Source of the DNA: Leptolyngbya sp. BC1307
Lineage (GTDB): Bacteria; Cyanobacteriota; Cyanobacteriia; Phormidesmidales; Phormidesmidaceae
Reading direction: 5' to 3'
Length of the DNA: 33,995 nt
NCBI RefSeq assembly: GCF_002286735.1
Contig: NZ_NRTA01000041.1
Coordinates: 1-33,995 of the forward strand
Each line of letters begins with the position of its first letter. Position 1 is the stretch's first letter. Below are positions 1-33,995 of this stretch, one piece after another. A program made the translations under genes and the position numbers. The notes beneath the pieces are model-generated. The model did not search any database, was not told where the DNA came from, and was given only the letters and a program-made list of their open reading frames with translations.

Positions 1-64
1 GGATGGCGGCAATCGCTATTTTTGACTTGAATTCTGGACTGTACTGTCTGCGTTTTCTGCTCAT
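1..64 (-). CDS. IS3-like transposase OrfA, N-terminal fragment (runs off window)
   Basis: The frame starts with ATG at 64, preceded by AGGAG at about 8 bases, and reads MSRKRRQYSPEFKSKIAIAA before the window ends. The basic start with a YSPEFK motif is typical of the helix-turn-helix OrfA protein of IS3-family elements (IS3/IS911 HTH_Tnp_1). OrfA binds the element's ends, and a frameshift usually fuses it to OrfB. Only 21 codons are visible, so completeness and activity cannot be judged. Confidence 0.6.
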   Translation of the reverse strand, partial: MSRKRRQYSPEFKSKIAIAAI

Positions 65-130
65 GAATAACTCCTATCATTTCTTGAGTGATTCAGAGCT
101 TAACGACCTGTTTAGTTTTTGGGGTCCACT
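1..130 (-). mobile_element. IS3-family-like insertion sequence, 5' end only
   Basis: On the minus strand an end-like sequence (TGGACCCCAAAAACTAAACA, starting near 128) is followed by an AGGAG ribosome site and the start of a reading frame at 64. The layout of terminal repeat, short leader and OrfA start is typical of IS3-family elements. The element interrupts the transposase gene at 129-938, whose frame is closed by the TAG created at the junction. The rest of the element lies outside the window, so the second end and any target duplication cannot be seen. The exact boundary is uncertain by a few bases. Confidence 0.6.
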
Positions 131-938
131 ATACCGTTGCCTGGGTACATTGCTCAATCGGGGCAAACAGCGCTCGTAGCTTCACATCTGAGCCCCACTG
201 TCTCGGTCGACCTGGCCCCCGGACGCTGGGATTGGCTGAAAAGGCGGCACGACCAACCGTCGAAATCGGGGCGCGGCTAATCAGGTGTAGACCAGCAGCT
301 CTGAAAGGTTTTAAGATTTTGGCTGAGGCGTAGTAGGCATCTAAGAGGCCATAGCTGCCAGTGACCATAAAGGCGACACAAACGGCTGCCATCTTGTCGA
401 CTAGCGTCAGCCCTCTATCCGCCTCAACTGGCTCAATCCCATCATGTAGCTTCAGTCCTAGGGGAACAGCGAATAGCGCTGAGCCACTGCCCAGCAACAG
501 GTTAAGGGCGCTGAAGTAGTGACCCCGAATCCACTCAGGCTTACTGACATCTTCGGATTCTTGATGCAAGCCTTTGATACCTGGCATCTTGCGCCCTTCT
601 TTACTCACTTTGATGCCGTCTCCGGCATAGACTCGCTGCCCTTTTAAGGTCTTGATGCTGGAATGGCTTGATAACCAGCGGCCCCACCGCAAACACCCCT
701 CATCCATCGTGAATGCTGTCGAATGGAACCAGTGAAGCGCTTGCCCATAATACGCTTCGCCTAACCCTACGCCATTCAGGTAGCTGCTCACTGCTGCGGG
801 TTGATGGCTCAAAAGCGCACCCCATAGCAACAAAACGAACCACTCAAACGGCACTTCCCGACTAAACGCTGGACGCAGTTTGACGATTCCCTTGGAAGGC
901 TTCGCCATCGCTTGATCTATAAGTTGGTAGAGTTCCAT
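129..938 (-). pseudogene. DDE-superfamily transposase, 3'-truncated by an IS3-like insertion
   Basis: The frame has 269 residues, while related DDE transposases usually have about 400 or more. The segment DGIKVSKEGRKMPG (about residues 107-120), then LHQES and a downstream RGHYFSALNLLL, resembles the first catalytic Asp region of DDE_5/IS701-type transposases; LLDAYYAS carries a candidate second Asp. The region expected to hold the catalytic Glu is absent because the frame ends at the junction with the IS3-like end near 130. It should therefore be inactive. Two perfect hairpins lie just upstream of its ATG (945-972 and 975-1010). The family assignment is from motif memory and is moderately sure; that it is a broken transposase is more certain. 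Confidence 0.65.
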
Positions 939-944
939 AATTGA

Positions 945-972
945 ACTGGTTGAGTGTGGTTATTCAACCAGT
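945..972. repeat. Perfect inverted repeat (9-bp stem) just before the transposase start
   Basis: ACTGGTTGA at 945-953 pairs with TCAACCAGT at 964-972 around a 10-base loop. Read on the minus strand, the hairpin ends six bases before the ATG at 938. It may shield translation start from outside transcripts, as 5' hairpins do in some insertion sequences, or be part of the element's end. The function is inference. Confidence 0.6.
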
Positions 973-974
973 CT

Positions 975-1010
975 CGAACATTCCCTGCCTTTTCGGTATC
1001 GGAATGTTCG
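975..1010. repeat. Perfect inverted repeat (10-bp stem) between tRNA-Val and transposase
   Basis: CGAACATTCC at 975-984 pairs with GGAATGTTCG at 1001-1010 around a 16-base loop. It lies 64 bases beyond the tRNA-Val 3' end and next to the hairpin at 945-972. No T-run follows in the tRNA's direction of transcription, so it is not a standard intrinsic terminator. Confidence 0.6.
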
Positions 1011-1074
1011 TTGCTCTCAATCGACCAAAGCACGAGAAAAACTTCCCACTGTCCAGATATGAAAGATAATTCGA

Positions 1075-1146
1075 TGGGCGATACTGGATTCGAACCAGTG
1101 ACTTCTTCCCTGTCAAGGAAGCACTCTACCACTGAGTTAATCGCCC
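1075..1146 (-). tRNA. tRNA-Val (anticodon GAC)
   Basis: A complete 72-base cloverleaf can be folded by eye on the minus strand. The acceptor stem GGGCGAT pairs with ATCGCCC, followed by discriminator A. The D arm is ACTC/GAGT. The anticodon stem CTTCC/GGAAG encloses loop TTGACAG, giving anticodon GAC for valine GUC/GUU codons. The T arm is ACTGG-TTCGAAT-CCAGT. CCA is not encoded. The gene stands alone, and mobile-element sequence begins within about 65 bases of its 3' side. Confidence 0.95.
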
Positions 1147-1312
1147 GATGCGATCGCTGCGAAGCCACAGTAAATTCTGCTGCTTACACAATGGCTTCTG
1201 AATATACCATAGCCATCCGAAAGAAAGCAATGCTCAATGGGTGATTTCCGATAAAAGCCTTGCAGTCGTTAAGATAGTAAAGATTTGGATAGCGTTGAGT
1301 TTTAGACCTTTT

Positions 1313-2116
1313 ATGTACTGGCAAGAAGTTTCGGGCAATTGGTTTTTGGTTCCTGAGCGGCCTCGGGCGATTATTCACTTTTTGGGCGGTGCCTTTGTGG
1401 CGGCGGCTCCTCACCTCACCTATCGCTGGCTGCTAGAAGCGCTGTACCAGGAAGGCTATGCGGTGATTGCGACGCCGTTTGTGAATACGTTTGACCACGG
1501 GGCGATCGCCCACGAAACCCTCATTACCTTTGAGCAGGGGCTAACCTACTTAGGCAAGCAGCGGCCAGAGCTGCTTGCTCTGCCCATCTATGGCTTAGGC
1601 CACAGCATGGGCTGCAAAGTCCACCTGCTGATTGGCAGCATTCATAGCGCTCGGCGGGCCGGCAATATGTTTGTTTCTTTCAATAACTACCCTGCCCGTA
1701 AGTCTATCCCGCTGCTCGACCAGGCGCTGCAACAGGCCAGACAGTTTGTGCCAGATCTTCAGCTCGATACGCGCATGGAGTTTGTGCCTAGCCCCGAGCA
1801 AACGCTAGACCTGATTGGTACTCAATACGAGACGCCTTATAATTTGCTAGTTAAATTTCGCAGTGACACCATCGACCAAACCCGCCCTTTGAGCGATGTG
1901 CTGGTGCGCCGCTTTCCGCAAACTACCACTGTGAAGATTATCCAAGGATCGCATACCACCCCCATCGCGCAAGACGTGCAGTGGCAGACGAGCAGCTCAT
2001 TTAGCCCATTTGATGCGATTGGACAGTTTGTTAAGCAAGAGTTTTACCGGGATATTAAAGTGCTAAAAGCAGAGATACTCTACTGGCTCGAAGGCGAAAG
2101 GCCCATTTATGGCTAA
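1313..2116 (+). CDS. DUF1350 family protein (alpha/beta-hydrolase-like)
   Basis: This is a 267-residue protein matching the DUF1350 family of cyanobacteria and plastids, which has an alpha/beta-hydrolase-like fold. The family's start pattern (MYWQEVSGNWFLVP) and the core HFLGGAFVAAAP are visible. A nucleophile-elbow motif GHSMG sits near residues 96-100 with Ser98 as candidate nucleophile. No signal peptide or membrane segment is evident. An in-frame GTG at 1241 would add 24 residues without family resemblance, so I chose the ATG at 1313; neither start has a strong ribosome site. The next gene begins 5 bases after its stop, so the two are probably co-transcribed. The substrate is unknown. Confidence 0.8.
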   Translation: MYWQEVSGNWFLVPERPRAIIHFLGGAFVAAAPHLTYRWLLEALYQEGYAVIATPFVNTFDHGAIAHETLITFEQGLTYLGKQRPELLALPIYGLGHSMGCKVHLLIGSIHSARRAGNMFVSFNNYPARKSIPLLDQALQQARQFVPDLQLDTRMEFVPSPEQTLDLIGTQYETPYNLLVKFRSDTIDQTRPLSDVLVRRFPQTTTVKIIQGSHTTPIAQDVQWQTSSSFSPFDAIGQFVKQEFYRDIKVLKAEILYWLEGERPIYG

Positions 2117-2121
2117 CCACT

Positions 2122-2934
2122 ATGGCTAACTACATTTGCATTACCTGCGGAACACAGTTTGCTCAAACGTCTCAAGCGCCCAAGAGCTGCCCTATCTGCG
2201 AAGATGAGCGCCAGTACGTCGGTCAGGGTGGTCAGCAGTGGACTACCCTACCGGAACTGAGGCAGGGCCACCACAATCGTATTACTCAGCAAGAAGACTG
2301 TCTGTATGGCATCGGCACAGAGCCAAGATTTGCGATTGGTCAGCGGGCGCTGCTGATTCAGTCGGACCAGGGCAACGTTTTGTGGGACTGCATTAGCCTG
2401 ATCGACGATGAAACGATTGAGAAGGTCAATGCGCTCGGCGGTGTGAAGGCGATCGCCATTTCTCACCCTCACTACTATTCATCAGCAGTTGAATGGGCAC
2501 AGGCTTTTGGTGTTAGCCTCTACCTGCACGAAGCTGACCGTCAGTGGGGGATGCGGCCTGACCCGGCTATTGAATTTTGGCAGGGCAATACGCTCGAACT
2601 GCAACCGAGAATTACGCTGATTAGAGCAGGGGGTCACTTTGAGGGCGGGACGGTGTGTCATTGGGCTACGGGCGCAAATGGAGCAGGCACGCTGTGTACA
2701 GGCGATGTCATTCAAGTCGTTGCCGATAAACGCTGGGTGAGCTTTATGTACAGCTACCCTAACCTGATTCCATTATCTGCCGATAAAATTCGGCGGATTG
2801 TCGAGGCCGTAGAGCCTTACTCTTTTGAGCGTATTTACGGTGCTTGGTGGGATGCAGTCGTGACCCCTGAGGCAAAAGCTAGCGTTCGTCGCTCAGCGGA
2901 GCGATATATCAAAGCAATTGAAGGGAGTGCTTGA
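2122..2934 (+). CDS. Zinc-ribbon plus MBL-fold metallo-hydrolase-like protein
   Basis: The 270-residue protein starts with a rubredoxin-like or zinc-ribbon knuckle pair (Cys6/Cys9 and Cys23/Cys26), followed by a metallo-beta-lactamase-type domain. The usual HxHxDH loop appears as HPHYYS (residues 115-120), so the Asp and the last His are replaced. GGHFEGG supplies His172 and CTGDVI supplies Asp195. The fold should be kept, but a normal two-metal site is unlikely; one-metal or non-hydrolytic function is possible. It starts 5 bases after the DUF1350 gene, which suggests a shared operon and perhaps a shared pathway. No substrate can be assigned. Confidence 0.75.
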   Translation: MANYICITCGTQFAQTSQAPKSCPICEDERQYVGQGGQQWTTLPELRQGHHNRITQQEDCLYGIGTEPRFAIGQRALLIQSDQGNVLWDCISLIDDETIEKVNALGGVKAIAISHPHYYSSAVEWAQAFGVSLYLHEADRQWGMRPDPAIEFWQGNTLELQPRITLIRAGGHFEGGTVCHWATGANGAGTLCTGDVIQVVADKRWVSFMYSYPNLIPLSADKIRRIVEAVEPYSFERIYGAWWDAVVTPEAKASVRRSAERYIKAIEGSA

Positions 2935-2942
2935 GACAAAGG

Positions 2943-3005
2943 CAGGCAACGCTATGGTCTGTCCAGGAGATATGCTGAAGAGGCCCGCATCTTGAGGGTT
3001 GCCTG
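2943..3005. repeat. Spaced inverted repeat CAGGCAAC / GTTGCCTG
   Basis: An 8-bp perfect inverted repeat with a 47-base spacer lies right after the MBL gene stop, in the 170-base gap before the DUF421 gene. It could be part of an mRNA 3' structure, but has no terminator T-run. The same gap contains one HIP1 octamer near 3028. Confidence 0.3.
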
Positions 3006-3110
3006 TTCTAAAGCCGTGATCGGTTAGCGATCGCGCTCATTCAGCTCGTCACCCCATGCTGGCGCTCTAACAGCAGCCTTGCTGACTGATTCCCTATTCC
3101 TACGGTGGCC

Positions 3111-3644
3111 ATGGACTATTCACTTTTCGAAGATCTGTTTGGTACCTGGGAGGCCACCCTACATACGCTGATAGTCGGAACGCTTTCGTATTTTGGGCTG
3201 ATCGTTTGGCTGCGCATTTCTGGAAAGCGGACGCTGTCAAAATGGAATGCTTTCGACTTTGTTGTCACCATTGCCTTTGGCTCAATTCTAGCCAGCGCCA
3301 TGCTAACCGGCAGCACGTCATTTTTTCAAGCGATGCTGAGCATCGGGCTTTTAATAGGCTTGCAATACCTGATCACCTGGCTATCGGTACGCACTGATAA
3401 AGTGCAGGCGCTGATCAAGGCTAAGCCAACCTTACTGCTGTTTCAAGGGCAACTGCTTGAGGCCATGCTTAAAAAGCAGCGAGTCGCCAAAGGAGAAGTC
3501 CTAGCGGCCATTCGGCTCAGCGGACAGAGCCAGATCGAAGCGGTAGATGCCGTTATCTTAGAGACCGATGGCTCGTTTAGCATCATCCCGACCGTAGATC
3601 CTACTAACGCTTCTGCGCTCAGAGATGTAGAAGGCTTTCGGTAA
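3111..3644 (+). CDS. DUF421/YetF-family membrane protein
   Basis: This protein of about 177 residues has three hydrophobic N-terminal segments (roughly residues 12-32, 45-62 and 66-88), followed by a soluble domain. The motif RISGKRTLSKWNAFDFVVTIAFGS is the DUF421/YetF signature and marks the family clearly. YetF-like proteins are inner-membrane proteins of unsettled function. The C-terminal domain ends shortly after the SFSIIP strand and is shorter than in Bacillus YetF, but similar short forms are common. A GTG two codons upstream (3105) is an alternative start. The gene faces the kinase gene tail to tail, 31 bases away. Confidence 0.85.
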   Translation: MDYSLFEDLFGTWEATLHTLIVGTLSYFGLIVWLRISGKRTLSKWNAFDFVVTIAFGSILASAMLTGSTSFFQAMLSIGLLIGLQYLITWLSVRTDKVQALIKAKPTLLLFQGQLLEAMLKKQRVAKGEVLAAIRLSGQSQIEAVDAVILETDGSFSIIPTVDPTNASALRDVEGFR

Positions 3645-3675
3645 ATTAGCTTGCCTGATATGCGCGCGGCGACTG

Positions 3676-5121
3676 CTATATCGGCTGCGCGATCGCACAT
3701 CGACTCTCAGTTCCCACAGCAGGTGGCTCCAGGCATCTTTGCGTCTGCGGAATTTTGATCAAAAAGCGAGTGCCCTTCCCCGGCTCCGAAAGACATTGAA
3801 TCTGGCCGCCATGCTTTTCAACTACGATTTGATGACTGATTGAGAGCCCAAGCCCGGTGCCCTTGCCGACCGCCTTAGTCGTAAAAAATGGGTCAAAGAG
3901 CTTAGCGCGAATCGCCTCTGGAATGCCAGGGCCGTTGTCAGCAATTTGGATAATTACCTGTCGGTCAGTTGTGAGCTCAGTGCATATCTCAATTGTATGA
4001 GCACTGCTACTCGCTTCTGGTTCGCTCAAGCGGCTGCGGTTCTCCTCTATAGCGTCGATGGCATTCGCCAAAATATTCATAAATACCTGGTTGAGTTGGC
4101 TCGGATAGCACTCCACCTCAAACGCAGCGCTGTAGTGCTTAATCACCTCTATTGGCTCACTATCAACAGCGCCTCGCAGCTTATGCTGCAAAATCAGCAG
4201 CGTACTGTCAATGCCTTCGTGAATATTAATAGACTTAATATCGGCCTCATCCAGCCGGGAGAAATTACGCAGAGATAGGACGATTCGTCGAATCCGGTCT
4301 GCGCCGATCTCTAGCGAGTCAAGGAGATTAAAAGCATCCTTGACCACAAATGAAATATCAACACTCTCCAGATGCTCTTGCAGGTCTGCAGGTGGGTTAG
4401 GGTAGCACGTCTGGTAATGGGTCAACAGATCAATAAAGTCTTGAAAATAGCGTCTGGCAGGCCGCAGATTGCCATAGATAAAATTTACCGGGTTGTTGAT
4501 CTCATGGGCAAGGCCGGCTGTCATCTGACCGAGAGAAGACATTTTTTCGCTCTGTACTAGATGTACCTGAGTTTGTGTAAGATTGTCTAAAACACTGTTG
4601 AGTTCTGCGGTGCGGGACTGCACTCGTTCTTCTAATTCGTAAGTCAGTAGCTGAAGCTGGGCTTCTGTTTTGGCTTGTTCTACCACTTTTTGATTGAGCA
4701 GTTGGTTTTGCTGTTCTAGCTGACATTTCATTTGGTGAAGACGCAGCTGAACATCCAAACGAGTGACGACTTCTTCTTGCTGAAAGGGTTTGGTGATGTA
4801 GTCTACCGCGCCTAGCTTCAGACCTTTGATCTTATTGGCACTATCAGAGAGCGCCGTCATAAAGATAATCGGAATATCGGCGGTAGCAGCATGGGCTTTA
4901 AGCTGACGGCAGGTTTCAAAGCCGTCAATGCCAGGCAGCATGACATCGAGCAAAATCAGATCGGGGCTGGCAGATTGGGCCTGCTGGAGGGCAGTTTCTC
5001 CATCGCTGGCTGTCAGCGCTACCCAGCCCTGGGTGTGAATATAGTCTGAGAGAATGGCCAGGTTTGTCCGGGTATCGTCTACCAGCAGTATCCGAACTGG
5101 CTCAGTCGCGCTGTCTCTCAT
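3676..5121 (-). CDS. Hybrid sensor kinase with N-terminal receiver domain (REC-HisKA-HATPase)
   Basis: The 481-residue soluble protein has a receiver domain at residues 9-125 with the acidic pair Asp15/Asp16, phospho-acceptor Asp59 ([11 protein letters not shown]) and Lys111. A coiled coil follows at about 130-195. The histidine kinase core has His206 in [13 protein letters not shown], an N box around Asn353, G1 DNGPG (395-399), F box FDPFFTT and G2 GKGTGLGLS. No sensor or membrane domain is seen, so input probably arrives as phosphate from another kinase or by protein contact. This architecture is frequent in cyanobacteria. It lies 71 bases downstream of ygfZ on the same strand, behind a 14-base-spaced repeat that may be regulatory. 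Its partner is unknown. Confidence 0.92.
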
Positions 5122-5125
5122 AATA

Positions 5126-5150
5126 GCGAACGGGTAGTGGCGAACGGGTA
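5126..5150. repeat. Direct repeat GCGAACGGGTA, 14-base period, before the kinase gene
   Basis: Two identical 11-base copies at 5126-5136 and 5140-5150 lie within 30 bases upstream of the kinase start codon (minus strand). A close spaced pair like this could be an operator or simply a short duplication. No other copy was noticed nearby. Confidence 0.35.
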
Positions 5151-5192
5151 AATACTAATAATTTAGGATGCCCGCTGAACCCATGAGATTTG

Positions 5193-6152
5193 CTATGGCG
5201 CGGCGGTAGCGGTGTAGTAGCTGTGGCGGACAAATGGGAGGGCGATCGCCTCTCCTGCCACGTCATCTACCTCTACACTCAGCCCCTCTCCCCCCGCTTT
5301 AGTCCGCAGGTAACCCAGGCCCAAAACGCCCGATTCAGTTTCTGTGACGCTAGTGAGCCTGCCAATTTTTGCGCCATCTTGGGTAATCGTCGCCCCCGCT
5401 GCCACTGGCGCTGTCAGGGTGATGCCCCACAGCCGCTTTTTCACGCCCTGATAGGTATTGAGCCGGGCGATCGTCTCTTGGCCAATGTAGCAGCCCTTTT
5501 CAAAAGAGACGCTCTGCCAGAGACCTGCTTCTAGCGGGTTGTCCTCATCGGTGAGTTCTTGTCCGGGGAGCGGACGCCCTTGCTGAATGCGCAGTGTTTC
5601 CCACTGTTCGGTTGTGCCTGGGCTAGCACCTGCGCTAATGAGTGCCTGCCATACCGATGCAGCATGGGTCTTGGGGCCCCAGAAAGTGTAGCCAGCGATC
5701 GCCAAATCACTCCCTACAGCAATATCAGCGGTCAGATCGTCGGCAACCGGTAGCGTTTGATGGCTAAATTCAGGTTGCCCAACCAGATCAGCCGCTCCGA
5801 GCTGACGAGCCACGTCATCAGCCCCCTCACCCAGCACCGTAAATAGAAAAGTCTGGTCGCTCTCATCGCTCAGGCTGACCTGATCTGAAAAGAAAATATA
5901 GCGATCCATCCAGTCATAGAGCGTCTGAGCCATCCCCGGCGACACCACTAGCAGTAGCGCCTCAGGCAAGACATAAACCGTTGCCAGATCAATCGTTCGC
6001 CCGGTAGAAGTGACAAACACGGTAGAGCAGCCCTGCCCCGCCGTCAGCTGCTCAATCTGATTAGTGGTTTGGTTGTGCAAAAAGCGCACCCGATCAGCAC
6101 CCGTCAGACGAATGCGGCCCCAGTGGCTGCGGTCAAATACAGTAAGCGTCAT
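5193..6152 (-). CDS. ygfZ: YgfZ/GcvT-like folate-binding protein
   Basis: The 319-residue protein belongs to the YgfZ/GcvT-like family, which uses folate and supports repair or assembly of iron-sulfur enzymes such as MiaB. The diagnostic motif KGCYIGQE is at residues 219-226 with the conserved Cys221. The N-terminal segment (HWGRIRLTGADRVRFLHNQTTN) also matches the family. It is cytosolic, with no signal peptide. The gene starts 14 bases after the P450 stop on the same strand, so the two are probably transcribed together. It could be annotated as aminomethyltransferase by similarity, but the cysteine motif favours YgfZ. Confidence 0.88.
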   Translation of the reverse strand: MTLTVFDRSHWGRIRLTGADRVRFLHNQTTNQIEQLTAGQGCSTVFVTSTGRTIDLATVYVLPEALLLVVSPGMAQTLYDWMDRYIFFSDQVSLSDESDQTFLFTVLGEGADDVARQLGAADLVGQPEFSHQTLPVADDLTADIAVGSDLAIAGYTFWGPKTHAASVWQALISAGASPGTTEQWETLRIQQGRPLPGQELTDEDNPLEAGLWQSVSFEKGCYIGQETIARLNTYQGVKKRLWGITLTAPVAAGATITQDGAKIGRLTSVTETESGVLGLGYLRTKAGGEGLSVEVDDVAGEAIALPFVRHSYYTATAAP

Positions 6153-6166
6153 AGCGGTTTAAAGCC

Positions 6167-7576
6167 TTATCTTTTCCCTTCAAAGATCATGGGCACGCCT
6201 CTAGCGGGTGCTAAAGTTACCCCTCTTCGCCGGGCCGCTTCAGGTCGGTCATCGGCGAGTCGAAATCGGTAGTGAGCGAGCATTGTCGCGACCGACAGCT
6301 TCATCTCATACTGCGCTAGGGCTTCTCCCACACAGCGCCGCGCCCCGTTGCCAAAGGGAATAAACTCGTAGGGCGAGAATTTTCTCTCTAAAAAGCGCTC
6401 AGGCCGAAAAGCTTTAGGGTCGGGGTAGAGATCTTCTCTTTGGTGAGTTAAGAAAATGCAGCCCAAAAGTGTCGTGCCGGGAGTAAAGGTATGCCCCATG
6501 ATTTCGACCGGCTCTTGGGCAACACGCGGAAAGGTGAACATGGCTACGGGCGATCGCCGCAGCGTTTCTTTACACAGCGCGCTCAAATAGGGCAGTTGGG
6601 CAATGGCGGTCGGGGTCGCGTCCGGCCCTAATTCGTCAAGTTCAGCCAGCAGCTTAGCTTTGACTTCTGGCTCTTTGTGAATCCAGTACATAGCCCAGGC
6701 GATCGCCGTTGCCGTCGTTTCGTGGCCAGCCATGAGCAAAGCCATCAGCTCATCGCGCAGCTCTTCTTCTTCTAAAGCTTCGCCGGTTTCGGTACGAGCA
6801 GCCATCAGCATGGAGAGAATGTCAGTGCGGCTAGAGTCGGGGTGGGCCTGGCGATCGCGAATTTCTGCGTAAATCAGCTCGTCTAGCTGCTGCCGCAGTT
6901 TCACAAACCGACCCCACGGGCTCCAGGGTCCCCAGTCTTTTTGCAGGCCGTTAAAAAACAGCATCAGCGCTGACATCGGCGAACCAAAGCGATCCACCGT
7001 GTCTGTCAAAACCGACATAATCTCTTTAGCCCGGGGGCTATCGCCGAGCCCAAAGACTACCTGAAAGATGGTCTGCAAAGAGACTTGCTGAGTTAGCGTG
7101 CGGGCAGAGAACGTTTCACCGGGCTGCAAATTGCTGACAATCGCATCTGTCAGATCGCAGATTAGCTGGCCGTAGACTTCTAATCGCTCGCAGTGAAAAG
7201 CCGGGGTGATCAGCTGTCGCCTTTCTTTGTGGCGATCGCCGCCGAGCATAATCACCGAAGCCCCGCCAATCAGCGGCTCTAAAATGCGGTTAAATTCACC
7301 CGGCGCATTAAAGGTTTTGCGATCGCGGGTCAAAACGTACTGCATCGCCTCAGGATGACTGGTGATCACCACCGGCCCCACGCCGAACCCCAACGAATCT
7401 TCAATAAAGAAATCGGGCGTGCGGGTCTTAGTTCTCTCCAGATAGCTCACCGGATCTAAAATCCATTCCAGTCGGCGCAGCCCGTTCAGGCCCCCTGGCT
7501 TGCTAATTGGTTTAACGCTCTCGCTAGAATTCTGAGCGTTTTCTCTGGTATCGCTGACGGCACCTGATTTAAGCAT
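6167..7576 (-). CDS. Cytochrome P450 (CYP110-like)
   Basis: This complete 469-residue P450 has all hallmark motifs: AGHETT in the I helix (283-288), ExxR in the K helix (ETLR, 337-340), the PERF segment (about 392-395) and the heme-binding FGNGARRCVG (408-417) with proximal ligand Cys415. The length, lack of a membrane anchor and overall sequence resemble the cyanobacterial CYP110 family, some members of which hydroxylate fatty acids, alkanes or terpenes. No ferredoxin or reductase gene is adjacent, so it would rely on cellular electron donors. It sits directly upstream of ygfZ. The substrate cannot be told from sequence. Confidence 0.93.
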   Translation of the reverse strand: MLKSGAVSDTRENAQNSSESVKPISKPGGLNGLRRLEWILDPVSYLERTKTRTPDFFIEDSLGFGVGPVVITSHPEAMQYVLTRDRKTFNAPGEFNRILEPLIGGASVIMLGGDRHKERRQLITPAFHCERLEVYGQLICDLTDAIVSNLQPGETFSARTLTQQVSLQTIFQVVFGLGDSPRAKEIMSVLTDTVDRFGSPMSALMLFFNGLQKDWGPWSPWGRFVKLRQQLDELIYAEIRDRQAHPDSSRTDILSMLMAARTETGEALEEEELRDELMALLMAGHETTATAIAWAMYWIHKEPEVKAKLLAELDELGPDATPTAIAQLPYLSALCKETLRRSPVAMFTFPRVAQEPVEIMGHTFTPGTTLLGCIFLTHQREDLYPDPKAFRPERFLERKFSPYEFIPFGNGARRCVGEALAQYEMKLSVATMLAHYRFRLADDRPEAARRRGVTLAPARGVPMIFEGKR

Positions 7577-7688
7577 TTGATTGCGTTGTGAACGACTGAC
7601 CCCTTAACTATTTTGACTCAATATCTTAGTTCTGAGGGATTCTCGGTTCTTATCTTTCGCGCCTGCTGGCCCGATCTCTACTGAATCT

Positions 7689-8258
7689 CTACTGACAATC
7701 GCGGTTTTCTTCAGCGCCATCGGGCATGATGGTGTGGCACAAAATCGCCCGACTGCGGTTGACGCCGCGCAGATTGGCCCCCGTCAGATCAGCGCCACTG
7801 AGATCGGCGATGCCAAAAATCGCAGCGGTAAGTTCGGCATTGACCAGCGTAGCGTTCTTTAAATTGGCCTCGTTCATATTGGCCTGAGTGAGAATAGTAC
7901 CCGTCATGTTTGCCCCAGACAGGTCGATGTTTTGCATCTGCGCCCCGTTCAGCTCAGCGCCGCTGAGGTTGGCCCCACTGAGGTTGGCCCCACTGAGTTC
8001 AGAGAGCATTAAATTGGTATTGGTCAGGTCTGCACCGCTGAGGTTGGCCCCAGTGAGAGAAGCGATCTTCAAGTTAGCGCGGTGGAGCTGCGCGTTACTC
8101 AAGTCAGCGTCATTGAGAATGCAAACCGGGCAAGAGTTGTCCATCATCAGCATTTCGACATCTTCAGCGATGAAGGCCCAGCTCGGCGCGGCAAAGCCTA
8201 ACAGCCCTGCTAGCGAAATGCCTAAAGCCAGTAAAAACGAAGCGATCTTAACTTTCAT
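7689..8258 (-). CDS. Exported pentapeptide-repeat protein with CPVC motif
   Basis: The 189-residue protein has a Sec-type signal peptide (MKVKIASFLLALGISLAGLL, likely cleavage after AWA-type APSWA near residue 28). A CPVC motif follows (Cys43 and Cys46), then about 120 residues of A(D/N)Lxx pentapeptide repeats forming a quadrilateral beta-helix. The C-terminal tail has two more cysteines (ILCH and RDC). Cyanobacteria have several lumenal or periplasmic proteins of this type. The Cys pairs may form disulfides or bind metal. Pentapeptide arrays mostly act as scaffolds, so no enzyme activity is proposed. It lies 112 bases upstream of the P450 gene on the same strand. Confidence 0.85.
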   Translation of the reverse strand: MKVKIASFLLALGISLAGLLGFAAPSWAFIAEDVEMLMMDNSCPVCILNDADLSNAQLHRANLKIASLTGANLSGADLTNTNLMLSELSGANLSGANLSGAELNGAQMQNIDLSGANMTGTILTQANMNEANLKNATLVNAELTAAIFGIADLSGADLTGANLRGVNRSRAILCHTIMPDGAEENRDCQ

Positions 8259-8586
8259 GCTGCTCTTAACCCAATCAACACAGACAACGGTTCATATTGT
8301 CCCATACTCGCCGGAGATGTGGCTGCTACGATCGCCCGGGCAGGAAGCGAGCCCCTGGAGCAGTTAGCCAGTTATGATGCCGTTTAGCAGCGATCGCCAC
8401 TATGCGCTAAACAACCGCTTATGATATGCTCTCGCCTGACTGTTTGCCCTGATTGCTATTTGCCCTGATTGCTATTTGCCCTGATTGCTATTTGCCCTGA
8501 CTGTTTACCCTGACTGTTTACCCTGACTGTTTACCCTGACTGTTTACCCTGACTGTTTACCCTGACTGTGGAGATGAGGCCATAGC
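8259..8586. other. Divergent intergenic region with a tandem repeat array
   Basis: This 328-base gap separates the divergently transcribed pentapeptide-repeat and rhomboid genes and should hold both promoters. Its left half contains two HIP1-type sites. The right half, 8435-8571, is a tandem repeat. I saw no RNA gene and no coding sequence. Confidence 0.6.
8435..8571. repeat. Tandem repeat array, mixed 13-bp and 16-bp units
   Basis: The array reads as one CCTGACTGTTTGC (13 bp), three CCTGATTGCTATTTGC (16 bp), five CCTGACTGTTTAC (13 bp) and a partial last unit CCTGACTGTGG. All units within each class are identical, which points to recent slippage. It ends 16 bases before the rhomboid start codon, so copy number would change promoter spacing or leader length. 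Confidence 0.95.
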
Positions 8587-9276
8587 GTGTTCGATAACAG
8601 GCCACAGTTCCTTTTGCTCTGTCTGATTTTAGGAGGCATCATACTGTCGCTATACAGCACTAATCCCGACTGGTACAGCCAGGCTGCAGTGCTGCGCGAC
8701 AGCGTCATTTTGACCTGGATGGTGAGCTTGCTCAATTTGGCGGTAGGCAACGGGCTAGGGCGGCTGTTGGGCATTCGTCCGCGCCAGCTAATTGGGTTGC
8801 TGGGCATCGTCTTTTCGCCGCTGCTGCATCGCAGCTTGGGCCATCTGCTGGCAAATACAATTCCTTTTTTGGTGCTGGGCTGGCTGGTTTTGCTGCAGGG
8901 CAGGCTCCAGGGGCAAAGCGACTTTTACGCGGTAACCGTCACTATTTTACTAATTGGCGGCTTGGGTACCTGGCTATTTGGCCGGGATGCCATTCACTTA
9001 GGAGCCAGCGGTCTGATTTTTGGCTATATCGGGTTTTTGCTAATCAATGGCTATGCTGAGGCCACGCTGCTGACTATCGGGTTCGCTTTGGTCGTTTTCT
9101 TAATGTATGGCAATCAGCTCTGGTCGATGCTGCCTAGTTCTAATGAAACCACTATTTCTTGGGAAGGCCATTTATTTGGCTTTGCGGGCGGTATTGTCGC
9201 AGGCGTGCGGCCCGATTGGCTAGAGACTATTGGCGCTGCTCTCAATAACCTGATCCAGCAGCTCTCTGTTCTGTAG
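8587..9276 (+). CDS. Rhomboid-family intramembrane serine protease
   Basis: The 229-residue polytopic membrane protein has about six hydrophobic segments. The rhomboid signature is complete: His86 and Asn90 in GHLLAN (oxyanion side), GASG at 139-142 with catalytic Ser141, and partner His195 in WEGHLFGFAGG. Rhomboids cut transmembrane substrates within the bilayer. The start is a GTG at 8587 with GATGAGG about 8 bases upstream. The leader is formed by a tandem repeat array (8435-8571), which may affect expression. The substrate is unknown. It stands alone in its transcription unit. Confidence 0.9.
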   Translation: MFDNRPQFLLLCLILGGIILSLYSTNPDWYSQAAVLRDSVILTWMVSLLNLAVGNGLGRLLGIRPRQLIGLLGIVFSPLLHRSLGHLLANTIPFLVLGWLVLLQGRLQGQSDFYAVTVTILLIGGLGTWLFGRDAIHLGASGLIFGYIGFLLINGYAEATLLTIGFALVVFLMYGNQLWSMLPSSNETTISWEGHLFGFAGGIVAGVRPDWLETIGAALNNLIQQLSVL

Positions 9277-9466
9277 TCTTTTGTTCCGTAGTCTCCTGCT
9301 CTATAGATTTTTGACCGGTGATAGTTACACAGGCTACTGACGCAGGCTATAGTTTGAAGACAGTCAACGGGCTGATAGGTAAACTAGATTCACCATCAGC
9401 TTGTCTTTGGGCAACATTCAGTTATTAAAACGCTGTGCTAAAACGTTTTTTCTGAGGAAAGTTGCA

Positions 9467-10066
9467 ATGAAATCTTTAGCTTTTGATGGGGTCTTTAAAG
9501 GGATAGTAGCGCTGGCTTTAGTCGGGTTTGGGCCGCTGTCGGCGGCAGCGAGCGCTCAGGTGTTTTCTTCTCAGCGCGCTCAAAATACGCCCGCTGAGCT
9601 GACTCAAACAGGTGCCACGCTGCGCACTACGCTTGAGCAGGACGAAACCCTTTACCTGAATAAAAATAAAACTTACGATTATAACCTGGTGCTGCGGACT
9701 GATTCAGCGATTGGCAACCAGCGCCTGCCGGTAGGCACCATTGTTCGCGGTCGATTTGAGCCAGCAGACGGCGGACTGGTCTATGTGGCCAATTCGGTAG
9801 AGGTGGCTGACCGCATTTATCGAATTAATGCGGCTTCTGATTTGATTCGCGATCGCAAAGACCCCCGCCAAACTTCGACGGGCGCTATCCTTACTGATGC
9901 GGCGATTGGCGCGGCTGGTGGCTACGTGCTCGGAGAAGTCTTAGGTCGCCCCGGTCTGTGGGAAGTGGCTGGCGGCGCAGCGGCTGGCGTTTTAGTTGGC
10001 AATACGACTGCGCCTTTTGTGGTAGTGATCAGCCCGGAAGACCCCATAGTACTCCACTCAAACTGA
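9467..10066 (+). CDS. Exported glycine-zipper protein, unknown function
   Basis: The 199-residue protein starts at ATG 9467, preceded by GAGGAAA; an upstream TTG at 9401 is less likely. The first 30 residues form a signal peptide ending SAAASAQ. The middle (about 50-130) looks like a beta-rich domain with GTIVRGRFEP, and the C-terminal part has a glycine-zipper stretch (GAAGGYVLGEVLG, then GGAAAGVLVG) followed by a hydrophobic end. Similar cyanobacterial proteins are annotated only as hypothetical. It is probably periplasmic or membrane-associated. No function is proposed. Confidence 0.75.
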   Translation: MKSLAFDGVFKGIVALALVGFGPLSAAASAQVFSSQRAQNTPAELTQTGATLRTTLEQDETLYLNKNKTYDYNLVLRTDSAIGNQRLPVGTIVRGRFEPADGGLVYVANSVEVADRIYRINAASDLIRDRKDPRQTSTGAILTDAAIGAAGGYVLGEVLGRPGLWEVAGGAAAGVLVGNTTAPFVVVISPEDPIVLHSN

Positions 10067-10212
10067 CGGGCGGGCGTCTGCTTTCGTGGCTGAAATTGGC
10101 AGTTTGGGGTGCGTCTATAGCGCCATTGCGTATGGCTAGATACTGACGGAATCGGCCTTCTCAGCGAGCATGGCGTCAAGGCTGCCTGCCGCCAACGCTA
10201 TAATTTCTCCCT

Positions 10213-11709
10213 ATGACGACTATCCATCTGCCGTCTCCGCTGCCTACCGACTTCACCACCCGAGATCTTTGGGAACTTCCTCCCTTGCTGGCCGACGCCG
10301 AAGCCCGGCTGCACCGTCTGGCGGAATCTGTCTACGCCGACTTAGAAGTGGTCAGCTACTCAGGCCGAACCTGGGACTATAGCCGCGACCCTGATATTTT
10401 AGAAGTCGCCATTTTGGGGGCAGGGCACGGTGGTAAGTCAGCGGCGTTTGGGCTGCGGCAGCATGGCATCAGCAGGGTTCGCATTTTTGATCGGCGGGTG
10501 GCCGGACAGGAGGGGGTTTGGCGAGACTTCGCTCGGAATGCGACATTGCGATCGCCCAAACAAGTCACCGGCGGACTCGACTGGGGCCTTGCCAACCTCA
10601 ACTTTCGCCGCTGGTGCGCTGCCTGTCACGGTGACGACTACTGGCAAAGAATCAAATACATTCCCCGACTGCTCTGGGCAGATTATCTAGACTGGTATGG
10701 CAAAGTATTAGACTTGCCCATTCAAAACGATACCGACATTCAAGACATCACCTGGCATGAAGCAGAGCAGTGCTTCTGGCTTCACGCGCAGCATCAGGGC
10801 AATGCCGAACGATACAAGGCCCGCTTTGTTGTTTTAGCCACTGGCATGGAGTGTGCCGGGGGCAAGAATGTGCCTAATATTGTCAAAGAGAGTTTGCCTG
10901 ATCACTGCTATGCCCACACAATGGACAAGATTGACTTTGCCGCCTATGCGGACAAGCGGGTAATGATTATTGGCGGCGGCGCAAGCGCCTTTGACAACGC
11001 CATTTTGTTGTTGAAAGCTGGGGCAAGATCGGTAGATATAACCATTCGCCGCGCCAAATTACCCGATATTAACCGCATCCGTTGGAGTGAATGGAACGGC
11101 TATCACCGCCACTACATAGACTTGCCCGATGCAGCTAAGTGGGCCTACAGCCTATCGGAGTCTCGATTGGGTCAGCTGCCGCCTGCTCACACCTACTATC
11201 AGGCGACTAGCCATCCTCGCTTTACACTGTATACCAAAGCCCCAGTACAACAGCTTGACTATAAGAATGGAGAGATTGTGGGAGTGTATGGAGATGGGGC
11301 GATCGCCAATTCCACAGTTCGCACGTTCTCTCACGACGCGCTAATTTGCAGCACCGGATTTTCTACCAACTTAGACCAACAGTCTGAGCTACGCACGTTA
11401 GCCCCCTACATTGCCCGCTGGCAAGACTGCTTTACGCCGCCCCCCGGTGATGAACACACAGAGATGTCTCGCTATCCTTACCTGGGAAAAAGCCTCGAAT
11501 TCATGCCAAAATCTCCAGAGTACAACTATCTCGGGCGCTGCTACTACCTCTCTTCTGGCGCTGCTGTTCCCAGCGGCTTTCGCGCCAACCTTACCGACTT
11601 GCAGTTTGCCCTACCAAGAATCATCTACGACATTGGCAGACAGCTGTTTATCGAAAATCAGGACGACATTCGAGCTAATTTTGAAGCGTATGATGTTAAA
11701 GAATATTAG
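10213..11709 (+). CDS. FAD/NAD(P)-binding flavoprotein, monooxygenase-like
   Basis: The 498-residue protein has two dinucleotide-binding motifs: GAGHGG (69-74) for FAD and GGGASAF (254-260) for NAD(P)H. Between and after them come VVLATG (about 206-211) and ALICSTGF, both typical of flavin-containing monooxygenases and related CzcO-like oxidoreductases. The first 60 residues precede the Rossmann fold and may form an extra helical cap. There is no signal peptide. It is intact and stands apart from neighbours by over 140 bases on each side. Substrates could be amines, thioethers or a metabolite N-hydroxylation, but sequence alone does not decide. Confidence 0.8.
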   Translation: MTTIHLPSPLPTDFTTRDLWELPPLLADAEARLHRLAESVYADLEVVSYSGRTWDYSRDPDILEVAILGAGHGGKSAAFGLRQHGISRVRIFDRRVAGQEGVWRDFARNATLRSPKQVTGGLDWGLANLNFRRWCAACHGDDYWQRIKYIPRLLWADYLDWYGKVLDLPIQNDTDIQDITWHEAEQCFWLHAQHQGNAERYKARFVVLATGMECAGGKNVPNIVKESLPDHCYAHTMDKIDFAAYADKRVMIIGGGASAFDNAILLLKAGARSVDITIRRAKLPDINRIRWSEWNGYHRHYIDLPDAAKWAYSLSESRLGQLPPAHTYYQATSHPRFTLYTKAPVQQLDYKNGEIVGVYGDGAIANSTVRTFSHDALICSTGFSTNLDQQSELRTLAPYIARWQDCFTPPPGDEHTEMSRYPYLGKSLEFMPKSPEYNYLGRCYYLSSGAAVPSGFRANLTDLQFALPRIIYDIGRQLFIENQDDIRANFEAYDVKEY

Positions 11710-11948
11710 CGCTTTCTATTGCTGTCAGCAAACTACTCGAACACATCAATTTGATCTAAAACAATTTGACCGCAATTAGCCATCTCACTCAAGCAGTAGC
11801 TTATACAAAAAATGTGGCTTGTAATACATTTGCCGGAAAAATAGCCTGCTAGCTTGTCTAACATGTTCCGGTGTGAGGACTTCAGAGTGAATGCGGTTGA
11901 TCGGGGCGCAGGCGTTGTCTCGAGTACGACGTTGCGAAATGGCTTGAT

Positions 11949-12623
11949 TTGCGACTTGGCTACCTGGCTGACAATACTGAGTTTTTGCCCCTGCCGCGAT
12001 CTGCTAGCGACCCGACTCGGGGTTTATTTGGTGGCACCAATACGCTCACCGGACAAGTCGGCGTTCATCCGACTGACAATCTCAATCTCAGGTTTCTCTA
12101 TACTCGGAGTAATCTAGAGCCTAACTCGCAAGGATTTGTTGGTGGCGCGCTGAGTGAGCCGCTCTATGGATTTGCTGACGATGGCTTTGGTGGCCCTTTG
12201 CGAACAGCCACAGCGGATACCTTTTTGTTTAACTTCGACTGGCTAGTAGCTAAAGGGTTCGGACTGTTTGGTCGCTATAGCTATGGCAGTACGAATTTGT
12301 TTCCAGCGACCGCCGGGCGGGCTGACGGCGATGTCAATGCTCAGTCTATTCAGATTGGGACGGCTTTTCCAGATCTCATCAAGCAGGGCGCTCTAGCAAC
12401 CATCTCGTATGTTCAACCCTTTGAAGTGCTAGACGGTCGCAATTTTCTGCTTTCTGGCGGCGGCGATGGCGGCATCCAAAAAGAGGTCGAAGTTTCTTAT
12501 CGCTACCCAGCTAACTCCAGTTTTTCGGTGGTGCCATCTATTTACTGGATTATGGAGGCCAACAACTTTAGCGATAACCCAGATATCTTTGTTTTTAATC
12601 TACAAACGCAGATTTCTTTCTAG
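11949..12623 (+). pseudogene. Cyanobacterial OprB/iron-uptake-type porin, C-terminal remnant
   Basis: About 225 residues match the C-terminal beta-barrel of cyanobacterial OprB-like (SLH-plus-barrel, iron-uptake) porins: RLGYLA, GLFGGTNTLTGQVGVHP, alternating hydrophobic strands and a terminal strand ending in ISF, as expected for an outer-membrane barrel. Such porins have about 500-600 residues with a signal peptide and an SLH domain, all missing here. The frame opens after a TGA at 11898 and has only a TTG as start. It is therefore a 5'-deleted relic. A neighbouring frame (from 11854) overlaps it but shows no porin features. Confidence 0.75.
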
Positions 12624-12664
12624 ACCTCCCATCAAGCGAGCCGTTTTGAGCAGTTAGGAGATAG

Positions 12665-12874
12665 AGAAGGGCTGCAGATGCTGTCTCTCAACTGCTTGGA
12701 GGTCAATATCTCGTGTTTGACGCTATTGACAAGTGGCGTAGCTACATGGAGGAAAATTCGGCAGCAGTGAAGATTGCGCTGTCTTAGACTGAATTTGATC
12801 ATCTTGATGCCGCTGCGCCGCTGGGAGTGACCGTAGGCGATCGCGCTGTCACTATGGGTACAGTGAATCGATGA
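12665..12874 (+). pseudogene. Coding relic interrupted by in-frame TAG, unknown family
   Basis: One reading frame between stops at 12662 and 12872 has a protein-like composition, including QYLVFDAIDKWRSYMEEN and, after TAG at 12785-12787, FDHLDAAAPLGVTVGDRAV. The two halves stay in the same frame. No obvious start codon with a ribosome site exists apart from a GTG at 12713. It looks like a short gene or gene end disabled by a nonsense mutation. I do not recognise the family. It lies between the porin relic and dinB, which suggests a decaying locus. Confidence 0.35.
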
Positions 12875-12899
12875 TGTCGGTAAGGCAGGCGTTTCGTCT

Positions 12900-14060
12900 G
12901 TGCAGTCTAACGGTCACAATAGTAGAGTGACCGTACTTACTCCAGACTATTCGGTGCCCCCATTGACCAGTTCTAAACCAAGCGTGAGAAAGATTATCCA
13001 TGTAGACATGGACGCTTTCTATGCGTCGGTAGAGCAGAGAGACAATCCGGTGCTGCGCGGTCAGCCGGTAGCGGTTGGGGGGACTCCTGAACAGCGCGGG
13101 GTGGTGATGACGGCTAGCTACGAGGCCAGGAAATTTGGCATTCACTCGGCCATGCCCTCTCGTAGCGCCCTGATGCGCTGCCCGCAGATCGTGTTTGTGC
13201 CGCCTCGGTTTGATGCTTACAAAGCAGCTTCGGCTGAGACTAGAAAGATCTTTTTCGACTACACAGACCTGGTGGAGCCCCTCTCTCTTGATGAAGCTTA
13301 TCTGGATGTGACAGTGGATAAGCAGGGGATCGGGTCGGCGATGGCGATCGCACAGCAAATCAAACACCGCATCCAGACGAATCTACATCTCACGGCCTCG
13401 GCGGGCGTTTCTATCAACAAGTTTCTGGCCAAGATTGCATCGGATTTGGATAAGCCCGACGGGCTTTCTTTGATATCGCCACAGCAGGCAGAAGCATTTC
13501 TAGAGCGCTTGCCGATCGCCGCATTTCATGGCGTTGGCCCAGCGACGGCAGCGAAGATGAAGGCGCAGGGCATAGAGACTGGCGCAGACCTGAAGCAGTG
13601 GGACAGGGCGCGGCTGATCGCCACCTTTGGCAAAGCGGGAGACTATTATTACCGGGTCGTGAGGGCGGAGGACAACCGCCCAGTCAATCCCCATCGCATT
13701 CGCAAGTCGATTGGCGCGGAGCGCAGCTTCTCACCAGATTTGCGACAGCGTGAGGAGATGGATGCAGCGCTGGTAAAGATTGCGCAGGAGGTGCATCAGC
13801 GGCTGAGTGCGAACAAACGCCATGGCTATACGCTGACGCTGAAGATAAAATACGGCAACTATGAAACGATTACGCGCAGTCGCACGCGAGAGAGTTTGAT
13901 TCAGGAACCGGAGGAGATCTTGCAGTTATCACGCGACTTGCTGTCCGCACATCTAGAGCCAAATCGACCGGTCAGGCTGCTGGGCATCACGATCTCGAAT
14001 TTGGCTCATCCTCAGTCATTTCAGCAGCTAGCGCTGGACTTATCGAAGCTCTATGTTTGA
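12900..14060 (+). CDS. dinB: DNA polymerase IV (Y-family, DinB)
   Basis: This 386-residue Y-family polymerase performs translesion synthesis. Palm residues are visible: DMD at 36-38 in KIIHVDMDAFYASVEQ and SLDEAYLDVT with Asp131/Glu132. The helix-hairpin-helix thumb (FHGVGPATAAKMKAQGI) and little-finger domain follow. Near the C terminus QQLALDL resembles a beta-clamp-binding motif. The start is a GTG at 12900, giving a 30-residue leader before the catalytic core; a GTG at 12927 is also possible. There is no evident SOS box that I could identify by eye. It converges with ureF 54 bases downstream. Confidence 0.93.
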   Translation: MQSNGHNSRVTVLTPDYSVPPLTSSKPSVRKIIHVDMDAFYASVEQRDNPVLRGQPVAVGGTPEQRGVVMTASYEARKFGIHSAMPSRSALMRCPQIVFVPPRFDAYKAASAETRKIFFDYTDLVEPLSLDEAYLDVTVDKQGIGSAMAIAQQIKHRIQTNLHLTASAGVSINKFLAKIASDLDKPDGLSLISPQQAEAFLERLPIAAFHGVGPATAAKMKAQGIETGADLKQWDRARLIATFGKAGDYYYRVVRAEDNRPVNPHRIRKSIGAERSFSPDLRQREEMDAALVKIAQEVHQRLSANKRHGYTLTLKIKYGNYETITRSRTRESLIQEPEEILQLSRDLLSAHLEPNRPVRLLGITISNLAHPQSFQQLALDLSKLYV

Positions 14061-14114
14061 AGTTTGAATGTTTGAATGGGCAAAGTGACTCGCGGTTCTA
14101 AAAGCTTTCGCGGC

Positions 14115-14831
14115 TTAGCTCGCAAAGAGACGGCGAGATAGCTTGGCCTGCCGCATTTGGGCCAAGTCAATGAGGGGTGTGCAAGACCACATGTCATCGA
14201 GCGATCGCCCCGCTGCCGCCTGACAAGCGGCGGCCATGTCTTCAGCGATCGCCCGCCGAATCTGCTGCGCCTGCAGGTGCCCAATCACCCCCAGTCGGAT
14301 CGCGGCTCCCAATAGACCGGTGACAAAGCCATGCACAAACGCAACAGCGGCTGACTGCTGGTCGAGTCCTGCTATTTGAGCAACTACGGCAAAGACGACC
14401 GGGTGCAAACAGTTGAGGCTACCTTGCGCTGTTTGTTCGCTTAAGGCCGTCAGCTGCGGATGCGGCCAGGTTTTGCTGGCAACCATGAGCAGGGCGCGGC
14501 CACTCTGACGCTGCGCGATGCGCGTTTTTTCGATAGGAGTTTGAGAAAATAGCCGTGCATCAACTTCGGCCACTGCGGGCAGATCGTGACGACGGCTCGC
14601 CTGATAAGCATGAGTGAGCGCCACCAGATCGGTGCTGCCTACTTTGTTGCACAACAGCAGCCGGACGAACGTTTCGACCTCTTCGGCAACGGTGATGGTT
14701 CCAGACTGCACCAAACTCTCTAGCCCATGAGAGAGGGTGTATGAACCCGAGGGAAAAAACGAATCTGCTAGCTGCATCAGAGTGAGCTTTTGATTGAGGG
14801 CGTCAGCGGTGATGGAGGGTTCAACAGACAT
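14115..14831 (-). CDS. ureF: Urease accessory protein UreF
   Basis: The 238-residue protein has the UreF signature near its start (LADSFFPSGSYTLSHGLESLVQSG) and the all-helical pattern of the family. UreF joins UreD (UreH) and the UreG GTPase in the complex that inserts nickel and CO2 into apo-urease. It is the last gene of the urease operon in this window, starting 11 bases after ureE. Length is normal. Its C terminus (LSRRLFAS) also fits the family. Confidence 0.93.
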   Translation of the reverse strand: MSVEPSITADALNQKLTLMQLADSFFPSGSYTLSHGLESLVQSGTITVAEEVETFVRLLLCNKVGSTDLVALTHAYQASRRHDLPAVAEVDARLFSQTPIEKTRIAQRQSGRALLMVASKTWPHPQLTALSEQTAQGSLNCLHPVVFAVVAQIAGLDQQSAAVAFVHGFVTGLLGAAIRLGVIGHLQAQQIRRAIAEDMAAACQAAAGRSLDDMWSCTPLIDLAQMRQAKLSRRLFAS

Positions 14832-14842
14832 TGCAGGGGCCT

Positions 14843-15394
14843 CTAATGAGCGTGATGGTGAGCAGTAGAGAAGTCTAAGGCGGCTTCAGCAGATCGCCCT
14901 TCGAGACTTATCTGCAGTTTTTCAATCTTCAAAGTGTGTGCCATCTCTCGAATCGTTGATTTCATCAGCTCAGCTTCAGCCACCAGTTCTATGAACAAAC
15001 TCTCTCCCTGAAGGGTAATTGGCCAGTGGCGGTTGCCCAAAACGTGTCCCAGGTGGACTAGCGAAATTGCCTGATTGTGCGCACCCGGCTCAAATCGCAG
15101 CGCGATCACCTGCTGCTGTTGAATCCTCACTAACACCAGATATTTTTGAGCGGTCTCCAGTACGTCTCCATCTTGCAGTAGCCAATCGCGGCCTTTGACA
15201 ATACCCACAGATTGGCCTTCAGCCGTCTGCGTCAAGATGCGTCCTTTGGGGCGATCGCGCCGGCTAATCGTTATCTCCCTACAGCGGCCATTCTCCTTTG
15301 CCTGAGCCACCCGCAAAGACAGATCGGCCTGTTCATTCACATTGCCGAGGTAGGTTTCGGCCAGTTCAGCAGGAGCCATGGGTGGGTTGCTCAT
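14843..15394 (-). CDS. ureE: Urease accessory nickel chaperone UreE
   Basis: The 183-residue protein is UreE, the metallochaperone that passes nickel to the UreG-UreD-UreF complex. The conserved GHVLGNRHWP motif is at 116-125 and includes the interface histidine. The C terminus ends in HHHAH (179-183), a short nickel-binding tail compared with the long His-rich tail of Klebsiella UreE. Its start overlaps the ureD stop by 4 bases (ATGA-type), indicating translational coupling. Confidence 0.93.
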   Translation of the reverse strand: MSNPPMAPAELAETYLGNVNEQADLSLRVAQAKENGRCREITISRRDRPKGRILTQTAEGQSVGIVKGRDWLLQDGDVLETAQKYLVLVRIQQQQVIALRFEPGAHNQAISLVHLGHVLGNRHWPITLQGESLFIELVAEAELMKSTIREMAHTLKIEKLQISLEGRSAEAALDFSTAHHHAH

Positions 15395-16263
15395 AGCGAA
15401 TAGGGTAAGGGAGCCTGGTTTTGTAGTTTGCGCACACAGTTTAGCGCAGCTTTAAAGCAAGACTGCAGGTCGCGAGTGGTCGTAGAGATTGCTCGGATAA
15501 ACAATCCTCTGCCGCCTGGTAAAGGAGAGCTGGCTAAACTCACGGCTGCATGACTGACTTCGGTGAGAGCGTCAATCTCACTGGCTAACGCTGTGAGCGT
15601 GGTTGGGGTGGCGATCGCCTCAGGCAAAATCAAAATCAAACTTCCCAGTACTAGCCCGCTGGCAAACAGCGGACTATCGGCAAACCGGTTTTCTTTCCCC
15701 AACAAATTCATCGCCTCGGCAAACCACACCTGGCCCTCGGGATCGCGCACCCGCAGCCGACTGCGATAGTGGCGAAACTGATACCGTTCACCCCGGGCCA
15801 GCCGTCCGGGTAAAACAATCTCTCCTAAGCTCAGCCCGGCAGTTGAGTGAATGGTAATCTCGGTCTTTTGTACCAGTGCCGCATCGGTAAAAAGAATCAG
15901 CGGTTCTGGCAAAAACTCTAGCGTGGCTTGCTCACCGATATCAATGCTGTAGTTTACGTCGGCAACAGTCTCTCGCTGCGGCATTGTATGAACTTTAGTG
16001 GCTGACTGATCGGCCAGATAAAGCTGACTGCCTGCTGCTAGCCGCAAAGAGATGCCAATCGTGTCACCGGCTAGCAGCCCCGGAGAAGTGTTCATCCGGT
16101 AGAGATAGGCTCGCTGTGAGGCCGATTCCGTCCCTTCTTCCAATCTAAAAACTGGCGAAACGCTAAGCGGATAAGCCATGTAGCGATGCTGAAGGACTGT
16201 TGCACCCGCCGGATTACAGCCCAGCTTCAGCGCTAACTGGTTCTGCAAGGCTAGGGCATTCAC
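15391..16263 (-). CDS. ureD: Urease accessory protein UreD
   Basis: The 290-residue protein matches UreD/UreH, the scaffold that binds apo-urease and recruits UreF and UreG. Typical segments are [22 protein letters not shown] (about 55-77), [10 protein letters not shown] (about 84-93) and [14 protein letters not shown]. Start and stop overlap neighbouring genes by 4 bases each (ureG before, ureE after). No signal peptide. This is a full-length member. Confidence 0.93.
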
Positions 16264-16904
16264 AGCGAGCTTTCTGCCATTGCTTCGGAGCGCTGACCAA
16301 ACAACAGCGTTTCTCGAATAAACGCCACGACTTCACCTAACCCCTCACCCGTCTTGCAGTTGGTGTATACCACCGGTTTTCCCTGACGGTATTGGCGAGA
16401 CTGCGATCGCATCAAATCCAGATCAGCCCCCACATAGGGCGCAATATCTATCTTGTTCACCACTGCCAGGTCAGACTGCACGAATCCCGGCCCATTCTTT
16501 CGCGGAATGTCGTCTCCTGCGCCCACATCAATGACGAACATATAGGCATCCACCAGGTCATAGCTAAATGTAGAAGCCAGATTATCACCGCCACTCTCAA
16601 TCAAGATCAGGTCGAGCTGAGGAAAGCACAGCTCCAAATCCTGCACAGCCAGCTGATTCATCGTCGGGTCTTCGCGAATCGCCGTATGCGGGCAGCTCCC
16701 AGTTTCGACCCCGATCACGCGCTCAGCCGGTAAAAAGCCTTTGCGCTTTAGCCGATCCGCATCTTCTGTCGTGAGCAGGTCGTTGGTAACTACAGCGACT
16801 TCTACCCCTTGAGCCATTAGCAGCGGCACAATACCTTCGATGAGAGCTGTCTTCCCGCTACCGACTGGCCCACCAATGCCCAAACGCGCTGCTGACTTTG
16901 GCAT
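16260..16904 (-). CDS. ureG: Urease accessory GTPase UreG
   Basis: This 214-residue SIMIBI GTPase supplies GTP-driven nickel transfer during urease maturation. The P-loop GPVGSGKT is at 12-19, the metal-binding invariant Cys-Pro-His appears in [12 protein letters not shown] (about 68-79), and the NKID base-specificity motif is present ([14 protein letters not shown]). It starts 4 bases after the ureB stop and overlaps ureD. Length and motifs are complete. Confidence 0.95.
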
Positions 16905-16908
16905 TTTC

Positions 16909-17259
16909 TTATCCCTTCAGCTCCGCGCCATCGTATTTGCCGTTAAATCCGTAGATCTCCTGACTACCCCCATAGGGCACCAGCTCAACTTCTTTTTCAT
17001 CGCCCGGCTCAAAGCGAACAGCCGTGCCTGCCGTGATGTTCAGCCGCATCTTGTGCGTACGCTCCCGGTCAAACTGCAAACCCTCATTCACTTCGTAAAA
17101 GTGAAAATGTGAGCCGACCTGGATGGGGCGATCGCCTACATTGCTCACCACTAGCTGCAAGACCTCTCTACCCGCATTCAGCTCAATAGGCTCCGAACCG
17201 CCGGGGATAATTTGCCCGGGCACCAGCGGCAGCGGATCAACTGGATTACTTTTGTACAT
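16909..17259 (-). CDS. ureB: Urease beta subunit
   Basis: The 116-residue protein is the small beta subunit of the bacterial three-subunit urease, which hydrolyses urea to ammonia and carbamate. Family features are PGQIIPGG near the start, [19 protein letters not shown] (about 55-73), and [12 protein letters not shown]. The start at 17259 is preceded by AAGGAAA. It is 45 bases after ureA and 4 bases before ureG. In most bacteria ureC follows at this point, but here ureG does. Confidence 0.95.
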
Positions 17260-17304
17260 AGGGGTTTCCTTGGGGGGCTCCTGTTTACACGCCTGCTGAG
17301 GAAT

Positions 17305-17610
17305 CTAATCCATAATCGGATCATGTACGGTTACCAGCTTAGTGCCATCCGGGAAAGTCGCCTCTACCTGCACCTCATGCACCATTTCTGGAATCCCTTC
17401 CATCACGTCAGCTCGCTTTAGCAAGGTAGTGCCCTCGCTCATCAGCTCACTGACCGTTTTGCCCTCGCGGGCACCTTCCATGATCGCTGCCGAAATGTAG
17501 GCCACTGCCTCCGGGTAGTTGAGCTTTAGGCCCCGATCTTTTCGCCTCTCAGCCACTAGCGCCGCCGTAAAAATCAGCAGCTTGTCTTTTTCTTGGGGCG
17601 ATAGCAACAT
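17305..17610 (-). CDS. ureA: Urease gamma subunit
   Basis: The 101-residue protein is the urease gamma subunit, with [14 protein letters not shown] at the start, [14 protein letters not shown] in the middle and [16 protein letters not shown] at the end, all family marks. An AGGAG site lies 8 bases before the ATG at 17610. It is the first gene of the operon, so the promoter should be in 17611-17947. I saw no perfect NtcA box (GTA-N8-TAC) there. Confidence 0.95.
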
Positions 17611-17947
17611 GCAAATACTCCTCTTATAGCTTTGCGCACATAGTTTACGACATGCGTATTGCTGAAACCTTCGCTTGACAACGGCTATGCGCGGCGCAAA
17701 CTTACGAATGCATCCGACATTTGCTATACCGCAGCAGCCGTACAGATTGTAGGATAGCGTGCGTTCTACTGCTGGCTCTCATGCTAATTTTCTAATCCTT
17801 CTTTTAAGAAATACCAAGAAGTTAGGCTCTATATGCGGCTCTATGAAGCTTCTTAGCGACCAGGTACTTTTAGCCGGTAGAAGCGCCACAATGCCAGTTA
17901 ACGGCTGATTAGTTCGGCCTATCAGCAGCTCATAGGAAAATTAGACC
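17611..17947. other. Divergent intergenic region upstream of ureA and a small gene
   Basis: This 337-base gap must hold the ureA promoter (minus) and that of the 86-residue gene (plus). It contains the ureA AGGAG site and an AGGAAAA site for the plus gene near 17934. By eye there is no GTA-N8-TAC NtcA box; GTAGGATAGCGTGC near 17750 is only a partial match. I saw no RNA gene or repeat. Confidence 0.5.
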
Positions 17948-18208
17948 ATGGTTGAAACGCCCACTGGTGTGCCTTCAGATACCACTCAGCTCCCACAGCA
18001 GAAGATTCCCTTACAGAAGCTCTACGAAGACCTCGCTGGCATTGGCGCAATGGATTTAGATGCGGGCGCTCAGTGCCGCGAACAGGCGCAGCAAGTCCTG
18101 GCCAATCCTAAAATTAGTCTGAACTGGAGAGATGCGATCGCCGAACGCCTCCACGAGGCCAACCACAGCCTCGGCATCAAAACCGTCACCGGCGACGACA
18201 GCTACTAA
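17948..18208 (+). CDS. Small soluble hypothetical protein
   Basis: An 86-residue frame begins at ATG 17948 with a good AGGAAAA ribosome site about 8 bases upstream. The protein is acidic, with a Pro/Thr-rich first 20 residues, then a likely helical body (KLYEDLAGIGAMDLDAG, then RDAIAERLHEANHSLGI). No membrane segment, signal or cysteine pair is seen apart from one Cys. I do not recognise a named family; it looks like a conserved cyanobacterial protein of unknown function. It lies divergently from ureA and converges with rodA, 20 bases apart. Confidence 0.7.
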   Translation: MVETPTGVPSDTTQLPQQKIPLQKLYEDLAGIGAMDLDAGAQCREQAQQVLANPKISLNWRDAIAERLHEANHSLGIKTVTGDDSY

Positions 18209-18228
18209 CTTCAGCTTCAAAAACTATC

Positions 18229-19497
18229 TTAAAACTTCAGCCTGAAGCGATAGTTCGCCACCGACTCCACAATGCCGATCGCAATAAAATTGGTCAGCAA
18301 GGCTGATCGCCCATAGCTCATCCACGGCAGCGGAATGCCTGTAATCGGGGCTAGGCCAATCGTCATGCAAATATTGAGCACAGCCTGAAAAATAATCATC
18401 GAGAGCACGCCAATCGCTAGCAAAGAACCAAAATTGTCTTTGGCGTTTTGGGCGATCAGCACCAGCCGCAAACAAATCAGCCAAAATGAAAGCAGCAGCA
18501 CAATCCCGCCGATAAAGCCAAGCTCTTCGCCCACCGCTGAAAAGATAAAGTCGGTATGCTGCTCAGGAATAAAGCTCAGCTGAGTTTGCGTACCGTGAAA
18601 TAACCCCCGTCCCCACAGCTCGCCTGCCCCGATGGCGATTCGCGACTGAATCAGGTGATAGCCGCCGCCCAGCGGATCTTTATCAGGATGCAAAAACAGA
18701 ACAAGACGATCCTTCTGGTAGTCTTTGAGCACATGCCACATCACGTCTCCAAGCTTCCCTGAGACCGAATTAACTGCCACCGCGACCACCGCGCTATAGA
18801 CCGACCACCAGGGCAGTGAACGATAGGCCACGATACCCATCAGCACGACCCAGCCAATCCAAACCGGCACCGAAATATTAAACACAATCGCCGAAACCAG
18901 CGGCGAAATCATCAAGATCAGCCAGCCCGGATGGGTGCCACTCCAGTAGAGCATTCCGATCGTAATCGCGCCAAATACTAGCGAAGTGCCTAAGTCGGGC
19001 TGTAAAAAGACCAGCGCCCACGGCACTGCCGTAATCGCCAGCGCTTTGACCATACCAAATAGGGTTGAGGCATCGCGGTCTTTGAGCGTAGCCGCTAAGG
19101 TGATGATTGCCCCCAGCTTGGCAAATTCTGACGGCTGAACATTAAAGCCAAAAACCGTAATCCAGCGCTGCGCCCCCAAACCCTCGGTACCGATCGCCAT
19201 CACCGCGAGCAATGAGAGAATAGTTGCTGCATAGATAATCCACCGCCATTGCAGCAGCCTTTCATAGCGGCTGCGAGCAATCCACAGAGCCAAAATCGCG
19301 CCGATACCACCCAGTACCGCATGGTTGATGGCAAATCCCGATTCGCCCGTGTACTTTTGCGTACTGCTGATTAAGATACTGGCAAAGATGGTGACCCCTA
19401 CTGGCAGTATGAACAGCAGCCAGTCAACGCCCTGCCAACCTTGAGAGAGGTTCTTCCAGCGTTTTCGCACCAGTGAATAGGACGAATATGAGGTCAT
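18229..19497 (-). CDS. rodA: Rod-shape peptidoglycan glycosyltransferase RodA (FtsW/RodA/SpoVE family)
   Basis: This 422-residue polytopic membrane protein is of the SEDS family. About ten hydrophobic segments are visible, with QPSEFAKLG near 130, QPDLGTSLVFG near 177 and the signature IPEQHTDFIFSAVGEELGFIGG near 315-335. SEDS proteins polymerise lipid II together with a class B PBP. RodA fits better than FtsW because of the N-terminal layout and lack of division-cluster neighbours. No mreBCD or pbp2 genes are nearby. It starts 44 bases after the mrp stop on the same strand. Confidence 0.9.
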   Translation of the reverse strand: MTSYSSYSLVRKRWKNLSQGWQGVDWLLFILPVGVTIFASILISSTQKYTGESGFAINHAVLGGIGAILALWIARSRYERLLQWRWIIYAATILSLLAVMAIGTEGLGAQRWITVFGFNVQPSEFAKLGAIITLAATLKDRDASTLFGMVKALAITAVPWALVFLQPDLGTSLVFGAITIGMLYWSGTHPGWLILMISPLVSAIVFNISVPVWIGWVVLMGIVAYRSLPWWSVYSAVVAVAVNSVSGKLGDVMWHVLKDYQKDRLVLFLHPDKDPLGGGYHLIQSRIAIGAGELWGRGLFHGTQTQLSFIPEQHTDFIFSAVGEELGFIGGIVLLLSFWLICLRLVLIAQNAKDNFGSLLAIGVLSMIIFQAVLNICMTIGLAPITGIPLPWMSYGRSALLTNFIAIGIVESVANYRFRLKF

Positions 19498-19541
19498 GGC
19501 AAAACGTTCAATCCGTGGATTCTAGGTTTCTATTCTAAAGG

Positions 19542-20612
19542 CTACGTTAGCGCGGCCACAGAGATTTTAGCGGCAGCCTGCTTAGCAATCTCTACTAGCG
19601 CTTTGGCCGCAGCTGACTCAGGCGCTGAGAGCACAATGGGTATGCCGTGATCGCCCCCTTCTCTCACCGGCATTTCTAAAGGCACCTTGCCGAGCAGCGT
19701 CACGCCTAGCTCTGCCGCCGCTTTTTCACCGCCATCTGAGCCGAAAATGGCGTATCGCTTATCCGGCATATCCGGCGGAACAAAGTAGCTCATATTTTCT
19801 ACCAGGCCCAGAATAGGCACATTCAGCTGCTCAAACATCTTGAGACCGCGCCGTGCATCCGAAAGGGCGACCGCTTGAGGCGTCGTCACAATGACCGCGC
19901 CCGCCATCGGCACCGCCTGAGCCAGCGTTAGCTGAGCGTCACCCGTACCTGGCGGCATATCCACGACTAAATAGTCGAGTTCGCCCCACTGCACCTGGTA
20001 TAAAAATTGGCGAATCACTCCGTTGAGCATGGGGCCGCGCCACACGACTGGCTGATCTTTGTCGATCAAAAAGCCCATCGAGACCATTTTCACGCCGTGG
20101 TTAAAGGCGGGCTCTAGCACCTGCTCGCCGTCTTGATCGCGCACGGTCACATTGGCTTCACTGAGCCCCATCATCGCCGGTGCATTCGGCCCGTATATAT
20201 CTGCGTCAATCAACCCGACTGCTGCCCCCGTCTGAGCGAGCGCCACCGCGATATTAACCGCGACGGTACTCTTACCCACGCCACCTTTACCGCTGGTGAC
20301 AGCTAAAATATTTTTTACGCCGGCAATGCCCGTGCGATCCGGCAGCGCCTTTTGCTGCGGGATTTCAGCAGTGACTTCTACATCTACATTCTCTACCCCT
20401 GGCAGGGTGCGCACCGCTTTTTCACAGTCTTCGACAATAAATTCGCGCAGCGGGCAGGCAGGGGTTGTGAGCACCAGGGTGAAGCTGACGTTGCCGCTCT
20501 CTACCTGGACATTGCGAATCATGTTGAGGGCAACCAGGCTCTTTTGCAGCTCTGGATCTTGAACGGGTTTGAGCACCTCTAAGACTGATTCTGAGTCGAG
20601 CGTTTTAATCAT
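19542..20612 (-). CDS. mrp: Mrp/ApbC-type iron-sulfur carrier P-loop ATPase
   Basis: The 356-residue protein has an N-terminal MIP18/DUF59 domain (about 7-80, with TTPACPL at 49-55) and a P-loop ATPase domain with the deviant Walker A GKGGVGKST (108-116), DADIYGPNAP and VVDMPPGTGD. Mrp proteins act as scaffolds or carriers of [4Fe-4S] clusters. The CxxC pair that usually follows ENMSYF is absent (ENMSYFVPPDMPDKRYAIFG); only Cys53 and Cys63 remain, as often in cyanobacterial/HCF101-like members. It is likely transcribed with rodA. Confidence 0.92.
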   Translation of the reverse strand: MIKTLDSESVLEVLKPVQDPELQKSLVALNMIRNVQVESGNVSFTLVLTTPACPLREFIVEDCEKAVRTLPGVENVDVEVTAEIPQQKALPDRTGIAGVKNILAVTSGKGGVGKSTVAVNIAVALAQTGAAVGLIDADIYGPNAPAMMGLSEANVTVRDQDGEQVLEPAFNHGVKMVSMGFLIDKDQPVVWRGPMLNGVIRQFLYQVQWGELDYLVVDMPPGTGDAQLTLAQAVPMAGAVIVTTPQAVALSDARRGLKMFEQLNVPILGLVENMSYFVPPDMPDKRYAIFGSDGGEKAAAELGVTLLGKVPLEMPVREGGDHGIPIVLSAPESAAAKALVEIAKQAAAKISVAALT

Positions 20613-20781
20613 TTTTTATCGAGACGGTTGTGCCAAGACAGGGGCTGCTAGTCAGTTGGGTCGGAGACTGGCAAAAACAGCGTGCTTAGAAATACTAACG
20701 CTCAACCGGAAGTATCTGGCTATCTAAAGTAGAAATCTCTGTGCTTTCACCGCAGACAAGCCTCAGCTTTAGCACCCACCA

Positions 20782-21501
20782 TCAGGAGAAGATATCGTTA
20801 GGATCCGCGCGGCAAAGGCGGCGACGGACGTTGCGGGGCTGCAGGGTCGCCTGCTCAGCGGCCTGTACCAGTGCTGCCGCTACTCGGGTCGCATGCGGCT
20901 TTACCATTAGCCAGGCCAGCGGTGACAGCCAGCCGCTCAAGGTGACAGAGTACAAAACGCAGGTGCCGCAGAGGGTAGAGACAATCCGGTAGGTGACGCG
21001 CTCCTGCAGACCCGGCAGCGGAAATAGGCGAACGCTAAGCAGTTCACCCGGCAGCACGCGCTCTACAAAAATCTGGGTGGGTAAGGGCAGATAGCGGCTA
21101 AAGGCTTTATAAATCAGGCCCGGTTTGGCGCACTGGCCCATGGGCGCATTCGTGCGGGTGATTAGCGGATGCCAGGAGGCGAGATCGGCCAGGTCTGTGA
21201 CAATTTGCCATAGCGTCTCGGCGGGGGCAGTGCTCGCTGCCCAGTAGTTGCTCTCTAAGACTTCGCTAATGGGCCCTTTCCCAGTGGGCTCTTCCCCAAT
21301 CGGCCAGTCGGTGCTGATGCCATCGCGCCACAAGCCCTGCGATCGCCCTTGCCAGCCGTCGGTCTCTCTAACCGGCACTAACCGCCGTGCCCTGACTGCC
21401 GTGCCGTTGCCTAGCCATAAGCAAAGCTGGCCCTTTAGCCGATCTCCCAAGCCCGTCAGCCAGTGTCCAAATTCTATACAATTTTGCTGGAGCCGCATCA
21501 T
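20782..21501 (-). CDS. SRPBCC (START-like) family protein
   Basis: The 239-residue protein has a basic, Arg-rich first 80 residues and then a SRPBCC/polyketide-cyclase-like domain (about 85-215), with the helix-grip start NYWAASTAPAETLWQIVTDLADLASWHPLI and a long C-terminal helix HATRVAAALVQAAEQA. Such domains bind hydrophobic ligands. No signal peptide is seen. The ligand is unknown. An alternative ATG one codon inside exists. It sits alone, 169 bases upstream of mrp on the same strand. Confidence 0.7.
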   Translation of the reverse strand: MMRLQQNCIEFGHWLTGLGDRLKGQLCLWLGNGTAVRARRLVPVRETDGWQGRSQGLWRDGISTDWPIGEEPTGKGPISEVLESNYWAASTAPAETLWQIVTDLADLASWHPLITRTNAPMGQCAKPGLIYKAFSRYLPLPTQIFVERVLPGELLSVRLFPLPGLQERVTYRIVSTLCGTCVLYSVTLSGWLSPLAWLMVKPHATRVAAALVQAAEQATLQPRNVRRRLCRADPNDIFS

Positions 21502-21847
21502 AGTCAGATCATGGCAAAAGCCTTGAAGCTAGGTCTGGTTTCGGAGAATATCGGCAGCACGCTAAAGTGCAGGCGGTCAGTATTTTCCCTGAGTAAAGTC
21601 TCTTATCAGTCTAGGCGATCGCTCCTCCGGTCATCAGCCTATCTCTGGGTGAGTCTTAATTGCCCCAAATCCTTGTCAGCAGAGCAAAGGCCGCTCCGCC
21701 ATAGCGATCAGCGATTTATCACAGATTGTCACGCTCTGTTTCAAAAATGCAATAAAGCCTGCCAAATCGTGTTTGACTAAATGAAGTCATGTTTTAATCC
21801 GTTCGCACTAGACCGTTACCTTAGACACAGACAGTTATTTAGACACT
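21502..21847. other. Intergenic region upstream of hemF and the SRPBCC gene
   Basis: This 346-base gap is shared by two divergent genes. One HIP1-like site is near 21614. A weak promoter-like pair TTGACT (21773) and TTTAAT (21793) precedes hemF, but the spacing of 14 bases is short. No RNA gene, repeat array or coding sequence was seen. Confidence 0.4.
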
Positions 21848-22897
21848 ATGACCCTCTCTCCGGCTAAGGCTGTTCGCCCCGACGCATCTGTAGAACTAGC
21901 TCCCACGCTGCCGCCCGAAGATTCCCGTGAGCGAGTCAGCGCCGCCTTTAAAGGACTACAGGATCGAATCTGCCAGAAACTAGAAGCAGTAGACGGCACT
22001 GGCAAGTTTCAAGAAGATGCCTGGAAGCGCCCGGAGGGTGGCGGCGGCAGATCGCGGGTGATGAAGCAGGGTGACATTTTTGAGCAGGGCGGCGTCGGCT
22101 TCTCTGAAGTTTGGGGCGACAAGCTGCCACCTTCCATTCTGGTAAAGCGCCCTGAGGCGGAAGGTCATCAGTTTTATGCGACCGGCACCTCGATGGTGCT
22201 ACACCCGCGTAATCCTTACGTGCCCACGGTGCATCTCAACTACCGCTACTTTGAGGCTGGGCCGGTGTGGTGGTTTGGCGGCGGCATTGACCTGACGCCC
22301 TACTACACCGAAGAAGCAGACGTGGCGCACTTTCACCGCACGCTCAAGGCGGCTTGCGATCGTCACAATCCCAAGTACTACCCAAGCTTTAAGCGCTGGT
22401 GCGACGAATACTTCTATCTCAAACACCGGGATGAACCCAGAGGCGTCGGCGGCATTTTCTTCGACTACCAAAATGGTCAGCGCGGCGAACTCTACCGGGG
22501 CCACAATCAAGATGGGCCAGCCGCGCTCTACAGCCAGCAGTTTGGCGACGCCCCCAAGCGCAGTTGGGAGCAGCTTTTTGACTTTGCCATTGACTGTGGC
22601 AATGCCTTTCTGCCTGCCTACGTGCCGATTGTCGAGAAGCGAGCGGGTACTGAATATAGCGATCGCCAACGCGACTTTCAGCTTTACCGCCGGGGCCGCT
22701 ACGTCGAATTTAACCTGGTCTATGACCGGGGCACCCTCTTTGGCCTGCAAACCAATGGCCGTACCGAGTCTATTTTGATGTCGCTGCCGCCTATGGTGCG
22801 CTGGGAATACAGCTACACCCCCGAACCTGGCACGCCTGAAGCCAAGCTATACGATGTCTTCCTCAAACCTCAGAACTGGGCAGAAATGGACGTATAG
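21848..22897 (+). CDS. hemF: Oxygen-dependent coproporphyrinogen III oxidase
   Basis: The 349-residue enzyme converts coproporphyrinogen III to protoporphyrinogen IX using O2, a step shared by heme and chlorophyll synthesis. Family motifs are strong: [13 protein letters not shown] (141-153), [34 protein letters not shown] and GVGGIFFDY (199-207), and [12 protein letters not shown]. It is a soluble homodimer in known members. Length is normal. The start is an ATG at 21848; a weak TTGACT promoter-like element lies upstream. It stands as a single gene followed by a STAS-domain gene 118 bases away. Confidence 0.96.
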
Positions 22898-23015
22898 CAC
22901 ACTTGCTGACCCGCTCTTGATAGCAGCCTGACAGCGCTTGGGCACTCTAGGACTATTGGCGCTTATCGGCGACGATTGCGGTCTTAATTAACGTCTATCT
23001 ACAAGCGGCAACGGT

Positions 23016-23375
23016 ATGGAGCAGCGCACTTTCACCTCACCCCAGGGCGATCAGGTCATCATCTTGGCCCCTACCGGGCGGCTAGATATCACCACCGCCT
23101 GGCAGTTTCGGCTTAAGCTACAGGCGGCTATTTCCGAAGAAACTCCCCACGCTCTGGTCAATCTCAGCGAAGTGAACTTTATTGACAGCTCTGGGCTCAC
23201 GTCTTTAGTGGCCGGTATGCGCGATGCCGACAAAATCGGCGGCAGTTTCCGCATCTGCAACGTACACCCCGAAGCTAAGCTCGTCTTCGAAGTCACCATG
23301 ATGGACTCAGTTTTCGAAATCTACGAAACCGAAGCAGAAGCCCTAGCTGTTCCCTATCAAGCGCCGGTCACTTAG
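23016..23375 (+). CDS. STAS-domain anti-sigma factor antagonist-like protein
   Basis: The 119-residue protein is a single STAS domain of the SpoIIAA/RsbV type. The phosphorylation-site region reads FIDSSGLTSLV (56-66), with Ser58 or Ser59 as the likely switch residue, and GRLDITTA is at 21-28. Such proteins are controlled by phosphorylation from a serine kinase and release a partner. No kinase, sigma factor or phosphatase gene is adjacent, so its partner is elsewhere. Orphan STAS proteins are common in cyanobacteria. Confidence 0.88.
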   Translation: MEQRTFTSPQGDQVIILAPTGRLDITTAWQFRLKLQAAISEETPHALVNLSEVNFIDSSGLTSLVAGMRDADKIGGSFRICNVHPEAKLVFEVTMMDSVFEIYETEAEALAVPYQAPVT

Positions 23376-23386
23376 TGTTTTACCAC

Positions 23387-23995
23387 TCAAGACCACTTAA
23401 GGACCTTTTGCTTAATCATCCGAAAAGGTCCCATTAGTGCGCCCCACAGCCCTCGACCGGTGTCAGGGTCAACGCCTTTGTCGTAAGTTAATAGGGTGAT
23501 GGTCCCGTTCTCAGGTGCTACGTCAAAGCCTAAGTAGACGTATCGCCGTTGAGCGTCGTAGGTAAATGAGCACAGCTGCCCGTCTGGCAAGGCTGCCTGA
23601 AACTGATACTCACTGCCAGCGAGTGGCTGATACCGAATCTCTGCTGTGCTATTGGATAGGGCTACCAGATCAGCAGTCGATAGATCTGCCAGGCGGCTCG
23701 CATCGCTGCCTGCTCCCTGAAACTTAAGCGGCTGAGCTAAAGCAAAATACTGACCGCGTAGCTGATCTGCGACTTCTGTCAGCTGCAAGACGCGCTGCCG
23801 GTAGGGAGGCTTGCTAGCGGCAACGCTGGCCTGCTCTAAAAATAGGGTGTACGTGTGCTCAGAAGATAGACTGGGCACCGGTACCTGCCACAGCCGGAGA
23901 TGCACATACCAGGCAGGCTCGGCAGCAGCCTGAGTTTGGTTCTCAAACTCGCCAACTAAGTAGTGAGCCAGGGTAGCTAAAGGGGAACTGACCAT
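23387..23995 (-). CDS. CpcT/CpeT-type phycobiliprotein chromophore lyase
   Basis: The protein of about 202 residues matches the CpcT/CpeT family (PF06206), which attaches phycocyanobilin to Cys155-type sites of phycocyanin or related beta subunits. Recognisable parts are the start LATLAHYLVGEFENQTQA, TLFLEQASVAASKPPYRQRVLQL and the C-terminal GTITLLTYDKGVDPDTGRGLWG. The ATG at 23995 is preferred over an upstream TTG at 24001. It converges with the STAS gene 11 bases away and is divergent from thf1. Whether it acts on phycocyanin (CpcT) or another bilin protein is not decided here. Confidence 0.8.
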   Translation of the reverse strand: MVSSPLATLAHYLVGEFENQTQAAAEPAWYVHLRLWQVPVPSLSSEHTYTLFLEQASVAASKPPYRQRVLQLTEVADQLRGQYFALAQPLKFQGAGSDASRLADLSTADLVALSNSTAEIRYQPLAGSEYQFQAALPDGQLCSFTYDAQRRYVYLGFDVAPENGTITLLTYDKGVDPDTGRGLWGALMGPFRMIKQKVLKWS

Positions 23996-24155
23996 AGTCA
24001 ATAAGGCGGGGATCGGAGCTGCCTTTCAATCCTAACCGCCAGTCTGGATAACCTGATATTCCCGTATCTTTTTGTGCGATTGTGCGGCAAATATCTTGGC
24101 AAAGCGACTGTGAGGCGTAACAATAAGTTTACAAAGAACATTTGAGCGTTTACTT

Positions 24156-24947
24156 GTGAACAACGTCCGCACGGTTTCAGAGACAAAGCGAGCTTTCTAT
24201 AATCAGCACACTCGCCCCATTAATGCCATTTATCGCCGTGTGGTCGAAGAGCTGATGGTGGAGATGCATTTGCTCCTAGTAAACGTAGATTTTGAGTACG
24301 ACTCTATCTACGCGGCTGGCGTGGTCAGCATCTATGACCGGTTTATGACCGGCTATGAGCCTGATGCAGACAAGCAGTCGATCTATTCAGCTATTATTCA
24401 GTCCGTCGGCGCAGACCCGGCGCAGTACCGCCGCGATACTGAAGAGGTGTTAGCCGCTGCCGGAGCGATTCCTTCGGTCGATAGCTTCAAATCTGTACTC
24501 AATGAAGCCAAAACCAGCAGCGGCAACGACACCCTGCAGGGCAATCTGCATAAGGTCATTGCCAACCCTAAGTTTAAGTACAGTCGCTTGTTTGCTACTG
24601 GCCTTTACAACGTGGTCGAAGCTATTGACGCTGAGGCGCTCAAAGACAAAGACAAGCGCGAAGCCCTGCTAGACGAACTGGCTGAGACTCTTGGGTTTAA
24701 TAACGAGCTGCTGAAGAAAGATATTGAACTTTATCGCGGCAACCTGGAGAAAATGGCCCAGGCACAAGCGGTGATGAAAGACATGGTTGAAGCCGAGCGT
24801 AAAAACAAGGCCAAGCGCGAGCAGGCGAAAAAAGACGCTGCCAAAGCTCAGGAAACTAAGGACGCTAAGGAATCTGAGTCTGTTAGCAGCGGAGAGTCAG
24901 ACGCAACGACCGAATCGGGTACCGAAACCAGCACGACGACCGAGTAA
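24156..24947 (+). CDS. thf1: Thylakoid formation protein Thf1 / Psb29
   Basis: The 263-residue protein matches Thf1/Psb29, which helps photosystem II biogenesis and interacts with FtsH proteases. The start NNVRTVSETKRAFYNQHTRPINAIYRRVVEEL is a strong family mark, as is the helical body with DFEYDSIYAAGVVSIYDRFM. The last 40 residues are a charged then Ser/Thr/Glu-rich low-complexity tail that varies among species. The start is GTG at 24156; no strong ribosome site is obvious. It is divergent from the CpcT-like lyase gene, with 160 bases between them. Confidence 0.94.
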   Translation: MNNVRTVSETKRAFYNQHTRPINAIYRRVVEELMVEMHLLLVNVDFEYDSIYAAGVVSIYDRFMTGYEPDADKQSIYSAIIQSVGADPAQYRRDTEEVLAAAGAIPSVDSFKSVLNEAKTSSGNDTLQGNLHKVIANPKFKYSRLFATGLYNVVEAIDAEALKDKDKREALLDELAETLGFNNELLKKDIELYRGNLEKMAQAQAVMKDMVEAERKNKAKREQAKKDAAKAQETKDAKESESVSSGESDATTESGTETSTTTE

Positions 24948-24977
24948 GCCTCTCGACGCTTACTACTACCTTTTCTG

Positions 24978-26486
24978 CTAGATAAATTTCAGCTTACGTG
25001 AGGCATAGGCGCACATACGCAGCAGTACGAGCCCTTCTTTGACATGGGCGATATTGGAGCTGCCGTAGCTGCGGGGCTGATAGCGAATCGGCACTTCGAC
25101 CAGATGCAGATTGAGCTTGGCAGCGCCGAAGAGCAGGTCAAAGTCGCCAAAGGGATCGAAGTCGCCAAAATAGCTGCGGCCAGCGGTCAGTCGCTGATAG
25201 TCTCTGCGCCAGAGTACCTTAGTGCCGCACAGGGTGTCTTTAAGTGGCTGCTCTAGCAGAAAGGAAAACAGCAGGGCAAAGGTTTTGTTCGCCAGGGTAT
25301 TGAGCCAGGGCATGGCCTTGCGGCTGCGCGGGTAAAGCAAGCGAGAGCCGTTGATAAATTCGCCTTGACCCGTGGCGATCGCCTCAAAAAAATGCGGTAA
25401 GTCCTCGGGCGGCACCGTCAGGTCGGCATCTAAAATCATCAGCACATCGCCAGTCGCCTCGGCGAACCCCAACCGCACGGCATCGGCTTTACCCTGACCC
25501 GTCTGCTGAAAGGCTTTGAGAATCAGCGGGCCGCTGTAGCTCTGCAGGGTCTTTTGAATGGTTTGCCAGGTGTTGTCTTGAGAGTGACCTTCGACAAAAA
25601 TGACTTCGGTGCGAGAGCCCAGTTGCGGTAGGCGAGCGATCGCACTCTCAATGTTGCCCGCCTCATTTCGCGCTGGAATGACGACCGAACAGCTTGGCGC
25701 ATCTGCAGTGATAGCAGCGCGTCTAAAATCTGGTCGAGCAACGACGTAGTTTGTCAGGCACAGGTGCTTGATTCCCGGCAGCGGTGCCAGGTAGCGGTTA
25801 ATCCAGCGAGACAGACCAGGAATACGCTTAGGCGAAAGAAAACGCCGCCCGCGCTTAAGGGGAATGTAGCCGGTAATTGAAAGCAGATTAGCGACATCAT
25901 CCATTGAGAGCCAATTTTGCGGCGGCTGCGGGCGGCGCAGACCAACGGCCTCGCCCAGCTGCAGCAAAGGCTCCCAAAGATAGTTGTGAAAGGTGATGAT
26001 CAGCCGGGTCTGAGGCGTACAAAAAGGCTTCAGACGGCTAAACGCTGTTTGAATATCGCTGAAGTAGCTGGCGGCGTTGGCGCAGATAATGTAGTCAAAG
26101 GTCTGCGGTTCATCCACCGGCCCTTCAATCGGGCCGTCAGACAGATAGCCGATTTTCTGCGGGGTGAGGGTTTCTGTATCGGCGCAGTAGAAGCGTAGAT
26201 GCGGGTATTTTTGCCGGGCGATGTTGACAGCAACCGGTGAAATGTCGATCCCCACACCTACGCCAGGGTAAGTTGCCTGCAGCAGGTCACCAGTGCCGCA
26301 GCCAATCTCTAGCACGCGGCTACCGGCGGGAATCAGGAACTGATGCAGGCGGTCCAGGTCTTGGTAGTAGTAGCGGTTGCGCGATCGCCACCCATCTAGC
26401 TGCGGGGCACAGCGGTTGAAATGGCTCAGCACTGCCTGCTTATGAGTCTGACGAGGATGAGCTAACGGAATAGTGGTGTCAATCAC
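24978..26486 (-). CDS. Bifunctional SAM methyltransferase - family 2 glycosyltransferase fusion
   Basis: The 502-residue protein joins two domains. Residues about 15-250 are a class I methyltransferase with VLEIGCGTGDL (58-68) and GVGIDIS, and a KRGRRFLSPKRIP linker follows. Residues about 263-490 are a GT-A glycosyltransferase of the DPM1/GT2 type with CSVVIPARNEAGNIES, the GKADAVR loop (332-338) and DAD (353-355) binding the sugar nucleotide. GT2 enzymes of this kind make polyprenyl-phosphate sugars. It is downstream of a GT39 gene on the same strand (64 bases), which would use such a donor. The start is a GTG at 26486. What is methylated is unknown. Confidence 0.85.
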   Translation of the reverse strand: MIDTTIPLAHPRQTHKQAVLSHFNRCAPQLDGWRSRNRYYYQDLDRLHQFLIPAGSRVLEIGCGTGDLLQATYPGVGVGIDISPVAVNIARQKYPHLRFYCADTETLTPQKIGYLSDGPIEGPVDEPQTFDYIICANAASYFSDIQTAFSRLKPFCTPQTRLIITFHNYLWEPLLQLGEAVGLRRPQPPQNWLSMDDVANLLSITGYIPLKRGRRFLSPKRIPGLSRWINRYLAPLPGIKHLCLTNYVVARPDFRRAAITADAPSCSVVIPARNEAGNIESAIARLPQLGSRTEVIFVEGHSQDNTWQTIQKTLQSYSGPLILKAFQQTGQGKADAVRLGFAEATGDVLMILDADLTVPPEDLPHFFEAIATGQGEFINGSRLLYPRSRKAMPWLNTLANKTFALLFSFLLEQPLKDTLCGTKVLWRRDYQRLTAGRSYFGDFDPFGDFDLLFGAAKLNLHLVEVPIRYQPRSYGSSNIAHVKEGLVLLRMCAYASRKLKFI

Positions 26487-26550
26487 AGAAGTTTGAAGGA
26501 GATCGTAGTGGGCACAGCGACTATAGATACACAGTGAGTGCGGATATAGA

Positions 26551-28203
26551 CTATAGGCGAATTAGCTGCCAATCGCGAAGCTGAGCCATCGTTTCGTAAG
26601 GGCGATCGCTCAACGCAGTCAGGTCGGCATTAGGGCTCAGCCAGGCATAGGTGCCGGGCGGTATCTCGGCGATTGGGCGATTGAGCTGACCAAGCTGAGG
26701 CGTATAGAAGCTGAGCAGGGTAAACGTCTTGTGGGCTTCTGGTGGCCACTCTGCTGACCCGGTAATAAAGCTGATCGGCTGATCGCTGACAATCGGCGCG
26801 ATTGCCGGCGAAGCCAGCGCTGCCTTCAAGTCTGAGCTGTAGTTACCAAATAAGCCTGCTAACCCTAGCGTGCCAATCGCTAGCCAGGCCGGGAGCAGCC
26901 AAGTAGCCAGCCACTTTTGAGGCTGAGACATAAATGCAGGCAGCGCTGCCCAGCCCACTCCTAAAATCAGCGCTGCCGGTGCATAGGGGCGAATTTCGCT
27001 CAGCAGGTCGGGCACTGGGGTCAGGATGACAGCACCTCCCCAGGCGAAGATAGCCAGTGCAGCTAAAAGCACGCCTAGTGCAGAGAAAGCGTAGCTCAGG
27101 AACCGCCGGGGCCAGCGAACCGGCCAAATAGCAATTTGGTGCAGGGCGATCGCCGCAAAAACTGCCATAAACGGATGCAATTGCAACGTGTAATAGGGGG
27201 TTTTCGTCGGGAAACCTGTCAGCAGCCCCGCCAAAATGAACGGATAGAGCAGTAGCCAGTAGTGCGGATAGGAGGGAGCCGATTTAGGAATTGATCGCCA
27301 TAGGCTGCGCAGCACCAGCACTGCCCCAATCAGCGCAAACAGCGCCCAGGGCAGCATATTCACCGGAATATTCCATAGGTAGTAAAACGGCCCGCCATCA
27401 GCATGAAACGACTCGTCGCTCAGCTCACCTAGCTTGCCAAACATGGAGGCAAACACCAGATCGCCATACTCGGCCAGGCTCAGCCCTAGCCAAAGCGCCC
27501 CTGCTCCCACACCGACGAGCAGTCCGCTATATAAACCTGGGTTGCTCAAGTGACGATGGCGACGATGATGGAAAACCAGGTAGGGCAGTAGGGCCAAGGC
27601 TGGCAGCGCAATCATAAAGGTTTTGACTAAAAATCCTAGCCCCAGCGTCAAACCCGCTAAAAAGCCGAAGGCGATGCGCCAACGAGCGTAAATTTCTGCC
27701 TTGAGTAACGCCCAAATGCCTAACAGCTCTACGCTCACCAGCAGCATGTCTTGCGTGGCTAAATGGCCGTACTGCGCCCATAGAGAACCCACCATCAGCA
27801 GCAGCCCAGACAGCAGGCCCAGCCGCCGGGCATATTTGGCATAGGACCAGGGCTGGGCGGCAATCAGGGTTCTGCCAATATCGTAGGTGAGCAAGACCGA
27901 ACCTATACAGGCCAAAACGCTGGGTAACCGGGCAATGCGATCGCTCACCCCAAACAGCCGATACCCCACCAGTATCAGCCAGTTCAGCAAAATACCGTGA
28001 GAGTAAGTCGGCGTCCCCCACCACTGCCGCGCCAGCCAATTGCCCGACTCCAGCATAAAGCGGCTTTCAGCGGCGTAGTTGCCCTCATCGTGGGCCATCA
28101 AGCTCATTTGCAGCAGGCTACAGGTGAGCAGCAGGCCGGACCAGGCTAATAGCAGCAAGATATCTCGGCGGGCGGTAGCCCCATAGGGAGAGGGAGACTT
28201 CAT
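26551..28203 (-). CDS. GT39-family membrane glycosyltransferase (ArnT/PMT-like)
   Basis: This polytopic protein of about 550 residues has some ten to twelve hydrophobic segments and the PMT_2-type first loop with the conserved acidic pair in AHDEGNYAAESRFM. GT39 enzymes transfer a sugar from a polyprenyl-phosphate donor to lipid A, proteins or polymers on the periplasmic face. The ATG at 28203 (MKSPSPYGATA) is preferred; an upstream ATG at 28242 adds 13 residues but almost touches the previous gene. The downstream MT-GT2 fusion could provide the lipid-linked donor. The acceptor is unknown. Confidence 0.82.
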   Translation of the reverse strand: MKSPSPYGATARRDILLLLAWSGLLLTCSLLQMSLMAHDEGNYAAESRFMLESGNWLARQWWGTPTYSHGILLNWLILVGYRLFGVSDRIARLPSVLACIGSVLLTYDIGRTLIAAQPWSYAKYARRLGLLSGLLLMVGSLWAQYGHLATQDMLLVSVELLGIWALLKAEIYARWRIAFGFLAGLTLGLGFLVKTFMIALPALALLPYLVFHHRRHRHLSNPGLYSGLLVGVGAGALWLGLSLAEYGDLVFASMFGKLGELSDESFHADGGPFYYLWNIPVNMLPWALFALIGAVLVLRSLWRSIPKSAPSYPHYWLLLYPFILAGLLTGFPTKTPYYTLQLHPFMAVFAAIALHQIAIWPVRWPRRFLSYAFSALGVLLAALAIFAWGGAVILTPVPDLLSEIRPYAPAALILGVGWAALPAFMSQPQKWLATWLLPAWLAIGTLGLAGLFGNYSSDLKAALASPAIAPIVSDQPISFITGSAEWPPEAHKTFTLLSFYTPQLGQLNRPIAEIPPGTYAWLSPNADLTALSDRPYETMAQLRDWQLIRL

Positions 28204-28251
28204 GAGGACTCTTTGGAAAGAGGAGAAATGAGGAATGGGCATGCACCCACA

Positions 28252-29331
28252 TCATTCCAGCAGTTGGCTTTGCGCCGCTGGCGGCTTCATCTGACGGAAC
28301 CCACTGCGCCGCAGAATCCGCTTCTGCCGCTGCCGGGCAAATGCTTGCAGGTCTACATTGCGGTCGGTCTCGTCGACAATCTCGCCAGTCAGCACCTCCA
28401 GCGTATCTTCTAGCGTGACCACGCCCGAAACGCCGCCGTACTCATCTACCACTACCATTAAATGCTCTCGCAGCGACTGAAAGGTTTTGATCAGCCGGTC
28501 GGTGCGCTCTGTGTCAGGAACGTAGTTGACCTGGCGCATCAGGTTTTTGATGGGGGCTGCGCCTTGGCCCTGGACAATGGCGGCGAGTAGTTCTGCCTTT
28601 AGCGCTACGCCGATGACATGATCTAGGTCCCTATCAATTACCAATATTCGCGTGTGCTGAGAGGCAATAATTTCGTCTTGAATATCTCGCAAGATAGCGT
28701 CACCCGGTAGAAAGGTAATCGCTACCCGAGGCGTCATGATATCGGCGGCTTTTAGGTCGTTGAGACGAAATACCCGGTCAATCATTTCGACTTCGTCGTC
28801 TTCAATGAGCCCTTCCTGGTAGCCGAGTATGGTCAGTAGCTTGATTTCTGCCTCATCGGTGATGGGCCGCTTGATGCCTTTGGTCATAGGCGCGGTGATA
28901 TGCTCTAGCAGCCAGATTAAGGGCGTAAAGAGAAGGGTCAAGCCTGTGACGGGGATGGCAACGGTTAGTCCAATTGTTTCGGCATAGCGTTCGCCAACGG
29001 TTTTGGGTAAAATCTCGGCTAGTAAGATGATGGCAAAGGTCAGTGCGGCTGAAAAGATGCCCAAGCCCGCATTGTCAAAGACAGCAGCGGCCAACCGACC
29101 GACGACGATGCTGCCGACAATATTAAAGATGTTATTGAGAATGACGATGCAGGCAATCGGTCGGGAGACGTGCTGGCGAATGGTGAGAAGGGCGATCGCC
29201 GCCGGGCTCGGTCGATTTTGGGTGAGCTGCCTAGCTCGCAGCAAAGGCAGTGAGAGTAACGCTGTTTCGGTGCCTGAGCACAGGGCAGAGCCAATAATGA
29301 CGATCAAGACAGCGATCACAAGTTGAATCAT
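28252..29331 (-). CDS. CNNM/DUF21-CBS membrane protein (HlyC/CorC family)
   Basis: The 359-residue protein has the CNNM transmembrane domain (residues about 1-180, with GSALCSGTETALLSLPLLRARQL at the start and AEILPKTVGERYAE) followed by a CBS pair (about 195-325; DIMTPRVAITFLPGD and VVVDEYGGVSGVVTLEDTLE). These proteins are linked to Mg2+ or Co2+ efflux and resistance. A C-terminal CorC_HlyC domain is missing, and the protein ends in a basic tail. It may head the minus-strand unit leading to the GT39 and MT-GT2 genes and is divergent from the ABC gene. Confidence 0.88.
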   Translation of the reverse strand: MIQLVIAVLIVIIGSALCSGTETALLSLPLLRARQLTQNRPSPAAIALLTIRQHVSRPIACIVILNNIFNIVGSIVVGRLAAAVFDNAGLGIFSAALTFAIILLAEILPKTVGERYAETIGLTVAIPVTGLTLLFTPLIWLLEHITAPMTKGIKRPITDEAEIKLLTILGYQEGLIEDDEVEMIDRVFRLNDLKAADIMTPRVAITFLPGDAILRDIQDEIIASQHTRILVIDRDLDHVIGVALKAELLAAIVQGQGAAPIKNLMRQVNYVPDTERTDRLIKTFQSLREHLMVVVDEYGGVSGVVTLEDTLEVLTGEIVDETDRNVDLQAFARQRQKRILRRSGFRQMKPPAAQSQLLE

Positions 29332-29433
29332 GGGGGTTGACAGCGGGCTAGCTCCATTTAGCTAGCCATAAAAGGAATAGTATAGAATGCTTGCTAATCG
29401 TGATTGCTGCGCCCTCAGGTTTATATTTCCCTT

Positions 29434-31350
29434 ATGAGTGACACTATCTTAGAGGTTCAAGGTCTTACCGTTGAGTTTGCTACCGACCATGAAGATCGCG
29501 GCAGCATCCGCGCGGTAGACGAGGTGTCTTTTGAACTACAGCGGGGGCAAACCATTGGCATCGTGGGGGAGTCGGGCTCAGGAAAATCGGTGACTTCACT
29601 GGCGGTGATGGGCTTGGTGCCCAGTCCGCCAGGGAGAGTGAGCAGCGGCCAAATCTTATTTACGGGCGACGGTGAGGCTCCAGTAGATTTGACAAAAGTG
29701 CCGCCACGGCAGCTCAGGCGCTATCGCGGCGGTCAGATAGCGATGATCTTTCAAGAGCCGATGAGTTCGCTCAACCCGGTGTATACCTGTGGGTTTCAGC
29801 TGATTGAGGCGATTCGCCAGCATCAAAAAATCTCTGAGCGGGCGGCGCGTGATCTGGCGATTTCTCATTTGCAAGAGGTGAAACTGCTGCCGGGCGATGC
29901 CGAATTAACAGAACAGGTCGGTTACGAGCTAGATACTGACAATAGCGCCTTGATCAAACGCACCGTCAACCGCCGTAAACAGTTGCTGTTAGATCGCTAC
30001 CCGCATCAGCTTTCAGGCGGCCAGATTCAGCGGCTGATGATTGCTATGGCTCTCTCTTCTAACCCGTCGCTGCTGATTGCTGACGAGCCGACGACCGCGC
30101 TTGATGTCACTGTGCAGGCAACCATATTAGATCTGCTGCGCGAACTGCGCGATCGCCGGGGCATGTCGATGATTTTTATCACGCACGACTTGGGCATCAT
30201 CGCCGAAATCGCCGACTACGTGGCGGTCATGTATCGCGGCAAAGTCGTCGAAACGGGGCCGGTGCTAGACATTTTTGAGCGGCCTAGTCACCCTTACACC
30301 AAAGGACTGTTGGGCTGTAGACCGCAGCCAGATCGCCGCTTGCGGCAGCTCTCTACGGTCTCTGACTATATGGAAGAGGTGGTTGGCCCTGAGGGGGATA
30401 TGGTAATTCAGGCTAAGCCTCAGAGCGATTGGGGGGGCGGACTGCCGCCGGTTGCCGATATCAGCCCGCGCGAGATGCAGATTCGCCTGGAGCTGCTAAA
30501 GGAAAAAGGGCCGCTGCTGACGGTGGAGAATCTGCGGGTAGGCTACCCGGTGCAGGGCGTTTTTGGCCGGGTAGAGCGGCATGTGATGGCCGTTAACGAT
30601 GTGTCATTTCAGGTATACCAGGGCGAGACTTTTGGCCTGGTAGGTGAGTCTGGCTGCGGGAAGACGACGCTGGGGCGATCGCTCTTGCAGCTGATCAAAC
30701 CGATGAGCGGCAGAGTCTGGTTTGAGGGGCGAGATCTGACCCGGATGGGCGGCTGGCAAATGCGCAAACGCCGCCGCGAGATGCAGATTATTTTTCAAGA
30801 CCCCTACAGCTCGCTGAATCCGAGGATGAGTATCGGGGCAGCGATCGCCGAACCGCTAAAAATCCACGGCGTCAGTCGGGGCAGGCGCAATCTCAAAGAG
30901 CGGGTGGAATATCTGCTAGGGCGGGTCGGGCTCGATCCCGGCACGCTGAATCGCTTTCCTCACGAATTTTCGGGCGGACAGCGGCAGCGGGTGTGTATTG
31001 CCAGGGCGCTGGCTCTCAACCCCAAATTTATTATCTGCGATGAGTCGGTCTCGTCGCTAGATGTATCAGTGCAGGCACAGGTGCTTAATTTGCTCAAAGA
31101 GCTACAGGCAGAATTTAAGCTCACCTATATCTTTATCTCGCATGACTTGGGCGTCGTGAAATTTATGAGCGATCGGATCATGGTGATGAATGACGGCCAG
31201 ATCGAAGAAATCGGCCCGGCTGAAGCCATTTACCGCCAGCCCCGACGAGAATACACCCAGCAGCTGATTGCAGCCATTCCCGCCGGTACCGTTGAGCGCA
31301 TTCAAACCCTGAAAACTCAACGAGAAGCCCAACTGCAAGCTTCCTCATGA
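29434..31350 (+). CDS. Peptide-type ABC transporter ATPase with two fused nucleotide-binding domains
   Basis: The 638-residue protein fuses two OppD/OppF-like ATPase domains, as in GsiA or YejF. NBD1 has Walker A GESGSGKS (45-52), LSGGQ (193-197) and Walker B LLIADE. NBD2 has Walker A GESGCGKT (404-411), FSGGQ (512-516) and IICDES (catalytic Glu537). Each has a switch His (THD, SHD) and the OppD/F tail with SHPYTKGLLG or YTQQLIAAIP. The ATG at 29434 is chosen over a TTG at 29404. No permease or binding-protein gene is adjacent, so the rest of the importer lies elsewhere. Confidence 0.93.
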   Translation: MSDTILEVQGLTVEFATDHEDRGSIRAVDEVSFELQRGQTIGIVGESGSGKSVTSLAVMGLVPSPPGRVSSGQILFTGDGEAPVDLTKVPPRQLRRYRGGQIAMIFQEPMSSLNPVYTCGFQLIEAIRQHQKISERAARDLAISHLQEVKLLPGDAELTEQVGYELDTDNSALIKRTVNRRKQLLLDRYPHQLSGGQIQRLMIAMALSSNPSLLIADEPTTALDVTVQATILDLLRELRDRRGMSMIFITHDLGIIAEIADYVAVMYRGKVVETGPVLDIFERPSHPYTKGLLGCRPQPDRRLRQLSTVSDYMEEVVGPEGDMVIQAKPQSDWGGGLPPVADISPREMQIRLELLKEKGPLLTVENLRVGYPVQGVFGRVERHVMAVNDVSFQVYQGETFGLVGESGCGKTTLGRSLLQLIKPMSGRVWFEGRDLTRMGGWQMRKRRREMQIIFQDPYSSLNPRMSIGAAIAEPLKIHGVSRGRRNLKERVEYLLGRVGLDPGTLNRFPHEFSGGQRQRVCIARALALNPKFIICDESVSSLDVSVQAQVLNLLKELQAEFKLTYIFISHDLGVVKFMSDRIMVMNDGQIEEIGPAEAIYRQPRREYTQQLIAAIPAGTVERIQTLKTQREAQLQASS

Positions 31351-31351
31351 G

Positions 31352-32074
31352 CTAGCCCTGAATACGATATACGCTGCCATTGACTTGTCTGCCGTTAGGG
31401 CCGGCAGCGATCGCTCGCCAACGGGTAAATTTTAGCCTGGCCTGCTTAAGCGCGTAGCAAAATCCGCCGCGAGTAGAGCGATCCGGGTCACTGAGCAAAC
31501 AAATACCGCCCGGCGCAAGCACCTGCTGTATTAACGCGACTAACGGGGCAATATTGCGCTCTTCATAAATTACGTCGGCGGCTAAAATCAGAGGCACTTG
31601 TAGCTCCGGTGGCGGCACGCGCCAGTCCAATGGCAGCTTCGTAAAGTTATCGAAGCCGTTGGCCATAGCGTTGCGAGCCGCAAACTCTACAGCCGTCGCA
31701 TCGTAATCGCTGAAGATAACGCGCATGCCTAAGGAGAGCGCAACAATGCCTGGCAAGCCAACGCCACAACCAATCTCTAGCGCCAAGAGCGGGTTTGACC
31801 AGTCTGACCGCATAGACTGTGTCCTCAGCGCCTCTCCCAGCATTTGCGCCGAGGGCCACAGCTCTGCCCAGTAAGGCATGTACTCGTCGGCTTCAAAGGC
31901 GCGGTGGGTGCTGGGATGATCTAGCAGCTGATCGGCATTGCCGGGGTAGGCGATTTCAAAGGTCTGAGAGCCAATGGTCACAGACTGATAGATCAGCTCG
32001 CCCAGTGCCTCAGCAGGCGTAGCGTACAAGAAGGGCTGAGGCGATGGGGGCGTATGGTCGTTTGCAGGCGGCAT
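31352..32074 (-). CDS. SAM-dependent methyltransferase (METTL/EEF-type, Methyltransf_16-like)
   Basis: The 240-residue protein has a class I methyltransferase core with LEIGCGVGLPGIVALSLG (motif I) and VIFSDYDATAVEFAARNAMANG (motif II), then LILAADVIYEERN. The order and the WAELWPSAQMLGEAL segment resemble the Methyltransf_16 family (protein-lysine and nicotinamide-type methyltransferases). The gene ends one base after the ABC gene stop (tail to tail), an unusually tight junction. The substrate is unknown. Confidence 0.8.
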   Translation of the reverse strand: MPPANDHTPPSPQPFLYATPAEALGELIYQSVTIGSQTFEIAYPGNADQLLDHPSTHRAFEADEYMPYWAELWPSAQMLGEALRTQSMRSDWSNPLLALEIGCGVGLPGIVALSLGMRVIFSDYDATAVEFAARNAMANGFDNFTKLPLDWRVPPPELQVPLILAADVIYEERNIAPLVALIQQVLAPGGICLLSDPDRSTRGGFCYALKQARLKFTRWRAIAAGPNGRQVNGSVYRIQG

Positions 32075-32192
32075 GAGCTAGGATCAAAGCAAGTGCTATC
32101 AGTAGTCTCTCATAGCCTTACAGCTTAGCTGGTTAAATCAGCTTCCTATGGGGCAATAGCGCTGTGTTTTGGGAGAGACAGGGAGAGAAGCG

Positions 32193-32945
32193 ATGATCCA
32201 ATTGCTGCGCGGATTTGTCCCCCGTCGGGCTACTAGCAGTCAGGTCGGATGGATGATGGGTGTAGTGGCGATCGCCCTCACCACCCTCACTAGCTGCCAG
32301 TCCGTCAGCTCACTTTCTAGAGAAACGACCCTCACACCGGCCCCCACCAATAGCGCCTCTCAGCAACCCGCTAGCTCCCCAAAACAGAGTAGTCAATCTC
32401 GCAAAATCACCTTCCGCCAGCCCGATGGCCGCCCCCAATTCTCCCTACAGTTCAAATCTACTGGCGGCAAGCTCACCGATCCAGCAGGCAAGGTCATCGC
32501 TAACCTAATTTTAGAAAGCGACGGTGCCGTCAGGCTCACCGATGCTAGCAACCAAACCGTTGGCTACGTCGTTCAAACCGGCGATACCTGGGAGATACAA
32601 GGCCCCAAGCAAACGAAACCCCTCTTCACCTTTCGCCAAGAAGCCAACGGTAATGCTACCCTCTTACGCAACGACGGCTCTCCGGTCTATCAGCTCACAG
32701 CCACCGATAGCGGCTACACCGTAACAGCAGATAAGACCGCCCAATACACCGTCGATACTCACAAAGGCAACGGACAAATCCAGACTGACGAGGGCCAGAC
32801 TGTCATTGCCACTGACAGCGCGATCGCTCCCGCTGCCCTTGCCAGCTTCGGTTTTGCCAAACTTACCCCGGCTCAGCAAGCCGGTCTGGCCTACGCCCTT
32901 ACAGAAGTCGCCGTAAAGCCCACCTCTTTTAAGGGTGGGATATAA
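32193..32945 (+). CDS. Exported lipoprotein, unknown function
   Basis: The protein of about 250 residues begins at ATG 32193 with AGGGAGAG upstream; a TTG at 32169 is less likely. A signal sequence ends in the lipobox LTSC, so Cys35 should be lipidated. A Ser/Pro/Thr-rich linker (36-75) follows, then a beta-rich domain of repeated strands (KVIANLILESDGAVRLTD, GYVVQTGDTWEI, YTVTADKTA). The last residues (VKPTSFKGGI) end directly at an IS605-like end, so the tail may be partly derived from the element. No named family is recognised. Confidence 0.7.
   Translation: MIQLLRGFVPRRATSSQVGWMMGVVAIALTTLTSCQSVSSLSRETTLTPAPTNSASQQPASSPKQSSQSRKITFRQPDGRPQFSLQFKSTGGKLTDPAGKVIANLILESDGAVRLTDASNQTVGYVVQTGDTWEIQGPKQTKPLFTFRQEANGNATLLRNDGSPVYQLTATDSGYTVTADKTAQYTVDTHKGNGQIQTDEGQTVIATDSAIAPAALASFGFAKLTPAQQAGLAYALTEVAVKPTSFKGGI
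32919..32939. repeat. Inverted repeat CCCACC / GGTGGG at the probable IS605 left boundary
   Basis: CCCACC (32919-32924) and GGTGGG (32934-32939) are separated by 9 bases. They lie within the last codons of the lipoprotein gene and 30 bases before tnpA's stop. IS200/IS605 ends carry short subterminal hairpins recognised by TnpA, so this may be the left end. It could also be a chance terminator-like structure. Boundary not proven. Confidence 0.4.
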
Positions 32946-32969
32946 GGCGGTGAGTTATAGCGAACAATC

Positions 32970-33368
32970 TTATCTAGATTTTTGCTCTTCGACATAGCGT
33001 TTGATGGTCTCTCCGGAGACATTGCCCGCTGTCGATACAAAGTAGCTGCGAGTCCAAAAGCTAGGCATCTTAGTCTTTAGCCAGGGGTACTCCTTCCTCA
33101 GAGCATGAGAGGAGTACCCTTTAACCTGATGGATAACCTGAGCTGGTGACAGCTTCGGCAGGGTGTGCGCGTTCAAGTGAACGTGGTCATCATGCGTTTC
33201 CAGGGCTATCACCTCACCGCCAATGCCCGCTACAGCCTCATATATAAGCTCCTTCACTCGGCCATCTAACGCGCCAGTCAGCAGCTTCTTTCGCCTGCGT
33301 ACCGTCCATACAAAGTGATAGTTCAATAGTGAAACTGACGTGTTCTCATGCCGGTATTTCTGGCCCAT
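32970..33368 (-). CDS. tnpA: IS200/IS605 Y1 transposase TnpA
   Basis: The 132-residue protein is a Y1 HUH transposase. The HUH motif is HVH at 62-64 (THDDHVHLNA), and the catalytic Tyr125 lies in TIKRYVEEQ, as in the family. LLNYHFVW at 14-21 and QVKGYSSHALRK also match. TnpA excises and inserts the single-stranded element at short target sites. The start at 33368 (MGQKYRHEN) is preceded by GAAG; a longer start at 33404 is less likely. It is divergent from the tnpB fragment. Length is close to the usual 130-150 residues, so it may be functional. Confidence 0.93.
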   Translation of the reverse strand: MGQKYRHENTSVSLLNYHFVWTVRRRKKLLTGALDGRVKELIYEAVAGIGGEVIALETHDDHVHLNAHTLPKLSPAQVIHQVKGYSSHALRKEYPWLKTKMPSFWTRSYFVSTAGNVSGETIKRYVEEQKSR

Positions 33369-33410
33369 ATCTTCATAGTGATCAGGTCTACGAGTTGCTA
33401 TCATAGACCT

Positions 33411-33854
33411 ATGGCAGACGTAACCACCACCCTAAAGCTAAAGTTTTTGGCGTTGAACAACGTCAAAGCTTCTATGTTTGCTGACACTGTAGATGCGTCT
33501 ACGGAATTGGCAAACAGCTTGCTCAAGGTGCCGTTTGCAGCGCGTAAAAAGCTCACTACGGCAATGGTAACGACTGGCCTCAAGTCTGCGCTCTCTAATC
33601 AGGTGATTCGTATCCTGAAAGGGAAGGCGGGGAAGCGGGTCAAGTCGTTCAAGGTGTTCTGGCCTGAAGTGAACAAACAGAACTGGAAAATCTGCAAGGT
33701 AGGTGAAACCTACTCTCTCAGCTTTCCGACTATTCAAGGCGTTAAGCGGGTGCCGATTGCAGTGCATCCGCATTTTGAGCAGCAGCTAGACGAGATTATC
33801 AGCGGTGACCTAGAGAAAGGGACGCTGAAGCTGATGTGCCGGGTACCAACTTAA
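33411..33854 (+). pseudogene. tnpB: TnpB (IS605 OrfB) N-terminal fragment
   Basis: The frame starts at ATG 33411, 42 bases from tnpA and divergent. The 147 residues (MADVTTTLKLKFLALNNVKA, later KVPIAVHPHFEQQLDEI-type strands) match the N-terminal wedge and beta parts of TnpB, an RNA-guided nuclease related to Cas12. A full TnpB has about 350-400 residues with RuvC Asp/Glu residues and a zinc ribbon; all of these are missing. The frame stops at TAA 33854, and downstream frames to the window end show no RuvC motif. It is a deleted, nuclease-dead remnant. Confidence 0.75.
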
Positions 33855-33898
33855 GCCGGGAAGAGCTATGCGTGCAGGGGCTTGGGCTGATGTGCTTT

Positions 33899-33924
33899 AG
33901 CTGCCTTTCTGGGCAAAGGCAGCT
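33899..33924. repeat. Perfect 10-bp hairpin after the tnpB fragment
   Basis: AGCTGCCTTT (33899-33908) pairs with AAAGGCAGCT (33915-33924) around loop CTGGGC. No T-run follows, so it is not a normal terminator. It may belong to the right end of the IS605-like element, where TnpA-binding hairpins and the omega-RNA source lie. Confidence 0.5.
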
Positions 33925-33995
33925 CAGTATGATGGCTGAGTACCCACTCAAATAGGTCAGGAAACTGATGGCCAAATAAGCGTTGAGCAGCGGTG

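Follow-up and report, generated by a model that had tools for sequence, protein, structure and literature searches.

The window analyzed here is a 33,995-nucleotide stretch from Leptolyngbya sp. BC1307 (NCBI RefSeq GCF_002286735.1, contig NZ_NRTA01000041.1, positions 1 to 33,995 of the forward strand), in which the stretch under study spans positions 24,978 to 28,203. Two genes lie on the reverse strand. The first, at 24978..26486 (-), is an ORF of 502 amino acids with a GTG start, and its product has methyltransferase domains within residues 41 to 205 and Glycos_transf_2 at residues 267 to 405 (Pfam; E 7e-23 for the latter). The second, at 26551..28242 (-), encodes a putative ArnT-like (GT83-type) integral membrane glycosyltransferase of 563 amino acids with a PMT_2 domain (E 2e-17), and 64 bp separate the two genes. 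ORFs and Pfam domains together confirm the earlier note, which had placed a methyltransferase-GT2 fusion beside a GT39 transferase at this position, except for the GT39 label discussed below; the 28203 boundary used there is an internal ATG at residue 14 of the second ORF, which in full reaches 28242. Both genes are intact, with folds predicted with fair to good confidence (for the fusion, AF2 pLDDT 88.1 and pTM 0.88). An upstream CNNM/CBS gene (28252-29331) was considered as a third partner and rejected; compared with the ORFs of 80 loci and of the window, it matched nothing but itself, which means that these loci do not conserve the link.

The fusion was compared over its full length in 64 of the 80 fusion loci, window included. 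Identity was 51-73% in cyanobacterial rows, 41-42% in two genomes from another class of the same phylum, and 48-55% in other phyla. Because the fusion aligns full length to homologs in the phylum and beyond, the two genes are more than a chance ORF pair. The fusion is widespread in bacteria. A RefSeq-style name presumably exists for bifunctional proteins of this kind. A search of PMC, with incomplete coverage, returned no account of this fusion. Trees built from non-overlapping parts of the methyltransferase and GT2 halves recovered largely the same groups, and a tree on the methyltransferase core only (residues 12-160) was poorly resolved, with two rows outside their groups.

The C-terminal half of the fusion (residues 259-501; 24984..25712, (-)) is predicted to be a GT2 domain of the lipid-phosphate glycosyltransferase type. 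A sequence search of the PDB ranked DPMS first (1.8e-16), followed by ArnC (5e-10), the archaeal GT2 6yv7 (2.7e-5), GtrB (6e-5), and GpgS (3e-4), and a profile-based search gave the same leaders. The fold ranking was headed by DPMS 5mlz (Z 25.3, rmsd 2.3, 225 residues aligned), ArnC (Z 24.0), and GtrB (Z 21.2), with GpgS and MpgS at about 19-20. By sequence and predicted fold, this half is therefore closest to the polyprenyl-phosphate sugar synthases of the DPMS/ArnC/GtrB type, a shared fold that in itself shows no function. Its DxD motif, D353-A-D355 (25422..25430, (-)), aligns with D89/D91 of the dolichyl-phosphate mannose synthase PfDPMS, the offset of 22 for this correspondence having been worked out by hand. 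PfDPMS E12, D89, D91, and R117 correspond to fusion E275, D353, D355, and R382, which are retained in 81/81 rows. The PfDPMS ligands D39 (guanine contact), Q93, H94, R131, and S135 are replaced, in the window by G300, T357, V358, N396, and N400, and G300, N396, and N400 occur in all 81 rows. Donor and acceptor contacts therefore differ from those of PfDPMS, and judging from these replacements, the fusion is not a bona fide DPMS using GDP-mannose. The earlier note had raised a C-terminal membrane anchor; a simple hydropathy count found none at the fusion C-terminus, and the GT2 model terminates at the equivalent of PfDPMS residue 230. This absence is no obstacle, since PfDPMS without residues 230-352 remains functional and still reaches the membrane, according to the available portion of the DPMS report (PMC5526996).

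The N-terminal half (about residues 19-253; 25728..26432, (-)) resembles SAM methyltransferases in its predicted fold (e.g., 1vlm, Z 21.7, 200 residues aligned, rmsd 2.8) and carries the SAM-binding motif I VLEIGCGTG at residues 58-66 (26289..26315, (-)). Fold prediction and motif I glycines together identify it as a class I SAM methyltransferase domain.

For the membrane protein, which the earlier note had called GT39, PMT_2 (PF13231) was the sole Pfam match at E 0.01, with no match to PF02366 (PMT) at that threshold. ArnT was its sole NCBIfam match (40.8 bits, far below the cut-off of 567). In the PDB, too, ArnT was the one sequence relative at E 0.01, and it is the nearest fold (5f15; Z 31.8, rmsd 4.5, 493 residues aligned). 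ArnT itself belongs to CAZy GT83. Because the nearest predicted fold is that of ArnT, GT39 is a loose label, and the partner is better called ArnT-like. The tyrosine of the RYA motif, Y56, is invariant across 12 partner alignment rows. Alongside RYA, the accessible text on ArnT describes a YFEKP motif with an essential lysine (PMC5377068), which is absent from the window partner, where TYSHG stands instead. At this first-loop signature (TYSHGIL, residues 79-85; 27988..28008, (-)) the window partner has SH, where most fusion partners carry DR or DK and the other subtype, described below, carries HK.

Distribution of the two genes was analyzed in a sample of the cyanobacterial phylum, with ArnT-like matches counted at 1e-30. 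Such a match was present in 21 of 26 fusion genomes versus 27 of the 266 genomes without the fusion (Fisher p 2e-14) and, counted by genus, in 11/16 versus 14/100 (p 1e-5), values that overstate significance because the genomes are related. The five fusion genomes without a match at 1e-30 were G105, G133, G193, G106, and G240. Within the Prochlorococcus/Synechococcus family f20, 26 of 27 fusion genomes had a match versus 15 of 124 others, and the partner lay upstream, on the same strand and within 3 kb, in 22 of the 27. At 1e-20, no match was detected in 6 of 7 genomes of the cyanoB group (the seventh has the HK type), in 2 of 13 further cyanoA genomes, or in the picocyanobacterial MAG of locus L080.

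Cyanobacterial ArnT-like proteins split into two subtypes, "QD..YY" (the partner type) and "HK," which still separate in a tree built without the signature columns. In the phylum sample, the fusion was present in all 21 "QD..YY" genomes and absent from all 27 HK-only genomes. In f20, HK alone was found in 14 of the 15 non-fusion genomes with a match, the sole exception being near a contig end. Among fusion genomes with an ArnT-like match, the partner type occurred in 21/21, 26/26 (f20), and 11/11 across three sets. This subtype match is the strongest new evidence for the pairing. The lipid-linked sugar module that the earlier note had proposed thus stands in its core, since the genes co-occur far beyond chance, with a partner of a specific subtype, and in both sequence and fold the GT2 domain comes closest to the lipid-phosphate group. 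For the neighbor, ArnT-like is the better description than GT39 proper.

We propose that the two genes encode a glycan-modification module of the ArnC/ArnT kind that includes its own methyltransferase; taken whole, this reading is somewhat probable. Its core of sugar loading and transfer, without methylation, is clearly the more probable part; methylation of the sugar by the fused domain we regard as an even call. We infer every catalytic step, the first from fold, active-site residues, and partner. In that step, the GT2 half would move a sugar from a nucleotide donor onto polyprenyl phosphate at the cytoplasmic face. By analogy with WsaE, which acts on rhamnose, the methyltransferase may then methylate the sugar, before or just after loading; this is the weakest step of the proposal. 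A flippase would flip the lipid-sugar, possibly the PF03706 flippase-like protein whose gene adjoins the pair in the picocyanobacterial loci L081 and G294. On the periplasmic side, an acceptor in the envelope, which may be LPS or lipid A, would receive the sugar from the ArnT-like partner.

The arrangement resembles ArnC-ArnT (undecaprenyl-phosphate Ara4FN transferase and L-Ara4N transferase) in joining a GT2 synthase to a GT-C transferase with matching predicted folds, and differs in that the synthase is fused to a methyltransferase and no membrane-anchor helices were found. It likewise recalls three-component extracytoplasmic glycosylation systems (GtrA/GtrB/Gtr, and the pentofuranose systems in the accessible part of PMC11127046), which combine a lipid-phosphate sugar synthase with a GT-C enzyme, and to which the PF03706 neighbors in L081 and G294 add a further likeness. 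Unlike in those systems, no flippase gene was recognized beside the window pair (two PF03706 genes lie elsewhere in the window genome), and the synthase carries a methyltransferase.

Ten small genomes of the Prochlorococcus/Synechococcus family lack the SAM-binding half, with motif I missing from 10/10 truncated rows, and yet retain the partner as well as the active site of the GT2 domain; in the five of these genomes searched, that half was not found elsewhere at E 0.01. Because the pair persists there, methylation cannot be essential to it everywhere, and loading and transfer likely form the core, with methylation an added, dispensable step. The truncated copies sit on a very long branch, a clade joining them to picocyanobacteria is allowed (p-AU 0.51), and hhalign relates their N-terminal part only weakly to the methyltransferase's C-terminal part, with E 0.0019 and a probability of 14%. 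They likely descend from a fused ancestor, mainly on the basis of the adjoining partner gene. This absence, and the alteration of motif I glycine 64 in 8 of 71 full-length rows (63 keep it), would suit a methyltransferase half that is a vestige or acts on a non-sugar target such as the lipid carrier or a protein. We consider this unlikely, as glycines 62, 66, and 79 are retained in 71/71 full-length rows across phyla and the trees give the two halves a largely common history.

WsaE itself suggests another reading, in which the GT2 domain extends a carrier-bound glycan, the methyltransferase caps it, and the ArnT-like neighbor is fed by another GT2. In the portion of its report available (PMC2943079), WsaE joins a methyltransferase at its N-terminus to two GT (rhamnosyltransferase) domains and carries out 2-O-methylation of rhamnose. 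With 10 PMT_2 proteins above cut-off and further GT2+PMT_2 clusters, the window genome would allow other pairings, and glycan genes lie near some fusions elsewhere (a Wzy_C protein beside locus L108 and, noted by eye only, sugar-epimerase-like ORFs near 15 loci). Such a chain builder or capper is nevertheless improbable here: the fusion has a single GT domain, its nearest folds are lipid-phosphate synthases, suggesting transfer to lipid phosphate rather than chain extension, and the partner subtype tracks the fusion. Least probable is that an envelope gene set is kept or lost together by lineage, with the two genes not acting in one pathway; of the 21 phylum-sample genomes that have both genes, 7 carry them unlinked, as do 11 cyanoA genomes with an ArnT-like match (picked because no partner adjoined the fusion at their loci), and kinship inflates the Fisher values, but linkage recurs in several lineages, the partner type in family f7 of this sample is restricted to G022 and G072, its two genomes with the fusion (beside the HK type), and no GT2-like ORF lies within the 1.5 kb flanks of 20/20 HK-type loci examined.

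Returning to the module, few cyanobacterial envelope glycans have been linked to genes, and this is a specific, testable pair in several cyanobacterial lineages, including picocyanobacteria. Its sequence signature may predict which ArnT-like enzyme pairs with which donor synthase. More tentatively, and as a less likely reading, the sugar could be methylated while on the lipid carrier and the methylated donor read by a dedicated ArnT-like subfamily (loop DR/DK, not HK), in a widespread pathway from which truncated Prochlorococcus-like lineages dropped the methyl step and kept the decoration. Such a pathway was not described in the papers searched; if it exists, the changed first periplasmic loop would be a donor code legible in sequence. 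The truncated copies offer a natural comparison for the contribution of the methyl step. For marine Synechococcus, the text available from PMC4515613 reports galacturonate on lipid A; this was considered as a product and set aside, with no tie to the partner subtype found. Surface glycosyltransferases are named in phage resistance in PMC10811720, the accessible part of which holds nothing identifying the fusion/ArnT-like pair.

Across all phyla, the fusion was not shown to pair generally with GT-C proteins: iterated HMM matches were few, and among 12 multi-helix neighbors picked by hand in other phyla, PMT_2 exceeded its cut-off in one (L103). The commonest neighbor cluster of the fusion loci was another small methyltransferase.

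The window is one entire contig of a 4.9 Mb cyanobacterial genome, and it carries on the minus strand a pair of genes separated by 64 bp. The upstream gene (26551-28242) encodes a 563 aa membrane protein, and the downstream gene (24978-26486, GTG start) encodes a 502 aa fusion of a methyltransferase and a GT2 domain (MT-GT2). Pfam confirmed both domains proposed for the fusion in the earlier note (methyltransferase domains and Glycos_transf_2) and gave only PMT_2 for its neighbor, which that note had labeled GT39. The top NCBIfam matches, both below cut-off, were AglJ for the GT2 part (84 bits) and ArnT for the membrane protein (41 bits). The GT39 label is therefore loose, and ArnT-like, a class that we take to be GT83, fits the sequence of the 563 aa protein better. 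A CNNM/CBS-domain gene (28252-29331, minus strand) precedes the ArnT-like gene by 9 bp and is perhaps co-transcribed with it; no such gene was found adjoining the fusion among the scanned homologue loci, which were the best 80 of at least 567 confirmed relatives. Elsewhere in the window, an IS200-like transposase (PF01797) and a partly overlapping divergent ORF, for which Pfam gave no match at E 0.01, lie at 32970-33404 (minus) and 33348-33854 (plus).

The fusion and its partner occurred together across genomes, a pattern that the earlier note had proposed to look for. In a sample of 292 genomes of the phylum, with matches to both counted at 1e-30, the fusion family was present in 26 (16 full length and 10 truncated) and an ArnT-like protein in 48, with 21 of the 26 fusion genomes having both (Fisher p 2e-14 by genome, a value that ignores tree structure). 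By genus, ArnT-like proteins were present in 11 of 16 with the fusion versus 14 of 100 without it (Fisher p 1e-5, likewise ignoring tree structure). Fourteen of the 21 genomes have the two genes in the same orientation and no more than 3 kb apart; the other seven do not. Among 151 genomes of the Prochlorococcus/Synechococcus family (threshold 1e-25), the fusion was found in 27 and an ArnT-like protein in 41. Both were present in 26 of the 27 fusion genomes; in the remaining one, G355, the fusion lies 635 bases from a contig end. The pair was co-oriented and no more than 3 kb apart in 22 of 27 cases, the partner lying upstream of the fusion.

The 53 ArnT-like matches from the phylum were classed by eye on aligned motifs (two fragments by the last motif only). 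Twenty-one, in 21 genomes, were of a 'QD/QN ... YY' type, hereafter the partner type, and the fusion was present in all 21 genomes. The other 32 carried 'HK/EK ... PD ... HY' (HK type). The fusion was absent from all 27 genomes with the HK type alone, and G022 and G072 had both types plus the fusion. In the Prochlorococcus/Synechococcus family, all 26 fusion genomes with an ArnT-like match had the partner type; one of these matches is a fragment that lacks the last motif. Of the 15 non-fusion genomes with a match, 14 had the HK type. The phylum sample had already covered eight of the former genomes and one of the latter (G223). The exception, G402, had the partner type and no fusion was found, but this genome is 85% complete and its contig breaks off 1.5 kb past the gene. 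In two sister genomes, the distance onward to the start of the fusion is 2.6-2.8 kb. Twenty-one genomes whose fusion loci have no adjacent partner were also searched, at 1e-20. Among 13 of one cyanobacterial group (cyanoA; fusion 61-73% identical to that of the window), 11 had a match, all of the partner type (8 DR, 2 DK, and 1 EK with QD/YY). One of seven genomes of a second group (cyanoB) had a match, of the HK type, and the picocyanobacterial MAG of locus L080 had none at 1e-20. In a quick tree built without the signature columns, counting one ORF twice and including, of the partners, those of full-length fusions, a branch with SH-aLRT 100 divided all 34 partner-type rows from 33 HK-labeled rows plus L235, HK by motif. 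No GT2-like ORF was found in the 1.5 kb flanks of 20 of 20 HK-type loci. The first loop of the 21 partner-type phylum matches reads DR in 18, SH/TH in the window and G215, and EK in G177; the SH/TH of the window protein (27988-28008) and its G215 relative (see also locus L036) contrasts with DR/DK in most partners.

An AlphaFold2 model of the ArnT-like partner (pLDDT 82.5, from 12 rows) could be superposed on ArnT across 493 residues, with Z 31.8 and rmsd 4.5. The partner shares with ArnT the tyrosine of the RYA motif but not YFEKP, as these motifs are described in PMC5377068.

By sequence and predicted fold, the GT2 half is closest to enzymes of the DPMS kind, as the earlier note had suggested, rather than to a non-lipid-phosphate clade. 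Ranking of PDB sequences put DPMS ahead of ArnC, followed by the archaeal GT2 6yv7, GtrB, and GpgS. The fusion was modelled with AlphaFold2 from 64 rows (pLDDT 88.1, pTM 0.88). Against this model, DPMS 5mlz scored Z 25.3 (225 residues, rmsd 2.3), ArnC 24.0, GtrB 21.2, and GpgS and MpgS about 19-20; Foldseek ranked ArnC first. PfDPMS residues named in PMC5526996 were mapped by hand through the PDB sequence alignment. E12, D89, D91, and R117 are kept, whereas D39, Q93, H94, R131, and S135 correspond to G300, T357, V358, N396, and N400. On this evidence, the GT2 half is DPMS-like without being a DPMS itself, and GDP-mannose is probably not its donor. Of the 19 GT2 positions followed, 15 were identical in all 81 aligned rows. 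The C-terminal membrane anchor considered in the earlier note was not seen, as a simple hydropathy count gave no membrane helix in the fusion. The model stops at the equivalent of PfDPMS residue 230, and a PfDPMS lacking residues 230-352 is reported in PMC5526996 to be active and mostly membrane-targeted. Genome G193 has a second open fragment (C66:120346-120624; 97 aa) with 58% identity to the C-terminal 93 residues of the fusion.

The methyltransferase half has a predicted class I SAM methyltransferase fold (1vlm, Z 21.7), with Gly 62, 66, and 79 retained in 71 of 71 full-length rows and Gly 64 in 63 of 71; its substrate cannot be read from the predicted fold. Homologues of the fusion occur at ~50% identity across many phyla. 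Trees were built from non-overlapping parts of the fusion. The GT2 domain (262-502) gave the groups pico, cyanoA+pico, cyanoB, and other, and the poorly resolved methyltransferase core (12-160) gave mostly the same groups, with one cyanoB row and one other row placed among cyanoA/pico. From these trees, the two halves thus seem to have had largely a shared history. The largest neighbor cluster of the fusion was a further small methyltransferase-like ORF at 26 of 75 loci, window included (loci from L087 on, e.g., L109:2653-3378; Pfam run on L109), with 19 of the 29 cluster ORFs directly downstream of the fusion.

Ten genomes of 1.6-1.7 Mb, Prochlorococcus-like in size and family (genus g34 of the Prochlorococcus/Synechococcus family), encode a homologue of ~363 aa that lacks the SAM-binding half and retains the GT2 active-site residues. 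The partner was present in all 10 and adjacent in eight. A search of five of these genomes at E 0.01 did not turn up the absent half elsewhere in any of them. The Prochlorococcus record L099 has the full-length form, the copy at L117 runs off its contig, and the tree gives the truncated copies no secure position.

The predicted fold, residues, co-occurrence, and subtype are best read as a two- or three-component module, for which we infer every catalytic step. The GT2 domain would load a lipid, the fused methyltransferase domain would methylate, the product would be flipped across the membrane, and the dedicated ArnT-like enzyme would make the periplasmic transfer. WsaE is a precedent for a sugar methyltransferase fused to a glycosyltransferase (PMC2943079), and three-component systems are a precedent for the layout of the module (PMC11127046).

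Among picocyanobacteria, gene order at locus L081 is ArnT-like, an 828 aa protein, MT-GT2, and PF03706; L080 and L082 have a protein similar to the PF03706 protein at the same position, and in G294 the order ArnT-like, MT-GT2, PF03706 is gapless. PF03706 is the membrane part of lysyl-phosphatidylglycerol synthase, a lipid flipper; this neighbor would suit a role as lipid-sugar flippase. A multi-helix protein of 828-873 aa separates the ArnT-like gene from the fusion at L081, L082, L083, L085, L086, and L088; that of L081, the sole member run against Pfam, gave a weak sub-cut-off GT-C match. The genome of the window has other GT2 + PMT_2 clusters (C13, about 68-70 kb; C35, 3-8 kb; C21, 34-41 kb), two of which include PF03706.
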